This document shows positions 1 through 64,000 of a DNA stretch of 64,000 nucleotides, piece by piece (position 1 is the first letter of the stretch; the number at the start of each line of letters is the position of its first letter). A model generated the notes under the pieces. The model did not search any database. It was not told where the DNA came from and worked only from the letters and a program-made list of their open reading frames with translations. The translations under genes and the position numbers were made by a program. This DNA comes from Acidobacteriota bacterium (lineage in GTDB: Bacteria > Acidobacteriota > Thermoanaerobaculia > Multivoradales > Multivoraceae), in the NCBI GenBank assembly GCA_029263415.1, contig JAJCXN010000023.1:1-64000 (forward strand), read 5' to 3'.

Positions 1-229
1 CACGCCAGCTCGGAAATCGGTCAAATGGCGCGATGGCAAAGTCCATCTCTTCAACTTGAGCGTTTATCCGGTCCGCCGTTTCGATCTCAGGTGGCTTCGC
101 TCTCCCAACTACGCGGAAACATCGATGGAAAGCCCGGTGCGGAACGAAAGTCGCACGCCGGGTTTGGAAGAGGGGGCCTTGCAAACCGTCGGATGAAAGT
201 CCGGTAGGCGGCAGGGTCCCCACTCTTAC
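1..229 (+). mobile_element. Group II intron, 3' end (left part outside window)
   Basis: The window begins inside a group II intron. Domains V and VI are recognisable at 131-227, and the predicted 3' splice boundary is after 229, seven bases past the bulged branch-point A222, leaving an intron end in AC. The intron-encoded reverse transcriptase/maturase, if present, lies mostly to the left of the window. A frame closing at 57-59 could be its last codons, since about 70 bases to domain V is a usual spacing, but too few residues are visible to identify it. The intron is on the plus strand, while the gene it interrupts (230-417) is on the minus strand, so splicing could not repair that gene's mRNA. 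Confidence 0.8.
131..229 (+). ncRNA. Group II intron domains V and VI
   Basis: Domain V: AGCCCGG (131-137) pairs with CCGGGTT (158-164). A two-base bulge (156-157) follows, then TGCGG (138-142) pairs with TCGCA (151-155), and the stem is capped by a C-GAAA-G tetraloop (145-150). The AGC at 131-133 is the catalytic triad position. There is a two-base AA insertion (143-144) below the tetraloop compared with the classic form. A three-base linker (165-167) leads to domain VI: AAGAG (168-172) pairs with CTCTT (223-227) and GGGG (173-176) with CCCC (218-221), leaving A222 bulged as the expected lariat branch point. The architecture, linker length and branch-to-end distance all fit the family. Confidence 0.88.
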
Positions 230-417
230 CCGAGTGCAACGTGTGCGTGCACTTCGACGCCGAAGCGCTGCTTTGCGCGCGCGATGACTCCGATCATGAT
301 GCTGGTGACGTGGGTATCTGGCTTGAGCAGGAATCGACCTTGAAGCGTCTTCGCTGTGATCTCGACGGTACTCTTGCCGTTCTCTTGCGCGCCGTTGAGG
401 AAGCGAACTGGGTGCAT
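230..417 (-). pseudogene. HUH/Y1 (IS200-like) transposase, N-terminal part, interrupted by the group II intron
   Basis: The visible part is about 61 residues, starting at an ATG (415-417) preceded by a GGAGG ribosome binding site. Its sequence (VEITAKTLQGRFLL, then GVIARAKQRFGVEVHAHVAL) resembles the N-terminus of Y1-type transposases of the IS200/REP-associated kind, in which the next residues normally carry the metal-binding His-x-His motif. The reading frame meets the 3' end of the intron exactly at that point and stops three codons later inside it. The C-terminal half with the catalytic tyrosine would lie left of the intron, outside the window. Family assignment is by recognition of the N-terminal pattern only. 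Confidence 0.65.
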
Positions 418-916
418 GACTATCCCTCCACGTACATAGACGCGGAGGAGCGCTGGACTCGCGCAAAGTGACGAGCATTCGTGACGAATAGCTAGGAGGG
501 ATCGGTGCTGCGGACAAGCCCACCAACTACTACCAGTGCGTCGCGAGTACTCATGGGTGCCCTACTTCCTCTACCGGCGGAAGCGATCCGCGCTACTGCG
601 CGAGTTTCTTGAACGTCCACGCATATTCTTCACAAGCGAGTTTCACGAAAGCTATGACTCTCGGGAGCGAACCAACCTCGAACGCTCAATCGAGCACTTG
701 AACGGCCTTCGGCCTCGGCCCGATTGACAAAAAAACCGATAAACCGGACCCGTAGGTGCATGGGACAGGCCAACATCGTCGGCTCGGCTCATCACCGTTC
801 TCTTCTCGAACGGAGCGGCCAATGAGGCCAGTAGGCTTCCTCCCACTACGCCACGCAAGCGGCACCCACCGGCCAAACAGTCACGACCTTCGATCCGCGG
901 GGATACTCTTGAAAAC
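418..916. other. Gap between transposase remnant and ankyrin gene; one doubtful short ORF
   Basis: No well-supported gene was found here. A GTG-started frame on the plus strand at 536-727 would encode a basic 63-residue peptide (starting MRREYSWVPYFLYRRKR). It has no ribosome binding site and resembles no family I know, so it could be chance or a remnant of a larger gene. A minus-strand frame at 652-918 overlaps it and looks non-coding. Confidence 0.35.
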
Positions 917-1576
917 ATGAGCGCTGAGAGATTTCGACTGCTGATTAAAACTGGGGACCTGCAAGGCTTGCAAGGTGCCTTGGCCTACAACCCTGACCTT
1001 GCTAATCAAAGCATCGCGTGGTTTCTCAACCAGGACAACCAATCCGACCCGCTTCACTATGTCTGCGACTGCGTATTCAACGACTGGCTGGACGAGGCCC
1101 GGGCATCCGAGATTGCAGCGTTGCTCATCGAGAATGGCGCGCTGATCGAGGGCACGGAAGGAAGAGAGAGCCCGTTGATCGCGGCCACCTCACTAGGTGC
1201 TGAAACGGTGGCAAGACAGCTCGTTGATTGTGGAGCCAACCTGGAAGCCACCGCGATCTTTGGAGCGCGTCCCTTGCATTGGGCGGCATCAGTTGGCCTT
1301 CCGGCGACAGTTGAACTATTGACTCAACACGGCGCCGAACTTGAAGCAAGATGCAGTGAGTTCGGAGCGACACCTCTGTATTGGGCAGTGTTTGCTTTTG
1401 GGTCGCATGGACCGAATGGAAAGAGAGATCCTGTCGGCTCAGCGAAAGTGCTGCTCGACGCCGGTGCCCGCGTCGACACCACCAACAGTCAAGGGATCTC
1501 TGCACTGAGTTGCTCACAGCAAGCAGACTCGAATGAGATGTTCGAACTCTTGGTCCGGTACTCCGATGAGCCGTGA
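917..1576 (+). CDS. Ankyrin-repeat protein
   Basis: A 219-residue protein made of about four or five ankyrin repeats from residue 60 onward. Recognisable repeat cores are 'ALLIENGALIEG', 'RQLVDCGANLEA', 'RPLHWAASVGLPATVELL', 'TPLYWAVFAFG' and 'KVLLDAGARVDT'. There is no signal peptide or membrane segment, so it is probably cytoplasmic. Ankyrin repeats mediate protein-protein contacts, and the partner is unknown. The ribosome binding site before the ATG is weak. It is flanked on both sides by decayed or mobile sequence, which suggests it belongs to an accessory region. It appears intact. Confidence 0.8.
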   Translation: MSAERFRLLIKTGDLQGLQGALAYNPDLANQSIAWFLNQDNQSDPLHYVCDCVFNDWLDEARASEIAALLIENGALIEGTEGRESPLIAATSLGAETVARQLVDCGANLEATAIFGARPLHWAASVGLPATVELLTQHGAELEARCSEFGATPLYWAVFAFGSHGPNGKRDPVGSAKVLLDAGARVDTTNSQGISALSCSQQADSNEMFELLVRYSDEP

Positions 1577-1720
1577 AAGCTCCACACGACAAGCCATGCA
1601 AGCAGATCAACAAACGAGCTTCGCTGCCCCCTGCTCATGCTTGGGCGCCACAGGTCACGCACGCTTTCGCCCTACCGAGGAACCGATGATGAACCGCCCG
1701 GGAAGTCCCGGAGACTCGTC

Positions 1721-2955
1721 TTGACTAGAGGCCTCCGAGCAACTGCCTCGCTTGCAGCGCTCGTCTTTGGTGCAGTCCTGGCCACAACGCCCGCTCATTC
1801 CAAGGCGCCAGCGCACGTGTGGTTCGCACAATCGGGGGCCACCGGAGACAGCAAGAGCTTCGCGAGCCCAATCGGCTCCTCCAACATGCTAGACGCACAA
1901 GTGGCGCTGGCGACACCATTTTCCTGCTGCCGAGCGACTCTGGGTTCGAAGGGGGACTTGCACTCAAGTTGGGCCAGAGCCTAATCGGTCTCAACCAGGA
2001 TGGACGCAAGCCCGTCATCACGAACTCAGACTTGAAACGAAACGGGGGCTGCGGAAACGTGCTCGCCGACAACACCCTAGTTTCGAACGTGCGCATCGAG
2101 CACGCCGTCGCGAGCGGGATCTGTGGATCCTACGCATCCGACGTTCGGATTGATGGCGTCGATGTGCACGGTGCAAATCGGTCTGAGTCGTACATAGAAC
2201 CCAAGTACCTACCCTCCCCGGGTCACTGCCTCATGGTGGAATGGTGTTTGTGGTGTTTGTGCATTCCGAGTCGTCGGCCGAGATCCTGGTGATGTCTTCG
2301 GCGGTCACGCAGTCCGCAGGATTCGGAATCGTGTCCATCACGTCGGATTCTTCGCACAGCCGACTATCCGTGAGCCACACGCGAGTGTGGAGGGCGGTTC
2401 GAGAATTGGGTTCTTCGACGCCGGAATCAGCGCGCTCGTCCGAGGCTCTGCCGCGAAAGTGCTTTGGCAGGGGTTCCATCGCTTTCGACCACGCCGCCGG
2501 CAGCCAAGCCGAGTTCGATAGGCGGCGTTGCCGGGACATGTGCGTACTACAGCAGGTGGAGTCGACTTTGATGCGGAGGCGTTCTTAGAGACCTCAGCGC
2601 TCGAACCCTGCAAGGTGATCCGGCGTGGTGATCCACGTCGTCCAAAGACCCAGCCCAACGGTGCTCGCTATCAGACCTCCGGAATCACAGTTAGCGTCTC
2701 CGACGCTGAGCGGTCAAATCTTCCAGCGCAGGTCGAAGACGCGGAGCGGTTCCTCGAAATCAACCGGCTGGAGCTCGTGAGGCTGCTGCAATCTCCGGTG
2801 TCACGGACGCTACGCTTGACTTCCCAATCTGGCTTCGAATCGACGGTGAATCAGTTGTGGCCCAATCCGATTGCTTCCCTCCATCACCTATCCGCCTAGT
2901 TGGAGCCCTGGGGCGCGGTCTTGAAGACAGCACCTATCCCGCATCCAACGAGTAG
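1721..2955 (+). pseudogene. Secreted right-handed beta-helix protein, broken by several frameshifts
   Basis: A TTG at 1721 with GGAG about nine bases upstream starts a signal peptide (LTRGLRATASLAALVFGAVL). Beta-helix-like sequence follows: residues such as GDTIFLLPSDSGFEGGLALK, then NTLVSNVRIEHAVASGICG. The homologous reading jumps frame repeatedly. Frame 2 carries to about 1900, frame 1 to about 2230 and frame 3 to about 2385. Frame 2 then reads VEGGSRIGFFDAGISALVRG, and a last segment (REAAAISGVTDATLDFPIWL) ends at TAG 2953-2955. At least four shifts are needed, so this is a decaying gene rather than a single sequencing slip. It resembles the intact secreted beta-helix protein at 38544-40019 in style, but not closely. 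Confidence 0.7.
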
Positions 2956-3016
2956 CACCACGACTATGCAGCAAGGGGTGGGCACTGTCCAACTTCAACT
3001 CTGCAGCGCCCCATCC

Positions 3017-3205
3017 TTAGTTAACTAGGCTGGTGGTGTCGATCGTTTGACCCGGCCGAAGCCTGCGCAGCTGGCCTCGCGCAACGCGACGCAGATCCTG
3101 ATAAAGCATCGTCACCAACTGATCGAACCCTTCGCCGTGTACCGAGTCATCGGTAGTGGACTCTGGGAGCGGATGGGCATCGCGGACTGCGTCGAACAGG
3201 TTCAT
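3017..3205 (-). pseudogene. ECF sigma factor (TIGR02999 type), N-terminal fragment
   Basis: Sixty-two residues from ATG 3205 match the first part of sigma region 2 of the TIGR02999-type ECF sigma factors common in Acidobacteriota and Planctomycetes: 'DQLVTMLYQDLRRVARGQL' and 'PGQTIDTTSLVN'. In intact family members the next residues are of the EAYLRL type and the protein continues to about 190 residues. Here a TAA follows the conserved Asn directly, and none of the sequence beyond it restores the family. It therefore lacks most of region 2 and all of region 4 and cannot act as a sigma factor. The sharp break suggests a deletion or rearrangement junction near 3016. Confidence 0.7.
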
Positions 3206-3535
3206 GATTCAAGGCTACCCGACTAATCTTGGACTCGCGGCCCGGTTTGAGCAAAACGAGTAGGTCGCCCTTGCGTTGGCAATCCAGATTCAGGGTCGCA
3301 AAGAGAAAACGCCGCATTGGTGTAGTCGAGAGGAGAGTTAGGCGGGGCTGTTGAACTTCGCCGCGACCAGGGCCCCGAGGTCTCCTCCACACCAAGCCTT
3401 GCACTTTCTCGTCAACGTCGAGGTCGAGGGGCAAGGGCAGGGGCTCTAATAGGATGCGAGGCCGGTGGGACATTCCCCAGAACCACCTAGCTGCCCGCCG
3501 ACCTCGCCACCTTCGCTAGTCGAACTCACAAGGGA
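3206..3535. other. Gap upstream of sigma remnant and carbonic anhydrase
   Basis: No gene is supported here. A minus-strand frame (3147-3473) overlaps the sigma remnant in another phase and shows no family resemblance. The interval should contain the promoter of the carbonic anhydrase gene, but I could not identify convincing -35 and -10 elements. Confidence 0.4.
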
Positions 3536-4162
3536 TTGAACCAGCCATTGATCAAAGCCACTGAAGCACTAGCCCAACTTCGTGTGGGCAACCGCCGTTT
3601 CGCTCAAGGTGTGAGCAGCGGCGCTGCCACCAAGAACACCGATCGCAGCGACTTGTTGGCGGGACAGGAACCTTTCGCGATTGTGCTCGGATGTTCCGAT
3701 TCGCGGGTGCCAGCAGAGATCGTTTTCGACCAAGGTCTAGGCGACCTATTCGTAATCCGGGTGGCCGGCAATGTTGTTGCTTCGTCACAGGTGGGCAGCG
3801 TTGAGTTCGCTGCAGCACGGTTCGGCACACGGCTGGTAGTTGTCCTAGGGCACTCTCACTGCGGGGCTGTCCGAGCAACCGTAGAAGAGCTACAGCAGGA
3901 CACGCAAAACCAATCGCAGAACCTACGATCTATCGTCGATCGCATCAGGCCATCAGTTGAGCCTCTGCTGGCCACCGATCTCAAGAACGATATCGAGGCT
4001 CTTGTAGAGCAAGGAGTCAGGGCCAACATCCGCGCTTCTGCCAACCACTTGCGCCACGGATCCAAAGTCCTGGAGGAGCTGATTGAGCAGAACGGTCTCA
4101 GGGTTGTTGGTGCCGAATACTCTTTGGAAACTGGGTTGGTCGACTTTTTCGACGGCTCTTAG
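3536..4162 (+). CDS. Beta-class carbonic anhydrase
   Basis: Interconverts CO2 and bicarbonate in the cytoplasm. The 208-residue protein carries the beta-class zinc site: Cys53 in CSDSR, and His106 and Cys109 in HSHCGA. It also has the catalytic Asp55-Arg57 dyad, the RVAGN segment at 75-79 and the expected helix-rich C-terminus. The length is typical. The start is uncertain: TTG 3536 follows AAGGGA closely and no ATG is well placed. The gene stands alone between the decay zone and the GMC dehydrogenase. It is intact, with all key residues present. Confidence 0.93.
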   Translation: MNQPLIKATEALAQLRVGNRRFAQGVSSGAATKNTDRSDLLAGQEPFAIVLGCSDSRVPAEIVFDQGLGDLFVIRVAGNVVASSQVGSVEFAAARFGTRLVVVLGHSHCGAVRATVEELQQDTQNQSQNLRSIVDRIRPSVEPLLATDLKNDIEALVEQGVRANIRASANHLRHGSKVLEELIEQNGLRVVGAEYSLETGLVDFFDGS

Positions 4163-4460
4163 CTGCATCCAAGGCCTACGGCCAGCAGCAGGCGGTACTG
4201 GAATCGGGTGTGCTCGGAACCTTGCCGAGCGTTGTGGTGGCCGCGCATCGGCATCGCGAACCGAACTGGATTTCTATCTGCCGAGAAGGAAGAAAGGCTC
4301 AGATTTCATCCGCAACAGATCACAGGCCTCCTTGGCCAACAGCCGAAGTGTGCGCAACCACCGAGTACCCAAGAGAACGAGCCGCTTCACAGGTTGAACT
4401 TCGGCGCACGAAACAAGACCAGGCAGCCGTGCGTACCACCACTCTGATCGCGAAAACCCA

Positions 4461-5975
4461 ATGAAGATTCACGCCAACAAGCTCGACAACGGCACTCAGA
4501 TCGAAGGCGACGTCATCCTCATCGGCGGCGGCATCGTGGGTTTGGCGCTAGGCAATCAGCTCGCAGATGCAGGCCGCGACGTTGTCATCCTCGAGTCCGG
4601 CACCGAAGAGTCCGACGACCGGACGCAGGCGCTCTACGAAGGCAAGTTCTCGATCGGTGGGCCAACGACCGAGCGCACCCAAGACGCCTACCTGGATGCC
4701 TCACGCTTCAGGTACTTCGGTGGTTCAGGCAACCGTTGGGGGGGCGTCTCTCTCCCGCTCGACCCGGCCGACTTCGAGGCCCGCGACTGGGTGCCGAGGT
4801 CTGGCTGGCCGATTACACTCGAACAGCTCAAGCCGTACTACAACCGTGCAAGCGATCTCCTCGAGATCCCCCACTTCTTCCCAGAACTCGACGGCGGCCG
4901 TTTCGCTGAGCCGTCGATGTCCATCAATGGCGAAAAGACTCTGCGGTCGCGACCCGTGCACCTGACCCGCTACACCGGCAACATCGAAAACGGACCGTTT
5001 CAGCGCTGGAAAGACGAGACACTGGAGCGCGAGAACCTCCGGGTGATTCTAGGCGCGAACGTCAGCCGGATCGGCCTCGATCCAGATGGGCAACGGGTCG
5101 ACTCTCTGGACGTGAAGACGCTCGACGGCAAGGAGTTCAGTGTTCGCGGTAAGACCTACGTGCTCGCCACTGGCGGCATCGAGAACGTCCGCCTGCTGTT
5201 GGCGTCGAACGATGTGACGCCCGAGGGAATTGGCAATCGAAGCGACTGGCTCGGCCGGTGCTTTCAAGGCCATGCGGCTGTCTTCAACGCATTCAGTCAG
5301 TTGCTGCCTCTAGTCCCTAGCCAGATGTGGCGCGACTATGTTGGCCGCAGCCGCGAGAGGGTGTCCTGGGTGATCGGCTCGACACTCGCTGCACAGAGGC
5401 AGGCCCGCAGTGGCAACTTCTCCATGTACCTGCGTCCGCTCCCGATGAAGCCGAAGAACGAGAAGGCCATCCACCAAGTGGCCTTGCGGCTTGCTGGCAA
5501 GGATGCACCCGGCCTCCAACTGCTCCGTGCGACATTTGGCATCGAGCACACTCCCAACCGTGACAGTCGCATCGTGTTACAACCCGACGCGAAAGACGAG
5601 CTGGGCATGCCGCGTTTGACTGTGAACTGGAAGCATCAGCAGCTCGACCTTGACGGCTTCGAGCGTTCTATTGAACAGGCGGCGCGTGAACTCGGTCTGC
5701 ATGACGTCGCACGTCTCCGTTGGAGTGGGCTAGATGGCACTATTGACCGGTTTGTACATGTAGGCGCTCGCCATCACATGGGCGCCACGCGCATGTCACC
5801 CGACCCCAAGCAAGGAGTCGTCGACACGCTCGGTCGAGTGCACGGTGTGGGCAACCTCTACGTCGGCGGCAGCTCGATCTTCCCGACCAGTGGCATCGCC
5901 AACCCGACGCTGACCATCCTGGCGCTCACTCTCCGGCTCGGGGACCACCTGGCGAGCAAGGGACGAGCAGCATGA
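4461..5975 (+). CDS. GMC-family FAD-dependent dehydrogenase, large subunit
   Basis: A flavoprotein of the glucose-methanol-choline oxidoreductase family, 504 residues. An N-terminal Rossmann motif GGGIVG is at 22-27, a GSGNRWGG segment lies near residue 90, and the C-terminal signature HHMGATRM plus FPTSGIANPTLT is typical of the sugar and alcohol dehydrogenases related to pyranose oxidase. It has no signal peptide of its own. The stop overlaps the next start by four bases (ATGA), and the next gene supplies a twin-arginine signal, so the two subunits are probably exported together as in gluconate or sorbitol dehydrogenases. The substrate cannot be read from sequence. No dedicated cytochrome subunit follows, so the electron acceptor is unknown. 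Confidence 0.88.
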   Translation: MKIHANKLDNGTQIEGDVILIGGGIVGLALGNQLADAGRDVVILESGTEESDDRTQALYEGKFSIGGPTTERTQDAYLDASRFRYFGGSGNRWGGVSLPLDPADFEARDWVPRSGWPITLEQLKPYYNRASDLLEIPHFFPELDGGRFAEPSMSINGEKTLRSRPVHLTRYTGNIENGPFQRWKDETLERENLRVILGANVSRIGLDPDGQRVDSLDVKTLDGKEFSVRGKTYVLATGGIENVRLLLASNDVTPEGIGNRSDWLGRCFQGHAAVFNAFSQLLPLVPSQMWRDYVGRSRERVSWVIGSTLAAQRQARSGNFSMYLRPLPMKPKNEKAIHQVALRLAGKDAPGLQLLRATFGIEHTPNRDSRIVLQPDAKDELGMPRLTVNWKHQQLDLDGFERSIEQAARELGLHDVARLRWSGLDGTIDRFVHVGARHHMGATRMSPDPKQGVVDTLGRVHGVGNLYVGGSSIFPTSGIANPTLTILALTLRLGDHLASKGRAA

Positions 5976-6349
5976 GAGCGACTGGAATGGATCGGCGATC
6001 AGTGCTCAAGCTTGTGGCAACTCTGTCGGCGGGCTCTCTCGTGGCTCCACAGCTGTGGGCTCAGGGTGTTGAGCCTAAATCCATCAAGGGCCTAGACGAA
6101 GTGGGGCTCGACGCACTGAGGGATCTCGCCAGAGCCTACGAGTCGTTCGATGAAGGCGACACCGCAGGAGTCGAGCAGATGGTCGAACGCCTTCGTGGAA
6201 CAGACTTGTCCGATGGCCGTCTGATTCAAGACCTCCAGCAAGAGATGCGTGACGACTTCCAGAGTGGGCGCCTCGCGGTTCTCCATGGTTGGCACGTCTC
6301 ACGCACTGAGGCGAGAGTGCTCGCGGCGGCAGCCAAGCTCTTGGCCTGA
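5972..6349 (+). CDS. Tat-exported small subunit (gluconate 2-dehydrogenase subunit 3-like)
   Basis: A 125-residue protein with a twin-arginine signal (MDRRSVLKLVATLSAG, residues 6-21, ending near LWAQG). The mature domain finishes with 'LHGWHVSRTEARVLAAAA', the pattern seen at the C-terminus of small subunits of membrane-bound gluconate, sorbitol and glucose dehydrogenases. In that family the small subunit acts as a chaperone that carries the folded flavoprotein across the membrane by the Tat pathway. It overlaps the GMC gene by four bases, indicating translational coupling. It is shorter than many homologues but appears complete. The function is inferred from this pairing. Confidence 0.75.
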   Translation: MRATGMDRRSVLKLVATLSAGSLVAPQLWAQGVEPKSIKGLDEVGLDALRDLARAYESFDEGDTAGVEQMVERLRGTDLSDGRLIQDLQQEMRDDFQSGRLAVLHGWHVSRTEARVLAAAAKLLA

Positions 6350-6430
6350 AGCACTACATTCCAGTTCCCCGTTGCATTGCGATCCGCAAACAGGGCCTGG
6401 GTCCTACGGTCAGGACCGCTTCTGGCTTCT

Positions 6431-7393
6431 CTACTTGAAGTAGTGCGCAATCTCGGTCAGATTGCAGGCAGGGCTCGTGGGGTCAGCGCAACATGCCCCG
6501 ATCCGCGCCACTGAGGCCTGATTGATGACCTCCCAGGTCGCTAGCGACTGACCGTGGAACGGTGGCATTGAATGACTCAAAGGATAACTCTTCGCCAACG
6601 CATTCGCTCCGGGCGGAGCTTCGCCGCTGGCCCAATCGGCTAACTGTCCGCAGGTTTCCTTGGTCCCGATTCGGTGGCAGCCGGTGCAGGTGCTGTCGCG
6701 CGGTTGCATTTGCTGGGTCGGCCATTTGTCAAACCCAAGCACTGGCGTGTTGACTTGGTAGTAGGGCCCGAACGGGTTGACTGGTACTTGTGACCAGACC
6801 TGTCCCATGAACGGGCTGTACATGAACGGGTCGTTGTCGTGGCAGATCCCGCAGCCATCCTTCACCACGTCCTCCGGAGGATTGAAAAACGTCGAACCAT
6901 CCGCCCCGGTCGGAGACGGCACCGACGCGCCATCGATCGAACCGCCTTGTGTGGCAGAGGCTTGAAACCAGCAGGTTGCGCCGCTGATCGGATTGTGGGC
7001 GATCACGTCGATTTCGTCGAAAGACAGGCTGTCTTTGGCGCGGATCTGTTTCTGTCGGCACATCACGGAGATCTGCGTGTCAAGCTCAGACAAGTTGAGA
7101 ATGCGCGATCCCGGAACACATTGCCCGTCACTTTGGGAGCCATTCGGCAACAACGCGGGGCGGTCGCAGGTCATGTCCTTTGTGTATCGGCCCGGAACCT
7201 TGCCGTCTACGGTAATCGGAATGACGCGCCCGCTCGCGCAACTGAAGGCCGGGATGTCGCCAATCTGCGCACGGCATTGGGCGGCATAGTGGTCATAGTT
7301 AGAGACATAGTTATCATCCTGCGAAGGCGCGGCAAAGACCGTCAGCACAAGGCACTCGACGACCAACGTGGCGATGATGAACGGGCGAATCAT
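6431..7393 (-). CDS. Secreted diheme c-type cytochrome of the molybdenum hydroxylase operon
   Basis: A 320-residue exported protein with an N-terminal signal peptide (cleavage likely after VFAAPS) and two heme c attachment sites, CGICH (181-185) and CTGCH (236-240). There are extra cysteines elsewhere (about residues 40, 52, 76, 92, 112, 141 and a CC pair near the C-terminus), which may form disulfides. It is the third gene of a minus-strand operon, overlapping the 2Fe-2S subunit by four bases (ATGA). Its probable role is to accept electrons from the molybdenum hydroxylase in the periplasm and pass them to the respiratory chain. This follows the arrangement of three-subunit nicotinate and aldehyde dehydrogenases but is not proven here. 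Confidence 0.85.
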   Translation of the reverse strand: MIRPFIIATLVVECLVLTVFAAPSQDDNYVSNYDHYAAQCRAQIGDIPAFSCASGRVIPITVDGKVPGRYTKDMTCDRPALLPNGSQSDGQCVPGSRILNLSELDTQISVMCRQKQIRAKDSLSFDEIDVIAHNPISGATCWFQASATQGGSIDGASVPSPTGADGSTFFNPPEDVVKDGCGICHDNDPFMYSPFMGQVWSQVPVNPFGPYYQVNTPVLGFDKWPTQQMQPRDSTCTGCHRIGTKETCGQLADWASGEAPPGANALAKSYPLSHSMPPFHGQSLATWEVINQASVARIGACCADPTSPACNLTEIAHYFK

Positions 7394-7908
7394 TGGCGCG
7401 CTCCGGTCTTGTCGGCGATGACCTTGAGTGCGGTTGCCTTGACCGCCTCAAAATAGCGCACATAGCCGGTGCAGCGGCAGATGTGTTCGCCGATGGCATC
7501 TGCGATGGCTCGGTCAAGTTGGGCCTCCTCGATCGGCGACGCCGCGATCTGTTCCAGCAGGACCGTGGCCCCCATAACAAAGCCCGGTGTGCAGTAGCCG
7601 CATTGAAAGGAGAAGTTCTCAAGAAAGGCGGTCTGGATCGCCGACAATTGCTCGCCCTGGGCCACATGCTCGACCGTGCGAATGTCCGTGCCGTCCAGCA
7701 CCGACAAGGGAGTCGAGCAGCTGATCATCGCGGTGGTGGTTGCGCCCTTGGTCACGGCCACTGTGCAGGCCCGACAGACACCAATGCCACAGCACAGCTT
7801 GGTGCCGGTCAGGTCCAACGCCTCGTGAAGGTAGTCCAGCAGAGGCTCGGCGGCCATGTCATCCGCGACCCGCTGCGAAGCGCCGTTGACGGTGAAGGAG
7901 ATGGTCAT
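7390..7908 (-). CDS. 2Fe-2S subunit of a xanthine dehydrogenase-family molybdenum hydroxylase (IorA-like)
   Basis: A 172-residue iron-sulfur protein. The plant-ferredoxin-type cluster cysteines lie in KLCCGIGVCRACTV (40, 45, 48) and at Cys64. The second cluster cysteines lie in FQCGYCTPG (103, 106) and in ICRCTGY (144, 146). This is the complete set found in isoquinoline 1-oxidoreductase alpha subunits and small subunits of aldehyde oxidoreductases. The ATG at 7908 overlaps the stop of the upstream molybdopterin subunit by four bases. It transfers electrons from the Mo centre toward the diheme cytochrome encoded next. It has no signal of its own and is presumably exported as a complex with the Tat-signal large subunit. 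Confidence 0.93.
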   Translation of the reverse strand: MTISFTVNGASQRVADDMAAEPLLDYLHEALDLTGTKLCCGIGVCRACTVAVTKGATTTAMISCSTPLSVLDGTDIRTVEHVAQGEQLSAIQTAFLENFSFQCGYCTPGFVMGATVLLEQIAASPIEEAQLDRAIADAIGEHICRCTGYVRYFEAVKATALKVIADKTGARQ

Positions 7909-10784
7909 TGATAGAGCCCCTTGAGAATCTTGGCCGGGGTGATGGGCAGCGATAGGTATCGCACGCCAACTGCATCGCGCAACGCGTTCGAAATGGCGGG
8001 AGCAACGGAACACATCACCGCCTCAGCGATGCCGCGCCCCTGTTTCTTGTCGCCGGGGGTTTCGTTCATGATCACCAACTCCTGGGAGCGTGTCCCGGGC
8101 TGATACTTGGAGCTCAAGGGCACGTCGTGAAAGCGCGGCACGTGATATCGATTCAAGTTCCATCGCCCATCGGCAGGGCCTGCGATGCCGGGAGGCATGT
8201 CCTCTAAGAGGGAATAGCCAATCGCCATCGCCACCCCGCCTTGGGACTGGCCAGAAACCAGTTGTTCAACATGAATGCGTCCAGCGTTCAGTACGCTGAG
8301 CACGTCCTCGATCTGAACCTCGCCAGTGATGCGATCGACCGTCAGACCGATGACGTTGACGCAAGGCGCCCAGGCATAGCGGGATGCGCGGCCAGAACTG
8401 CAATCCATGGCTTGGGTTGCATAGCGCGGCACCGCCTTAGCCGCTCCGCCGTCGCTGGGAAAGGTGGCCAGACCATCTAGCTCAAACCGATAGCTACCGC
8501 TTTGTGTATTGAACATGGCATTGACCCAGATCTCCTGACAGTAGCCATGCCCCAGCACCCCCTTGTCGAGTCCTTGCCCATAGACGAACTCGGCGATGAC
8601 GGGCAGCGATAGCGATTCCTTGCCTTCGGTCATCAGCAACCCGTTGGACCAGCTTGTGTCTTGGACAACCAAGTCGGGCTCGCCCCATAGCGCTCGTGCG
8701 GCGGGCAGAATGGTATTAGCGAACAGTGCATGTGCGGTCTGTTGGACAGCATGCACTTGGTGCAGGCCCGTCAAACAGGCCGAAGATGAACCAACCCCCT
8801 TCTTGGTCAGCTTCGGATCATCCCATGTCGCATCCGGAACACAACCGATACTGCGGTTCGCGGTCAGCCCGATCTGCCCGAACAACGTATATCCCCCCAT
8901 CTCAACCGTACTGGCGTTGGCACCCAGAATGTCGCCGATGACCACACCCAAGGTGGTGGCCGATCCGTTGCCCATATCGATCGCGTCCGATTGCACCTCA
9001 TAGGTACCATCTTTGTTCAACATGACCGCCGCAACAACGCCGTCACCACTCGTGCCGTAGGCCTGCAACGACATGGCAAGGCCAGTACCATAGGCAACGC
9101 GATCCGACTCGTGCTGAGCCTTTAGTTTTGCGCGTTCTGACCAAAGAGGATGGTTGCCGGCGATTTCCAACATCTCGGTCAACCGCAGTTCCTGGGAGAT
9201 CGGCCCGCCGACGACAGTAGTGTCGCCCTTAGACACCACGTTGCGAGCGCGGAAGGTCAACGGGTCCCACCCTTGCTGTGCTGCAATCTCGTCAATCGCG
9301 GTTTCCGTAGCGAAGAAGGCCTGCGGCCCACCAAAGCCACGCTGCGACCCACCGGAGACATTCTCGGAATGCTTGGCGTTGGCGAAGATGTCTGACTTGG
9401 GCACCCGGTAGGCCCCTCCTGCGCACAGCGCGCCCAAGGAGGCCACGTATGGCGAAAGATTCTTGCGCCCGCCACCATCAAAACTCAGCACCATGGTGAT
9501 CGCTTCAATAGTCTGATCCGGCGCCACGACCAGTGAGCCGTGCGTCTCGCAAGCATGGCGTTTCAAACCGACGCGGAACTGCTCGAACCGGTCGTATTCC
9601 AGCTTGACGGCATTGCCATCAGCAAAGTCCGCGCATAGAGCCAGCATCAGCGAGAACGGACTGCGATCACGCCCACCAAACCCGCCGCCGGGGAAGCAAC
9701 TGATCAGATCGACGTGCTCCACCTTCAGCCGCGAACCCTGCTCTCCATACATCGACCCAATATCCGCGACGTCGCCATCGGGTGACTGGGTGCCCAACAA
9801 GACATTCAGCTTAGACAGCGTCTTGTCATACCAGATCAGGCCGGATTCAGGCTCCATGAACATCGGATCCATAGCGCGCATGTCACAAGCAAAATCATGC
9901 TTGATCAGATCAGGCGTGGTGTTCAGGTAGTTGGCGACGCGGATGGCTTGCTCAGCCGACTCTTTTCGGTAGTCGGCATCGTTCGATCCATAGTAAGAAA
10001 ACCCGCCACCGGGGTCGGAACTGTCGGTGTAGCGCACGTAGTGAGTTTGCGGTTCAAAGATCTTTGGATCGTCAGGGTTGGGGCCGATGTCTGGTCCGTA
10101 GTTCTGGTACTTTGCGTCCTCAAACTGCATCAGCGCGCGGGCTTTGCGCCAGGCGGCGCGGGTATCAAACAGCAGCAAAGCCGTCGCCTGACCCAAGAAA
10201 TCGGGCCGATTCCCGGGGCGCACAATCAGATCGAATTCCATCCCTGCGGGGTGGTCAAGATCTGTTGGGTCAGCCTGTTTTCCAGGCCCTTGATTAGGCG
10301 CTTGACTAGGCGCTTGACTAGGCGCTTGCCCAGGCCCTCGCCGCGACCGCATGATCGCCTCATCGACGATGTTGTCGCGGTTCAGACTCAGCGGCGGATT
10401 CTGCTGACCAGCGGCCAGGTCACTGCCCAGAATGACTTTGAGCGGCTCTGCGTCTGCAGGAAGCAACGTCAGATCAACGCCCTCAAACGCGCGAGTGGTG
10501 GTCAAGGCGCGCAGGTACATCGCGTACCACTGAGTGTCAGGCCAACCGTGGACGGCCAGGTTGCGAGCGTTGAAATCGCGCGCGAAGATCTTGCCGCCAG
10601 TGACCTTGGTGCGCCCGTCGATGCGTTGCGTGGCGACACCGGGAGTGGGCGACCATCTCTGCGCATGCGCTCGGGGGATCTCGCGCAGGCCCGTGACCGA
10701 AAGCGTGATCACCCCGGCGGCGGTTTGCAAGAAGCGCCTTCGCGACAGACCGTGCTGTGGATTGGGCGTAGCTTGAGGAATCAT
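7905..10784 (-). CDS. Molybdopterin-binding subunit of a xanthine dehydrogenase-family hydroxylase (IorB-like), Tat-exported
   Basis: A 959-residue catalytic subunit. A twin-arginine signal (SRRRFLQTAAG, residues 14-24) indicates folded export. Molybdopterin-binding signatures are visible: GGGFGGRDR, SQRGFGGPQ, and near the C-terminus GRGIAEAVMC, which holds the expected catalytic Glu. Of the two large-subunit groups, it is closer to the single-chain IorB/aldehyde type than to bacterial XdhB. Residues 151-169 form a Gln/Pro-rich linker (GQAPSQAPSQAPNQGPG) encoded by a 12-bp tandem repeat. It is the first gene of an operon with the 2Fe-2S subunit and cytochrome. The substrate is not predictable: N-heterocycles and aldehydes are both possible. 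Confidence 0.9.
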   Translation of the reverse strand: MIPQATPNPQHGLSRRRFLQTAAGVITLSVTGLREIPRAHAQRWSPTPGVATQRIDGRTKVTGGKIFARDFNARNLAVHGWPDTQWYAMYLRALTTTRAFEGVDLTLLPADAEPLKVILGSDLAAGQQNPPLSLNRDNIVDEAIMRSRRGPGQAPSQAPSQAPNQGPGKQADPTDLDHPAGMEFDLIVRPGNRPDFLGQATALLLFDTRAAWRKARALMQFEDAKYQNYGPDIGPNPDDPKIFEPQTHYVRYTDSSDPGGGFSYYGSNDADYRKESAEQAIRVANYLNTTPDLIKHDFACDMRAMDPMFMEPESGLIWYDKTLSKLNVLLGTQSPDGDVADIGSMYGEQGSRLKVEHVDLISCFPGGGFGGRDRSPFSLMLALCADFADGNAVKLEYDRFEQFRVGLKRHACETHGSLVVAPDQTIEAITMVLSFDGGGRKNLSPYVASLGALCAGGAYRVPKSDIFANAKHSENVSGGSQRGFGGPQAFFATETAIDEIAAQQGWDPLTFRARNVVSKGDTTVVGGPISQELRLTEMLEIAGNHPLWSERAKLKAQHESDRVAYGTGLAMSLQAYGTSGDGVVAAVMLNKDGTYEVQSDAIDMGNGSATTLGVVIGDILGANASTVEMGGYTLFGQIGLTANRSIGCVPDATWDDPKLTKKGVGSSSACLTGLHQVHAVQQTAHALFANTILPAARALWGEPDLVVQDTSWSNGLLMTEGKESLSLPVIAEFVYGQGLDKGVLGHGYCQEIWVNAMFNTQSGSYRFELDGLATFPSDGGAAKAVPRYATQAMDCSSGRASRYAWAPCVNVIGLTVDRITGEVQIEDVLSVLNAGRIHVEQLVSGQSQGGVAMAIGYSLLEDMPPGIAGPADGRWNLNRYHVPRFHDVPLSSKYQPGTRSQELVIMNETPGDKKQGRGIAEAVMCSVAPAISNALRDAVGVRYLSLPITPAKILKGLYQ
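10288..10336. repeat. 12-bp tandem repeat inside the Mo-hydroxylase gene
   Basis: About four copies of a 12-bp unit close to taggcgcttgac stand in tandem. On the minus strand they encode repeated Ser/Asn-Gln-Ala-Pro in a linker of the large subunit. The copies are nearly identical, which suggests recent expansion. The multiple of three keeps the frame. Confidence 0.85.
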
Positions 10785-10837
10785 GGCGCACTCCGAATAC
10801 CATCATTTCTGGGACTCGTTAAGTTACCCTACACCCA

Positions 10838-10855
10838 GTACGAAGGTTAACGTAC
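10838..10855. promoter_or_regulatory. Short inverted repeat upstream of the Mo-hydroxylase operon
   Basis: GTACG and CGTAC are separated by eight bases, 54 to 71 bases upstream of the first start codon. It could be an operator, but five-base arms are short enough to arise by chance. No regulator gene is adjacent. Confidence 0.25.
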
Positions 10856-10959
10856 GCGGTCTCCGATCACTATGGATTTCGTTCCCAAGCCCTCTGGAAC
10901 TGCTGTTGCTTCTCTATACTTTTAGAGCGCCAGGGCCCAACGTAACGAAGACCACGCTG

Positions 10960-12411
10960 TCATACAACAAGGCTGCCAACAGCCTCTAGCCACGCAGAGA
11001 AGCGGGCGCCAGCAATCTCGGCGCTGATCGACGGATCGACCGCTGGCTCGGTGCTATCTAGACCCAACACCACCGATCGATCGAGTAGCCCACTCCCGAT
11101 CCCTGCTGCCAAGCACGCGCCCAAGGCTGTGGCTTCTGCTTCGCGATGGCGGGCCACTGGGCGCCCGAGCAGGTCAGCCAGGACCTGCAAGAAGTGGTGA
11201 CTGACACTGAGACCGCCATCCACCGGCAGTGCCGCGTACGGCGGCACCGTGATTACATCTTGCGCGCTCTCGGCAATCTCTCTCACTCGAAAACAAATGC
11301 TCTCAAGGGCGGCACGTGCGATGTGCGCACGTTTGGTTGCACCACTGAGACCAAGAATTGCACCACGTCTACTGGCCTTGTGGTGCGGTGCACCAAGACC
11401 CTGCAGTGCAGGACAGATCGACACACCTTCAGGGGTCTCAACCGATGCGGAGGCGACCAGAAGCTCTTCGGTCGTTTGAAAGAGTCCTAGGTCATCGACC
11501 AACCAATCCAGCAACGCTCCGCCGGACACAACCATGCCTTCCACCGCGAACACTGTCTCTTGCGCTTGCCCAAACTGCAGCATGGGCACCAGTGAGGATT
11601 CGAAGACCGGTGTGTTTCCTGTGCATAGCATCAGCGTGGCCGAGGTGCCAAAGGTGGCCTTCCATCGGCCCGCTTTCAAAGCTCCGTGAGCGAACATGCC
11701 GCTCTGTTGATCCGCCACCACTGATCCGATCGGAATCTCGGCCCCGAGCACCGACTTCGCGGTGACACCGAGCGCACCGTAGGTGTCACACAGATCAGGA
11801 AACATCTCGGAATCAAGGTTCTGAAAAGCAATCGCATCGCGATTCCAGCTTCTGAGATCTTCCATGTCGAGATAGCACGTCGACCACCCACACGAGTAGT
11901 CGGTGGCGTGTGTTGTTCCGCCCGTCAGACGGTGCAGGATGAAGCTATCTAAGGTTCCCCAGGCAAGCTCACCTTGAGCGGCACGCTCTTTACCCCGATC
12001 GATCGCATCGACGGCAGCTTCTAACTTCGCATTCGCGGCAAACGGTGCCGCCAGAAAGCCCGCGTCGACCAACTCGGCAGCACGCTCGCTGCCGCGCAGA
12101 TCGGTCCACAAGATGAGAGGCGTCAGTGGTTCTCCGGTCCTGCGGTCCCAGACCACAACGCTCGAGCGCTGTGTTGTCAAACCAAGTGTGGCGATGTCGG
12201 AGATTGAGATCGCGGCGCTCTCGAGAACCATCGCTATCGTGGTTTCAACACTTCGCCAAACCACGTTGGGGTTCTGCTCCGCCAAACCGGGCGCAGGATG
12301 AGATGTCTTAAGGGGGCGCTGGGCGGATCCCACGATCTGACCTGAAAGGTCAACCAGCACCGCTCGCGCACTGGAGGTGCCAACGTCTAGCCCAAGGATC
12401 AACTCAGGCAT
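10960..12411 (-). CDS. FGGY-family carbohydrate kinase (glycerol kinase-like)
   Basis: A 483-residue ATP-dependent sugar/polyol kinase. The N-terminal phosphate-1 motif LGLDVGTSSARAVLVD and the segment 'TLGLTTQRSSVVVWDRRTGE' match glycerol kinases. The ATP-binding region around 'ATFGTSATLMLC' and the FGGY C-terminal stretch 'ALPVDGGLSVSHHFLQVLAD' are also present. It starts eight bases inside the end of the alkyl-DHAP-synthase-like gene, so the three genes glpD-like, agps-like and kinase are co-transcribed and probably translationally coupled. In this setting glycerol or a glycerol derivative (for example an alkylglycerol or dihydroxyacetone) is the likely substrate. Sequence alone does not separate glycerol from related polyols. 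Confidence 0.88.
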   Translation of the reverse strand: MPELILGLDVGTSSARAVLVDLSGQIVGSAQRPLKTSHPAPGLAEQNPNVVWRSVETTIAMVLESAAISISDIATLGLTTQRSSVVVWDRRTGEPLTPLILWTDLRGSERAAELVDAGFLAAPFAANAKLEAAVDAIDRGKERAAQGELAWGTLDSFILHRLTGGTTHATDYSCGWSTCYLDMEDLRSWNRDAIAFQNLDSEMFPDLCDTYGALGVTAKSVLGAEIPIGSVVADQQSGMFAHGALKAGRWKATFGTSATLMLCTGNTPVFESSLVPMLQFGQAQETVFAVEGMVVSGGALLDWLVDDLGLFQTTEELLVASASVETPEGVSICPALQGLGAPHHKASRRGAILGLSGATKRAHIARAALESICFRVREIAESAQDVITVPPYAALPVDGGLSVSHHFLQVLADLLGRPVARHREAEATALGACLAAGIGSGLLDRSVVLGLDSTEPAVDPSISAEIAGARFSAWLEAVGSLVV

Positions 12412-13810
12412 CAGGGATCAGGTTTCCTGGGTTCATGATTCCGTCAGGATCGAGCGCGGTCTTGAGTGTTCGCAGCAACGAGACGCCGTTTGCACCAAGG
12501 TCGTGCACTAGGTAGTCCTTGCGAAGTCGACCTGCTCCGTGATGGTGAGCAACGCCTCCACCGTGGCGCGCGGTTGCCTCCATCACCCGCCTCCAGCACT
12601 CCAAGTACGACGCCTCCATAGTTCCTGAGTCCTCATGCGCCGACACAAAAGTAAAATACAGATTGAGCCCGGTGCGATAGACGTGGGAGCTGTGAGCTGA
12701 AGCCGAGATGATGCCTTCGAGGTCGCGAAGCCCAGCGATGGCATCGTCATAGATCGATTCAATCTGAGTCCAAGTCGCGGAGATCTCGATGGTGTCCGCA
12801 ATCAGGTTCTTGTCGAACAGATCCTCCCAGGTAGGAACGTGGTTTCTACTCTCCATCCAGTGATGCGCGGCAGCGTCCGGTGCTGGCTCCAATCCAGCGC
12901 GCTGCGCGATGTCGCCGACCGCCGCGAGCTCTGCATCAACCCGAGCGGATGGCCCCTCATGGACCATCAGCAAGAGCCCATGGTCGTCTTGCGCAAAGTC
13001 ACGAAAGTTGCGCCGAGCTTCGGTCGGGTCGTATTGACGCATCACCGGAGGAAGCCAATCGCAGTGAACGATTTCTCGTTGAGCATCAAAGCCTGCACTC
13101 AGGGTGGACGTGTGGAACACGGAAACCGCTCGCGTCTCCGCCTTTCGCCGCAGCGCGAGCCGCACCCCGGTCACGATCCCCATGGTGCCCTCGGCCCCCA
13201 TCAAGACCTGTCGCAAGTCTGGGCCAGCGGCCGCTCGAGGAGCCTTCCCTAACTGGACGAGGTCCCCATTGGGTAGGACTACCTCTAGTGAATAGACGAT
13301 GTCCTCGATACAACCATAGGCGGTCGAGAACTGGCCTGCAGCCCGTGTCGACACCCATCCACCCACCGTGCTGATGGCGATCGACTGTGGCCAATGGCCA
13401 ATGGTGAGTCCACTATCCGCAACTGCCTCTTCTGCTTCGAGGCCGTTGCAACCGGCATCGAAGGTGCCGAGTAGGTTGGTCTCGTCGATGTCACGAACTT
13501 TGTTCATCGCGCCGAGATCCAGCACCATCGAATCCGCCGAGGCCTGAACTCCACCACATACACCGCTACCCAGACCGAAGGGGACTATCGGCACCTTTTC
13601 CTGGCCGGCCAAGCGCACCACCGACTGCACCTGTTCTGCTGATTGCGGTTGCACCACAACGCCGGGCATCTCCATGGGCTCCTGTCGCCAGCTCCGCAGG
13701 TGGTTGAGCACCCAGTAGTCATGGCGACGGCTTCTTAGCACCTCTTCGGATGTCTGGACCTGGTCATCACCGAGCAAGTCGCTGAGCTGCTGGACAAATT
13801 CTTCACGCAT
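12404..13810 (-). CDS. FAD-linked oxidase of the alkyldihydroxyacetonephosphate synthase type
   Basis: A 468-residue VAO/PCMH-family flavoprotein. The FAD-binding half contains 'PIVPFGLGSGVCGG' and 'LMGAEGTMGIVTGVRL'. Near the C-terminus, His422-424 lie in HHHGAGRLRKDYL, the triple-His signature of eukaryotic alkyl-DHAP synthases, which swap the acyl chain of acyl-DHAP for a fatty alcohol to make an ether bond. It ends with DPDGIMNPGNL, as in many FAD-linked oxidases. The ATG at 13810 follows GGAGAG and overlaps the preceding glpD-like stop by eight bases, and its own stop overlaps the kinase start by eight. It is shorter than the animal enzyme because it lacks a targeting extension. An alternative role as another glycerol-linked dehydrogenase is possible. 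Confidence 0.85.
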   Translation of the reverse strand: MREEFVQQLSDLLGDDQVQTSEEVLRSRRHDYWVLNHLRSWRQEPMEMPGVVVQPQSAEQVQSVVRLAGQEKVPIVPFGLGSGVCGGVQASADSMVLDLGAMNKVRDIDETNLLGTFDAGCNGLEAEEAVADSGLTIGHWPQSIAISTVGGWVSTRAAGQFSTAYGCIEDIVYSLEVVLPNGDLVQLGKAPRAAAGPDLRQVLMGAEGTMGIVTGVRLALRRKAETRAVSVFHTSTLSAGFDAQREIVHCDWLPPVMRQYDPTEARRNFRDFAQDDHGLLLMVHEGPSARVDAELAAVGDIAQRAGLEPAPDAAAHHWMESRNHVPTWEDLFDKNLIADTIEISATWTQIESIYDDAIAGLRDLEGIISASAHSSHVYRTGLNLYFTFVSAHEDSGTMEASYLECWRRVMEATARHGGGVAHHHGAGRLRKDYLVHDLGANGVSLLRTLKTALDPDGIMNPGNLIPDA

Positions 13811-15464
13811 TCTGGGTTCTCTCCTCGATGGAGTCGTTTTTACTCCGCTCAGTAAACAGAGCATTGTCGTGCCGATGACGGTCGTGACAGGCGTCGACTT
13901 CTGCGCGACGACGGAGGTCATGCCAGCCCAGAAGCGCGGCCATTTCCTTGGACGCACGCTCGAGATGGGGCAAGCCAGCATCTAGATCGAAGTAGGCACG
14001 AGCACTTCGCCGCATCCAGTAGTCCTCAAGTCGAAGGGCGCCCTCGCGACGGACCGCCTGGCGAACTTCAGCCTCAACATCGCCACCGTCCGCAACGACG
14101 TCTGCGGCTTCGGAACCGTAGAGCTCGATCAAACGATCTTCACCGCTCGCCGATACTCCTACATCCGGATCCGGCGGCGGCGCCGCAAAGTCACCACCGA
14201 CGAGCGGCTCGAGCGCGGTGGGTGCTCGCTTCAGGGTATGCCCTAGTTGCTCTGAGACGCGCAACACCACGCGCTCGGCCATCGCTCGATATGCAGTCAA
14301 CTTGCCGCCAGCGATCGACAGGATACCTGCGGGACCAGTCCAAACCTCGTCGCGGCGCGACACCTCGGAGGGAGATTTTCCTACTTGCGAAATCAAAGGC
14401 CTGATGCCCGTCCAGGACGCAATCACATCGCTCTGTTGAAGTGGTTTCACAGACAAAGAGCGTGCGGTGGCAGCCAGTAGGTAGCCAACATCCGCACTCG
14501 TGATCGCGGGCCAGCGCTCGGGCTTCGAGTGAAACGTGTCAGTGGTTCCAACATAAGTGACCTCTTGGCGTGGCACGGCAAACACGGGCCTACGATCAAC
14601 GGCACTCATCAAGACAGTCCGAGATATCGGCAGCAAGGATCGCGGGAAAACAAGGTGGCTGCCTTTGGTCACAGAGAGCTTCGGTTCAGCACCGCCATCC
14701 TCCAACGCGCGGATCGCGTCGACCCACGGCCCCGCCGCATTCACGATCGCGCGACCCCGCACCACGGCGCCCATCGACTCGCCCTCGATTGCGCTCTTGC
14801 AGCCAACAGCAACAGCGCGGCCACCTTCGACTACGATCTCTTCAACGGGGCAGTGGGTTAGAACTAGAGCACCACCAGCAGCTGCACTCCGGGCATTCGC
14901 GAGCGTGAGTCGCGCGTCGTCGGTCAGAAACTCGAAATAAACCACTCCGCCATTGGCACCCTCGACCGCTGACAGCGGTTCGTTCTCTTCGAGCTGCGTT
15001 CTGTTCCACACGCGGTGCCGTTCGGCTTTGGGAATCTGGCCGAGCTTCTCGAAGGTCCACATCGCGGTACGGAACTTCGCCTGCCCTGCTGCCGATCTCG
15101 TGGGCAAAAGGAACGGCATGAACCGAGTAAGGTGCGGCGCGATCCGTCGCAAGATTTGGCGTTCATTGGCCGCTTCGCGAACCAAAGGGATGTCACCTTG
15201 AGCAAGGTAGCGCACTCCCCCATGGATCATTTTCGAGCTGCGACTGCTGGTTCCGGAAGCGAGATCATTCGCTTCGAGCAGGGCGACCGAGAGGCCTTGT
15301 GCAGTCGCTTCGCGCGCGACACCCGCCCCGGTGATCCCGCCCCCGATCACAATGAGATCAAACACCTGCTGTTCGGCTCTTTGGAAGAGCTGCTCGCGCT
15401 GGCGCCCGTCCAGATCGCAATCTCGGTGTCGTTCTTCCGAGCGTCGTTCTCCTGAGGTTGCCAT
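13803..15464 (-). CDS. glpD: Glycerol-3-phosphate dehydrogenase (GlpD type)
   Basis: A flavoenzyme oxidising sn-glycerol 3-phosphate to DHAP at the inner membrane with quinone as acceptor. About 553 residues from ATG 15464; a GTG at 15479 is also in frame but lacks better signals. Visible motifs are the Rossmann FAD site VIGGGITGAGVA (about residues 39-50), 'SSRSSKMIHGGVRYL', 'VNAAGPWVDA', and 'GILSIAGGKLTAYRAMAE', all GlpD signatures. It is the first gene of the operon and divergent from the LysR gene, with a perfect inverted repeat between them. Together with the next gene it could supply or consume DHAP for ether-lipid chemistry. Confidence 0.92.
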   Translation of the reverse strand: MATSGERRSEERHRDCDLDGRQREQLFQRAEQQVFDLIVIGGGITGAGVAREATAQGLSVALLEANDLASGTSSRSSKMIHGGVRYLAQGDIPLVREAANERQILRRIAPHLTRFMPFLLPTRSAAGQAKFRTAMWTFEKLGQIPKAERHRVWNRTQLEENEPLSAVEGANGGVVYFEFLTDDARLTLANARSAAAGGALVLTHCPVEEIVVEGGRAVAVGCKSAIEGESMGAVVRGRAIVNAAGPWVDAIRALEDGGAEPKLSVTKGSHLVFPRSLLPISRTVLMSAVDRRPVFAVPRQEVTYVGTTDTFHSKPERWPAITSADVGYLLAATARSLSVKPLQQSDVIASWTGIRPLISQVGKSPSEVSRRDEVWTGPAGILSIAGGKLTAYRAMAERVVLRVSEQLGHTLKRAPTALEPLVGGDFAAPPPDPDVGVSASGEDRLIELYGSEAADVVADGGDVEAEVRQAVRREGALRLEDYWMRRSARAYFDLDAGLPHLERASKEMAALLGWHDLRRRAEVDACHDRHRHDNALFTERSKNDSIEERTQNA

Positions 15465-15507
15465 GCGAATACTATACACTCACTACCGATCTAACTTTAA
15501 TGACTAA

Positions 15508-15527
15508 CGGTCAACAACTCTTGACCG
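15508..15527. promoter_or_regulatory. Putative LysR operator between glpD and lysR
   Basis: A perfect inverted repeat, CGGTCAA and TTGACCG with a six-base spacer, lies in the 114-bp divergent intergenic region, 44 bases upstream of the glpD start and 51 upstream of the lysR start. The dyad and placement suit a LysR-type recognition site serving both promoters. A TTGACC on the minus strand could also be part of the -35 box of the glpD promoter. The site is seen directly; its use is inferred. Confidence 0.55.
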
Positions 15528-15578
15528 CAAGCGCTGATATCGCGAGACCGATACGTCAACAGGCAGGTGTGACCATCG

Positions 15579-16526
15579 ATGAAGATTGGCCAGCTACTCC
15601 ATTTCGAAGCGCTTTACCGGTTGCGGAGCTTCGCTGATGCAGCCCGCGAGCAGGACGTCACGCAATCTGGCCTCAGTCGGAGCATTCAAAAACTCGAGAT
15701 AGTTGTCGGGGGCCGCTTGTTCGACCGCACGACGCACGCCGTCGAACCGACTGACCTAGGTGAAGGTCTGATTCAGTCCGCACGCAATGTGGTCGAGGCC
15801 GTGCTCGCACTTGAGGAAGAAGCCGAGAGGCTCAAGGGCAGCGAGACCGGCCACGTTCGTATCGGAGCGGGGCCCTATCCTGCCCAACCACTGATCACCA
15901 GCACCATCGCTTCTGTAGCCGCCCAACATCCGGGTATTCAGGTGAGTGTTGTTGCCGGTACCGCAAACGACCTTCTGGCCGCTCTGCTGCGACGTGAACT
16001 CGAGTTCGTCGTCGCCGATCTGAGCAAGTATGAAGACTCTCCCGCTGCTGGCGAGCTTGAGGTCATCCCACTACCGTCAGAACCACTTGCGATTGTCATG
16101 AGTCCAGATCATGCGCTGGCGAAGGTTGACTGGCAGGTTTCTGAACTCGCAGAACATGCCTGGGCGATGCCCACCATCTCGCCAGTCGGCCGGCGAGAGC
16201 TTCCTTCCTTCTTTGGCACCAAGCTCGTGCCGGACCACTTCCCCCTCTTTCGGCTCGAGACCACCGCAGCGTGTCTTGAACTAGCCAAGACCGGACACGC
16301 CGTCACCATGGTGCCCAAGTCACTGGCCACGCGCGCCTGCCAAACCGGGGAACTGGTTGCGCACACCGCCGGCCCTAGCATGCGAACAAACGACGGTATT
16401 CACCTGGTGAAGCGTCGCTCGCGCTCGCCCGCCACTCGTCTCTTCATCGAGCAAATCAAGCAAACCGCACGGTCGCTAGCGAACGAGCTGGAACCGTACC
16501 GCGACCGGGCGAAGGCAAAGCGGTGA
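15579..16526 (+). CDS. LysR-family transcriptional regulator
   Basis: A 315-residue LysR-type regulator. The N-terminal winged helix-turn-helix (residues 1-60) reads 'LLHFEALYRLRSFADAAREQ' then QSGLSRSIQKLE, followed by GGRLFDR. The effector-binding domain spans about 90-295. It is divergently transcribed from the glpD-agps-kinase operon and is therefore its probable regulator. The coinducer is unknown, but glycerol phosphate or a DHAP derivative would be logical. The ATG follows a weak ribosome binding site. It appears intact. Confidence 0.92.
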   Translation: MKIGQLLHFEALYRLRSFADAAREQDVTQSGLSRSIQKLEIVVGGRLFDRTTHAVEPTDLGEGLIQSARNVVEAVLALEEEAERLKGSETGHVRIGAGPYPAQPLITSTIASVAAQHPGIQVSVVAGTANDLLAALLRRELEFVVADLSKYEDSPAAGELEVIPLPSEPLAIVMSPDHALAKVDWQVSELAEHAWAMPTISPVGRRELPSFFGTKLVPDHFPLFRLETTAACLELAKTGHAVTMVPKSLATRACQTGELVAHTAGPSMRTNDGIHLVKRRSRSPATRLFIEQIKQTARSLANELEPYRDRAKAKR

Positions 16527-16585
16527 ACCACACAAAGCCAACTGTTCTCAGGCACCAGCAGAACCAAGAGAACCACTAGATCGAT

Positions 16586-16843
16586 GTGAAGCTCGAGTTC
16601 GAGCGCAAACGGCTCTGGGCCCCAGCCAGGCTTTCGCTCTTCGTAGACGGCACCGAAGTCGGGGGCCGCATCACGGTCGAGAAGTCGGCCGGTCTCTACT
16701 CCAGCTTCTTCGAGACATCTGACGTTGGAACCGACGTGGGTTCAGCCGTTTCTCTCGACTATCATGAGCGCTCACCGTTTAGTTCGAGGGCCACAATCAA
16801 ACGCATCGACGTCGCCTATCTGGACATCGATCAGCCCGGGTGA
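16586..16843 (+). pseudogene. Arylsulfatase C-terminal domain remnant
   Basis: Eighty-five residues resemble only the C-terminal beta-sheet subdomain of type I arylsulfatases: 'LSLFVDGTEVGGRITVEK' followed by ETSDVGTDVGSAVSLDY. That domain normally follows about 450 residues of sulfatase with the C-x-P-x-R formylglycine motif, none of which is present. A TAG lies in frame just upstream, and the GTG at 16586 lacks a ribosome binding site. I read this as the tail left by deletion of a sulfatase gene. An independent small protein cannot be excluded. Confidence 0.55.
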
Positions 16844-16898
16844 GGCTTTGCCAGCGACCTTGGCCGGTCGCCCTTCATCCACCAAGGAGCAGGTCATC

Positions 16899-17258
16899 GT
16901 GGCCAAGAGCCGAAACCAAGCAGTCACCCGGTTGTCTTATTCAACCGAGCATCCGGTCTGTCGTCATTGCGGCAAGCGGCTCGGAACATGCCGCTGTCTC
17001 GAGGCAACCGTCGAACCCGTCCCTCCCAAAGTCACGGCGAAGCTACGCATCGAAAAATCAGGGCGCGGTGGAAAGACTGTCACCGTCGTCTACGACCTGC
17101 CACGCAATGAGCCCTTCCTCAAGAAGCTCTCGAAAGAACTCAAGGCTGCCTGCGGCAGCGGCGGCAAGGCTGGCGATGGCGTGGTGGAGGTTCAAGGAGA
17201 CCATCGGGAACGGCTAAGGACCCTGCTGGCAGCCAAGGGCTGGCTGGTTAAGGGATGA
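16899..17258 (+). CDS. yciH: SUI1/YciH-family translation initiation factor
   Basis: A 119-residue homologue of eIF1 and E. coli YciH. The N-terminus has a small cysteine cluster (CRHCGKRLGTCRC, possibly zinc-binding). The SUI1 fold follows with the family hallmarks 'GRGGKTVTVVYDLPRNE', 'CGSGGKAGDGVVEVQGDHRE' and a final LAAKGWLVKG. The GTG at 16899 is chosen because AAGGAG sits nine bases upstream and the similarity begins directly after it. YciH is thought to act in start-codon fidelity or stress-related translation control. It is a stand-alone gene. Confidence 0.92.
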   Translation: MAKSRNQAVTRLSYSTEHPVCRHCGKRLGTCRCLEATVEPVPPKVTAKLRIEKSGRGGKTVTVVYDLPRNEPFLKKLSKELKAACGSGGKAGDGVVEVQGDHRERLRTLLAAKGWLVKG

Positions 17259-17399
17259 CGCCACTTGCATAGGGAAGCCCCGGTCACGCGTCCCGGGCTG
17301 CTGCTACCCTGCAGATGTGAATGTTTTCATTAATGCAATCAATGCCATCCCCTGGGGCGAGCTCGCGACGACCCACTCAGCTGTGATCGGAACAGGACG

Positions 17400-18326
17400 A
17401 TGAAGGGACCTTGGCTCGGCGCCAGCCGCGGGTACCTTTCGGACTGGATCACGCAGCGATGGGTTCAGTGGACCGGCAGACCCTTCAAACCAGAAACCAT
17501 GCCGTGGCTGACCGGGCCTGTAGGCAAACCCACCGGCATCGGCAGCGACTTCTATGCCGATCTGGCCGAAGCGCAAGGGCTCCAATTCCAAGAAGAACGG
17601 AACCAGGGTCTGATGCTGACGTTCTCAGCGCTTGAGGGTCCCGGCTTTGATTCAGCAGCTGTGCACCCCGAGATCGCACGCTTCTACGAGCAGACTTCCG
17701 ACTATCAACTGGACGCTTGGTCACAATGGTGCGGAGCATTTCGACCGTTCGGATGGCTCTTGGCTGTGATCTTCAGCCGCAGGCTGCAACAACTGAACAT
17801 TCCACTTTCCCCACTGGAAACGAGCCGCGGCTTCAAGAGCCGGCTCATCCAGCTCATCGACCCCGAGACCGGCCTGGTTCGCAATACCGGGTGGGTCCGG
17901 GAAATCCCTAGAACGAAGGACGTGGTCTATGTCGGGGACTACTCCACAGCGCCGGTTCCCAACTGGGAGGGGCCTTGCGTCAAGGTTGTGTTCCCGCTAC
18001 CCAACGGCAACGCAACGGTACTCCTGCGCCCAGAGGCGATGCCAGACGGATCACTCAAACTTCACTCTTCAGGCACGCGCTTCGGTGACCCGGGGTTCTA
18101 CTTCGTAGTCAGTCAAGGAGCGGCCGGGTGGACCCGCTATGTGCGCACGCTCCGAGAGGTGATCCACGTGTACGTGAGCGACGGCGAGCTACGCACGGAT
18201 CACACCTTTCGCATCTGGGGACTCACCTACCTGCGGCTACATTATCGACTGCAGCGTCGAGCAGAGGCTTCTTCCGTTGCTTCCGAGAAGCCTCAGGTGG
18301 CTATTCCGTTGGAGCGGTCGGCGTGA
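17400..18326 (+). CDS. Uncharacterised conserved protein, 308 aa
   Basis: I do not recognise a named domain. The protein has no clear signal peptide. A hydrophobic stretch near residues 113-124 (FGWLLAVIFSRR) could be membrane-associated. The second half is rich in aromatic residues and charged turns (VVYVGDYSTAPVPNWEGPCV, then RFGDPGFYFVVSQG and a RTDHTFRIWGLTYLRLHY segment), suggesting a beta-rich domain. The stop overlaps the GTG of the next gene by four bases (GTGA), so the two probably work together. Composition matches neighbouring genes, so there is no sign of recent transfer. Confidence 0.65.
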   Translation: MKGPWLGASRGYLSDWITQRWVQWTGRPFKPETMPWLTGPVGKPTGIGSDFYADLAEAQGLQFQEERNQGLMLTFSALEGPGFDSAAVHPEIARFYEQTSDYQLDAWSQWCGAFRPFGWLLAVIFSRRLQQLNIPLSPLETSRGFKSRLIQLIDPETGLVRNTGWVREIPRTKDVVYVGDYSTAPVPNWEGPCVKVVFPLPNGNATVLLRPEAMPDGSLKLHSSGTRFGDPGFYFVVSQGAAGWTRYVRTLREVIHVYVSDGELRTDHTFRIWGLTYLRLHYRLQRRAEASSVASEKPQVAIPLERSA

Positions 18327-18694
18327 GATGCCTATTGGCGGCCGCACTAACCCTGGTCGCGCTACTCGCCCATGCTCAAGACGAGCACACTTGGACGGAA
18401 CTAGAGGCCTTCGTTGAGACTCCTCGCAAGCTTTTGGGCGGGACGGAAGCTAGCGTACTCAGAGCACTAGGTGAGCCGCGATCTCGCAAAGTGGAGCTGG
18501 TCGAGAACCTGCACGATGAGACGGTCCTGGACGAACTCCTCTACCTTGAGTACCCGAGCATCACGGTCACACTCTGGAGGTCTCGGATCAACCCGCACAG
18601 CGCGCTCAGAACGGTGGTGCTGACGGACGCTAGGCGACATCACCTTCTGGACGTCCGGGGCCACCTCCGGAGTCACCACGCATATCGCCTCTGA
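18323..18694 (+). CDS. Small exported protein, unknown function
   Basis: A 123-residue protein starting at a GTG that overlaps the stop of the previous gene. Residues 1-18 form a signal peptide (VRCLLAAALTLVALLAHAQ). The mature part contains 'LLGGTEASVLRALGEPRSRK', a pattern reminiscent of the SmpA/OmlA-type or BLIP-like lipoproteins that monitor or support outer-membrane assembly, but the match is short. The last 18 residues read less naturally than an overlapping frame (see 18639-19112), so the 3' end may be altered by a rearrangement. Confidence 0.5.
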   Translation: MRCLLAAALTLVALLAHAQDEHTWTELEAFVETPRKLLGGTEASVLRALGEPRSRKVELVENLHDETVLDELLYLEYPSITVTLWRSRINPHSALRTVVLTDARRHHLLDVRGHLRSHHAYRL

Positions 18695-19112
18695 CGGTGC
18701 GGTCGCTACCGGCGCTATGACTGGTGAGGATCAAGGAGGCGACTGGGCCGTACAGCGGTGCGTCAACCTTCCCATGGCCACGAGCGCGGTCACGATTAAC
18801 TATGGCATCACCCACCGCGGAGCGGGCGCAGCCGGTGTCGACTGCGGGCTGGAAGTATTCGAAAGCACGAGCACCGATTGTGGTCTGCCCGTTCTCGTGG
18901 AGTCTTCTGCCTTGATCAATCCGGGGGCCTCCTGGACCGAGTACGACGACAGCTTCATGCTTGGGGACAACATCGAGAGTCTTCGAGTTGACCTCTTCTG
19001 TACCGTTCCAGGCCGGGTCCCGGAAGGGCCGTCTTACCAAGTACTCGTTGACGACTCTTATGTCGGGCAGAACCTCATGCCAGTCGAGTTGCAAAGCTTC
19101 TCAATCGATTGA
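18639..19112 (+). pseudogene. C-terminal fragment of a secreted beta-rich protein
   Basis: In a different frame from the preceding gene, an open stretch begins 'GDITFWTSGATSGVTTHIAS' and runs to TGA 19110-19112. It contains VTINYGITHRG and 'ESLRVDLFCTVPGRVPEG' with several cysteines, typical of an exported beta-sandwich. The first ATG (18717) lies inside the apparent domain and has no ribosome binding site. I think this is the 3' end of a larger secreted protein gene whose 5' end was lost. It could also be a short intact gene starting at 18717 (131 residues). No family was recognised. Confidence 0.4.
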
Positions 19113-19215
19113 GGCGACCGCCTTCTTCGGCCGTCTGAGGCTGCCTCTGGTTCAACTAAGTTCCGGTTCAGCCACGCCGTGGGCATAGACATCGCGAACG
19201 TGTCAAGTCGACGGG

Positions 19216-19290
19216 GTCGTTCTAAGGCACAAGCGAGCGCGCCCCCACTCCTCGTTTGAGGCTTCGTACCGGCCAGCGCCCTGTCTCATC
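19216..19290. repeat. Intergenic element, copy A (related to 31426-31500)
   Basis: A stretch starting gtcgttctaaggcacaagcg aligns over roughly 70 bases with 31426-31500, including an exact 16-base core (ggcacaagcgagcgcg) and matching flanks further right (…cttcg…ccggccag versus …cttcgg…tcggtcag). It lies outside genes in both places. A 14-base step also repeats gcagaaagtag just downstream (19313-19336). The nature is unknown: perhaps a degenerate non-autonomous element or a conserved untranslated region. Confidence 0.5.
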
Positions 19291-19338
19291 TGGTGGCTCC
19301 GCAGAAAGTAGAGGGCAGAAAGTAGCTAAGGAGCCCCT

Positions 19339-20075
19339 TCAGTCACGGCGAGAGCCTGCACCTCTCAAATTGCGGACTAGCCAGTCTTCGTTGCTTTCGT
19401 CCTTGTACCTGCTCCTCACCTGCCGAAATCGGTCTTCCGCTCGGACCCGATCGAGGCGCCTTTGGTATTTGGGGTCTGTGAGCAACTGATCTTTGCGAAC
19501 GACGACAAAGGTGCCTTCCCTCGCCGTCCATGGGTCTGGCAGTTGGGGATCGGTCGCTGAGTCCATAAGACTCCGCAGTGGGGTGTAGAACAAGAGAACT
19601 ACCATTTCACCAACCTTTGGAACCGGAGCGCTTTCTTCTCGCACACAGATCCGGCGCCCGTCTGGATGAGTGGTGTCGAGGGCTCCCAACGCGTACCAGA
19701 AGACTTTGACATCGATACCCGATCTTAGGTCTCTTCAAGCTGGAGCTTGACCAAGGTGCTGATTGCATGCTGGTCCAAGAAGCCGGGGCGGGTCGCCAGT
19801 ACCCTGGCGCGGATGGCCGTGTCGACGCGCCTGAAAAGGTGTGCTGGACTGGAAGTCTTAGCGGGTAGCGGAGTTTCGTGAAACTCGACCGCGAGGCAGT
19901 CTCCATGACGCTCGGATGCGTTTGCATAGGCGTCAAAGATCTGGAGATGCTCTGGGTCTCCGTTTGCGAAGACCGATTCAAGAGACGCCCATCGCGGCTT
20001 GTAGTCAGTGGGGGGTGGCCTGTTGGCTATCGAGCAAGAGCTGGATGCAGTGAAAGCGGCAGAGCAGACGACCAA
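19339..20075 (-). pseudogene. Exported protein gene with a frameshift near 19728
   Basis: Two minus-strand frames join into one plausible product of about 240 residues. The 5' part (19725-20075, start perhaps TTG 20075 or slightly upstream) begins with a lipoprotein-like signal (LALLVVCSAAFTASSSC) and ends ISTLVKLQLEE before a stop. The 3' part, in another frame, continues 'DLRSGIDVKVFWYALGALDT' and 'GEMVVLLFYTPLRSLMDS' to 19339. A shift within the bases around 19725-19735 would restore a single reading frame. It may be a real mutation or a sequencing error. No family recognised. Confidence 0.5.
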
Positions 20076-20242
20076 AAGAGCAAGGCTTTTTTGAGAGTTC
20101 GAGAGAGTGGGAATGGCTTGTTGCTACGACCGGACTCTTCCACATGGTGCGACGGCCGGTTGCGATCCACTGTACTAGGCCGGAAATCGAGGTCCAGCAA
20201 CGGAATCAAGGTGGCGGTCGTTGGCAACTGCGAGAAGATTCT

Positions 20243-21979
20243 CTACTGATCGCTGGCCTCTAGGACATGCCGAACCCTCCTGGCCAACTTCGTAAGACTG
20301 AACGGTTTCGCGATGAAGAAGCCCGGTTCATCTACCTCGGCTCTGTCCGCCGGGTACCCGGACATGAATAGGTGGATAGACAAGTTGTGGGCCGACCGCA
20401 GTTGCGCCGCCAGTTCGTAACCATTCATCTCGGGCATGCGTAGGTCGCTCAGCACTAGGGCGATAGAGCTGGAGTGTTGCTCCGCCAGGCGAAGGGCTTC
20501 CTGCGGTCCGCCGGCCGCGAGTACGGTGTAGCCTTGTCCTGTGAGCGAACGAGCGATTAGCTTGAGCAGGGCCGGTTCGTCCTCTACTACCAGGATGGTC
20601 TCGTGGCCTCGCGAGTTGGTCGTTTTCGGTTCCAGTACCACCTGTGCCCTGTTGTCGTCCAGGCATCGTGGCAAGAAAATTTCGAACTGAGTCCCTTCGC
20701 CTAGGACACTGGACACGTTAATGAAACCGCCATTCTGTTGAACGGCGCCATGGACTGAAGATAAACCAAGGCCGGTGCCTTTGCCGACATCTTTGCTTGT
20801 GTAGAACGGCTCGAAAATGCGCTTGAGCAGGTCTTCGCTGATGCCGCAACCGTCGTCGGAAACTGTGAGTTGCGCGTAGTCGCCAGGCGGTGCTCCAGCG
20901 GCTGTCTTGGGCGGAATAACGTCCGACCGGTTGGTGCTTGAGATGGCGATCGTGCCTACGCCCCCAATGGCGTCACGTGCGTTGAGGCAGAGATTGGTGA
21001 GGATCTGATCTAACTGCAGCGGGTCCATGGTAACCAGCCACAGTTCCTTGGTCGGCTCCCAGCTAAATCGTATTTGTTCGCCGATCAGGCGGCGCAGCAT
21101 CATGAGTGAGCGCGCCACGGCCGAGTTTAGGTTGAGTACCTGGGGACTAACCACCTGCCGTCGCGCGAAGCTAAGGAGCTGCTTCATGAAGTCTCCGGAC
21201 CGCCGGGCGGCAGTCTGGACCTCTGTGAGGTGCTCTTTCATCGACTGCGAAATGGTCTGGTCTTGCAACGCTAGCTCGATGCGCCCGAGGATCACCGAGA
21301 GAGTGTTGTTGTAGTCATGGGCGACGCCGCCGGCCAGTCGGCCGACCGACTCAAGTTTCTCGGCCTGCTGCAGTTGGGCATGGAGCCTGCTGGACTCTTC
21401 CTCGGCCTGCTTGCGAGCGGTAATGTCGCCTATCACGATCCGGCGCTCCGGCCGAGAGTGGGTATCCAGCGTCGCTGTGACAGTTAGTTGTGCCCAGAAC
21501 GGAGTCTCGTCGCCTCTCCGCATTTGCAATTCGGACGATACGGGAGTGCCATCCGTGACAACCTCATTTCTCAGCAGGTAGTAGGTGTCTTGATGTTCCT
21601 TCATGATGAAGTTGGTCAAAGGCTGGCCCACTATCGCGTCTCGGGTCACCCGCAGCAGGGAGGAGAGGGTGAGATTGGCGAGCACGATCAGCCCAGATTC
21701 GTCGACGGTGCAGTAGCCGGTCGGGGCCGTGTCATAGAGGTCGATCCAGCGCGCCTGTGAGGCGTCAAGTTCTAGTTGGGTCTGTCGCAGCTCCTCGTTC
21801 TGCAACTCCAGTTCCACTTGATGTACGCGCAGCTCGTGTATTGCCCGCTCGGTGGCTTCGGCTCCCAGCTGCTCGTTGTTGCCCCCTTGACCCGGACCAT
21901 CCGTATCTCTGGCAGTCTGCAGATGTGCTTCGGCGCGCAAGCGCAGAGCTCGCGCGTTTGCCGTTTCCCGGTCAGACAA
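20243..21979 (-). CDS. PAS-containing hybrid histidine kinase
   Basis: A 578-residue soluble sensor kinase. The N-terminal coiled coil (about 40-75, 'HELRVHQVELELQNEELRQT') leads into a PAS domain (about 76-190), then a dimerisation domain with phospho-acceptor His221 in GGVAHDYNNTLSVILG, and an HATPase domain with N-box (NARDAI), DDGCGI, FEPFYTSK and GTGLGLS. A C-terminal receiver domain (about 460-575) has phosphorylatable Asp512 in LVLSDLRMPEMNG, an acidic pocket in VVEDEP and Lys558. The start is a TTG overlapping the 54-residue upstream ORF by eight bases. It has no membrane segments, so it senses an internal cue or partner. The neighbouring CheB-CheR-PAS protein is probably part of the same signalling route. 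Confidence 0.93.
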   Translation of the reverse strand: MSDRETANARALRLRAEAHLQTARDTDGPGQGGNNEQLGAEATERAIHELRVHQVELELQNEELRQTQLELDASQARWIDLYDTAPTGYCTVDESGLIVLANLTLSSLLRVTRDAIVGQPLTNFIMKEHQDTYYLLRNEVVTDGTPVSSELQMRRGDETPFWAQLTVTATLDTHSRPERRIVIGDITARKQAEEESSRLHAQLQQAEKLESVGRLAGGVAHDYNNTLSVILGRIELALQDQTISQSMKEHLTEVQTAARRSGDFMKQLLSFARRQVVSPQVLNLNSAVARSLMMLRRLIGEQIRFSWEPTKELWLVTMDPLQLDQILTNLCLNARDAIGGVGTIAISSTNRSDVIPPKTAAGAPPGDYAQLTVSDDGCGISEDLLKRIFEPFYTSKDVGKGTGLGLSSVHGAVQQNGGFINVSSVLGEGTQFEIFLPRCLDDNRAQVVLEPKTTNSRGHETILVVEDEPALLKLIARSLTGQGYTVLAAGGPQEALRLAEQHSSSIALVLSDLRMPEMNGYELAAQLRSAHNLSIHLFMSGYPADRAEVDEPGFFIAKPFSLTKLARRVRHVLEASDQ

Positions 21980-22136
21980 CTGGCCGTTGCCGCTCTACAG
22001 ATTGGGGTTGCTGGTGCAAGCGAACCGCAAGGAGGTCAAGCAGGTTTTGGATTAGCTCAACCGTGAGCAACGCCGGCTGCTTGGGCCACGAGTCAGTGTG
22101 GAGGTAGAGAGTTCGCATGATGTTGGAATCACTCAT
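21972..22136 (-). CDS. 54-residue small protein between CheB/CheR-PAS and histidine kinase genes
   Basis: An ATG at 22136 opens a 54-codon frame ending at TGA 21972-21974. It is 32 bases downstream of the CheB-CheR-PAS stop and overlaps the kinase start by eight bases. The peptide (MSDSNIMRTLYLHTDSWPKQ, then ALLTVELIQNLLDLLAVRLH) contains an amphipathic leucine-rich helix and no signal. No strong ribosome binding site is visible, so translation may depend on coupling. It could be a small adaptor or simply a leader that couples translation of the kinase. No homologue recognised. Confidence 0.5.
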   Translation of the reverse strand: MSDSNIMRTLYLHTDSWPKQPALLTVELIQNLLDLLAVRLHQQPQSVERQRPVV

Positions 22137-22168
22137 CGGCACGGCTAGTCATAGTCGCTCAGAAGCAC

Positions 22169-25100
22169 CTACTTGGGAACCGTAGTTCGTTGTTGGTGGT
22201 CGGTGATGTCCTGAAGGGCACCATGCAGGCTAACAGACTTGCCACCCTCCCTCACGGCATCGCCTTGGGATCTGATCCAAACCAGTGCCCCCTTCGGGGT
22301 GATGATGCGTACCACAGTATCCCACGGAGTGCCGTCGCTGATCGCGGTCTCCACGAGATCTCGGTAGGCCGACCGATCATCGATATGGACCATTTCCAGT
22401 ACTTGCTGAAGCGTGGGTTTCTCGTCTGGACCGATTCCGTTGATGAGCAATGCCTCCGGCGAGAAGGTCATCCTCAAGGTAGCCACATCCAGTTCCCAAC
22501 CGCCAACCTGAGCCATCTCGCCAGCGCGCCTCAGAAGGTCGTTCTTGCCGGCCAACTCGTCCTGAATTCGGACCATCTCGGTGACATCTACGAAGGTGAT
22601 GACTGCGCCTTCGATCACGTTATCTAAGGTGCGGTAGGGCTGTATTCGCATCTTGTAACTGCGGCCATCGTGCGCTTGGACGTGCACTTCTTTTGGTATC
22701 AGCGTGCTGAGCACTGCCTCAACATCATTTATCAGGTTGGTATAGGCCGCCAAGTTGGAGGCCATGTGCGCCACGGGCCGTCCGATGTCGCTCGCAATGA
22801 GGTTAATGATGTTGCTAGCTGCGGGTGTGAACCGCAGGATGCGTAGTTGGTGATCAACGAACACCGTGCCGATACCGGTACCCGCGAGCAAGTTGTTCAT
22901 GTCGTTGTTGGCCAGCGACAGGTCGGCCACTTTGCTCTGTAGCTCGGCGTTGACGGTGGCCAACTCTTCGTTGACAGACTGCAGCTCTTCCTTGGAAGTT
23001 TCTAGCTCTTCGTTGGTAGACTGGAGTTCCTCATTGATCGACTGCATTTCCTCATTAGAAGACTTGAGTTCTTCCGTTGAACTTTCCAATTCCTCGTGAG
23101 TGCTCTGGAGATACTCCTCTTTGACACGAAGTTCGGTCTGGAGGCTGGCGATGTGCGCGGCGACATCTGGCGACATCGAAAGTTTGGATGTGGCCTTGAG
23201 ATCAACATGCGCCTGGGCGTCGGCTCCGAGTGCCGCGGGCACTTCTTCTAGGACCACCAAGAAGAGTGGCCTTTCTCGAGAGGCGTTGGGTCCCGTGGTT
23301 ACGGGACGCACGGTCACGTTGGTGTTGACGAAGTGACCATTGGTTCTGACGCTCAGGCCGAGGGATGTCGTGGTGGCCCCCGAGGCGACCGCCTTGTGAA
23401 AAGTGGATCTCAGCTCGAGACGCAAACCCTCGCGAGCCATCTTGAGCACATTGTTGATGCCTGCCTCTCCAGGGCTGGGTTCCAGGTAGGCACCCGTGCG
23501 CCCGTGCAGATAAAGGATGTCTCCTTGGGCGTTGACCAGCACGCCGGCAGCGATTACCTGCAAGAGCAGTGATTGCTCCGTGGTTTCTCGCAGAGATCCC
23601 GTCGAAGTGCCCGCAGGGGTGGGCCTGCGGGCACTTGGCAAGGTCGGGCCCATGAAGCCCGCGGGATGTACGCTGTGGCTGTGGGCTCCTCGGTGCTCCG
23701 AGTGCGGTGCGTCCATGCGCCGATAGAGTTTGGCTTTGCGCTTGATTGGCTTGAACAGTTCTTGAAACAGACCGATGCCTTCGGAAGTGCCCAAGAACAG
23801 GAAACCCCGCGGAGCGAGCGCGTAGTGGAAGAGCGGAATGAGCTTCTTCTGAAGGCTGGTGTTCATGTAGATCATTACGTTGCGACAGCTGAGGAGGTCG
23901 AGCTTGGAGAACGGTGGATCCCTAATCAGATCCAACTCTGAGAACACCATTAGGTCGCGAATTCCTCTATGGATGCGATAGGCGTTGCCGTCGGGCTCCG
24001 CAACGAAAAAGCGGGCCAAGCGTTCTGCCGACATGTCCGTCGCGATACTGGCGGGGTAAACACCTTTGCGAGCGTGGGCAATGGCCTTGGTGCTGATATC
24101 GGTGGCGAACACTTGAACCGGGAAACTGATCTTGAGTGCGGCCATACGCTCTGCAATCAAGATGGCTATCGAGTAGGCCTCCTCGCCGGTTGAGCAACCC
24201 GCACACCAGACGCGGATTGGGTGACCCGCCGGTTTGGTGTTCAAGAGAGCCGGCAGGACTTGTTTCTCTAACACCTCGAAAGCCGCCGGATCGCGGAAGA
24301 AGCTGGTGACACCGATTAGAAGATCTTGACAGAGCGCATCTAGCTCGGTGCCGTTCTCCTGGAGATACCTGACGTAGCCGTCGATTGTCTCGAGCTGATG
24401 AACTGCCATCCGTCGGTCGACGCGACGGCGGGCGGTGCTTGGCTTGTATTGAGAGAAGTCATGGCCGGTGTGTGCCCGCAGTAAGACGAAAATCTTTTTC
24501 ATTGCGGCTTCGACCGCGGCTGCTGGGAGGAGAGTAGTAGTGGACGCGCGCCCGAAAGCGTGCGCTGTGTACAAGAGAAGCTGACTGGGCATCTTGTGAG
24601 GAGGCAGCTGATAGTCCACCAGGCCGGTGGCTATGGCGTTGCGTGGCATACCGTCGAACTCGGTTGATTCGGGAGTTTGCGCCATGACCATGCCGCCCTC
24701 GCCCTTGATAGCGCGGACACCCAATGTGCCATCACTGCCGGTACCCGACAACACGATGCCGATGGCCCTCTCTTGTTGATCGAGAGCTAGGGAACGGAAG
24801 AAGAAATCGATCGGCAAGCGCTTGCCGCGTGGTTGGGCCGGTTCGAAGAGCTGCAGCGTACCTTCGAGAAACGCCATGTCGCGGCCAGGCGGGATGATGT
24901 AAGCGCAGTTCGTCTGCACGGTCATGCCGTCCTCGACCTCGAAAACCTGCATCCGGGTGTACCGCTGTACTAGCTCTGTCAGGATGCTCTTGTGATCAGG
25001 AGCCAGGTGTTGCACAAGGATAAATGCCATTCCCGGATTGGAATCGGCCGGCATTCCAGAAAAGAAAGCTTCGAACGCTGCCAAGCCACCTGCAGAAGCG

Positions 25101-25258
25101 CCGATGCCGACGATCGGGAACTTCGCTTCAATCGAGGTAGCGAGTTTCTGCCCAGCGCTGGGTGCCGCGAGGTCCTCGGGTGGCGGATCTTTGTGCTTGT
25201 TAGTCAAACGACTGGCCCGGTTCTTGGCTGGCTCGGCATCGTGACGCCGATGGCTCAA
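22169..25258 (-). CDS. CheB-CheR fusion with PAS domains (chemotaxis-type signalling hub)
   Basis: A 1029-residue cytoplasmic protein. Residues about 47-235 are a CheB methylesterase domain with catalytic Ser55 (GASAGG), His84 (QHLAPDHKS) and Asp176 (GTGSDGTLG). Residues about 260-520 are a CheR methyltransferase, with the SAM site 'RVWCAGCSTGEEAYSIAI', the FATDIS segment and 'LDLLSCRNVMIYMN'. After a linker comes a long coiled coil with heptads of the ELxSxNEEL type (about 715-790), then two PAS-type domains to the end. Such fusions occur outside classical chemotaxis operons and feed histidine kinases. It precedes a small ORF and a hybrid kinase on the same strand. Confidence 0.94.
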   Translation of the reverse strand: MSHRRHDAEPAKNRASRLTNKHKDPPPEDLAAPSAGQKLATSIEAKFPIVGIGASAGGLAAFEAFFSGMPADSNPGMAFILVQHLAPDHKSILTELVQRYTRMQVFEVEDGMTVQTNCAYIIPPGRDMAFLEGTLQLFEPAQPRGKRLPIDFFFRSLALDQQERAIGIVLSGTGSDGTLGVRAIKGEGGMVMAQTPESTEFDGMPRNAIATGLVDYQLPPHKMPSQLLLYTAHAFGRASTTTLLPAAAVEAAMKKIFVLLRAHTGHDFSQYKPSTARRRVDRRMAVHQLETIDGYVRYLQENGTELDALCQDLLIGVTSFFRDPAAFEVLEKQVLPALLNTKPAGHPIRVWCAGCSTGEEAYSIAILIAERMAALKISFPVQVFATDISTKAIAHARKGVYPASIATDMSAERLARFFVAEPDGNAYRIHRGIRDLMVFSELDLIRDPPFSKLDLLSCRNVMIYMNTSLQKKLIPLFHYALAPRGFLFLGTSEGIGLFQELFKPIKRKAKLYRRMDAPHSEHRGAHSHSVHPAGFMGPTLPSARRPTPAGTSTGSLRETTEQSLLLQVIAAGVLVNAQGDILYLHGRTGAYLEPSPGEAGINNVLKMAREGLRLELRSTFHKAVASGATTTSLGLSVRTNGHFVNTNVTVRPVTTGPNASRERPLFLVVLEEVPAALGADAQAHVDLKATSKLSMSPDVAAHIASLQTELRVKEEYLQSTHEELESSTEELKSSNEEMQSINEELQSTNEELETSKEELQSVNEELATVNAELQSKVADLSLANNDMNNLLAGTGIGTVFVDHQLRILRFTPAASNIINLIASDIGRPVAHMASNLAAYTNLINDVEAVLSTLIPKEVHVQAHDGRSYKMRIQPYRTLDNVIEGAVITFVDVTEMVRIQDELAGKNDLLRRAGEMAQVGGWELDVATLRMTFSPEALLINGIGPDEKPTLQQVLEMVHIDDRSAYRDLVETAISDGTPWDTVVRIITPKGALVWIRSQGDAVREGGKSVSLHGALQDITDHQQRTTVPK

Positions 25259-25524
25259 TAATGCTAAGCGGGTTGTCCTGAGAGGAGACAGCCTATAGCA
25301 GATGTGGGGGTTTAGGTAAAGGTCTCACGCATTCTTGGGAGTGCGCCCGGCTAGCCCAATCTTCGGTGGTCTTGAGCGGCTCGTCCTTTGGCTTGCTCCC
25401 GCTATTGACGCTCGTCAGCCCGCTTCTGACAGCGAAGAACTCGCTCGAGCATCGATCTCATTCGCTTCGTTGGCCATCAACGGCATCCACGGCATCCAGT
25501 TCAACATCGTCTCAAGATGAGGAT

Positions 25525-27072
25525 CTAGTTCCAGCTCTGAGTATCTCCAGACTCAAATCCATCAGCGAAGATCGGCACTTGCCCGTAGAACACGTACACA
25601 GCGCCGGTATCGACCCGGATGCTGGTGTCCTCAAACGGCGTCCCCACCACGAGATCATCCGCACCATCACCATTGAAGTCGCCGGTCGCCAATTCTTCTC
25701 CAAACCGGTCGAAGTCTTCAGCTGGAGCCAAGGCAAGAGACTGAGTCCAGAACCTGGTGTTAAAAACTGCCAATCCCTGTGGACTCGACCTGAAAACAAG
25801 GACCGCACCTTCATCCTGGGTCGCTGCGCTGCCCCCCTCGGGAAGGTCCTCCAAGGGGCCACCCATGGCGAAGTCATCGTTGCCGTCGCCGTCAAAATCA
25901 CCGGCAACCACGGCCGAGCCATAGCCATCACCGATTTCGGATTGCGCTTGTAACGAAGCATCCTGCGTCCAGATTTCAGCTTCTAAGTTGTCGAGGCCGG
26001 TCGGCTGCCCAAGGTAGATGCTCGCCCCTCCGCCACTCGCACTCCCGGCCGCAAACCCTGGATGCCCCACTATCAGTTCGTCCAAACCATCGCCGTCAAG
26101 ATCGCCGGAGGCAAGGTCGGCGCCAAAATCGGTCCCGATCAAAGTCGTGACGAACCGGTCAATACCCATCAAGGAAAGACCCACGATCCCGGAGCTGTAG
26201 AAGACGAAGACGACGGGCGATGCTCCTTTAGACCCCATCGCAAGATCGTCACCATAAAGTCCGTCGAAGTCCCCTGCTACAAGCGACGATCCCAGTTCCA
26301 CCGTGGGTGCACCGAATGGCGTGTCCGAATAGTTCAGTTGCATGGCGCCGGCGCTGCTAAGACCCGAGTTCAGCACTCCATAGATGACCGAAACGGCTCC
26401 CTCCTCGCTGGTGGTCTCGGACTCACCCGGAGCCCCCACTGCGAGATCGGAGATTCCGTCGCCATTGAAGTCTCCCGTAGCCAGCGACTCGCCGAATCGG
26501 TCATCGCTCTCGCCATCCTCCATACCAACGTCCTCTTGCGACCAAATCCTGTGCTGAACTACGTCGAGCCCTGAAGAATCTCCATGAATGACAAGGACAA
26601 AGCCATCATCGACTTCGCCCGACAGGCGGTCCTTTCCAGGCACACCGATGGCCAGATCGTCATTGCCGTCTAGGTCAAAGTCGCCTGCACCGAGCGCGGC
26701 ACCAAACCGATCACCCGCACTATTCAAGAATCCGAGGCCAAACGACTCTTGATCCAGAAAAAGCGACGATGCCGCATCAAGCCCAGAAGCGGAGCCATAC
26801 AACACGTGCACTTCGCCCGCAGCTTGCGACCCGGCGCCCATAGCACCCACCGCAACATCTTCGAACCCATCGCCGTTGAAATCGCCGACTGCGAGAGCCT
26901 CGCCGAACACGGCGTTGTGCTCGTTCGATTCGCCAGGGAGATCCCCCATAAAGATCGCGTCAGCGCCCGCGGCGGTGAGTTGCGCATTCGCCATGGGTAC
27001 AGTGCCGAGTAGGACCAGCAACGTGAAAAGAACGGAGCGGTTGCAAGCTGAAGTCTTGGGGCGGGTCGTCAT
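25525..27072 (-). CDS. Secreted FG-GAP beta-propeller protein with DGFESGDT tail
   Basis: A 515-residue exported protein. A signal peptide occupies residues 1-30 (VLFTLLVLLGTVPMANAQ). The rest consists of seven FG-GAP/integrin-alpha-like repeats, each with a calcium-binding loop of the DxDxDGxxD kind: VGDFNGDGFEDVAVG, AGDFDLDGNDDLAIG, TGDFNGDGISDLAVG, AGDFDGLYGDDLAMG, SGDLDGDGLDELIVG, AGDFDGDGNDDFAMG, TGDFNGDGADDLVVG. The extreme C-terminus is PIFADGFESGDTQSWN, a short tail shared with two other secreted proteins in this window. It is likely a cell-surface or secreted calcium-dependent propeller. Ligand unknown. The gene is monocistronic. Confidence 0.9.
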   Translation of the reverse strand: MTTRPKTSACNRSVLFTLLVLLGTVPMANAQLTAAGADAIFMGDLPGESNEHNAVFGEALAVGDFNGDGFEDVAVGAMGAGSQAAGEVHVLYGSASGLDAASSLFLDQESFGLGFLNSAGDRFGAALGAGDFDLDGNDDLAIGVPGKDRLSGEVDDGFVLVIHGDSSGLDVVQHRIWSQEDVGMEDGESDDRFGESLATGDFNGDGISDLAVGAPGESETTSEEGAVSVIYGVLNSGLSSAGAMQLNYSDTPFGAPTVELGSSLVAGDFDGLYGDDLAMGSKGASPVVFVFYSSGIVGLSLMGIDRFVTTLIGTDFGADLASGDLDGDGLDELIVGHPGFAAGSASGGGASIYLGQPTGLDNLEAEIWTQDASLQAQSEIGDGYGSAVVAGDFDGDGNDDFAMGGPLEDLPEGGSAATQDEGAVLVFRSSPQGLAVFNTRFWTQSLALAPAEDFDRFGEELATGDFNGDGADDLVVGTPFEDTSIRVDTGAVYVFYGQVPIFADGFESGDTQSWN

Positions 27073-27548
27073 GAACGGAATCCTCTCTAGTTGTGAGCTT
27101 TGAACCAGCGGTTCAACAAGAGGAACGGAAAGACTCCCCCGGCAACCTCAAGACTGAGGACTTTTCAACGAGCGAAAATCGAAGCGAAGTCCGAACGGCA
27201 GAACAACGCGTAGCGGCAACCAGGACTACGTCTGCCCTGCGACTCCCATGAGAGGGGCCACTGCCCTTGAAGGGGGCTCAACCAGGAGCAACCTTGGGCA
27301 TCTTCGGCACCTAGACGAACTGAACGAATAGTTGCCGTTAGTGACCCACAAAACCTACGAAGGACCGAGCCCAGCACGGGGAATAGCCTTCCGTCCTCTC
27401 GCGGTCCGAGTGCTTAGCGGAGCGGTCGACCAGTAGGAGCGAGAGGTGTCATAGGCTTGTGCTGGTGTTCCTGTGGATTCGCGACACCAAGCAGCGCACA
27501 ATAGACACTTCGGCATTGATCGCAACGCACCTACCTAGAGAGAATCGC
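27073..27548. other. Divergent intergenic region between FG-GAP and mscS genes
   Basis: About 475 bases without a supportable gene. It must hold the promoters of both divergent genes. Short dyads such as GAACCAGCGGTTC (27111-27123) are visible but too small to call. A minus-strand frame at 27165-27377 shows no coding character. Confidence 0.4.
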
Positions 27549-29207
27549 ATGTTCCCCCGTTTCTTCCGACGCACGCCTTTCAACCCAACGTCACGCGACG
27601 CGCGCATCACCCTGCTAACCGCAATCGCGGCATGCATCGCACTCCACGCAGCACCGACCGGCGCTCAAAATGCAACCGAACCATCGACCGCATCGACCGC
27701 CGCCGTCACAGCTCCCGCCGAGCTGGCTTCGCCCCGCGCCACCATGCGCACCTTCCTCGAGTCTCTCGCGGAAGGGGACCTCGACACGGCGGCCTCTACC
27801 CTTGACCTGACCTCGACCGGCCTGAGCGAACGCTTGCGCCGACTACGTGGTCCGGAGTTGGCAGTACGGCTGAAGAATGCCGTCGACCGCGTGAGGCTGG
27901 TCGATTACAACGACATCCCCGACACCACCGAAGGCGAACCGTATGTCTTCTGGAGCGGGCGCACAGGGGTGATCGAGATCGCTCAAGGAGACGAGGGTGC
28001 TTGGCGCTTCTCCCCACGCACGATCGAAAAGCTCAACGAGTCTCTCGATGAACTCGCCGATCACGACATGGTGGAAGGTGTGGTTGAGGCTCCGCAGACG
28101 CGGTCGGAGTGGCTCCGTGCGCGGATGCCCGAGGCGCTGCTCGGCCCGGGCTTCATCCTCGAACACTGGCAGTGGATGGTCCTGGGGGCGTTGGTGGTAC
28201 TTGGTGTCGGGATCGACCTCGTGGCTCGCTGGCTTCTGTTCGCAGTCGTCTCTCGACGCCTCCGCCGCTCGATATCGGTCGACACTGCGCGAATCAACCG
28301 TGCCCTGCGCCCTTTCGGCCTCCTTGCCATGGCGATGCTCTGGTGGTTTGCGCTGGGTTGGCTAGGCCTCCCGGATCGCCCACTCGCGGTGCTCGGCACG
28401 GCGGTCGAGATCGTCGCGGTGGCGGGAGCAATCTGGGGCCTCTACCGGCTGATCGACCTCGTCGTGGCCTTCCTCGAAGCCCGAGCAGAAGCCAGTCCCT
28501 CCAAACTGGACGACATGCTCGTGCCACTGTTCGAGCGCTCCGCCAAGATCTTCGTTTTGGTCTTCGGCCTGATCTTCCTTGCCGATAGCCTGCGCGTTCC
28601 GATCACCTCGCTGCTGGCGGGAGTCGGTATCGGCGGCATTGCACTCGCCCTTGCCGCGCAGGACCTCGTCAAGAATCTGTTCGGATCGCTCACCGTGCTG
28701 CTCGATCGACCGTTCGAGATTGACGACTACATCGCGGTCTCCGGCGTCGAAGGCACGGTTGAAGAAGTCGCCTTCCGCTCGACGCGCATTCGCACGCCGG
28801 CCGACACCGTGGTCACCTTGCCCAACGCTAACCTGATTTCTGCCTCGGTGGAGAACTTCGGTCGCCGTCGGTTCCGCCGCTGGCGCAGCCACATCGGCCT
28901 CGCCTATGACACCCCAACTCTTGTCATCTCGACGTTCTGCGAGCGGTTGCGCACAATCATCCTTGAGCGAGAAGACACCCGCAAAGAGGGCTTCTTCGCT
29001 GAGCTCAACAACCTTGGCGCAAGCTCCCTAGAGGTGCTGTTTCAGGTCTACTTCGAAGTCCCGGGCCAAGCCGACGAACTCCGTGGGCGCCACCAACTCG
29101 CGGTGGCGATTCTCGATCTGGCGGAGGAGTTAGGCATCGAGATCGCGTTCCCCACCCAGACGATTCATGTGCAGACGAAGGACGGTTCATCAGCCGCTGG
29201 AGAATAA
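27549..29207 (+). CDS. MscS-family mechanosensitive ion channel
   Basis: A 552-residue membrane protein starting at ATG 27549 (purine-rich AGAGAG upstream, followed by a signal peptide ending near APTGAQ). A periplasmic N-terminal domain (about 40-195) precedes transmembrane helices near 200-225, 255-275, 280-300 and 330-350. The pore-lining TM3 and start of the beta domain read 'VGIGGIALALAAQDLVKNLF' and 'LLDRPFEIDDYIAVSGVEGT', then TVVTLPNANL, all MscS hallmarks. It opens under membrane tension to release solutes in osmotic downshock. Its N-terminal extension makes it a medium-size MscS paralogue. Confidence 0.93.
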   Translation: MFPRFFRRTPFNPTSRDARITLLTAIAACIALHAAPTGAQNATEPSTASTAAVTAPAELASPRATMRTFLESLAEGDLDTAASTLDLTSTGLSERLRRLRGPELAVRLKNAVDRVRLVDYNDIPDTTEGEPYVFWSGRTGVIEIAQGDEGAWRFSPRTIEKLNESLDELADHDMVEGVVEAPQTRSEWLRARMPEALLGPGFILEHWQWMVLGALVVLGVGIDLVARWLLFAVVSRRLRRSISVDTARINRALRPFGLLAMAMLWWFALGWLGLPDRPLAVLGTAVEIVAVAGAIWGLYRLIDLVVAFLEARAEASPSKLDDMLVPLFERSAKIFVLVFGLIFLADSLRVPITSLLAGVGIGGIALALAAQDLVKNLFGSLTVLLDRPFEIDDYIAVSGVEGTVEEVAFRSTRIRTPADTVVTLPNANLISASVENFGRRRFRRWRSHIGLAYDTPTLVISTFCERLRTIILEREDTRKEGFFAELNNLGASSLEVLFQVYFEVPGQADELRGRHQLAVAILDLAEELGIEIAFPTQTIHVQTKDGSSAAGE

Positions 29208-29629
29208 AGATCTCAAAGGCATGTCTTGGATGACTCGGATGACTCCTTTTGAGGAGCCTGACAGCGTGGGAGTTTGGTTGCAGTAGAAACCTGACCTTTT
29301 CAGAGTCTTCGAGCACGAGGCCTGGAGACAAGAGTGCCGGTGACTTCGGAGAGTAGCGGGTCAATGCGCGTCGCTTTCAGACCTGCTTAGGGCGCGCTGA
29401 ATCGTGGGTGGCGCGTGGTTGTGATCCCGGCGTGCTGCTCTGCCTTTGGGCCTAGGCAGCGGCACGTGTAGCGCAGTGCGGAAGTTCTCCTTGCACCACG
29501 TCTCGAGAGATTCTTGGACCCTTTGCTTCGAGAAGCACTGCTCGCGCTAGCGAAGCGCCTTTTTTGCACTACGATGTCTGGCACCGTACCTTCACACCAC
29601 CCAACGTAGTACCAACCAGGACCTGAGCC
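29208..29629. other. Gap between mscS and VOC gene
   Basis: No gene was found. The interval contains two short hairpins near its right end, GCTTC-GA-GAAGC (29525-29536) and the terminator-like hairpin at 29544-29565, about 340 bases beyond the mscS stop. The remainder shows no recognisable signal. Confidence 0.4.
29544..29565 (+). terminator. Putative intrinsic terminator
   Basis: GCGCT and AGCGC form a five-base stem around a five-base loop, directly followed by C and six T residues. It is oriented to end plus-strand transcription before the VOC gene. The stem is short, so strength is uncertain. Confidence 0.5.
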
Positions 29630-30412
29630 ATGAGCCACCTCCTTACTCCGCGCGTCGGCGGAATCCTCAGCGCCGACATTGCCGTTCCCGAGCACGAACA
29701 TGAGGTGCGTTTCTACTCACGCATACTCACCACCGGCGAGAACCCACTTTGGCGCGAGGACCTGATGAACAACTTGGGCATGCCGATCATTGGCTTGGGC
29801 GCCCGCACCGAGGATCTTGCCGACCTTCCGCTCCAATGGATGCCGCACATTCAGGTCGCTGACGTCGCAGCCTGTGCGAAGCGTGCGCTCGACTTGGGCG
29901 GGAGCGAGCTTATGCACGGCAAAGACGACGATGGCAATAGTCAATGGGCGGTGCTACTTGATCCGAATGGAGCCGCATTCGGGATCATCCCCGTGGTTCC
30001 TGCTGAGGCTGTTGCCTCAGCTGAAGCCGCGGCCGATCGTATGGGTGTCATCTCTGGGGTCGACCTCACAGTCTCCGCCGCCTCGGCCACCCGTGACTTC
30101 TATGAGCAGGTCGTCGGTTGGTCGGTGCAGGACGCCGAGATGGAGGATGGGAGCGAGCGTTACGCTGACTACACAATGCTCGGCGGTGACGGAGTCCCAG
30201 CGGCGAGAATCCGCCATGCCCGCGGCGCAAATCTCGGTCTGCCGCCGACGTGGATGATCTGCCTCCCGGTTGCCGACCTCGCCGAAAGTGTCCGGCGAGT
30301 GGAACAGGAAGGAGGAAAGATCATCAAAGCGACACGGAGGAAAGACGGGGAGTATGCCCGTGTGGTGATTCAGGATCTGGTGGGGGTGAGCCTGGTGTTG
30401 GTTACGGGATAG
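29630..30412 (+). CDS. Two-domain VOC (glyoxalase/bleomycin-resistance fold) protein
   Basis: A 260-residue protein with two vicinal-oxygen-chelate modules, about 8-125 and 137-260. Module 1 starts GGILSADIAVPEHEHEVRFY and ends with 'LLDPNGAAFGIIPVV'. Module 2 starts VDLTVSAASATRDFYEQVVG and ends VIQDLVGVSLVLVTG. The ends are beta strands typical of VOC proteins annotated as glyoxalase-like or hydroxylase-associated. Candidate metal ligands vary between the modules, so enzymatic activity is not certain. It is a stand-alone gene in the cytoplasm. Confidence 0.88.
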   Translation: MSHLLTPRVGGILSADIAVPEHEHEVRFYSRILTTGENPLWREDLMNNLGMPIIGLGARTEDLADLPLQWMPHIQVADVAACAKRALDLGGSELMHGKDDDGNSQWAVLLDPNGAAFGIIPVVPAEAVASAEAAADRMGVISGVDLTVSAASATRDFYEQVVGWSVQDAEMEDGSERYADYTMLGGDGVPAARIRHARGANLGLPPTWMICLPVADLAESVRRVEQEGGKIIKATRRKDGEYARVVIQDLVGVSLVLVTG

Positions 30413-30485
30413 GAGGAAAGGGCAGAGCGGCCCAGCACCCAATAGCGGGAGTTGGAATAGAAGTCGACGCCTCTTCCGGCCGTAA

Positions 30486-31067
30486 CTACTCAGGTTTAGG
30501 TGCTACAACTTGGAGGCGGTCCAGAACCGCGGCCAGCCTAGACTCCAGCGATCCGCCAATGAGGCTGTATGGGATGCCGCGCACCGTGAGGTCGTTGCGT
30601 AACGCTGCGTCCATCGCAATTCGCATGTCGGGATGCGCTCGATTGCCGTCATCCTCGAACTCGATGTCGGGCAGGCAGACGAATGTGTGGTGATAGCGGC
30701 CTGCACACTCGTTCGCGTAGCTCTGCACCTCTGTGGTGGTCGCGCCGAAGAAGAAAAACGCGTAGAACTGAGTTGTGATCGCGTTGGTGTCGACGAACAG
30801 AAACCGGTTGGCGCCCTGGATCAGCCGATCTTCGAGCGCAACGTGCTCACGGCAGATCGTCTCGTACTCACCAAGCGGTAGGTCGCGGTCCGCCTCGATC
30901 CAAAGTCGTTTCCCGACCTCTTCGACCCACGGCTCTCCGGACTGTTCGGCAAGGGCTTGACACAAAGTGGTCTTGCCGCTCGATTCTGCGCCCAAGAAGA
31001 CGACGCGCTGGACGGCCGGCTTCTCTGGTGGTGCGAGCACCGTGGCTCTTGTGTCAATGCTCTGCAT
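30486..31067 (-). CDS. NadR-like P-loop kinase (AAA_28 family)
   Basis: A 193-residue ATPase. The Walker A GAESSGKTT (26-34) follows RVVFL, and 'NRFLFVDTNAITTQFYAFFF' carries the Walker B-like strand. This arrangement is that of the ribosylnicotinamide kinase domain of NadR and its AAA_28 relatives, which phosphorylate nicotinamide riboside on the NAD salvage route. The NadR adenylyltransferase domain is absent, so this is a stand-alone kinase domain. It could instead be a related nucleoside or phosphoinositide-type P-loop protein. No operon partner is visible. Confidence 0.78.
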   Translation of the reverse strand: MQSIDTRATVLAPPEKPAVQRVVFLGAESSGKTTLCQALAEQSGEPWVEEVGKRLWIEADRDLPLGEYETICREHVALEDRLIQGANRFLFVDTNAITTQFYAFFFFGATTTEVQSYANECAGRYHHTFVCLPDIEFEDDGNRAHPDMRIAMDAALRNDLTVRGIPYSLIGGSLESRLAAVLDRLQVVAPKPE

Positions 31068-31425
31068 GAGTCTTGTCGCCAGTTGGGGAGTAATAGGGAA
31101 TGCAGGCGACCAGCAGGGTCACGAATATGTCGGCGTCGCTGTCTCTTGAACCATCACTATTTCTGCTGCATTCGGTTCCGCCAGCTCGACCGGGGCGCGA
31201 GTTAGTGTCACCGCGATGCGCCAACATGCCATGTGCGATCTTGACTCGCCCGGCCGGCTCCTAGGCTCGCAAGACCGCCCACCCTATCGGCATTTGAGCT
31301 CTCGAAACGCGGGCTCTCAGAGGGCCTCGAAAGATCATCGCTCTTGCAGGCCACGCGCTTTCTGCTCGTCGGGATTCCATCACGCTGAGTGTATCGCTGT
31401 TGCGCTAGACAGTGGTTCAGGTTGA

Positions 31426-31500
31426 GTCGCCCTAAGGGCACAAGCGAGCGCGTCCTGCACCACTTGCGAAGCCTTCGGTATCGGTCAGGACCCCTGCTCT
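31426..31500. repeat. Intergenic element, copy B (related to 19216-19290)
   Basis: It begins gtcgccctaagggcacaagc and shares a 16-base exact core and about 70 bases of degenerate similarity with copy A, 12 kb away. Both are in the same orientation and both in non-coding sequence following gene-poor stretches. Confidence 0.5.
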
Positions 31501-31562
31501 CAAACGATACCGGGCAAATATTTTGGGCGGGTCTTTGATCAAGACGGGGCGCCCCCGGTGTC

Positions 31563-31587
31563 CTTCGGGTCGGGATTCGACCCGAAG
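31563..31587. other. Strong hairpin with ten-base perfect stem
   Basis: CTTCGGGTCG and CGACCCGAAG pair perfectly around a five-base loop (GGATT). No T-run follows on either strand, so it is not a typical intrinsic terminator. It may be part of a structured RNA or a protein-binding dyad. Confidence 0.6.
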
Positions 31588-32300
31588 CCTAAGCTGCGGA
31601 CCAAGGGGTTATAGCTAAGCTCTTCGCGCATCCGGGTCGGCTATGTCAATGGCAGGCTACAGGCACAGGCCGACTTCGACCTGCGTCGTGCAACAGCCAA
31701 CCGGAGCATAAGAAGTGAAAGTTGCATCGGAAGAGCCGCTGCCACCGGTAGCTTCGCTTTAGCCGCGCCTTAGAGGCTCTAGCCTGGAGGTTCTCCTTCG
31801 CGGCAGTCCGGGTGGGCGCCCTAGCTCCGGCTTCGCACCTCCAAGGGCCTACCCAACCACAGCATCCTGCGAGCGTGTTGCCTGCCGTGATGCGCGGCTT
31901 TGTTACGCACAGTTTGCTACTCCCCTCACGTCAGAAGAGACTTCGACCACCACACAGCGGCCCGACGTTAGCTACCGATTTCGATCGCCTGGAGGAATGA
32001 AGCCGCCGCCTCACTCGGCACAGCATCGAATCGAGCGCTAGAACCGCCTTCTCGCCTGGTTCGTGCTACTCACTACGTCAGGAGTAAAGAACGCAGCGAG
32101 CGGACCAAACGTGCACGCTTCTCCCTCCTCGATGAGCACAGAGCAAGAGACCGACGCGGTAAGAGCCGCCACATCGCCCTCGGCCAGCTGCTCTTCGCTC
32201 TGAGATTTCTGTTGACCTGATGATGGGTGCAGTTCTCCGAAATCCGTCTCTCTGGTTGAGCGCCCATGTTGGCGATCGTCAACCAAGGAGTCCAACGAGC

Positions 32301-35054
32301 ATGCACCACTGCCCGACATCACAATCCGCCAGGCCGATGCCGAGTCAACCGGCGGAATGCGCCGCCGCAAGCGGGCACACCCAGACTTCAACCATCCTTC
32401 AGAGTCCTAGCCGGTTCACTCTGCAGCGCCTGGGTCTGCCGACTACCTTGGTGTTGTGGCTGCTGTGCCTGCCTTCCGAAGCCGGTCCCCCCAAGGACCT
32501 CAACGTGCGTGTGATCGATTTCAACGCCGAGGGCGTAGGCGTCACCTTTGCCAACTCAGGTGGCGTCTACTGGGCTGGCCAGTACTTCTTTAGCGGCGAG
32601 CTAGACGATGGCAGCGAACTGCACATTTCCGACGGAGTTGCCACCTTGCAACTCAAGGACCTCAGGCCAGGGCCCGAAGACAGTGCGCCACTCGAATTCA
32701 CCCGCGTCGGTGCGATCAATGACCTGGCTAGTCGCGTCTTCTTCACCGCGGACCTCGGGGTCTCCGGGCGCGAACTGTGGGTGACGGACGCTACCGAGGA
32801 CGGCACGCAGGTGGTGTTTGATTACCTGCCGCACCTCAGTAGTTTGCCCGAGTCTCTCACCGCGTGGAACGGTGATCTGTACCTCAGTGCGGATGTCACT
32901 GGCGGTGAGTTCACTCTGCACAAAGTAGACCCCGGTACGCTCGCCGTCACCACGCTGGGCCTCGCCAACGTTCTTCTGCCACCCGAGGTCGAGCTTGAGT
33001 CAAGCGGAGGGCTGCTCTACTTCGCGGGCAATCCGCTGACACCGCAGATCTGGTCTACTGACAGCGGCGAGCCGACGGTCGAGACCGATGTCGCGTGCGA
33101 TGCAATCGGTGATCTGTTGGGCGTCTCAGGCGAACTGTTCTTCGTTTGCGAAAACGGAATCGGCACCTACCTCATGCGTCTCGATGGTGGCGTTGCAGCG
33201 GGCGCGGTCGAGGTTCACGCCGAACCAGCTGGCACAGAAATCGCCCAACTGACTGCGAGCGGTGGCTACCTTTACTTCGTACGCGACCAAGAAGATCTGC
33301 TCGCCTACGACAACACCAGCGGCGTTGTGAGCACGGCCCAAGACTACGCAGCGTTCGCAGCACCGTTGTCGCTGAGGGCCTTCAACGGTAGCCTTATCTA
33401 TTCCGTTCACACCTCAGCTGAGGGTCGCGAAGCCTGGCTGGTGACCGGCACCGCCGCTCCTGTATTGCTCGACAGCCGACCCGGAACTGGCAGCGGTGTG
33501 ACCTCCTCCACGTTCTTCGTAGAGCGCGATGATGTCGCCTACTTTGGTTTGGTCGGCGCTGAACTCTGGCGCACAGAAGGTACCGCGGCGACAACATCCC
33601 TGGTGATCGATCTACAGGAATCGGGCAGTTCCGGTGGAATTTCGAGTCTTCACAACACACCGTTAGGCCTGTTCTTCAGTGGCGGCTCTCAGGAAGTGGA
33701 TCTCTGGCTCAGCGACGGCACCGAACTGGGCACCGTGACGCTTTCCGATCCGGTGTCCTTCTCGTCAGACCCTGAAGGTCTGTTGTACGACCCGTATGGT
33801 GAGCGCGTCTTCTTTCACGGTGAGAACCCACAGGGCAGGGAACCTGCCGTTTCTGACGGCACACAAGACGGGACTCACGTTGTGGTGGACGGCGTGCCCG
33901 GGCCGGACTACGTCCTGCCTCGTTTCGAAGCCGCCCTTCCAGACCCCAGCCGCGGCACGTCATCTTCAGTGGCTATCTACCGCCGCGCTGAGGTCGGTGT
34001 CGGCACCCAACTCTGGAAGACCGATGGCACCGAGATGGGCACTGAGCAGATCAGCTTGCTGAGTACCAACCCCAGCGCCGGTTTTGTTCGCGGCGGAGTA
34101 CTGAACAACCAGTTCCTGTTTAGGGTCGATGACGAAGTCCATGGGCAAGAGCTGTGGACTACAGACGGCACTTCAGCCGGAACGCAACTCCTGATCGACC
34201 TCAATCCGACGGGTGACGGCGCCTCCTCCCATTTCACAGTGGTCGGCAGCCATCTTTATTACACCGGCAACGATGGTTTGAGCGGGATTGAACTGTGGCG
34301 TACCGACGGCACAGCCGTCGGTACCGAGCTGGTCAAGGACATCGAGCTCGGCCCCAATGGTTCGAGCCTTGGAAGCTTCGTTGGCAGCTCCAGCCACCTG
34401 TATTTCTTCGACTCTTCAAAGGAGACCTTCTGGGTCTCGGATGGGACCGCTGCCGGCACCGTCTCCCTTGGTTCGTTGTACGACGACGCCGCTTCTTATG
34501 CCGTGGACGGCGACAATGTCTTCCTGGTGGGATACGACGAGACCTTCGAAAACCAGCTTTGGTACGCGACGCCAACCAGCTTGCAGCGACTGACTGACTT
34601 CATCGACGACAGCAAGGAGCCACAACTGCTCGGAACGGTCGGCACACGAGCAGTCTTCTGGGCCCACGACGGCACCCAAGACGGCCTAGAGCGCCTGTGG
34701 GCGATGACATCTACCGGCTCACCAACGCTCCTGGGCACCTTCAATTCAAGGAGCGATGATTCCGACGATGCGGCAGTCAGCTGGCAGGGATGGCTGTACT
34801 TTCAAGCGGAAACCGCTGCTCAGGGCAACGACCTGTGGCGCACCGACGGAATCATCATCGAACCAGTTGACCTGGCGCCCGGACCAGCGTCGTCGTCGCC
34901 CGAGCTCATGACCACCGCTGGTGATCGGCTATTTCTCTCGGCATGGGATGCCACCGCAAAACACGAACTCTTTGTGCTCTGGCCTTCATTGCCGATCTTC
35001 GACGACGGCTTTGAAAGCGGCGACACCCTTGAGTGGTCGACTACGCTTCCATAG
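32301..35054 (+). CDS. Secreted ELWxxDGT-repeat propeller protein with DGFESGDT tail
   Basis: A large exported protein (917 residues from ATG 32301, chosen for AAGGAG ten bases upstream; an ATG at 32220 is also in frame). A hydrophobic signal (LPTTLVLWLLCLPSEAG) lies about 45 residues in. The body has recurrent ELWxxDGTxxGT motifs, the clearest being ELWVTDATEDGTQ, ELWRTEGTAATT, LWLSDGTELGT, QLWKTDGTEMGT, ELWTTDGTSAGT, ELWRTDGTAVGT and FWVSDGTAAGT, roughly 45-50 residues apart in the C-terminal half. They suggest a multi-bladed beta-propeller. The C-terminus is PIFDDGFESGDTLEWSTTLP, the tail shared with two neighbours. Probably extracellular or surface-bound. Function unknown. Confidence 0.88.
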   Translation: MHHCPTSQSARPMPSQPAECAAASGHTQTSTILQSPSRFTLQRLGLPTTLVLWLLCLPSEAGPPKDLNVRVIDFNAEGVGVTFANSGGVYWAGQYFFSGELDDGSELHISDGVATLQLKDLRPGPEDSAPLEFTRVGAINDLASRVFFTADLGVSGRELWVTDATEDGTQVVFDYLPHLSSLPESLTAWNGDLYLSADVTGGEFTLHKVDPGTLAVTTLGLANVLLPPEVELESSGGLLYFAGNPLTPQIWSTDSGEPTVETDVACDAIGDLLGVSGELFFVCENGIGTYLMRLDGGVAAGAVEVHAEPAGTEIAQLTASGGYLYFVRDQEDLLAYDNTSGVVSTAQDYAAFAAPLSLRAFNGSLIYSVHTSAEGREAWLVTGTAAPVLLDSRPGTGSGVTSSTFFVERDDVAYFGLVGAELWRTEGTAATTSLVIDLQESGSSGGISSLHNTPLGLFFSGGSQEVDLWLSDGTELGTVTLSDPVSFSSDPEGLLYDPYGERVFFHGENPQGREPAVSDGTQDGTHVVVDGVPGPDYVLPRFEAALPDPSRGTSSSVAIYRRAEVGVGTQLWKTDGTEMGTEQISLLSTNPSAGFVRGGVLNNQFLFRVDDEVHGQELWTTDGTSAGTQLLIDLNPTGDGASSHFTVVGSHLYYTGNDGLSGIELWRTDGTAVGTELVKDIELGPNGSSLGSFVGSSSHLYFFDSSKETFWVSDGTAAGTVSLGSLYDDAASYAVDGDNVFLVGYDETFENQLWYATPTSLQRLTDFIDDSKEPQLLGTVGTRAVFWAHDGTQDGLERLWAMTSTGSPTLLGTFNSRSDDSDDAAVSWQGWLYFQAETAAQGNDLWRTDGIIIEPVDLAPGPASSSPELMTTAGDRLFLSAWDATAKHELFVLWPSLPIFDDGFESGDTLEWSTTLP

Positions 35055-35229
35055 GTGAAGAAGCGATTGCACGACTCACTTGGACCCTACAGTCTCGAGG
35101 CGATCTCAAAGCGCGCCTGAGCGCTCGTCCGTAGAGTCTCCTCTGGGATCGCTGAAAGCGATGTAGACGATCGAGCTGCTCAATAGCCCCGCAGGTGACG
35201 CTGCACCTGAGGTGCTGGCGCAGGCGGCG

Positions 35230-36441
35230 CTATTCGCCAACAACCGGTGACGGCGGCCGCAGGCCGCCGCTGTTGGCGTGGAGACTCATAGTGTCGCGGA
35301 GCTTGCGAACCACGATTCCCGTTGACGTGTTGCGACTGAGGTGAAGATTGGAGAGATCCACCTGGTCGAGTTGAGTTCCCGCCGCCGATTCATGGACCTC
35401 GCCGTTCCATTCCCACAGTTCATCGATGAGGCGATTACCCAGCGTGTCGAGATCGTTGCTCGGATGCGAATCGATGCGCGAGTAGGCACCGACCCTGCCA
35501 GTGCGTCCGTCAAAGATCGCGATCTGTGCGGTCACTTCAGCCTCAGAGTCTGCTCTTAGGGAACCCGCCACGATCATGCTCACCGTGAGCATGTCTGCTA
35601 TGTCTCGCAGAGTAGCTGCATTCACATCTCCGCTTTGCAAACGATGGCGCGCGCGCTCGACGACTTGGAACGGAACCAGTTGCTCAGTGCCACTACCCGT
35701 CAACGCTCGAGAGACCAGCGGTACCAGTTGGGCCGCTACCTCCGCGCTCTGTGCGTCGCTCGTGCTGAAGCCCAGAACAACCGCGATGGGTCGCTGTGAA
35801 GGACCAGTGTTTGGCCCTGCTCCAAGCACGTTTCGGCCATCGTCTTGGGCACCGGTGGAGGTCTCGGTAGCGATGGAGTCTTGAACCACGCCCCCGGACC
35901 CCAACTTAAGGAGAACGTAGAGCGTGATGAATACGAAGCCCAGGATCGCCGCAGCAACCCAGACCTTCTTAGGGGCAGATCGAGGCTTCAGTTGAGCCGG
36001 TGGAAGCCGGTTGCGCTGACTCTCGACCGGACTCCCGGTGGCCGGGGAGCCGGGCGATTCATCGCTCAGTGCCGGTGCGGTTGAACTGGAAGTTCCTTCG
36101 GGCGTGGCGTCGGTCGCGGTCGCTTGTACCAGGTTGACGTCAGGTAGAAAACGGTAGCCACGGCGGGGCACAGTTTGCACAAAGACAGGGTCCGTCGGAG
36201 GGTCATCCAAAGCCTTGCGCACTTCGCTGATGGTTTGCTTAAGGGCGCTGGCAGATAGGTGTTCGACACCCCAAGCCTGGTCAATCAGTTCATCGTGACT
36301 GAGCACGCGTTGTGGGTTCGAAACGAGCGCAAGCAGCAGTCTGAACGCCTGCGGTCGCAAGATGAGTTCACCCCGTGGTCCAGAGAGCATGCCCTGTGGG
36401 TCAAGGATGTAGTCGCCAAACTGGTATCGAGTCGCGGGCAC
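35230..36441 (-). CDS. ToxR/CadC-like membrane-anchored transcriptional regulator
   Basis: A 403-residue protein starting at GTG 36441, preceded by GGAGAG six bases upstream. The N-terminal OmpR-type winged helix (about 5-100: 'FGDYILDPQGMLSGPRGELI', 'RVLSHDELIDQAWG', TVPRRGYRFLPDV) binds DNA. A Pro/Ser-rich linker leads to one transmembrane helix (160-181, VWVAAAILGFVFITLYVLLK) and a periplasmic domain. That domain resembles the TolB-like/FlgO-type module that follows such anchors in CadC family members ('RPIAVVLGFSTSDAQSAEVA', DIADMLTVSMIVAGSL). It would sense a periplasmic signal. Targets are unknown; the DUF2541-like gene upstream is on the same strand. Confidence 0.87.
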   Translation of the reverse strand: MPATRYQFGDYILDPQGMLSGPRGELILRPQAFRLLLALVSNPQRVLSHDELIDQAWGVEHLSASALKQTISEVRKALDDPPTDPVFVQTVPRRGYRFLPDVNLVQATATDATPEGTSSSTAPALSDESPGSPATGSPVESQRNRLPPAQLKPRSAPKKVWVAAAILGFVFITLYVLLKLGSGGVVQDSIATETSTGAQDDGRNVLGAGPNTGPSQRPIAVVLGFSTSDAQSAEVAAQLVPLVSRALTGSGTEQLVPFQVVERARHRLQSGDVNAATLRDIADMLTVSMIVAGSLRADSEAEVTAQIAIFDGRTGRVGAYSRIDSHPSNDLDTLGNRLIDELWEWNGEVHESAAGTQLDQVDLSNLHLSRNTSTGIVVRKLRDTMSLHANSGGLRPPSPVVGE

Positions 36442-36617
36442 AAGTCTCTCCAGCAGGCGAAGGACCGCTGGTGGCCATGGAAGAGGTAACTGAGTTGATC
36501 GAGGGCGTGGCCTACGATAACAGTTGTTGCAATGCGAGATCCTTCTCGAGGATCTCTGCAGTAGACGATTCCTGGCCCGACGAGACATTAGCTTCTAGCT
36601 GCGTAGGGGTACTGAGA

Positions 36618-37067
36618 CTAGTGCTTTGCAAAAACGCTAACAACAGCGAACTTCTTGCCTTTGGGCGGCGTCCGGTACGAGAGGCTGATGCTGGCGATGC
36701 GCCGTTGTCCACCATTCAAGTCGATCACACGAGTCTTGCCACCTGCAGCAATCCGATGGCGCAGTGTCACGTTCTGGACCGTGCCGTCGGCGAACGTAAC
36801 TTTGACACTCCGGAAGACAACCGCAGCGCGGGCCACTCGCAGCTGGATCTTTGAGGCCAAAACGGTCGGATTGACGCGGATCACGTCGGTGTCTCCGCGC
36901 GGGTGAACTGTGGCCGCTCCCAAGGAGACCCATTCATCGGCTTCAGCGGCTGCATGAGCGACTGATGGGCTGCAAGCGCAGGACAGTAAGACTGAAAGCA
37001 GCGTGAATACGGCGGTTGCGGATCGCATGCGGTACGTGGTTTGTTTCCAATCGGAAGATACCTTCAT
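36618..37067 (-). CDS. Secreted DUF2541-like protein
   Basis: A 149-residue exported protein starting at ATG 37067, chosen because AAAGGAG precedes it by eight bases. The signal peptide extends to about residue 40 (MRSATAVFTLLSVLLSCACS, then VAHAAA). The mature domain is a compact beta sandwich: 'WVSLGAATVHPRGDTDVIRV', VTFADGTVQNVTL, 'RVIDLNGGQRRIASISLSYR' and a KKFAVVSVFAKH end. This pattern is found in small periplasmic proteins annotated DUF2541. Function unknown. A Cys at the signal end (SCACS) could be lipidated. Confidence 0.7.
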   Translation of the reverse strand: MKVSSDWKQTTYRMRSATAVFTLLSVLLSCACSPSVAHAAAEADEWVSLGAATVHPRGDTDVIRVNPTVLASKIQLRVARAAVVFRSVKVTFADGTVQNVTLRHRIAAGGKTRVIDLNGGQRRIASISLSYRTPPKGKKFAVVSVFAKH

Positions 37068-37418
37068 TGCCTGATTCTCCTTTGACGATGATTGCTCTGC
37101 ATTGCCGCAATTCGCTGTTGACGGTTGCCATCCCAGAGGAGGCGGTCGGGCCATGTGCTCCGGTCAGGCTTGGTTTGCTTGCTGCCAGTGGCACCATGCC
37201 GCGCCGAGAGTTCGAAGTGGGCGGCAGATGGTCTAGAAACGGTCCAAGGTTCAGAAGACCTGCCGGGCCTCGAGCTCGGATGCCTTAGACCGAGCTTGGA
37301 CCGTTCGATGACGACAGCGCCGCCATGTCGACCCGATGATGTCGGACGAAGAGAGCGACCCGGATAGCCCGAGGCCCCCGGAGCTGCTCGTCGTCTAACG
37401 CAGCAACGGAGGCAAGGT

Positions 37419-38540
37419 ATGAACTCGCAAGAATGTAGGTATGGAGATGGCCTTGGAAAGAAACTGAGGGCGGTTGGTAGACAACCTGCTACGGCGACCC
37501 CGCGGGCACGCTGTCGGACCGGCCCAGTGGCAACAATGACGGCGCTGATGGTCACGCTCTGTTTCCTTACCAGCGCAGTCCACGCACAGATCTTCTTCGA
37601 CCAGCCGCCAGCGCCCGGCGCGAACTTCGGTCAGTTCTTGGGCGGACCCTACGTTAGAGAGTTCGCGGTGGTCATTCCTTCGCCCGTTGGAGGGTCCCCC
37701 GGTCCGAGACCTGTCCTGATTGCACTGCATGGCACCAGTGGCAACATTGCCGACTACATCGACAACGAGTTCTCCACTCTGACCGAATACGCGATCGAAG
37801 AAGGCTGGTTTGTCGTTGTGCCGCAGGCCTTGCCTGAGGACCCGATCAATGGCGGGAAGATTCGCTGGAACACCGTCTACTCCGAATCTGTCGCTCCTGA
37901 TCCGACCGCGCCGGATGATCTCGCCTTCATCTGGACCCTCCTCGAGGATCTGAGCGCGCCACTGCCATTCGACGCGAACCATGTCTACGTCACTGGTTTC
38001 TCGGGCGGCGCAACCATGGCCCAACTGTTGGCCGCGACCCAACCCGGAAGGGTGGCTGCGTTAGCGGCTTCTGGTGGCAGCCGGGCGACCCTCAGCCAGA
38101 GTCCCGACCCCACGACAGGAGAGATCGCGGAGATGTTGATCGAGTTACCAGCGGGCGAAGGGCCGGTTCCAGCACTGCTGATTCACGGCTCCAAAGAGGA
38201 AGAAGGCGACAACAAGAGACCGTACGCTGGAGGGCTCAGCAGTGGTGGCACTCCTCCTGCCAAGACGTTCGTTTCCCCGGTCTGGGATCAGGTTGCGTTC
38301 TGGATCGAGGCGAACGGGTGTAGCCAGACGGCCCGGGTGGAACTCGGCCCCGACTATGCGGACACAGCGGCTCCGCTGTGGGACATAGAACGGTGGCGGG
38401 TTGAGCGGTATCGGAACTGTTCGGGGCGAACGGAAGTGGTCTTTGTAACAGCTCTTGGGCTCGGGCACAGTTGGCCCAAGCACTCGAAATGGGGGTTTGA
38501 TGGAGACCGACTGATCATTGACTTTCTCAAGAGGTTCTAG
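37419..38540 (+). CDS. Secreted esterase of the PHB-depolymerase/feruloyl esterase type
   Basis: A 373-residue exported alpha/beta hydrolase. ATG 37419 is favoured by GGAGG six bases upstream, giving a long n-region before the signal core MTALMVTLCFLTSAVHA (residues 40-56). The oxyanion region LIALHGTSGN, the nucleophile elbow GFSGGATM (GxSxG), the acid residue in LLIHGSKEEEGDNK and a late GLGHSWPKH histidine are in the expected order for LpqC/PHB-depolymerase-like esterases. It ends four bases before the next gene, so the two may be co-transcribed. Substrate not predictable. Confidence 0.88.
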   Translation: MNSQECRYGDGLGKKLRAVGRQPATATPRARCRTGPVATMTALMVTLCFLTSAVHAQIFFDQPPAPGANFGQFLGGPYVREFAVVIPSPVGGSPGPRPVLIALHGTSGNIADYIDNEFSTLTEYAIEEGWFVVVPQALPEDPINGGKIRWNTVYSESVAPDPTAPDDLAFIWTLLEDLSAPLPFDANHVYVTGFSGGATMAQLLAATQPGRVAALAASGGSRATLSQSPDPTTGEIAEMLIELPAGEGPVPALLIHGSKEEEGDNKRPYAGGLSSGGTPPAKTFVSPVWDQVAFWIEANGCSQTARVELGPDYADTAAPLWDIERWRVERYRNCSGRTEVVFVTALGLGHSWPKHSKWGFDGDRLIIDFLKRF

Positions 38541-38543
38541 CTC

Positions 38544-40019
38544 ATGTCCCAAACAAAGTCTGGCCCCCGGTCTTGCGTAGGCAGCTCGTGCCTCTTCATC
38601 GTCGGGCTGCTCACCGCGGTTACTCCTAGTTTCTCTGCTGAGATCACGGTTGACTCTCTGGGTGATGACCGACTTGTCGACGGCAACTGCGAACTAGCAG
38701 AAGCGATCGATGCGGCTACCACAAACAGTGCTGTGGATGGATGTGTAGCAGGCGAACTAGAGGGAACCGATGTCGTGCGCGTCGCAGTGAGTGGAATCGT
38801 TGCCTTGAAGGCGAAGATCTTGTCTCAGTCGAGCGTGCAGATTGTGGGCCTCGGGCGCGAGGGCACCATCATCGACTGCCGCAACGTCGATGAGAGCTGC
38901 ATTACCACGACGTTTGAGACAACTTCGCTGGAGAGACTGACCGTGCTCGCTGAAGATGCACCGCCCTTGGAGGTGCTGCCGTTCACCTCGGCGATGCTCA
39001 CGAACGTCGATCTTCAGGGGGGATTGGCCATTCACGTTTGGCCCCAGGGGAACCTGGCATTGGACCGCTCACTGGTCGCTGGTTTCGACACCAACGCCGA
39101 GGCAGGTTCGATAACCACCACAGGTGGAGCCCTGTTCAACGAGGGTGATCTTGTCTTGCGCGACTCGAGTTTCGTCGGCAATCGAGCTCGGTCCGTCGGT
39201 GACAACCGGGCGGACTCTCTTTGTTGTCGACTGGGTGGTGGTGTGAGAGAGGCGTTCGGCGGAGCTATCTATAGCTCTGGCGGGTCCGTGGTGATCGAAC
39301 GTGCGACGTTCTCGGGAAACTCAGCCGAAGCGGCCATCGCCTACGGCGGGGCCCTGGCGTTCTCGAACACCGTTGTCACTATCGAGCATTCGACCCTGGC
39401 AGGGAACTGGGTCGACTCGAGCGGCACTGATTCGCGCTCGGGTGCTGAGCCAACGTTTGGTGGCGGTATCTACCTAGGAGCTGCGAGTAGCCTTGTGATC
39501 CAGAACTCGATTGTCGGCGGCAATACAGCGTTTCGCCCAACCAGCATGCAGGTGGCCAGTGAACTGTATGTTGACCCTGCGGCGGCAGTCGGCTCCGCCG
39601 GTCACAACTTCGTGCGCGACAATCGAGATAGCAGCGGTGCGTTTCCAGCGGGTCAGCCGAATGGGCTTGGAGACTACGTTGGGCAACAACCAGCGCCCCT
39701 GCCGCTCGACCTGGAACCTCTTGGAGAATACGGCGGCGACCTACCAACCTTCCTGCCGACATTGGTGGTTTCGAGTTTGATCATCGATCGCGGTTCATGC
39801 TCTTTGGAAGCAGTCGACCAGCGCGGATTCGGCAGTTCCCAGACGGAACTGCGCGCGACCAACTCGGTTGCTCACCCCGACGATCATGACGGTTGCGATA
39901 TTGGGGCAGTCGAGGCGCTGGCCATCGACCGCACAGCCATCTTCTCGGATGGCTTCGAGTCGGGAAACACTGCCGCGTGGTCGCTTTCAACTGAAGCGTT
40001 GTGGCGAGGGATGAAGTAG
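38544..40019 (+). CDS. Secreted CSLREA-type beta-helix protein with DGFESGNT tail
   Basis: A 491-residue exported protein. A signal peptide ends near residue 33 (FIVGLLTAVTPSFSAE). The N-terminus 'ITVDSLGDDRLVDGNCELAE' is a CSLREA-like entry motif (normally NGxCTLREA). A right-handed parallel beta-helix follows, with repeated 'GGALFNEGDLVLRDSSFVGN', 'GGAIYSSGGSVVIERATFSG' and 'GGGIYLGAASSLVIQNSIVG' rungs. The C-terminus has RTAIFSDGFESGNTAAWS followed by a few residues, the same tail as the FG-GAP and ELWxxDGT proteins. Such proteins are polymorphic outer-membrane or adhesin-like. It sits just behind the esterase. Confidence 0.88.
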   Translation: MSQTKSGPRSCVGSSCLFIVGLLTAVTPSFSAEITVDSLGDDRLVDGNCELAEAIDAATTNSAVDGCVAGELEGTDVVRVAVSGIVALKAKILSQSSVQIVGLGREGTIIDCRNVDESCITTTFETTSLERLTVLAEDAPPLEVLPFTSAMLTNVDLQGGLAIHVWPQGNLALDRSLVAGFDTNAEAGSITTTGGALFNEGDLVLRDSSFVGNRARSVGDNRADSLCCRLGGGVREAFGGAIYSSGGSVVIERATFSGNSAEAAIAYGGALAFSNTVVTIEHSTLAGNWVDSSGTDSRSGAEPTFGGGIYLGAASSLVIQNSIVGGNTAFRPTSMQVASELYVDPAAAVGSAGHNFVRDNRDSSGAFPAGQPNGLGDYVGQQPAPLPLDLEPLGEYGGDLPTFLPTLVVSSLIIDRGSCSLEAVDQRGFGSSQTELRATNSVAHPDDHDGCDIGAVEALAIDRTAIFSDGFESGNTAAWSLSTEALWRGMK

Positions 40020-40027
40020 CTGCGCCA

Positions 40028-40240
40028 CTACTGCCCCCGCCTCTTCACAATCTGTTGAATCTGCGAGATCAGCGAATCGATACCGGTGGCGGAGGAATCC
40101 CTGGCTGCTGCAGTCCTCCACTCTGCCATGGACAGCCCCTGCCCATCCCTGGTCTCGATCGCTACAGGAAAGATCTCAGTTGAAAAGAAGAACCACGGGT
40201 ATTGCTCCGCCCATTCATTCTCGCTTGAGAACACGACCAT
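40028..40240 (-). CDS. Small hypothetical protein or gene fragment, 70 aa
   Basis: The peptide MVVFSSENEWAEQYPWFFFS, then EIFPVAIETRDGQGLSMAEW, has coding-like composition and the frame is open a further 11 codons upstream (…AIPKPGER) before a stop. There is no clear ribosome binding site apart from a GGAGA directly before the ATG (spacing too short). It reads like an internal or C-terminal piece of a larger protein. Function and family unknown. Confidence 0.4.
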   Translation of the reverse strand: MVVFSSENEWAEQYPWFFFSTEIFPVAIETRDGQGLSMAEWRTAAARDSSATGIDSLISQIQQIVKRRGQ

Positions 40241-40452
40241 CCGTTCTCCAGGCTTGGGAATGGCCCTGGCAGCGCACGGCTAGATGTAGAGGGTCACAAG
40301 GACCCGCGCAAAGTAACGGCAGGGGACGTGTCAGGCGAGCCCAGATGACTCAGATCGGAGATGACCAAGGTATCTCCTCGAGCCCCACTCGCGCCGCGGG
40401 GTCGCCCATCGATACCATGGGCGCACACCCCTGACTCCTGGAGGCCTCTGCC

Positions 40453-41568
40453 GTGTTCGACTCATCCCGCCCTTGCGCGGACATTCCGCCTCGCTCTGTG
40501 AATCTCTGCCCTCGCATCTTCGCTTTGACCGCGCTTCTCTTTGCATTGCTCACGCCAGGTCCGGTCGCCGCTCAAGAACTGCAGGGGCAAATCGACCAGC
40601 TTCGAGAACAGATCGGGCGACAAGCAGAGTCGACCCGCCACCGGCTCGACACCATCTCGCGCCAAGTGGACGATCTGCTGTTCTTCCAGCGACTCGGTGA
40701 TCTCGCAGAGATCGACATCGCGTGGATCACCGGGCCACCGCTCACCAAGCAGCAGCAGCCCAATCCAACCGCGCAAGGGTTCAACAATCCGTTTCGCTTC
40801 TTCACCTACGTTTTCATTCCACGCGAACTGGATCGCAGCAAACCCCAGCCACTACTCGTATTGCCCCACGGCGGTGTGCACGGCAATTTCGACACCCGCT
40901 ACGTCACACTGCTGCGCGAGCTGTTGACCCAGGGCTACACCGTAGTCGCGCCCGAGTACCGCGGCAGCACAGGATACGGCGGCCGCACCTACCGAGCGAT
41001 CGACTACGGTGGCGTCGAGATCGAGGACACGTATGCAGCACGCAACTACATGCTCGACACCTACGATTTTCTGGACAAGAAACGGGTCGGCATTCTTGGA
41101 TGGAGCCACGGCGGTCTACACACGCTGATGAACGTGTTCGAACATGGCGACGCCTACAAAGTCGCGTTCGCTGGCGTGCCTGTCTCAGATCTGATCGCAC
41201 GCATGGGCTACAAAAGCCAGGGCTATCGAGACCTGTATTCGGTCGACTACCACATCGGGAAATCAGCGGATCAGGATGTTGAGGAGTATCGACGACGGTC
41301 GCCCTCATGGAACGCTCACAAATACGACGGGACTCCCCTACTGATTCACACCAACACCAATGACGAAGACGTCAACGTGTTCGAAGTAGAGCGACTGATT
41401 CAAGCACTGAAAGCCGAAGGCAAGAGCGGCTTCGAATACGAGATCTTCAAGGACATCCCAGGTGGGCACACTTTCGATCGCATGGATTTTCCCAGATCGC
41501 GAGAAATCCGAGCCAAGATTTGGAAGTTCCTGGCAAAGCACCTCAACCCCGAACGGCCTGCCCGATGA
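40453..41568 (+). CDS. Secreted alpha/beta hydrolase (prolyl oligopeptidase-like) with coiled-coil N-terminus
   Basis: A 371-residue exported hydrolase starting at GTG 40453 with GGAGG eight bases upstream. A signal peptide (FALTALLFALLTPGPVAAQ, to about residue 41) is followed by a short coiled coil (about 42-75, LQGQIDQLREQIGRQAESTR). The peptidase S9-type catalytic domain comes next: VLPHGGVHG oxyanion strand, VAPEYRGSTGYG, nucleophile elbow GILGWSHGGLH, acid in HTNTNDEDVN and His in IPGGHTFDRM. Its stop overlaps the next ATG (ATGA), so it is coupled to the Asp-box protein. Likely an esterase or peptidase in the periplasm. Confidence 0.88.
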   Translation: MFDSSRPCADIPPRSVNLCPRIFALTALLFALLTPGPVAAQELQGQIDQLREQIGRQAESTRHRLDTISRQVDDLLFFQRLGDLAEIDIAWITGPPLTKQQQPNPTAQGFNNPFRFFTYVFIPRELDRSKPQPLLVLPHGGVHGNFDTRYVTLLRELLTQGYTVVAPEYRGSTGYGGRTYRAIDYGGVEIEDTYAARNYMLDTYDFLDKKRVGILGWSHGGLHTLMNVFEHGDAYKVAFAGVPVSDLIARMGYKSQGYRDLYSVDYHIGKSADQDVEEYRRRSPSWNAHKYDGTPLLIHTNTNDEDVNVFEVERLIQALKAEGKSGFEYEIFKDIPGGHTFDRMDFPRSREIRAKIWKFLAKHLNPERPAR

Positions 41569-44500
41569 GGCGGCAACTACTCCTGACGGCGTTCGCAGCG
41601 GTGGCCAGCACCCTCGTCGTCCTACCATCGATCGCTCAGACACAGTCCAAGCAAAACCGCGCTGCCCAAGACAGCACTGGCCAGAGTCTGGGCAACGACG
41701 CGGCCTCCGCGATCAAGCTCGACTTCCGATCGGTTGGCCCCTCACGCGGCGGCCGAGTGACCGCGGTTGCGGGCGTCAATCAACACCGAAACCGCTTCTA
41801 CATGGGTGCCACTGGCGGCGGCGTCTGGCGCACGGACAACTACGGCTCAAGCTGGCACAGCGTCTCTGACGGCGCCTTTGAAACGGGATCGATCGGCGCC
41901 ATCGACGTCGCCGACTCTGATCCCAACGTGGTTTACGTCGGCACCGGATCCACCGGGTTGCGCAGCAACGTGATCACTGGGCGCGGTGTCTACGGCTCGA
42001 CCGACGCTGGTGAGACCTGGTCATTCTTGGGGCTAAGAGACGCTGGCCAGATCGGCGACGTGGTGATCGACCCACGCGATCCCAACACGGTGTTCGTCGC
42101 TGCCCTGGGTAACGGCTTCAAGCCCAACACAACCCGCGGGGTTTACCGTAGTCGCGACGGCGGAGCCACCTGGACGGCCGTGCTCCAAGTCTCCGACCAG
42201 GTCGGTTTCAACGATCTCAGCCTCGACCCCACCAATCCGCGACGTATCTTCGCCGCAGCCTGGAAGGCGCAGCGCAAACCGTGGACCATCCAAAGCGGAT
42301 CGGCAGATCCAGAAGAACACGGCCTCTATCGCAGTACCGACGGCGGCGACAACTGGCAGCGCGTGAAACTGCCTACAGGTGACGTCGCGGTGGGCAAGAT
42401 CGCGGTCGAGATCTCGCCCGCCGATCCGCGTCGTGTGTACGCCCTGGTGGAAGCGGAGGGCACGGCTCGCGGGCTCTATCGTTCAGACAACGGCGGCAAG
42501 ACGTTTGCCTTCGTCAACGATCAGATCAGCCTGACGCATCGGCCGTTCTACTACATGCGGATGACCGCCGATCCCGAAAACCCGGAGCTGATCTACGTGC
42601 ACAACGAAACCGAGTGGGTATCGACCGACGCAGGCGAGACCTTCGAGGCACTACCCACGCCACACGGCGACAATCACGCGATGTGGATTCATCCAGACGA
42701 TCCCACCCTGATGGTGCAGGGTAACGACGGCGGCGCAAACGTGAGCTTAGACCGAGGCAAGACTTGGTCGCCCCAATGGAACCAGGTCACCGCCGAGCTC
42801 TACCAAGTGACAGTCGACAACAACGTGCCCTATCGGCTCTACGGTGCACAGCAAGACAACACCACGATCTCGGTCTCGAGCAACCTTCGCCGGTCATCGC
42901 TCGACCCGAAACAAGACTGGCTCGAACTCTCGGGGTGCGAGACGGGCCCGGTCGTTCCCGATCCACGCGATGCCAACATCGTCTTTGGCGGCTGCAAAGG
43001 CCGCCATTCGGTGTTCGACAAACGCACCGGCCAGACCCGCGAGTACTGGGTGTACCCGCACTTCAACTATGGCCACGACACGCGCGAAATGCCCTTCCGC
43101 TTCCAGCGGGTGGCACCCATGATTCTTTCTCCGCACAACCCTGATGTGATCTACCACGGCTCGCAGATGCTCCATAAGAGTTCGAACGAGGGTCGCACCT
43201 GGGAAACCATTTCAGGCGATCTCACCGCGTTCGACGACGAAACGCAGGGATACTCTGGCGGACCGATCACGCGAGACATCACCGGCGAAGAGGTCTACAG
43301 CGCCATCTACGAGATCACCGAGTCACCCCATGAAGAAGGCGTACTCTGGGTTGGCTCCAACGACGGCCCGATCAACATAAGTCGCGATGGCGGCACGAGC
43401 TGGGCCGAGATCACACCGCACGAGCTCCCTAAGGGCGGCCGCGTCAACAAGATTGACCACTCGCCCCACCGGATCGATCGAGCGTGGATCACGGTCTACC
43501 GCCATCTCTTAGGTGACTTCAAACCCTATGTATTCCGCGCCGATAACTATGGTGCGCGCATGACACTGGTGACTGACGGCAGCAACGGCATCCCTTCGGA
43601 CACACCGGTCCGGGTGGTGCGCGAGGATCCTGAGCGTGAGGGCCTGCTCTACGCTGGCACAGAATTCGGTCTTTACTTCTCTTTGGATGGCGGCACGCAG
43701 TGGCATCGCTATCAACGCGATCTGCCGGTGACACCGATTACTGACATTCGCATCCATCGTGGCGACTTGATCTTGTCCACCATGGGTCGGTCGTTTTGGA
43801 TCGTTGACGACCTAGCACCGCTGCGCCAATGGAGCGAGCAAGTTCAACGATCGCAAGCCCACTTGTTTGCCCCGGGCGACGCTTACCGAGTCCGCCTTGG
43901 CCGATCGCGCCGAGGGCCAGCGCACGGCCCACAGCTCGAATCTACCGGCGTCAACCTCGACTACTGGCTCAACAGCGAACTAGCGAAGAGTTCAACACTC
44001 GAGCTGCGTGTGCTCGACAGCGAAGGAACAATGCTGCGATCGTTCTCACAGGCACCGGCTCCGGCAGCAAACGGCGAACCTGACGGCATGCGAGCAAGGT
44101 CGCGCTTCGCTGGAGAACCGAGCCTAGGAACAACGCGCGGTCACCATCGCATCCGCTGGGACCTACGCGAGGAATCCATCCAAGTGCGCGGTCGACCGTT
44201 GCGCGGGCCGATGGTCACGGCTGGTGAATACCGCATCGAACTGACCCACTCCACGAGCACTTCTGATTCGCCTGCGGTGTCAAGCCAGCCGCTGCACCTG
44301 CTCGCTGATCCTAATGTGGCTGCCGCCGGTATCACCGAGGTAGACCTTGGGACCCAACGCAAAGCTCTGCGCCAACTCCGCTCGGACCTCGTGACTCTGC
44401 AGCAGACCTTGAACAGCGTGGTTGATCTGCGCGAGCAGATCCTCAGCGTCTTATCGCGCACCGACGTCACTCTCAGCGACGCAACCCGAGACCTTGGCAC

Positions 44501-44801
44501 CGAGACCGTTGCTGAGTTCAGCCGCATAGAGGAACTCTTAGTCCAGCCAAAGGCTGGCAAGGTCGGAGCGGAACTGGAGCCCCAACTGCTGAGCCAATAT
44601 ACCTACCTTCTCGGCCTGCTCGACTCAGCCGACCAAGCACCCGGCGACGACGCGCTCCGTCGACTCGATGACGTTGGCAATGAACTCAAAGCAGCGGTGA
44701 CCGCATACCAAGCAGTCAAAGATGGCCAACTGGCCGAACTGGGCCGTCGGTTCAATCAGGAGAAAGTGCCGCTGCTCGCGGTGAAGTCATCGGCGCGCTG
44801 A
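41565..44801 (+). CDS. Large secreted Asp-box (BNR/sortilin-like) beta-propeller protein
   Basis: A 1078-residue exported protein whose ATG overlaps the previous stop by four bases. A signal peptide (residues 1-26, QLLLTAFAAVASTLVVLPS) is followed by two propellers with at least ten Asp-box motifs (SxDxGxTW), for example STDAGETW, SRDGGATW, STDGGDNW, SDNGGKTF, STDAGETF, SLDRGKTW, SSNEGRTW, SRDGGTSW and SLDGGTQW. The last 300 residues form a beta domain then helices ('RKALRQLRSDLVTLQQTLNS'). Such proteins are commonly annotated glycosyl hydrolase or VPS10-like, but catalytic activity is not evident. Co-translation with the hydrolase suggests a shared extracellular substrate. Confidence 0.88.
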   Translation: MRRQLLLTAFAAVASTLVVLPSIAQTQSKQNRAAQDSTGQSLGNDAASAIKLDFRSVGPSRGGRVTAVAGVNQHRNRFYMGATGGGVWRTDNYGSSWHSVSDGAFETGSIGAIDVADSDPNVVYVGTGSTGLRSNVITGRGVYGSTDAGETWSFLGLRDAGQIGDVVIDPRDPNTVFVAALGNGFKPNTTRGVYRSRDGGATWTAVLQVSDQVGFNDLSLDPTNPRRIFAAAWKAQRKPWTIQSGSADPEEHGLYRSTDGGDNWQRVKLPTGDVAVGKIAVEISPADPRRVYALVEAEGTARGLYRSDNGGKTFAFVNDQISLTHRPFYYMRMTADPENPELIYVHNETEWVSTDAGETFEALPTPHGDNHAMWIHPDDPTLMVQGNDGGANVSLDRGKTWSPQWNQVTAELYQVTVDNNVPYRLYGAQQDNTTISVSSNLRRSSLDPKQDWLELSGCETGPVVPDPRDANIVFGGCKGRHSVFDKRTGQTREYWVYPHFNYGHDTREMPFRFQRVAPMILSPHNPDVIYHGSQMLHKSSNEGRTWETISGDLTAFDDETQGYSGGPITRDITGEEVYSAIYEITESPHEEGVLWVGSNDGPINISRDGGTSWAEITPHELPKGGRVNKIDHSPHRIDRAWITVYRHLLGDFKPYVFRADNYGARMTLVTDGSNGIPSDTPVRVVREDPEREGLLYAGTEFGLYFSLDGGTQWHRYQRDLPVTPITDIRIHRGDLILSTMGRSFWIVDDLAPLRQWSEQVQRSQAHLFAPGDAYRVRLGRSRRGPAHGPQLESTGVNLDYWLNSELAKSSTLELRVLDSEGTMLRSFSQAPAPAANGEPDGMRARSRFAGEPSLGTTRGHHRIRWDLREESIQVRGRPLRGPMVTAGEYRIELTHSTSTSDSPAVSSQPLHLLADPNVAAAGITEVDLGTQRKALRQLRSDLVTLQQTLNSVVDLREQILSVLSRTDVTLSDATRDLGTETVAEFSRIEELLVQPKAGKVGAELEPQLLSQYTYLLGLLDSADQAPGDDALRRLDDVGNELKAAVTAYQAVKDGQLAELGRRFNQEKVPLLAVKSSAR

Positions 44802-44822
44802 TCATCGATCTTGAGAAAGGCT

Positions 44823-45386
44823 CTATGTACTGCGGTCCAGCCGCAGCAGATAGCTGTGTGAGCCTTCGAGAACCACGAGATCGTCCTGGTTGAAAATTTC
44901 GAGCCGGAGGACCACTACTCCGGTGGTTCTCTGGCGCCTGAGTTCTGCCACCGTCAGCGTGGGCCTCAAGGTATCGCCACGAACAACCGGTCGGACGAAT
45001 CTGGACGTCTGTTCGATGAAGCCGAGCATCGCCTTCTCCACCACGTAAGGGAACAGCCCTGCGCCGGCAGCGCCCAAGGCCACTACTTGCAGACCATGAG
45101 CTAGGAGATCCGCGTGACCGCGCCGAATGCACTCGTCACGGTCGTAGTGCATCGGGTGATCGTCACCAGAGAGAGCCTGAAAAGCATCAAAGTGGGCGCT
45201 GGTGATGGTGCGCTTCGGCAAGCTAAACACCTCGCCGAGCACAAGCTCCTCAAAGCCGCGCCGAGCGACCTTCTTGGTCGCAATCGAGCGCTGTTCGTTG
45301 GCTTCCACTGACTCGACGGCGGTTGAGGCCTCGTTCGACGTTGGGTTCGACCGAGCGTTCGACATTGCGCTCATCAGTGCTTCCAA
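44823..45386 (-). CDS. MaoC-like hydratase (hot-dog fold)
   Basis: A 187-residue protein. After a variable N-terminal extension of about 45 residues, the MaoC fold begins (FEELVLGEVFSLPKRTITSA). The hydratase catalytic signature SGDDHPMHYD (73-82) carries the Asp and His expected for (R)-specific enoyl-CoA hydratases. GHADLLAHGLQVVALG and 'QTSRFVRPVVRGDTLRPTLT' complete the family pattern. It probably hydrates enoyl-CoA or a related thioester. The stop of the Asp-box gene lies 21 bases from its end (convergent). The extended N-terminus might start later. Confidence 0.88.
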   Translation of the reverse strand: MEALMSAMSNARSNPTSNEASTAVESVEANEQRSIATKKVARRGFEELVLGEVFSLPKRTITSAHFDAFQALSGDDHPMHYDRDECIRRGHADLLAHGLQVVALGAAGAGLFPYVVEKAMLGFIEQTSRFVRPVVRGDTLRPTLTVAELRRQRTTGVVVLRLEIFNQDDLVVLEGSHSYLLRLDRST

Positions 45387-45391
45387 CTCTC

Positions 45392-46804
45392 CTAGAGAGT
45401 CTTCAGGTACTCGAGAACCGCCACCCGGTCATCGAGTGTTAGTCCTTCAGGGAACCGGTGACCGGCGGTGCTGTGACTGGTGATTGACGCATCAAAGTAC
45501 CGTCGCCGCTCCCACTCCGTCGCCACCTCAGGGACCGCTTCGAACACCTCAACTTCGAGGCCTACGCGCTTCGCGTCATAGCCGTCCAGCGACCGACGCC
45601 AGACCTGCGGTCGTTGATCCGGATGCAAGATATGCCACAGCGTGGGCACCGACCCATTGTGCAAGTAGGGACCCGACGCCCAGATTCCGTCGAGCGGTGG
45701 AGCTACATAGCCTTTCGGCTCAAGCACCACCGGGTGTTCACCATAATTGGAGAACCAGCTCGCGTTGTAGATCTCCTTCGATTCCTTCTTGATAGCACCG
45801 AGCCGCACAGGATCCGTGCCCAAAAGCGCCAGCGAAACGGTACGTTCCGGGTATGTCCGTTGCTCGCCATTGGCCCCGTATGTGCCATGACACTCGGAGC
45901 AAACACGCTCAAAGGCACCCTCTCCCTTTGCCGCAAGCGCGCGATCAATAGGAAAGGGATACTCCGGGGCCTCGATCGAGTTGATGTACGAGCGAATGGT
46001 CTCGAACTCGTCTTCGAATGAGCGAATCTTCTCTCCGCTCAGTCCAGGCGCCATGGCGAACTGCATCAAGGTACGAACAGTCTTGGGCGCCATCCCGTCC
46101 CAGTAGATCCGCGACTTCCGTTTGAAGTGCCACCACGGGGGTGCGTCAATCGAATTGTGAACCAGCGGCTGCGACAGTTTGGGAGGAAAACGCATGTCAA
46201 GGTGCTCATCGCGCATGGAGCCGAGCAGGATGCTGTACATGGTCGCGTTGGTGCTGCCAGCCACGAAGTTCATCGGAATCCCAAAGCTCGCTCCTGCGCG
46301 AGCCAGCTCAGGATCCTTACCGGAGTCAGTGGCCCGTAGTGCGGCAAGGTCTCCCAGCAAACCGCCAAAATCTTGATGGCTGTTGGGCAGGCCAGGGATG
46401 ACCTGCCCCGCCACCTTGCCGCCATGGCAAACGAGACAATTGGGCGCCAACCGACCGGTGGCTTCACGCGTGTATCCGAGCGGCAACCAGGAATCGTCGA
46501 CCGTCTCATCGAATGCATCGCGCTCGATCAGCCCGTACCGTTCGAACGTGAGTTTGCGACGGTGATCGTCACTCGCGGCTTGAGCCTTGGCGCGTTCGGT
46601 CGGCTCCCAAACCGTCCATAGACGCTGCAGATCGGTCTCAGCAAGCAAACCGATCGAGAGCGGTTGGTGAAGCAATAGCGCAAGGCCACTTCTTTCACTC
46701 GAGTCTGTAATCACCCGTGGCGCAGCTGGCGGCTTGGCCAAGGCCAAGCTCGCGATTGCCGCAACCGCCCCGATGCAAATGATCGTGTGCGCTCTAGCTT
46801 TCAT
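45392..46804 (-). CDS. Secreted diheme cytochrome c (peroxidase-like)
   Basis: About 470 residues from ATG 46804; two upstream ATGs (46819, 46858) are also in frame, but the signal peptide starts cleanly here (MKARAHTIICIGAVAAIASL). Two heme c sites occur, CLVCH (123-127) and CSECH (302-306), with 'APPLDGIWASGPYLHNGSVP' near the end, as in the di-heme oxidoreductase/cytochrome peroxidase group. Met and His residues around the second site could ligate the iron. It lies just upstream of the MaoC gene on the same strand (five-base gap), so they may be co-transcribed, although a functional link is not obvious. Confidence 0.85.
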   Translation of the reverse strand: MKARAHTIICIGAVAAIASLALAKPPAAPRVITDSSERSGLALLLHQPLSIGLLAETDLQRLWTVWEPTERAKAQAASDDHRRKLTFERYGLIERDAFDETVDDSWLPLGYTREATGRLAPNCLVCHGGKVAGQVIPGLPNSHQDFGGLLGDLAALRATDSGKDPELARAGASFGIPMNFVAGSTNATMYSILLGSMRDEHLDMRFPPKLSQPLVHNSIDAPPWWHFKRKSRIYWDGMAPKTVRTLMQFAMAPGLSGEKIRSFEDEFETIRSYINSIEAPEYPFPIDRALAAKGEGAFERVCSECHGTYGANGEQRTYPERTVSLALLGTDPVRLGAIKKESKEIYNASWFSNYGEHPVVLEPKGYVAPPLDGIWASGPYLHNGSVPTLWHILHPDQRPQVWRRSLDGYDAKRVGLEVEVFEAVPEVATEWERRRYFDASITSHSTAGHRFPEGLTLDDRVAVLEYLKTL

Positions 46805-47075
46805 TCTCTGTCCATCCATTGTCACTTCGCCTCGCGGACTCGTCAGCCGCAGCGTCATCGAATCGCATCAGTGTACCCAAACGCACGTGAGCGCATCCAT
46901 TCGGAAAAAGCCCGCTTGCCTGTGAAAAAATGAGGGCTCTAGTCAAGGGAGCGGCGGAACCGCGCCGGCAGCGATGCGTTCTTGAGGAACGCGAGCGCGC
47001 CAAACAAGCCGCACTCGTTTCACTTCTCATAGACCCAATTGCCTGCGGCCAAACCGCGACAACTAGGAGCTTCAT

Positions 47076-48119
47076 ATGTCTTCACACCTCCGCTTCTCTC
47101 AGCGCACCAAGCTATGCGTTGCGCTACTCCTGCTCCTGGCCTTGGGAATCAGTCCCTTGGCCCTCGCCCAAGAGAGCACGGTCGTCGCCAAAATCGACGG
47201 CGTTGCGCTGTCCCAGGCCGATCTTGAAGCCTTCTTGAGCGACCAGCTCGAGCAACTCGCGCTACAGAAAGCAAAGCTGCTCGAAGAGGGCCTTGGACCA
47301 TTCGTTGAGAACGCTTTGCTCGAGCGCGGCGCCGAGGCTCAAGGCGTGCCGCTCGACGCCTACTTGAAGATCGAGATGGAAAAGCACACCACGCCAGTGA
47401 CTGACGAGGCGGTGGATGCCTGGTACGAAGCGAACAAGGCTCGCCTGCAGGGTCAGCCGAAGGAGGCCCTGGAGCCTCAGATCAAGAACTATCTTACGCA
47501 GACTCAAGCTGGCGAACAGCGTTCAAAACTGCTCGCCGATCTGCGTAAGCAACACAAAGTGGAAATCTTGCTCGAGCCTGTGCGAGTCACCCTCGATGAC
47601 GTCGGCGCTACCATCAAGGGCAATCCCGAAGCACCGGTGACAATCGTTGAGTTCTCAGACTTCCAGTGTCCTGCCTGCAAGGGATTCAATCCGACCGTCA
47701 CCGAGTTGCTTGAAAACTACGGTGACAAGATTCGCGTCGTCTTCCGCCAGCTACCGCTCCGTTCGATCCATCCTCAAGCGCAGAAGGCCGCCGAGGCGTC
47801 GCTGTGTGCTCGCGACCAAGGCAAGTTCTGGGAACTCCACGACGCGATGTTTGCTAGCCAACGCACGCTCGATGTCGACGCACTCAAGGGAATGGCGGCT
47901 GCGGCCGGTGCGAGCAGCGAGAGCTTCGATCAATGCCTCGACTCGGGTAAGTACGCGGACGTGGTTCAATCCGACGTCACCTTGGCCAGCAAGCACGGTC
48001 TCAATGGAACACCGTCGGTGTTCATCAACGGCCGCATCATTGCTCCTGGCCGAGTGCCTTCGTACGGAGCGATGGTCCAGGTGATTGAAGACGAGCTTCT
48101 CCGCAACTCCGGCAAATAG
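47076..48119 (+). CDS. Exported DsbA-type thioredoxin protein with SurA-like N-terminal domain
   Basis: A 347-residue exported protein (ATG with TAGGAG seven bases upstream). A signal peptide (residues 10-32) is followed by a SurA_N-like helical domain (about 35-165: 'VVAKIDGVALSQADLEAFLS' to 'QRSKLLADLRKQHKVEILLE'), then a DsbA-like thioredoxin domain (about 175-345) with active-site CPAC (198-201) and a cis-Pro loop GLNGTPSVFINGR. It would act on disulfides of periplasmic clients that the first domain helps bind. A strong hairpin follows at 48136-48161. Similar fusions are common in Acidobacteriota-type genomes. Confidence 0.9.
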   Translation: MSSHLRFSQRTKLCVALLLLLALGISPLALAQESTVVAKIDGVALSQADLEAFLSDQLEQLALQKAKLLEEGLGPFVENALLERGAEAQGVPLDAYLKIEMEKHTTPVTDEAVDAWYEANKARLQGQPKEALEPQIKNYLTQTQAGEQRSKLLADLRKQHKVEILLEPVRVTLDDVGATIKGNPEAPVTIVEFSDFQCPACKGFNPTVTELLENYGDKIRVVFRQLPLRSIHPQAQKAAEASLCARDQGKFWELHDAMFASQRTLDVDALKGMAAAAGASSESFDQCLDSGKYADVVQSDVTLASKHGLNGTPSVFINGRIIAPGRVPSYGAMVQVIEDELLRNSGK

Positions 48120-48135
48120 GCTTTGGCCATCAAAC

Positions 48136-48161
48136 GGCCCGCAGTCTTGCGATTGCGGGCC
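48136..48161. terminator. Hairpin downstream of the DsbA-type gene
   Basis: GGCCCGCA and TGCGGGCC form a perfect eight-base stem around a ten-base loop, starting 17 bases after the stop at 48119. No long T-run follows on either strand, so it is a weak intrinsic terminator or an RNA-stabilising hairpin for the convergent pair. Confidence 0.55.
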
Positions 48162-48184
48162 AAACGGGCCTGACGCCCTTTGGG

Positions 48185-48301
48185 GTTCTAGAGACCGAAG
48201 TCTTGAGCGCGTCGTGCGAAAGAACCAAGTTGTCACAGCGTCGTTCTAAAGAAACGAAGTTTCGAGAGCGTCTCCTTAAAGGACGAACTTGACGATCAGC
48301 C
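48185..48301. repeat. Degenerate 29-bp tandem array (four units) with internal hairpins
   Basis: Four adjacent units, 48185-48213, 48214-48242, 48243-48272 and 48273-48301, share the pattern GTTCTAAAGAAxCGAAGTTxx…AGCGTC. In the first three a small hairpin around a (C)GAA/CAA loop is kept with different bases in the stem: AGAC/GTCT, AAC/GTT, GAAAC/GTTTC. The fourth unit is the most divergent and overlaps the 3' end and stop codon of the minus-strand MAPEG gene. There are no spacers, so it is not a CRISPR array. Confidence 0.6.
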
Positions 48302-48659
48302 AGATTGATGCCACTACCGTGATGAGCGTGGTACCAGCCGCCCCGATCGTGCGAGCCAGGCCACCGACCGTGTGGGAAATGCCAACGGCGTGAAAGATTC
48401 GGAAGACCACCAGTCCCGCGCCCATGATGTGGATGGTGTTGCCTGCCACTCCACTCACCTCCAGGCCCGCAATCAACAGAAGAGTCAACGGAACGTGCTC
48501 AACAAAGTTAGCGTGTCGGCGCATCGCCAGTTCCAAATCTCGATTACCCCCATCTCCAGCGCCGACGCCGACCTTGCCGCGGAGTAGGCCGGGACCGGCA
48601 GCAAGGCCAACCGCGAATAGGCCTAGTACTCCTGTGTAGAGCGCAGTGATTTCAGGCAT
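48276..48659 (-). CDS. MAPEG-family membrane protein
   Basis: A 127-residue integral membrane protein of the MAPEG superfamily (microsomal glutathione transferase and leukotriene synthase relatives). Four hydrophobic helices: about 1-25, 50-70, 75-95 and 105-127. The loop 'NRDLELAMRRHANFVEHVPL' carries the conserved Arg-x-x-N-x-x-E-x-x-P pattern of YecN-type bacterial MAPEGs. Glutathione-dependent activity is possible but unproven. The stop region is shared with the fourth unit of the 29-bp array. Confidence 0.9.
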   Translation of the reverse strand: MPEITALYTGVLGLFAVGLAAGPGLLRGKVGVGAGDGGNRDLELAMRRHANFVEHVPLTLLLIAGLEVSGVAGNTIHIMGAGLVVFRIFHAVGISHTVGGLARTIGAAGTTLITVVASIWLIVKFVL

Positions 48660-49053
48660 GGTTCAAACCTCCTTCAAGCTGGGTTAGGGGACAAAGACCA
48701 GTGTGTCACGGCGCGCTCTGGGACTTCCCCTTGGCACTCCGTCTGGGCACTCCCTCTGGGCATTCCCGGCTCGCCCGGTTGCCTGCCCTGTCTTGCGACC
48801 ACCGAAAGACTGAGCGGCCCGGCGGACCGAACAACCTAACGCCGAAGCGTTGGAGGTTCCCAAAGACGGCAGAGCTGCGGGATCAATCGACATCAGATCG
48901 CTACTACATCCATTCGACCGTAGGTCTCTCACTATGTTCAGAACAGCCCCTCTATCCGGAGTTAGACTGCGGCTAGAGGCGTTGACACCTCTGTAGCCCG
49001 CCGGCTCATTTAGCGCGGGGCCCATCCGACCAAAACACAACAAGAGCGTTCCC
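48660..49053. other. Gap between MAPEG and CopC genes
   Basis: No gene is supported; a minus-strand frame spanning most of it (48684-49055) has no family resemblance. It contains three copies of a 13-bp unit (TGGGCACTCCCTC) at 48731-48769. The right end should hold the promoter of the copC-like operon. Confidence 0.4.
48731..48769. repeat. 13-bp tandem repeat, three copies
   Basis: Units ttggcactccgtc, tgggcactccctc and tgggcattcccgg are consecutive. Because 13 is not a multiple of three, expansion here would be incompatible with coding, which supports a non-coding interval. Confidence 0.7.
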
Positions 49054-49488
49054 ATGAGATTGTCTACTCGCTACTCAACCGTCGCACTCGCACCGTTCAC
49101 GGCACTTGCACTGTTCACGGCACTTGCACTGCTGCCGAGGCCAGTCTTAGCGGGGATCACAATCGAGGAGACGGCCCCCGAAGAGCAGGCCAAGCCCAAG
49201 ACCGAGCCCACCGCCGGCGCGGAACTGAGTCGGCCTGCGCGCTCGCTCAGAGTGTTCTTGCCCCACACTCCTAACGTGGAGAAGAGTTCGCTCTCGCTCG
49301 AAGGGCCGGCCGGAGCCCTCGAGGTGCAAGGACTGCACACCATGGGATCCGACGATCTGATGGCACGGGTGGTAGGCCCGATGCCAGACGGCGAGTACGT
49401 CGCAACGTGGATCACCGAGGATCCGGATGGCAAGACCACCACCGGCTCGTGGAAGTTCTCGATCAAGCGCGCGGCTCGCAATCCATGA
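49054..49488 (+). CDS. CopC-like exported protein
   Basis: A 144-residue exported protein. A signal peptide (residues 1-33) contains an exact duplication of FTALAL. The mature domain is a CopC/YobA-like beta sandwich: 'LSRPARSLRVFLPHTPNVEK', SSLSLEGPAGALEV and the end 'GEYVATWITEDPDGKTTTGS' with WKFSIKR, typical of the family's C-terminal strands. The N-terminal His copper ligand of classical CopC is not obvious, so copper binding is uncertain. The gene overlaps the following DUF2237 gene (ATGA), indicating a two-gene operon. Confidence 0.75.
   Translation: MRLSTRYSTVALAPFTALALFTALALLPRPVLAGITIEETAPEEQAKPKTEPTAGAELSRPARSLRVFLPHTPNVEKSSLSLEGPAGALEVQGLHTMGSDDLMARVVGPMPDGEYVATWITEDPDGKTTTGSWKFSIKRAARNP
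49096..49131 (+). repeat. Perfect 18-bp direct duplication in the CopC signal peptide
   Basis: ttcacggcacttgcactg occurs twice without a gap, adding six residues (FTALAL) to the hydrophobic core of the signal peptide. Exact identity suggests a recent slip. Confidence 0.9.
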
Positions 49489-49880
49489 TGGACCAAGGTG
49501 ATCTAGAGCGCGACCCCGATCGCAATGTGCTCGGCGGCCCGTTGAGCCTGTGCTGCGCGGACCCTCAAACCGGCTTCTTTCGTACTGGGTTCTGTCAAAC
49601 CTCCGATCAGGATCACGGTCGCCACACGGTTTGCGTCGAAGTCACCGACGAGTTCCTTGCGTTTTCAAAACACCGCGGCAACGACCTCTCGACCCCGATG
49701 CCAGCATATGGGTTTCCTGGGCTCTCGGCCGGAGATCGCTGGTGCTTGTGCGCAGCCCGCTGGAAGGAGGCCCTCGATGCAGGCATGGCGCCAAAGGTCA
49801 TGCTCAGCGCGTGCCACGAACGAACTCTCGACGTCATCGAGCTCAGCGATCTGGCCGACCACGCCCTCGATACCGCCTAA
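49485..49880 (+). CDS. DUF2237-family protein
   Basis: A 131-residue soluble protein. The family signatures are clear: 'NVLGGPLSLCCADPQTGFFR', HTVCVEVTDEFLAFSKHRGN, 'DLSTPMPAYGFPGLSAGDRW' and CLCAARWKEALDAGMAPKVM, with conserved cysteines at about 23, 24, 37, 50 and in CLC. The function of the family is unknown. Two in-frame ATGs sit at the junction; the first (49485) overlaps the copC-like stop by four bases. The stop codon lies within the first unit of an 11-bp tandem repeat. Confidence 0.92.
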   Translation: MMDQGDLERDPDRNVLGGPLSLCCADPQTGFFRTGFCQTSDQDHGRHTVCVEVTDEFLAFSKHRGNDLSTPMPAYGFPGLSAGDRWCLCAARWKEALDAGMAPKVMLSACHERTLDVIELSDLADHALDTA

Positions 49881-49920
49881 CACTCTGCCTACACTCAGCC
49901 TACACTCGGCCTACACTCTG
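49876..49920. repeat. 11-12-bp tandem repeat spanning a stop codon
   Basis: Units cctaacactctg (49876-49887), cctacactcag, cctacactcgg and cctacactctg (to 49920) are consecutive. The first includes the TAA stop of the DUF2237 gene. Loss of one A in this unit, making it like the others, would remove the stop. Confidence 0.85.
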
Positions 49921-49965
49921 CTCGCCCACAGTAGAGCCTGCATGGTTTGCGAGTAAGCTTGGACC

Positions 49966-51333
49966 ATGCCCCTGGCCAACTCTGCTCTTGCCTTCGTTCT
50001 CGCGCTCCCAGCGCTCGAGACAACACTCTTCACTCGGCTTCCGCTTGAGTGGGTAGCCGCGGTTGCACTGGGGCTTGTCGCCATCATTCTGGCAGCGCTC
50101 TGGCTTCGAGCGCGGCAAGCTCTCGCCGTCACCGCGAAGGCGTTTGGCCTGGTCGTGGATGACCCGGGGAATTCCGCAACGGTGCCCACCAGCGGCGCAC
50201 TGGCGGGATCCGGCCCCACACTCAACAAGGCACTCAACCGGATGCGTGGAGCCCAGGTCAAAGCACAGTTGCACGATCAAGCGCTTGCCACCTTGGAGCC
50301 GGAGCACATCCTGGAAGCTTCAGCTCGCTTGACTGAGCCGATCATCGCCGCCGACGGGCTAGAAGCGATGACCATCACCTGCGTTCGCTTCTATCGCGAC
50401 ACCGATCTATTGGCGCAAAGCCATTCTCGGCTGCCGGACGGAAGCCAAGACATGGTGGTTCTCAAAATGCAACCTGCACCGCAACTGAGCGAGGTTGGCA
50501 CGCAGGCCCTGCGTTTCTCTAGCGCTGCAGAACTGCCCGACTATCTAGCAAATCTCGAACGCCCGATGGCGGATGGCGAGCTCGCACATCTAGATGTCAT
50601 TCCGCTGCGCGTGGCCCCGCGCGACGCGGGAGCAAACAAAGAAGTGCTCGGCGCTCTCGCCCTCGGCAGAGCCAACTCCGCGGCCCAGCCCCTTCGATTC
50701 GGTGACGCTCCAGGCGTTCTTGCACTTAGCCGTTCAATCGCTCATGCCCTAGCCACCTGCGAGCGCAAGCTCGCCACCGAGCGCCTCGCCGCAGACTCTC
50801 TGCTCGCGCTGGCAAGAGCCGCAGATGCAACCTCCGCTTACACCCGCGGCCACTCCGAACGCGTGGCGCAGTTGGCAATGAGGCTCGGTAAAAGGCTGGA
50901 TCTTTTGCCCTCAGAACTCGAACGACTGCGGCGCGCTGCCCTCCTTCACGATCTGGGCAGCGTCGCGATCTCACAACGGCTCCTGGGTCAAGAGGAATCC
51001 TACGATGAAGAACAGCGCGCCAAAATGCGGCCGCACATAGAACTCGGCCTCGCAATCCTCGAACCACTGAGTGCCTTCAACGACGTTCGCGAGGTAATCC
51101 ATCACCACCACGAGTGGTGGAACGGCGAAGGCTACCCGCAGGGGCTCGCTGGCGAAGACATCAACCCACTCGCTCGCATCTTGAGCGTTGTCGACGTCTA
51201 CGAAGCACTGACGTCAACCCGACCCTACCGTCGAGCTCTCGAACCGGAGCGAGCCCTCGCTCACCTGGGTGACCGAGCAGGCACCCAGTTCGAACCTCGG
51301 GTGATCGAAACGCTCGTGGAAAGCTTACGCTAA
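49966..51333 (+). CDS. Membrane-anchored HD-GYP domain protein (cyclic-di-GMP phosphodiesterase type)
   Basis: A 455-residue protein. A hydrophobic anchor (about 28-47) is followed by a GAF-like region (about 105-265) and a C-terminal HD-GYP domain: His296 (RGHSERVAQLA), His-Asp 328-329 in HDLGSVAIS, His357 (MRPHIELG), the histidine cluster HHHHEWWNGEGYP (379-391) with the GYP motif, and Asp410. All metal ligands are present, so it should hydrolyse cyclic di-GMP. The usual HDIGK is HDLGS here, losing a Lys that is commonly found after the HD pair. No cognate cyclase is encoded nearby. Confidence 0.9.
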   Translation: MPLANSALAFVLALPALETTLFTRLPLEWVAAVALGLVAIILAALWLRARQALAVTAKAFGLVVDDPGNSATVPTSGALAGSGPTLNKALNRMRGAQVKAQLHDQALATLEPEHILEASARLTEPIIAADGLEAMTITCVRFYRDTDLLAQSHSRLPDGSQDMVVLKMQPAPQLSEVGTQALRFSSAAELPDYLANLERPMADGELAHLDVIPLRVAPRDAGANKEVLGALALGRANSAAQPLRFGDAPGVLALSRSIAHALATCERKLATERLAADSLLALARAADATSAYTRGHSERVAQLAMRLGKRLDLLPSELERLRRAALLHDLGSVAISQRLLGQEESYDEEQRAKMRPHIELGLAILEPLSAFNDVREVIHHHHEWWNGEGYPQGLAGEDINPLARILSVVDVYEALTSTRPYRRALEPERALAHLGDRAGTQFEPRVIETLVESLR

Positions 51334-51336
51334 GAA

Positions 51337-51354
51337 CCGCAGCGAGACCTGCGG
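51337..51354. terminator. Hairpin between convergent genes
   Basis: CCGCAG and CTGCGG pair perfectly around CGAGAC, four bases after the HD-GYP stop. A third CCGCAG follows at 51362. There is no T-run, so it is a weak candidate for a bidirectional terminator. Confidence 0.4.
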
Positions 51355-51392
51355 TAGACAGCCGCAGGCCTCGTGCATCGTCCTAGTCGCGA

Positions 51393-53162
51393 CTACGGAT
51401 TCTCGCCGGGAGCTACCCCGTATCGATAGCCCTGCCTCGCCTTGACCTTAGCGCCGGCCGCCGTGGTCTCGATCTCAACCTCTTGATAGCCCTGGGTGCC
51501 CAGGTCGTACTCGGTGCGATACGACAGCAGATAGTAGGCCGCGTTGTCCTTTGCAACCTGTTTGAGCGGGGTCTTCACGTTGTTGTGGTTCGAGTAGTAG
51601 TAGCCGCCTGTATCCTGAGCGATCACACTCAGCGAATCGGTGATACCGGTCATCGTGTTGCCACCACGCCGGGCGCCTAAGGTGTTGATCGCGTAGACAG
51701 CGACGTTGCCGTTGTTCAGCGACTGCTCCATGGGCGGGTAATAGCGGGCATCGGGAACATAATCGCCAAACGAACCACGCGTCTCGCCGAACCCGAGGGA
51801 AAACAGCACCAAGTTCTTGCGACCAGCTATGCCTTCTGCCGCATTGCCGAGCAACTCGAGCGCCTGCTGAATCTTAGGGGTCGCCTTCGACAGGGTCGCG
51901 CCGGTGGGCAGGTTGACGAACAGAGACGGGCTATCTGGATCGAACACCGGGGCCGAGCGAGACTTCCAGCGATCCGGATCCTTGCCGCCGCGCGAAGCCG
52001 CCAGAATGGCCTCAGCAATCTCGTTGCGATCGCGACTGAAGTCTTGGTAGAGCTTCAGCCGCACGTCGTAGCCGACCACTGCAATCTGGTCGTTCGGCAG
52101 CATGCCGTCCTCCAGCCAGCGGGTGGCCCAGCGACCGGCGTCGATCTGTGATCCGGTGAGTTGCGGATTGGCCTGCTTCAGATCGTGAAACATGAAGATG
52201 AAGTAGCGATCCGTACGGGCATTGCCTTCGCGACCGGAGCCTGAGAACTCCTCACCACCGTAGAATGTGGCGCTGGTCACTTCCCGAACTTCGCCGTTCT
52301 CGCTAACAACAAAATCGTCCGGTCCGAGACCAACGATCGGGTTACCCTTCTTGTCGTTGACCAGCACGTCCAGCAGAACTTCGCGCACCACAACCCGGTC
52401 CTGAATCACGTCGCGAGGCCTGGTGGGGGGAGCGGTGGTTGCCGTGGCTCGCGGCACGTCGGCCGCGACCCGCGCGGGCGCAGCCGTTGTCGCGGTCGCG
52501 GTCGCTGAGACCGGCTTAGCCGGAGTAGTGACCGCCGATGGCGTCACGGCCGGAGTGGTGGTCGTTGCGCTGCTTGAAGCGCGCGGAGCCGGAGCCGATG
52601 CAGCTGTGGCTGCAGCGGGCGCTCTGGTCGTAGCGGTGGGTTCCGCGGTGCTAGACGTGGCGCGCACTGCAGAAGCCTGCGCTTTGGCTTCTTCCTTGGC
52701 CGCTCGTTCCGCGGCGCGGCGCTCGCTGCGAGACGGTTTGGGCGCCTCCTCCTTGACAACTTGTGCAGGAGCAGCCTCAGCCTCAGCAGGAGCAGGAGCA
52801 GGAGCAGGAGCAGCCTCAACAGGTGCGGGAGCCGCAGCCGTCGGTTTGCTCTCCTCAACCACCGGTGCCGGAGCAACCTCCGTCACTTCGGATTCCTCAG
52901 GCGCAGTGGAAGGAGGCGGCTCGCTGGGCACCATCCGCGCCTTGACCGTCTTGCCGCGCTGCTTCTTTTTTTTCTTGTCCTGCTGGACAAAAGCGCCTGC
53001 CGCTGAGGGCTCAAAGGCTGTTGGCTCGGGGGTATGGGCGCTGAGCCAGCTCGCAGTCAATACTGCGGTAGCGAAGGCCAAGCCAGTGAGTCCTGCTTGG
53101 TACCTGCGAGCGGGAAAGAGCAGCCGGCTGGCGGCGCTGTTGCGATCGGTGTGCTTCGACAT
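51393..53162 (-). CDS. VWFA-related Acidobacterial-type exported protein with Ala/Pro-rich linker
   Basis: A 589-residue protein. An N-terminal signal or anchor (about 22-45) is followed by a lysine cluster (DKKKKKQRGK), then a low-complexity Ala/Pro/Thr linker (about 85-250), and a von Willebrand factor A-like domain (about 260-580) of the TIGR03436 type found mainly in Acidobacteriota: 'VLLDVLVNDKKGNPIVGLGP' entry strand, DRYFIFMFHDLKQANP and a 'QDTGGYYYSNHNNVKTPLKQ' region. The metal-site motif DxSxS of classical VWA domains is absent (HDLKQ instead). The linker is encoded partly by a GCAGGA hexanucleotide run (52786-52812). Surface role unknown. Confidence 0.9.
   Translation of the reverse strand: MSKHTDRNSAASRLLFPARRYQAGLTGLAFATAVLTASWLSAHTPEPTAFEPSAAGAFVQQDKKKKKQRGKTVKARMVPSEPPPSTAPEESEVTEVAPAPVVEESKPTAAAPAPVEAAPAPAPAPAEAEAAPAQVVKEEAPKPSRSERRAAERAAKEEAKAQASAVRATSSTAEPTATTRAPAAATAASAPAPRASSSATTTTPAVTPSAVTTPAKPVSATATATTAAPARVAADVPRATATTAPPTRPRDVIQDRVVVREVLLDVLVNDKKGNPIVGLGPDDFVVSENGEVREVTSATFYGGEEFSGSGREGNARTDRYFIFMFHDLKQANPQLTGSQIDAGRWATRWLEDGMLPNDQIAVVGYDVRLKLYQDFSRDRNEIAEAILAASRGGKDPDRWKSRSAPVFDPDSPSLFVNLPTGATLSKATPKIQQALELLGNAAEGIAGRKNLVLFSLGFGETRGSFGDYVPDARYYPPMEQSLNNGNVAVYAINTLGARRGGNTMTGITDSLSVIAQDTGGYYYSNHNNVKTPLKQVAKDNAAYYLLSYRTEYDLGTQGYQEVEIETTAAGAKVKARQGYRYGVAPGENP
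52786..52812. repeat. Hexanucleotide run in the VWFA gene linker
   Basis: Four to five GCAGGA units in tandem encode alternating Ala-Pro on the minus strand. This is a likely site of in-frame length variation. Confidence 0.8.
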
Positions 53163-53190
53163 AGGAGTGCCTCAGTTTCGTGAGCAGTCT

Positions 53191-53216
53191 GGGAACACCA
53201 GGTTCCCACATGTGGG
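53191..53216. promoter_or_regulatory. Overlapping dyads upstream of the VWFA gene
   Basis: GGGAAC-ACCAG-GTTCCC (53191-53207) and the perfect palindrome CCCACATGTGGG (53205-53216) share the bases CCC, 29 to 54 bases upstream of the VWFA start codon. As RNA they would be mutually exclusive hairpins; as DNA they could be an operator. Confidence 0.35.
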
Positions 53217-53444
53217 TCGTGCGATGTTCGAGTCGTGCGATGCAGGGGTGCAACGCGCGTCATTCGGAAAGTTGTTCGCTGAAGTGTACGGGACGCGCAG
53301 TCTCGTGGTGTGAGATCGACAACAGACGGGCGAGGTCAGATTCTTCCCGCCTAAGCAAAAAGCCGCAGCCACAGCACCGAACAGCCCCCGCGAACACCCC
53401 CATGGATCGGTTACTGTCGAGGGCTCACCCCATTATCAGACCCG

Positions 53445-55220
53445 ATGATCACTCTCCGCCGAGAGATGGAGCGCCCCTTGCTGTCGACGACCTTAATTCG
53501 AAGCCTCACCAATCTTCAACCGCGCCACCTCCATTCAGCGCTAGTCATCGCAACACTGTTGGTGGGCGCAATCGGTTGCACCAACCCAGAATCCAACCGT
53601 CCTCCGGCCGATCGAGTCATCCTGGGCACCATCCACACGGTCAACAGCTCCAACACGATCGACAACGGGATTGCGATCACCAACGGACTGATCGTTGCAG
53701 TAGGCAGCGAGGCAGAGATCCGCGACTACATCGGCGAGAACACCCTAGTCACGGAGCTCGGCGATCGCGCCTTGATTCCCGGTTTCGTTGACGGCCATAG
53801 CCATTTGCAGATGACCGGTGACACCTCAACCTTTACCGTCAATCTCACTTCACCGCCAGTGGGATCGCTGACCACCATCGATGAGGTTGTGGCCGCCCTC
53901 AAGACGCAGGCCGACCAAGCCGCGCCCGGAGAATGGGTGGTCGGCTTCGGCTACGACGACACCTTGCTGAGTGAGCTACGACACCCCACCCGCGAGGATC
54001 TAGATCGCGCGAGTTCGACCCTGCCGATCCTCGCCTTTCACGTGTCGGGGCATCTCGCGGTGGCCAACTCCAGAGCCTTAGAGCTGGGTGGCATCACTCA
54101 GGACACCGCGCAGCCTCCTGGCGGGCGCATCCGCAAGGACGCGTCGGGGCAACCCAATGGCGTGCTCGAAGAGGGCTCAGCCTTCGGCCGGGTCTTCGTT
54201 CAGATTCCGCCGCGCACTGATCAAGAGCGAAGCACAGCACTGTCAACAGCAATCGGGATCTACGCCGCAGCCGGGATCACTACCGCTCAAAACGGACTCA
54301 CCACGATTCCCGCGCTCAACGACCTCGCCAAGCTTGATGCCTCCTCAGCCATGCCGATCCGAGTCGTGGCTTGGCCTGATCTTGTCGCCAGCCAAACCAT
54401 GCTTAGGGGCGAGGCCACGTTCCCAACTGACACCGAGAACCTGCGTATCGGCGCAACCAAGATCACTGCCGATGGCTCGATCCAGGGCTATACCGGTTTC
54501 TTAGGAGAGCCCTACCACGCTGCCTTCCAGGGTGATCCCGAGTATCGCGGCTATCCGATCCAGTCGAGAGAAGCCCTCACAGAGGCGGTTCTCGAACTGT
54601 GGGAGAACGGTCGGCAGATCGCCATCCACGGCAATGGCGACGCTGCGATCGACGACATCCTGTATGCCTATGGTCAAGCACAAGACCGCTTTGGCGATGC
54701 AACCCAGCGTCGACCGATCATCATTCATGCGCAAATGACTCGCCCCGACCAAATCGAGACCATGGCGCAACTGGGTGTGGTTCCGTCGTTCTTCCAGCTC
54801 CACACCTACTACTGGGGCGATCGTCACCGCGACATCTTCATGGGTCCTGAGCGCGCCGCACGCATGAGCCCGACCAAAAGCGCGCTCGACGCAGGCCTTC
54901 ATTTCACAGTGCACGCAGACACGCCAGTGGTGCCCATGGAGCCGGTGCGCATGTTGTGGGCCGCAGTCAACCGAACGACCAGCAACGGTCACTCGCTAGG
55001 ACCAGAAGAACGGCTCACCGTTCAACAGGCACTGCGCGCCTTGACCATCGAGGGTGCCTACCAGCACTTCCTGGAGACCGAAATCGGCTCGCTCGAGGTC
55101 GGCAAGAAGGCCGACTTCGTCGTCCTGTCGCGCGATCCGTTAGCGGTCGAACCGACCGCCCTGGACCAGCTCGAGGTGCTCGAAACGGTGGTTGGTGGCA
55201 CCACCGTATTTAGCAGATAA
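53445..55220 (+). CDS. Lipoprotein amidohydrolase (YtcJ-like, Amidohydrolase_3)
   Basis: A 591-residue exported metallo-hydrolase. The N-terminal lipobox LVGAIGC places the modified cysteine at 45. The amidohydrolase body has an N-terminal beta sandwich (residues 58-110), the metal motif FVDGHSHLQMTG (HxH) and later histidines in IHGNGDAAI and HAQMTRPDQIE. 'HFTVHADTPVVPMEPVRMLW' and IGSLEVGKKADFVVLSRDPL complete the Amidohydrolase_3/YtcJ pattern. The family acts on amide or imide bonds and the substrate here is unknown. Its divergent neighbour is the VWFA gene. Confidence 0.9.
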   Translation: MITLRREMERPLLSTTLIRSLTNLQPRHLHSALVIATLLVGAIGCTNPESNRPPADRVILGTIHTVNSSNTIDNGIAITNGLIVAVGSEAEIRDYIGENTLVTELGDRALIPGFVDGHSHLQMTGDTSTFTVNLTSPPVGSLTTIDEVVAALKTQADQAAPGEWVVGFGYDDTLLSELRHPTREDLDRASSTLPILAFHVSGHLAVANSRALELGGITQDTAQPPGGRIRKDASGQPNGVLEEGSAFGRVFVQIPPRTDQERSTALSTAIGIYAAAGITTAQNGLTTIPALNDLAKLDASSAMPIRVVAWPDLVASQTMLRGEATFPTDTENLRIGATKITADGSIQGYTGFLGEPYHAAFQGDPEYRGYPIQSREALTEAVLELWENGRQIAIHGNGDAAIDDILYAYGQAQDRFGDATQRRPIIIHAQMTRPDQIETMAQLGVVPSFFQLHTYYWGDRHRDIFMGPERAARMSPTKSALDAGLHFTVHADTPVVPMEPVRMLWAAVNRTTSNGHSLGPEERLTVQQALRALTIEGAYQHFLETEIGSLEVGKKADFVVLSRDPLAVEPTALDQLEVLETVVGGTTVFSR

Positions 55221-55270
55221 GAGATGGCTGCCCTTACGGACCCGGAAATGGCTGCGGGGGGCACGTTGGC

Positions 55271-55840
55271 CTATGCAGCCACCGACGGTCGCGATGAGCC
55301 ATGAACTCCGAGGCGCATGGTCATCGCGACCAAAGCCAGAGCAACCAGTAGTCCCGCCAAGTTTGCCACCAGCAGTGGTCCGCTGTTCAGCGTGATCAAC
55401 ATGGCAATGGGCGAGCAAACAATCAGTACTAGGGCCGTCCACCGGGGCACGGAAACATGATGAAAGTGCCCGATACCTAACACCACCAATCCCAACGTCG
55501 CCGCGATCAAGGCGCCCGAGAACAGTGAACTATCGCGGATCACCTGGGTCAATTCAAGGTCCCACGAACGGGCCACCGGCCAAGGCGGCGCTGCCAGAAC
55601 CAGCAAGCCCAACGAAGTCAGCAAGACCCCAAGGGGGATCACCTTGGCGACTCCAGATGCGGAGCCAGCGGCCCTTGATGCGGTACTGAGTCCCCAGAGC
55701 CCTAAGCTGATCAACACATTGACCAAAGACATGAGCACCAGGACGATGCTCGTTCTGGTACCCAACCCCAACACCATGACCTCGACCAGCAATAAGCCGA
55801 TCGATCCAACAAGCAAAATGGTCAGCAGCTTCTTCATCAT
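55271..55840 (-). CDS. Multi-pass membrane protein, unknown function
   Basis: A 189-residue integral membrane protein with about six hydrophobic helices (near 5-25, 28-52, 67-88, 105-127, 132-150 and 155-175). A conserved-looking loop 'GIGHFHHVSVPRWT' contains three histidines and could bind metal or heme. The protein has no recognised family. It is transcribed convergently with the amidohydrolase. Confidence 0.6.
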   Translation of the reverse strand: MMKKLLTILLVGSIGLLLVEVMVLGLGTRTSIVLVLMSLVNVLISLGLWGLSTASRAAGSASGVAKVIPLGVLLTSLGLLVLAAPPWPVARSWDLELTQVIRDSSLFSGALIAATLGLVVLGIGHFHHVSVPRWTALVLIVCSPIAMLITLNSGPLLVANLAGLLVALALVAMTMRLGVHGSSRPSVAA

Positions 55841-55997
55841 CGGCGGTCTCCTGCACTCGCCGCGTCGTCTGCGGCATCGAGTCGCTTGGCGGCATTGATC
55901 TGTGGCGTGGTCGGTCTCAACGATGGCCCACGATAGCGGATCTCGGCTCGAGAATCACCGCTGGCCGTCACCGTGTGACAGCACAGCTCCCTCTAGC

Positions 55998-56369
55998 TCA
56001 AACGTGTTGGTCCACCAACACCGGATTGCCATCTGGGTCGACCACGGCGAAATGGGCGGGCCCGGTGGTGGATTCATCGGCCTCGTCCACGAACTCTACG
56101 CCTTGTTCCTTGAGCGACTGTTGCAACTGGCGAATGTCAGTGAACCCCTCAACCTCTTCCGCGTTGCTGTTCCAACCGGGATTAAAGGTCAACGTGTTCT
56201 TCTCGAACATGCCTTGAAACAGGCCGATCACATGCGTGCCGTTCTTGAGAATCAGCCAATTCTGCGCGACATCACCGCCGGCCTCCTGGAAACCGAACTT
56301 TGCGTAGAACGCGCGCGACGCCTCGATGTCCTTCACTGCCAGGCTGACTGAGAATGCTCCTAGTTCCAT
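55998..56369 (-). CDS. VOC-family protein (glyoxalase-like)
   Basis: A 123-residue single-module vicinal-oxygen-chelate protein. It starts LGAFSVSLAVKDIEASRAFY AKFGF in the classical betaalphabetabetabeta pattern and ends 'GPAHFAVVDPDGNPVLVDQH'. The acidic metal ligand of true glyoxalases is not certain, so it may be a sulfur-, drug- or metabolite-binding relative. The next gene on this strand upstream is the amidase (57 bases away), so co-transcription is possible. Confidence 0.88.
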   Translation of the reverse strand: MELGAFSVSLAVKDIEASRAFYAKFGFQEAGGDVAQNWLILKNGTHVIGLFQGMFEKNTLTFNPGWNSNAEEVEGFTDIRQLQQSLKEQGVEFVDEADESTTGPAHFAVVDPDGNPVLVDQHV

Positions 56370-56425
56370 GTGAGATGACTCCTTGTTGATGATGTTCGTG
56401 TGGGCCGTGTGAATCGTTGATGCTG

Positions 56426-58126
56426 CTATGCCTCAATCGCGCTCGACAAGAACTGTGGCGCAGTGCGGTGTTGAGTGGCCTGCTCGAAGCCATAGCAAAT
56501 AGCTAGCAGCGTCGGCTCGGAGAAGGCACGGCCGAAGAACGACAACCCCACCGGCAGGCCATGAATGAAACCCATTGGTACCGTAATGTTGGGATAGCCG
56601 GCAATCGCCGCAGGGCTACTGCTGCCTCCGGAGAAATGATCGCCGTTGACCAGATCGGTCACCCAGGCGGGGCCTCCAGTCGGCGCGATGAGCGCGTCCA
56701 GGGTGTCCGCATCCATGATGCGGTCGATGCCTTCCTTGCCCGCAAGGCGTTTGCAGGTCGCGAGCGCATCGGCGTACTTTGGATCTTCAACTCCACCGGT
56801 GGCTTCGGCAATGTGGAAAATTTCTTGCTGAAAGTAGGGCATCTCGCGATCGGCATTGGCCTCGTTGAAGGCAATGACGTCGGCCAACGTCTTGACCGGT
56901 GCCTCGGGCCCGAGGCCAGCAAGATACTGGGCGAGGTCAGACTTGAGTTCGCAGCTGAGAACAGTGTAGGACGTGGCACCCATCTCGCGCGAGTTCTCGA
57001 ACTCCACATCCACCACTACCGCACCTTTTTCCTCCAGGGTCGCGATCGCAGTTTCAAGTAGCGCGTCCACTCGATCATCAAAACCGCTCGAACTGCGTAC
57101 TACCCCGATCCGTTTGCCCGCAACTCCACCGTCATCGAGGAATTGTGAGTAGTCCTGTTGATGATCAGCAGCGGCCGCGGTGATGCCGTCTTCTGCATCC
57201 ACCCCCACCAGAGCGGTCAGCACATGCGCTGCATCGCGCACGGTCCGCGCCATTGGCCCGGCGGTGTCCTGCGAATGCGCGATCGGGATAATGCGTGAAC
57301 GCGACACCAACCCGAGCGTGGGCTTGATCCCCACAAGACCGTTGGCTGAGCTCGGGCAAACAATCGATCCGTTGGTTTCGGTCCCGATCGCCGCCACGCA
57401 CAAGTTGGCGGACGTAGCAGCGCCCGAGCCTGAACTCGAACCACAGGGATTGCGATTCAAGGCGTACGGGTTCTTGCATTGACCGCCGCGAGCACTCCAG
57501 CCGCTCGACGAATTGGTCGAGCGAATATTGGCCCATTCGGACAGATTTGCTTTGCCCAAAAGAACCGCCCCGGCGAGCCGTAGCTGCGCTGCCACGAACG
57601 AGTCCTTGGGCGGGATCGATCCAAGAAGCGCAAGCGAACCAGCGGTTGTGGTCATACGGTCGGCGGTCGCCACGTTGTCCTTGACCAGAATCGGCAGTCC
57701 ATGAAGAGGGCCGCGCACCTTGCCCTGTGCCCGCTCAGCGTCCAGCGTCGCAGCGATGTTGAGAGCATCTGGGTTGGTCTCGATGATCGAACACAAGTAG
57801 GGGCCTTGCCGATCGATCAGCTCGATGCGATCCAAGTACGCCTGGGTCAAAGATTGAGACGTGGCTCGACCCTCGGCCATTGCCAGTTGCAAGGATTCAA
57901 TATCGGCCTCAAGCCAATCGAAATCGTTGTAGTCGATGTCGCTTGCCTGCTTGCCACCCGCACTCGATCCGGTACCAGGCTGAGCGCAGGCAGCACCAGT
58001 CAAAGCCACTGCTCCCACCACCCCGCTGGCATAGCCAAACAAACTGCGGCGATCGATTCCATCACCGCTGGCCAACTGCTTTCCGCGCTTGGTGTTCTTG
58101 CTCGATTGGTTTCCGGTGCCGTTCAT
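56426..58126 (-). CDS. Tat-exported amidase (amidase signature family)
   Basis: A 566-residue enzyme. The twin-arginine-like signal DRRSLFGYASGVVGAVAL (25-42) ends near a Cys (CAQPG), possibly a lipoprotein. The amidase signature triad is intact: Lys149 in PILVKDN, the cis-Ser in CGSSSGSGAA (228-237) and the nucleophile Ser254 in ETNGSIVCPSS. Such enzymes hydrolyse carboxamides. The exported, Ser-Ser-Lys type often acts on peptide amides or indole acetamide-like substrates. The exact substrate is not known. Confidence 0.92.
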   Translation of the reverse strand: MNGTGNQSSKNTKRGKQLASGDGIDRRSLFGYASGVVGAVALTGAACAQPGTGSSAGGKQASDIDYNDFDWLEADIESLQLAMAEGRATSQSLTQAYLDRIELIDRQGPYLCSIIETNPDALNIAATLDAERAQGKVRGPLHGLPILVKDNVATADRMTTTAGSLALLGSIPPKDSFVAAQLRLAGAVLLGKANLSEWANIRSTNSSSGWSARGGQCKNPYALNRNPCGSSSGSGAATSANLCVAAIGTETNGSIVCPSSANGLVGIKPTLGLVSRSRIIPIAHSQDTAGPMARTVRDAAHVLTALVGVDAEDGITAAAADHQQDYSQFLDDGGVAGKRIGVVRSSSGFDDRVDALLETAIATLEEKGAVVVDVEFENSREMGATSYTVLSCELKSDLAQYLAGLGPEAPVKTLADVIAFNEANADREMPYFQQEIFHIAEATGGVEDPKYADALATCKRLAGKEGIDRIMDADTLDALIAPTGGPAWVTDLVNGDHFSGGSSSPAAIAGYPNITVPMGFIHGLPVGLSFFGRAFSEPTLLAICYGFEQATQHRTAPQFLSSAIEA

Positions 58127-58241
58127 GATCTTTGATTCTCCGCTGGACGTCGGCGCGAGCCACAGGCTACTGGTGCCGCTCGCAGTTTGAGGTGCTGTAG
58201 AGCCCTATCGTACTCATCCTCAGCCATGGTGCACTCAGACT

Positions 58242-59366
58242 ATGATCCGCAGCATGAGCAAGTCACCTAAGAAGGCCGTGTCAGACCAGATCAATCAAGC
58301 TAGCCAGAGCCCCAACGACGCCGAGTTCAACCTGGAACCACTGCGGCCGTTGGACCTCGCGCAGGTCCACAACTTCTCGGACCTCCTCGACTCGATGAAG
58401 ATGACCGCCTTCGGGGGACGCCAGCTCGGTGAAGCGGCTGACATCCTGGTAGAAATGGTCGAGGACCCAGACTGCCTGGTTGTTGGCACCTTCACTGGGG
58501 CCATGACTGTCGCCAAGCAGGGGCTTCTGATCTGCGACATGCTCGATCAGGGCATGCTCGACGTGATGGTCTCGACTGGAGCACTGATGGCTCACGGCTT
58601 CGTCGAAGCCGCTGGGCTGCAACATTTCAAGCATCAACCGGACCTGGACGACTCCGAGCTTCACGCTCGAGGCTTCGACCGCATCTACGACACGCTCGAA
58701 CTCGAACAGAACCTTGACGACGTCGAGCTAATGTTCCGCCAAGCTCTTTCCGCCTGGCCCGACACCGTCACCGCCTGTTCATCGAGCATTCATCAAGTGC
58801 TGGGCGAGTGGCTGACCAAGAACACCGAAGGACGAGGCGTCTTGCGCTCTGCCTTCGAGAAGAACGTGCCGGTGTATGTGCCAGCGTTCACCGACTCCGA
58901 ACTTGGCCTCGATTTCGCGATCTTGAACCGTCTGCGCCGCTTAGACGGGCGAAGCCCCATCCCATTCGACCCGTTCCTCGATCTCGAGGATTACAGCGAA
59001 AAGGTCTTGACCAAGAAGCGGCTCGGCATCTTCACCATCGGTGGCGGAGTTCCCCGGAACTGGGCCCAGCAAGTGGGCCCGTTTCTCGACATCATCGGCA
59101 AACGCGGCGCTCGGGATCCCGCACTCCAAGCGGACGGTGAGAGCTTCAACCGGCGCTTCCAATACGCCGTCCGGATCTGCCCTGAACCGGTGCATTGGGG
59201 CGGCCTATCCGGGTGCACCTACAGCGAAGGTGTCTCGTGGGGCAAGTTCATTCCCAAGAACGAGGGCGGCCGCTTTGCGGAAGTCCCTGCAGACGCCACA
59301 GTGGCCTGGCCATTGTTGTTGGCCGGGGTGATGGAGCGTCTTGGAAGGCGGCAGCCCCTCCGGTAA
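58242..59366 (+). CDS. Deoxyhypusine synthase-like protein
   Basis: A 374-residue NAD-dependent aminobutyl transferase family member. The Rossmann region 'CLVVGTFTGAMTVAKQGLLI' and 'MLDVMVSTGALMAHGFVEAA', the segment GIFTIGGGVPRNWAQQVGPF and the C-terminal 'SGCTYSEGVSWGKFIP', with Lys335 at the place of the catalytic lysine of eukaryotic and archaeal enzymes, are present. Bacteria lack eIF5A, so this protein probably makes a polyamine such as homospermidine or modifies another acceptor. The start could also be the second ATG (58254). No neighbouring polyamine genes are seen. Confidence 0.9.
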   Translation: MIRSMSKSPKKAVSDQINQASQSPNDAEFNLEPLRPLDLAQVHNFSDLLDSMKMTAFGGRQLGEAADILVEMVEDPDCLVVGTFTGAMTVAKQGLLICDMLDQGMLDVMVSTGALMAHGFVEAAGLQHFKHQPDLDDSELHARGFDRIYDTLELEQNLDDVELMFRQALSAWPDTVTACSSSIHQVLGEWLTKNTEGRGVLRSAFEKNVPVYVPAFTDSELGLDFAILNRLRRLDGRSPIPFDPFLDLEDYSEKVLTKKRLGIFTIGGGVPRNWAQQVGPFLDIIGKRGARDPALQADGESFNRRFQYAVRICPEPVHWGGLSGCTYSEGVSWGKFIPKNEGGRFAEVPADATVAWPLLLAGVMERLGRRQPLR

Positions 59367-59422
59367 CCCACTAGGGGGGAAACCCCGCATCGGCACAGGG
59401 ACCATGCCTTTCAGATGATCCC

Positions 59423-60694
59423 TCAAGTGGAAACGCCGTTTCGCTCGAGTCGAGCCTGGAGCGCGAAACACCAGAGTAATGGCAGCACCGTCATCGCGGG
59501 GACCATATAGCGCACCAGGCTGTTGAACAGACTGGCAAAGAGCCAGTGATAAAGCACAATCAGGATGCAAAGTGCCGGGCCCCAAAACTTCAAGCCGGTG
59601 CCCGCTCCAGCGGCGCGCAGCTGTTGGCGTGCAATGTAATAGAGGCTAAGCAGGCTCGGTAGTACGAGCAGGATCGCCAGCACGCCGCCCGCCATCTCAA
59701 TGGTCTTGTTCTGGGAATCCGTGCCGTACCAAGCGCGACGCACCTTGAGTGCGTAAAGCTGGACCACGGCCAGCGGATCACGCGCGAATTCTGCCACTAG
59801 GAAACGGCGAAACGCGCCTCGCTCGTTCAAGGTGGTGTATTGCTCGCCGATCCTGCTCTGGAATTCTTCGAGACGAGGGCCAAACGCCAAGGGTTCGCGA
59901 AAACTCTTGGTATTGAACGAGATCCCATCCCTGAGTGAACTAGCACCCCCGCTAGACAGTGGAATCAACTCACCCTTCTTGGCTAGGACCCAAGCCTCCC
60001 ATGGCAGCAACGTCAGGAACAGGGTCAGTGCGAAGGCAAGCATCACCTGCACCTTCTGACGCCGTGCGTGCTGTCGGTAGGCACCCAGAACGACGACCAC
60101 AACCACCAGGGGAAACAAGATGGCGATGGGTCGCAACAACATCATGACTGCAACCAGGAAGCCGATGAACGCCCACCGGCTGAGATCGATCCGGTTCATC
60201 GCAACTTGCCTCAGTACAACTGTCACCACTGCCATCAACAGGGTCACATAAGGCACAACACTCAACGGTTTGAGGGTTGCGTAGGCAAGGTGGGGCATCA
60301 AGAGCACAGCGAAGCCAGCAAATGCGGCCATCGGCAACGGCACCACCAACAGCGCACATTGCAGCATGAGGACACCGGCAAGAGACGCGGTGGTGATCGA
60401 CACCAACGACGTCACCGTGACGCGCTCGATACCCAGCCGATCAGCAGTTGCAAACTGCGCAGCCAACAGCAGCGGGAACAGCGGTGGATAGCGATCGCTA
60501 ACAGTGCCATCTTCTCCGAGGAAGCCCCGGCCCTCTAGGAGACCTTTGGTCTGCAGCTCGTAGTCCATGACAGTGGCGGCTCGCCAATGATTCGGAACTA
60601 ACCCGTGGAACACCATCAGCAACAGACACCCAATCAACCAGAAACCTAGGATCTGGCGTGGCTGCACCGCTGCATTCGAGCCCCTCTGATCCAT
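59423..60694 (-). CDS. Multi-pass membrane glycosyltransferase (PMT/ArnT-like)
   Basis: A 423-residue integral membrane protein with about ten hydrophobic helices. The first external loop carries 'YELQTKGLLEGRGFLGEDGT' and VSDRYPPLFPLLLA, a pattern of the dolichyl-phosphate-mannose-protein mannosyltransferase/ArnT (GT83-like) superfamily, in which an early Asp/Glu is catalytic. ATG 60694 gives an 11-base gap to the K+ channel gene; a start at 60745 would overlap it. Probable role: transfer of a sugar from a polyprenyl carrier to a lipid or protein at the periplasmic face. Confidence 0.75.
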   Translation of the reverse strand: MDQRGSNAAVQPRQILGFWLIGCLLLMVFHGLVPNHWRAATVMDYELQTKGLLEGRGFLGEDGTVSDRYPPLFPLLLAAQFATADRLGIERVTVTSLVSITTASLAGVLMLQCALLVVPLPMAAFAGFAVLLMPHLAYATLKPLSVVPYVTLLMAVVTVVLRQVAMNRIDLSRWAFIGFLVAVMMLLRPIAILFPLVVVVVVLGAYRQHARRQKVQVMLAFALTLFLTLLPWEAWVLAKKGELIPLSSGGASSLRDGISFNTKSFREPLAFGPRLEEFQSRIGEQYTTLNERGAFRRFLVAEFARDPLAVVQLYALKVRRAWYGTDSQNKTIEMAGGVLAILLVLPSLLSLYYIARQQLRAAGAGTGLKFWGPALCILIVLYHWLFASLFNSLVRYMVPAMTVLPLLWCFALQARLERNGVST

Positions 60695-60705
60695 GCCCAC
60701 GGAGG

Positions 60706-61485
60706 TCAAGGTGAACCCACAACTCCATCGACGGACGGCAGCCACTCGCGTGGGTCGAGCGGCTCACGCTGCAGCACCTGCTCGATCAGTCTCCGCGAGT
60801 CCATCGCAACGATGTTGCCTTGCGCCAGGCCTAGGAGTTCTGATTCAGGATCGATCATCTCAACCAAGACTGCCGCTTGAGGATTGATCTCGAGAACCCT
60901 TGAGGCGACGTGCAGCGTCTTGAGGTCAGGATCCGCGAACCGAAAGTTCGCAAAGATCAAGACATACGCAGCGTCCTTGGTGCTGGCTCGATCGAGTGCT
61001 TCTGGACTGAAGGGTACGCCCTGCACGAAGTGGTAGTCAGGGTAAGGTTGCTGTCGCACGAGATCGGTAACGATCACCACCTCGCGCTCCTTGAGCCCCT
61101 CGATCTTGCGAATCGAACGCAGCATCTCGTCAGCCACCGCGGTGTAATCGCAAACCACGATGTGGTCCTTGCACTCAACTTTCACCAATCCAAGGCGCCG
61201 ACGTTCCACGAATCGCTGTACCGAGTCCGTGATAATCGCCACCAGATTGGTGAACAGATAAAAGCCGATCAAGATGCTGAGTACAGCAACGATCCGACCC
61301 GCGCCAGTAGCTGGGTAGATGTCACCGTAGCCAACGGTCGAGGTAGTGACGATGAACCACCAAAGCGAGTCGCCAAAGTTATTGATGTTCTCGTTGGCAC
61401 CGCGCTCCAGCAGGTAGAAGGCGAAGGTGCACACAACCAGGCTAACGCCGGTTACCCAGAGGACGATCTTGAGCCGAGTCTTCAT
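60706..61485 (-). CDS. Two-TM potassium channel with RCK/TrkA-N domain
   Basis: A 259-residue channel subunit. TM1 is at residues 7-26, the pore helix with selectivity filter TVGYGD (50-55), TM2 at about 64-88, then a cytoplasmic RCK (TrkA-N) domain from about 108 (HIVVCDYTAVADEMLRSI) to about 240. The first glycine of the usual GxGxxG nucleotide motif is replaced (CDYTAVAD), so ligand binding may differ from classic RCK domains. It forms tetramers that conduct K+. It is co-directional with, and 11 bases upstream of, the glycosyltransferase gene. Confidence 0.92.
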   Translation of the reverse strand: MKTRLKIVLWVTGVSLVVCTFAFYLLERGANENINNFGDSLWWFIVTTSTVGYGDIYPATGAGRIVAVLSILIGFYLFTNLVAIITDSVQRFVERRRLGLVKVECKDHIVVCDYTAVADEMLRSIRKIEGLKEREVVIVTDLVRQQPYPDYHFVQGVPFSPEALDRASTKDAAYVLIFANFRFADPDLKTLHVASRVLEINPQAAVLVEMIDPESELLGLAQGNIVAMDSRRLIEQVLQREPLDPREWLPSVDGVVGSP

Positions 61486-61806
61486 TGTTCAAGCTTCGCG
61501 AGTCGGTGATGGAACGCTACGCTACAAGCGTTGCCTTACTCATTGACTCAAGATCCTATTCGAGGTCGTACAGCCAACTGCCACCTGAACATGACGTCAC
61601 CTCCGATCCACGGGCGCCGCCACCCTGCCTGCAGCGGATCCGGGCCATCACTGAACAAGAATTGGAACTGTCAACGTCCAAATTGGTTGAAAGCCTCGAG
61701 AGACACACTCACCCCAGCCTTCCTTTCGCTCATCGAGCTAGACACACACTCCGGCCCCGCCGTATCTAAAGGGGCTGACACACCTTGAACGCTTGGAACC
61801 CTCCTC
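61486..61806. other. Divergent intergenic region between K+ channel and HlyD genes
   Basis: No supportable gene. Plus-strand frames at 61485-61769 and 61531-61788 overlap each other and look non-coding. It should contain the promoters of both divergent units. No clear operator was seen. Confidence 0.4.
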
Positions 61807-63084
61807 TTGAAGCCACTGACCTCGACCCAGTCGCATGCTGCCTTAGCGCTCGCCATAGCAGTCGTCCTTGGCGTGGGGTGTAGCAGGGACGCCCAGGACC
61901 AAACAGCCACCATTGAGGCCAAGCCGCTCGAAAGCGTGGTCTTGCTGTCCGGCCAGATCAGAACCGCTCAGGCAATCGAACTGCTTGCTCCCCAAGTTGG
62001 CATGTGGCCGATCCCGATCCAGTCGATCCTCGAGGACGGAACAGCGGTCAAGGCGGGCCAGTCGATCGCCGAATTCGACAGCTCCAACCTCGCCTCCGGG
62101 CTCGAGCAGAATCGTGACCGGGTCGTCGATGCTGAGAGCACCTATCTCATCACTGCGGCCCGGCTCGATGCAGAAGCGGCTGACGCCCGATTTGAAGTCG
62201 AGTCCAAACGACTTGCCCTAGAAAAGACCAAAGTGGATGCTGCGATCCCAGAAGGTCTGAAGCCCGAGCGGGAGTATCAGACTTTGCAGCTATCGCTACG
62301 CAGGGCCGAACTCGAACTAGACACTGCATCAAGAAAGCTCGCCAACCAACTCGCCAAGGCCCAGGCTGAACTGGGCATCACGCAAGTCGAGGTTTCCAAA
62401 GCCCGCACCGAAGTTGCTCGAACAGAACAGTCGTTAGAAGTCGTGACGCTAACGGCACCTCGCGACGGCGTACTCGAGATCGCATTCAATCGAGATGAAG
62501 GGCGCCCCTTTCGATCAGGTGATAACGCTCAACCCGGAGTTCCTGTCGCTCGCTTTCCGGACTACTGCACCTTGCGGGTGGAGGCCAACCTGTTCGACGT
62601 TGACGAAGGCACAGTTGAGATCGGCGCCCAAGCCACCGTGGTTCTCGATGCTTTCCCCAATCGCCCGTTCACAGCAACCGTCACCGAGATCCAAGAGGTC
62701 GCCCAACAAACCTCTTCGCGATCCGCGCGTCGGGTCTTTAGATTGATCGCCAACCTCGAACAACCGGATGCAGAGATCATGAAGGTCGGCATGTCGGCCC
62801 GTGTCGAGATCCGCTCGGAGCTGGCCGAGTGGCATGGCCAGCCAACGTTGGTGGTCAAACGCGAGGCGATGCGCTTCACAGGTCGTCCTCGCACAGCGGG
62901 CGCTGCCAGCGCCGACGACGTCAAGCGCACAACTACTGTCACTGCCCAGCTCAAGACCCCTACCGGATGGATTGACGCCGAGGTAGGACGCTGCTCCACA
63001 ATCGAGTGCATTGTCTTAGGCCCAGAAGCCGGAACTCGTGTCACGAGTCCCGCGCCAGCGCTTGCGACCGAGAGTGGAAGTTGA
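61807..63084 (+). CDS. HlyD/RND-type periplasmic adaptor, lipoprotein
   Basis: A 425-residue membrane fusion protein starting at TTG 61807. The lipobox VLGVGC puts the modified Cys at 25. A biotinyl-lipoyl-like half motif (about 45-95), a long alpha hairpin (about 100-215, with heptads such as 'LRRAELELDTASRKLANQLA'), the second lipoyl half (VTLTAPRDGVLEI) and a beta-barrel domain (about 255-345) follow. It would link an inner-membrane transporter with an outer-membrane channel. The next gene encodes a second adaptor and starts one base inside this stop (TGATG). The transporter itself is likely to the right, beyond the window. Confidence 0.88.
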   Translation: MKPLTSTQSHAALALAIAVVLGVGCSRDAQDQTATIEAKPLESVVLLSGQIRTAQAIELLAPQVGMWPIPIQSILEDGTAVKAGQSIAEFDSSNLASGLEQNRDRVVDAESTYLITAARLDAEAADARFEVESKRLALEKTKVDAAIPEGLKPEREYQTLQLSLRRAELELDTASRKLANQLAKAQAELGITQVEVSKARTEVARTEQSLEVVTLTAPRDGVLEIAFNRDEGRPFRSGDNAQPGVPVARFPDYCTLRVEANLFDVDEGTVEIGAQATVVLDAFPNRPFTATVTEIQEVAQQTSSRSARRVFRLIANLEQPDAEIMKVGMSARVEIRSELAEWHGQPTLVVKREAMRFTGRPRTAGAASADDVKRTTTVTAQLKTPTGWIDAEVGRCSTIECIVLGPEAGTRVTSPAPALATESGS

Positions 63085-64000
63085 TGCGCAAAAGGAACTT
63101 GATCGGCATCTTTCTCGTCCTAGGCGCAGCCGTACTCCTGGTCGCAGCGCGCCCGAAGGGCGAGACCTATTCCGTGACCAGTCGGCCCCTGGTGCGCTCC
63201 GCTGAGATCCGCGGCGAACTCGAAGCGGAAGACAGCTTAACTTTCGGGCCTCCAGCCAACATTCAAAGCCAGTGGAACTTCAAGATCTCGTTCATGGCGC
63301 CAGAGGGCGATCTAGTCGACGCCGGAGAGACTCTCCTTGCCTTTGACACCACGGATCTGCAACTGAGCTTGCTCGAGGCTATGTCCAAGCTCGAAACCGC
63401 CGAAACCAACCTCGAGAAGCGACTGACCAGCTCGGATCTTGAGCAGGAAGACCGCGACCTGGGACTTGCCGAGGCTGAAGCAGAGGCCGAACGCGCTCGA
63501 CTAAAGGCCGAGGCTCCAGACGCTGTCATCGCATCGAAGGAACTCCAGCAGGCTCGGATCGATCTGGAAACTGCAAATCAACGGCACCACCATCTCACCG
63601 ACAAAGCCGCTGCCCAGGCAGCACAAGCATCCAGCCAACTCACCAGCCTGCACTCTGAAGTGCGCAAACGTACTTCTCGAGTCGAGCAATTGCAGCGCGA
63701 GATCAACTCGATGACCGTGCTTGCTCCGTCCGGCGGCACCGTCGTCTACGAGGCCAACTGGCGGAGGGAGAAACGCAAAGTCGGAGATCAGATCAATCGC
63801 ATGGACAAGGTCGTCGCTTTGCCCAATCTCGACCGCCTCAAAGCATCCGCCCAGATCGACGAAGTCTTCGCGGCCGAACTTGCCGTTGGCCAACGTGTAA
63901 CCTTCGCTCTCGACGCGCTACCGGAGGACTCTTTTGAAGGTGCTATTCGCGGCATCAATCCGGCCGTCCAACAGCGATCGCGACGCGATCCCCGCATGGT
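63084..64000 (+). CDS. Second HlyD-type adaptor, N-terminal 305 residues (runs off window)
   Basis: Starts at ATG 63084, overlapping the previous stop by one base, and is open to the window end. Residues 4-22 form a membrane anchor (RNLIGIFLVLGAAVLLVAA). A lipoyl half (FMAPEGDLVDAGETLLAFD) and a long coiled hairpin (about 95-215, charged heptads such as 'LGLAEAEAEAERARLKAEAP') follow. The second lipoyl half is TVLAPSGGTVVYEANWR and the start of a beta-barrel is ASAQIDEVFAAELAVGQRVT. It is a distinct paralogue of the first adaptor, anchored by a helix rather than a lipid. The C-terminal part is missing only because the window ends. Confidence 0.88.
   Translation, partial: MRKRNLIGIFLVLGAAVLLVAARPKGETYSVTSRPLVRSAEIRGELEAEDSLTFGPPANIQSQWNFKISFMAPEGDLVDAGETLLAFDTTDLQLSLLEAMSKLETAETNLEKRLTSSDLEQEDRDLGLAEAEAEAERARLKAEAPDAVIASKELQQARIDLETANQRHHHLTDKAAAQAAQASSQLTSLHSEVRKRTSRVEQLQREINSMTVLAPSGGTVVYEANWRREKRKVGDQINRMDKVVALPNLDRLKASAQIDEVFAAELAVGQRVTFALDALPEDSFEGAIRGINPAVQQRSRRDPRM

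Follow-up and report, generated by a model that had tools for sequence, protein, structure and literature searches.

Several kinds of bacterial systems recruit or sort many secreted proteins by means of a shared C-terminal element. The PEP-CTERM, GlyGly-CTERM, and MYXO-CTERM tags are short C-terminal motifs found on dozens of unrelated signal-peptide proteins per genome, where a hydrophobic transmembrane segment is followed by basic residues and the partner is an intramembrane protease (tag architecture from PMC11980579 and PMC6219818). In cellulosomes, a C-terminal dockerin, a ∼70-residue calcium-binding domain, docks secreted proteins onto cohesin modules. In chaperone-usher pili, a strand donated by one subunit completes the incomplete beta-sandwich of a related subunit to build a fibre, and in type IX secretion a whole Ig-like C-terminal domain of ∼70–100 residues acts as the signal on many surface proteins. 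In the engineered SpyTag/SpyCatcher pair, a bacterial surface-protein domain has been split into a short peptide and a catcher that are joined by a covalent Lys-Asp bond (PMC6539128). Here, we compare with these systems a ∼16-residue tail found at the C terminus of three proteins encoded in a 64,000-nucleotide window (contig C23, positions 1–64000) of a 6.9-Mb genome (G000) of the class Thermoanaerobaculia, Acidobacteriota.

A C-terminal tail shared by unrelated secreted proteins

A sequence-only reading of the window had proposed that three secreted proteins of unrelated fold end in one common motif. This observation is correct, and the phenomenon proved to be far larger than was reported. 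The relevant features of the window are as follows.

25525..27072 (-): signal peptide plus FG-GAP beta-propeller, 515 aa (FG-GAP E 3.2e-56)
25528..25575 (-): C-terminal tail PIFADGFESGDTQSWN of the FG-GAP protein, the last 16 codons before the stop
32220..35054 (+): ELWxxDGT repeat protein, 944 aa as called (TIGR04534 E 2.1e-88)
34992..35051 (+): C-terminal tail PIFDDGFESGDTLEWSTTLP of the ELWxxDGT protein
38544..40019 (+): signal peptide plus beta-helix plus choice-of-anchor Q domain, 491 aa (NF041518, residues 389–458, directly before the tail)
39936..40016 (+): C-terminal tail AIFSDGFESGNTAAW, followed by 12 further residues

The third protein, which ends in AIFSDGFESGNTAAWSLSTEALWRGMK, therefore has a longer extension than the other two. 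The annotated ATG of the ELWxxDGT protein gives a long N terminus before a plausible signal peptide, so its true start is probably further downstream, before a hydrophobic segment.

To test whether the motif is more than a chance similarity, the genome was searched with a degenerate DNA pattern for DGFE[S/T]G. This pattern occurs 81 times, compared with 1 occurrence of the reversed pattern. Of the 81 places, 73 lie 5–20 codons before a stop. Among these 73, residues that the search did not impose are nearly fixed, with W at +10 in 73/73, F at -2 in 72/73, and I/L/V at -3 in 72/73, and most chains end 0–5 residues after the W. The genome has about 75 secreted proteins that end in [IL]Fx-DGFESG-DTxxW-(0-5 residues)-stop. 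Synonymous codons differ freely between copies, so the constraint is on the peptide, not the DNA. The motif was also found away from C termini. Rhs-repeat proteins at C51:394641-407157 of G000 and at locus L132 carry it within the repeat region (EIFSDGFESGDMNAWSCAGNC... and ALIFADGFESGDTSAWDSTTQ..., respectively), and a protein with two similar halves (G000 C55:45923-50939) has the tail after its first half, followed by a Pro-rich linker and a second half without a tail, as if two clients had fused.

The proteins that bear the tail (clients) are enriched in signal peptides. A crude heuristic that chose the start codon called 66 of 82, and an equal-footing, likewise crude heuristic called 48/64 tail proteins compared with 51/165 other ORFs of the same loci (p = 2.5e-9). 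Seventy of the clients hit 47 NCBIfam and 50 Pfam families, none shared by more than six, including subtilases, M14, M36-related, and M43 peptidases, FG-GAP, DUF5122, sortilin-like, and lactonase propellers, beta-helices, and a beta-lactamase fold. The sequence-only claim that the tail has no hydrophobic helix or basic end also holds, as 3 of 73 have a membrane-like segment in the last 30 residues, 3 of 73 have two or more basic residues in the last 8, and the mean net charge is -2.8.

To determine how widely the tail occurs, named genomes were scanned at the DNA level. The tail was found almost only in Acidobacteriota, mainly in the class Thermoanaerobaculia, and 124 of 132 motif places in those loci lie close to a stop. 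Hits labelled as other phyla (e.g. loci L097, L109, and L202) and L132 carry the motif internally and were not counted as tails. Within the class, 65 of 149 genomes match F-x-DGFE-x-G-4x-W, with 1 to 177 hits each, against 2 control hits in all, and relatives of G000 carry up to about 150 tail proteins. A mis-spaced version of the pattern, which serves as a further negative control, gave 3 hits in 71 genomes. Genus g3, which belongs to the same family as G000, has none in 21 genomes; families f10, f11, f12, f14, and f17 of the class have essentially none; and family f13 is split between tail-rich and tail-less genera. Elsewhere in the phylum, only scattered single or double hits were found.

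Relation of the tail to a larger domain and to a separate secreted protein

The source of the tail was suggested by the choice_anch_B proteins, which occur in both tail-rich and tail-poor genomes. Orthologues of this family share the junction SDINRGLFVLRPRL, which is followed by the tail and a stop (genomes G000, G024, G022, and G039), by nothing (G028 and G017), by Cys-rich repeats, or by a ∼195-residue domain that begins with the tail motif (G025, LFSDGFESGGLDSWSRTRG..., G018, and G027). This domain has no Pfam match. It is common as a fused C-terminal domain in tail-poor genera of family f4 and as tandem copies in long proteins elsewhere; proteins of up to about 2,400 residues in genomes G036, G037, and G006 hold tandem copies of the strand-plus-domain unit, with a looser version of the strand motif. 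A profile of 13 fused domains plus the one unsplit stand-alone domain matches about 60 independent tails, essentially all at positions ∼2–20. Based on these results, the tail is homologous to the N-terminal strand (IFxDGFESGDxSxWS) of this unnamed domain. Concanavalin-like folds such as GH16 start with a D-x-F-[EN]-G...W strand that may be comparable.

The same search returned short proteins that match the domain only from about position 25 onward. In these proteins, which we call catchers, a signal peptide is followed directly by ∼190 aa of the domain that start with the second strand, as in G000 (contig C19:2062-2721, +, outside the window), where the sequence is VKNRNVVLGACLLLLVTGGMASAQ-NMVDVNGSAAKDGSFGMETISDG...YYDSFESFRTLAP. 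Every stand-alone catcher whose N terminus was read (about 40 genomes) lacks the FExG....W motif, with the exception of that of G018, a tail-poor genome in which the unsplit form SP-QQIFADGFESGDTSAWSKARKPRGLDV... retains the strand between signal peptide and domain. A rough tree does not make the split catchers one clade, so splitting may have happened more than once or the tree may be wrong.

To test whether catcher and tail occur together, genomes of the class were searched with profiles built from 6 and then 21 catchers, which find one full-length copy in most tail-rich genomes. With tail-rich defined as 15 or more copies, a split catcher is present in 38 of 43 searched genomes, or 39 of 44 when the later-searched G067 is included. 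The five genomes without a detected catcher even at E<=10 (G465, G010, G030, G029, and G458) are MAGs of 70–94% completeness, and summing incompleteness over the 44 genomes gives about 3.5 expected misses. Among tail-poor genomes, 6 of 105 have a split catcher (Fisher p = 1.7e-23, uncorrected for phylogeny and therefore inflated, as related genomes are not independent data points). The contrast is repeated inside families f1 (3/3 versus 0/21) and f13 (9/11 versus 1/9, p = 0.005), and the catcher is absent from all 21 genomes of the tail-less genus g3 and from nearly every other tail-less lineage. When the tail-poor genomes with a catcher (G254, G209, G001, G068, G069, and G070) were searched again with a looser pattern, each proved to have at least one C-terminal tail, including the previously missed variant ...ILIDSFESGDTSLWSNVVE at the end of a G254 protein.

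We also asked what the catcher might resemble. Weak Pfam hits of catchers to Polysacc_lyase (3/21, best E 0.004) and CBM_11 fit a carbohydrate-type jelly roll. No catcher was found in viral contigs or PDB sequences. Single-chain AF2 models, which were restricted to poor alignments, were too low in confidence to use (pLDDT 43.7 for the catcher and 32.3 for a client), and Foldseek gave nothing significant, so the fold, and the place of the strand in it, rest on sequence.

Gene neighbourhood and a proposed split-domain model

Analysis of the catcher loci showed that 23 of 40 contain PF00884 (sulfatase-fold) genes, often two to five, together with GT2 glycosyltransferases, acyltransferases, MBOAT- and GDSL-type enzymes, and methyltransferases (the sulfatase-fold proteins, one acyltransferase, and one GDSL protein were identified against Pfam and the others by eye). 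There are 52 PF00884 genes in 527 kb of catcher loci, compared with 1 in 1,245 kb around tail genes, a background drawn largely from one genome plus about 30 others. These proteins, which form clusters at catcher loci such as L323 and L374 and some of which have a lipobox-like N terminus, have T-x-P where sulfatases have C/S-x-P-x-R, so they may not be sulfatases at all and are possibly phosphotransferases or phosphodiesterases. A client gene lies next to or near the catcher gene in G069 (about 40 nt apart), G038, G039, G068, G070, and at locus L188.

Based on these results, we propose that the tail is a detached beta-strand tag. In this model, the first strand of the domain, probably a concanavalin-like jelly roll, has been moved to the C terminus of dozens to over a hundred unrelated secreted proteins in tail-rich genomes of these soil and sediment bacteria, and the remainder is made as a small secreted catcher, usually once per genome. 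Clients and catcher would each be exported by Sec, and outside the cytoplasm, probably at the cell surface, the tail would fill the open edge of the catcher and complete its beta-sandwich, so that one receptor holds many clients like a socket that accepts many plugs. No lysine is conserved among tails or among the invariant or near-invariant catcher positions, so a SpyTag-like covalent link is unlikely. The catcher is probably attached to, or part of, a surface glycan layer, as judged by its gene context and its weak family matches. The analysis itself establishes the tail family, its homology to the first strand, the lack of that strand in the split catchers, the co-occurrence of the two parts, and the gene neighbourhood, whereas binding in trans, its non-covalent nature, the location, the glycan tether, and docking as the function are inferred from sequence alone. 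Some genomes keep many fused copies of the domain, so a shared ancestral motif could partly explain tail conservation. We put the probability of this model at roughly 0.62; the fuller view, in which part of a bacterial class displays a large share of its secretome on a surface glycan layer through the missing strand of one receptor, is more tentative.

The sequence-only interpretation of the motif as a modular sorting, anchoring, or processing signal is therefore partly supported. The tail is a modular C-terminal tag that is enriched on secreted proteins and at C termini and patchily distributed, but no dedicated protease or transporter was found in searches that covered secretins and the neighbours of tail genes. 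The possibility raised in advance that the motif is merely the last strand of a known domain nearly applies, except that the tail is the first strand of an unnamed domain whose remaining strands are encoded elsewhere. The likely partner is therefore a docking receptor rather than a sortase-like enzyme, with anchoring, export, and chaperoning each a possible outcome on present evidence.

An alternative, which we consider unlikely, is that the tail is read directly by an unidentified secretion machine or protease and that the catcher is an accessory or an unrelated offshoot of the parent domain. The strict C-terminal position, the signal peptides, and the patchy distribution fit such a sorting tag, and the motif is more uniform across clients than in fused domains. 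However, no candidate machine that was examined tracks the tail. GspD hits occur in all 148 genomes of the class searched, and the strong ones proved to be PilQ in a PilMNOPQ operon, and a loss of T2SS in genus g3 is not supported. The only secretin over the GspD curated cut-off among the 148 genomes is at G022:C64:3313-5004 (E 1.7e-133). In most genomes of the class that were read, the PilMNOPQ operon (G000 C46:158000-177999) is followed by conserved lipoproteins with IPT/PKD-like repeats, and the presence of SecDF only near tail-positive PilQ loci looked like a window-edge effect on housekeeping genes. Neighbours of tail genes are ordinary kinases, sigma factors, and ABC-type permeases, with no shared machine. 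This alternative also does not explain why a secreted protein lacking exactly this strand co-occurs with the tail.

It is also possible, although again unlikely, that the catcher is a periplasmic chaperone or pilot that covers the free strand during export, as pilus chaperones do, without anchoring clients at the surface. A small signal-peptide protein, usually one per genome, with a proposed open edge that many clients could use is consistent with this role, but its gene sits among surface-glycan rather than export genes, and its weak family matches are to carbohydrate-type domains. Least likely is that the tail is a non-functional remnant of a lost C-terminal domain or a spreading piece of DNA. 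The occurrence of either the full domain or the tail at one junction could be read in this way. Remnants would decay, however, whereas W and F are kept in 73 and 72 of 73 copies with varied synonymous codons and fixed length, the clients belong to dozens of unrelated families, the same tail occurs in dozens of genera, and there is a matching catcher.

Comparison with described systems

No model for the tail, the fused domain, or the catcher was found in Pfam or NCBIfam, a full-text search for DGFESG found no paper, and literature searches found no prior description of such a system. If the model is right, this is a C-terminal sorting principle that needs no membrane helix or protease and that explains where a large part of the Thermoanaerobaculia secretome goes. 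It would also allow dozens to over a hundred hypothetical proteins per genome to be annotated as clients and provide a natural peptide-tag pair.

Like PEP-CTERM, GlyGly-CTERM, and MYXO-CTERM, the tail is one short motif on dozens of unrelated signal-peptide proteins per genome, sits after choice-of-anchor domains, and is patchily distributed, but it lacks the hydrophobic helix and basic end, and its partner appears to be a secreted partial domain rather than an intramembrane protease. No curated tag model was listed for the three window proteins, for 20 further tail proteins scanned singly, or among the top 25 of 47 families for 70 tail proteins, and partial hits to rhombosortase- and myxosortase-dependent M36 models come from the domain before the tail. 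The invariant cysteine of MYXO-CTERM is also missing, as Cys is present in the tail of 3 of 73. The proposed one-to-many docking of C-terminally tagged proteins resembles that of cohesin and dockerin, but the tail has no calcium-binding repeats, the tag is one strand, and the receptor is the rest of the same domain. The type IX signal is likewise a C-terminal, beta-structured element on many surface proteins, but the tail is ∼16 residues and directly follows unrelated domains.

The proposed system would work like strand complementation, in that the tag is homologous to one strand of a complete domain and the split catchers lack exactly that strand. It differs from donor-strand complementation in pili in that about 75 unrelated proteins share one strand and no usher is implied. 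As in SpyTag/SpyCatcher, a domain is divided into a short tag and a catcher, but here the division is natural and the predicted association is probably non-covalent.
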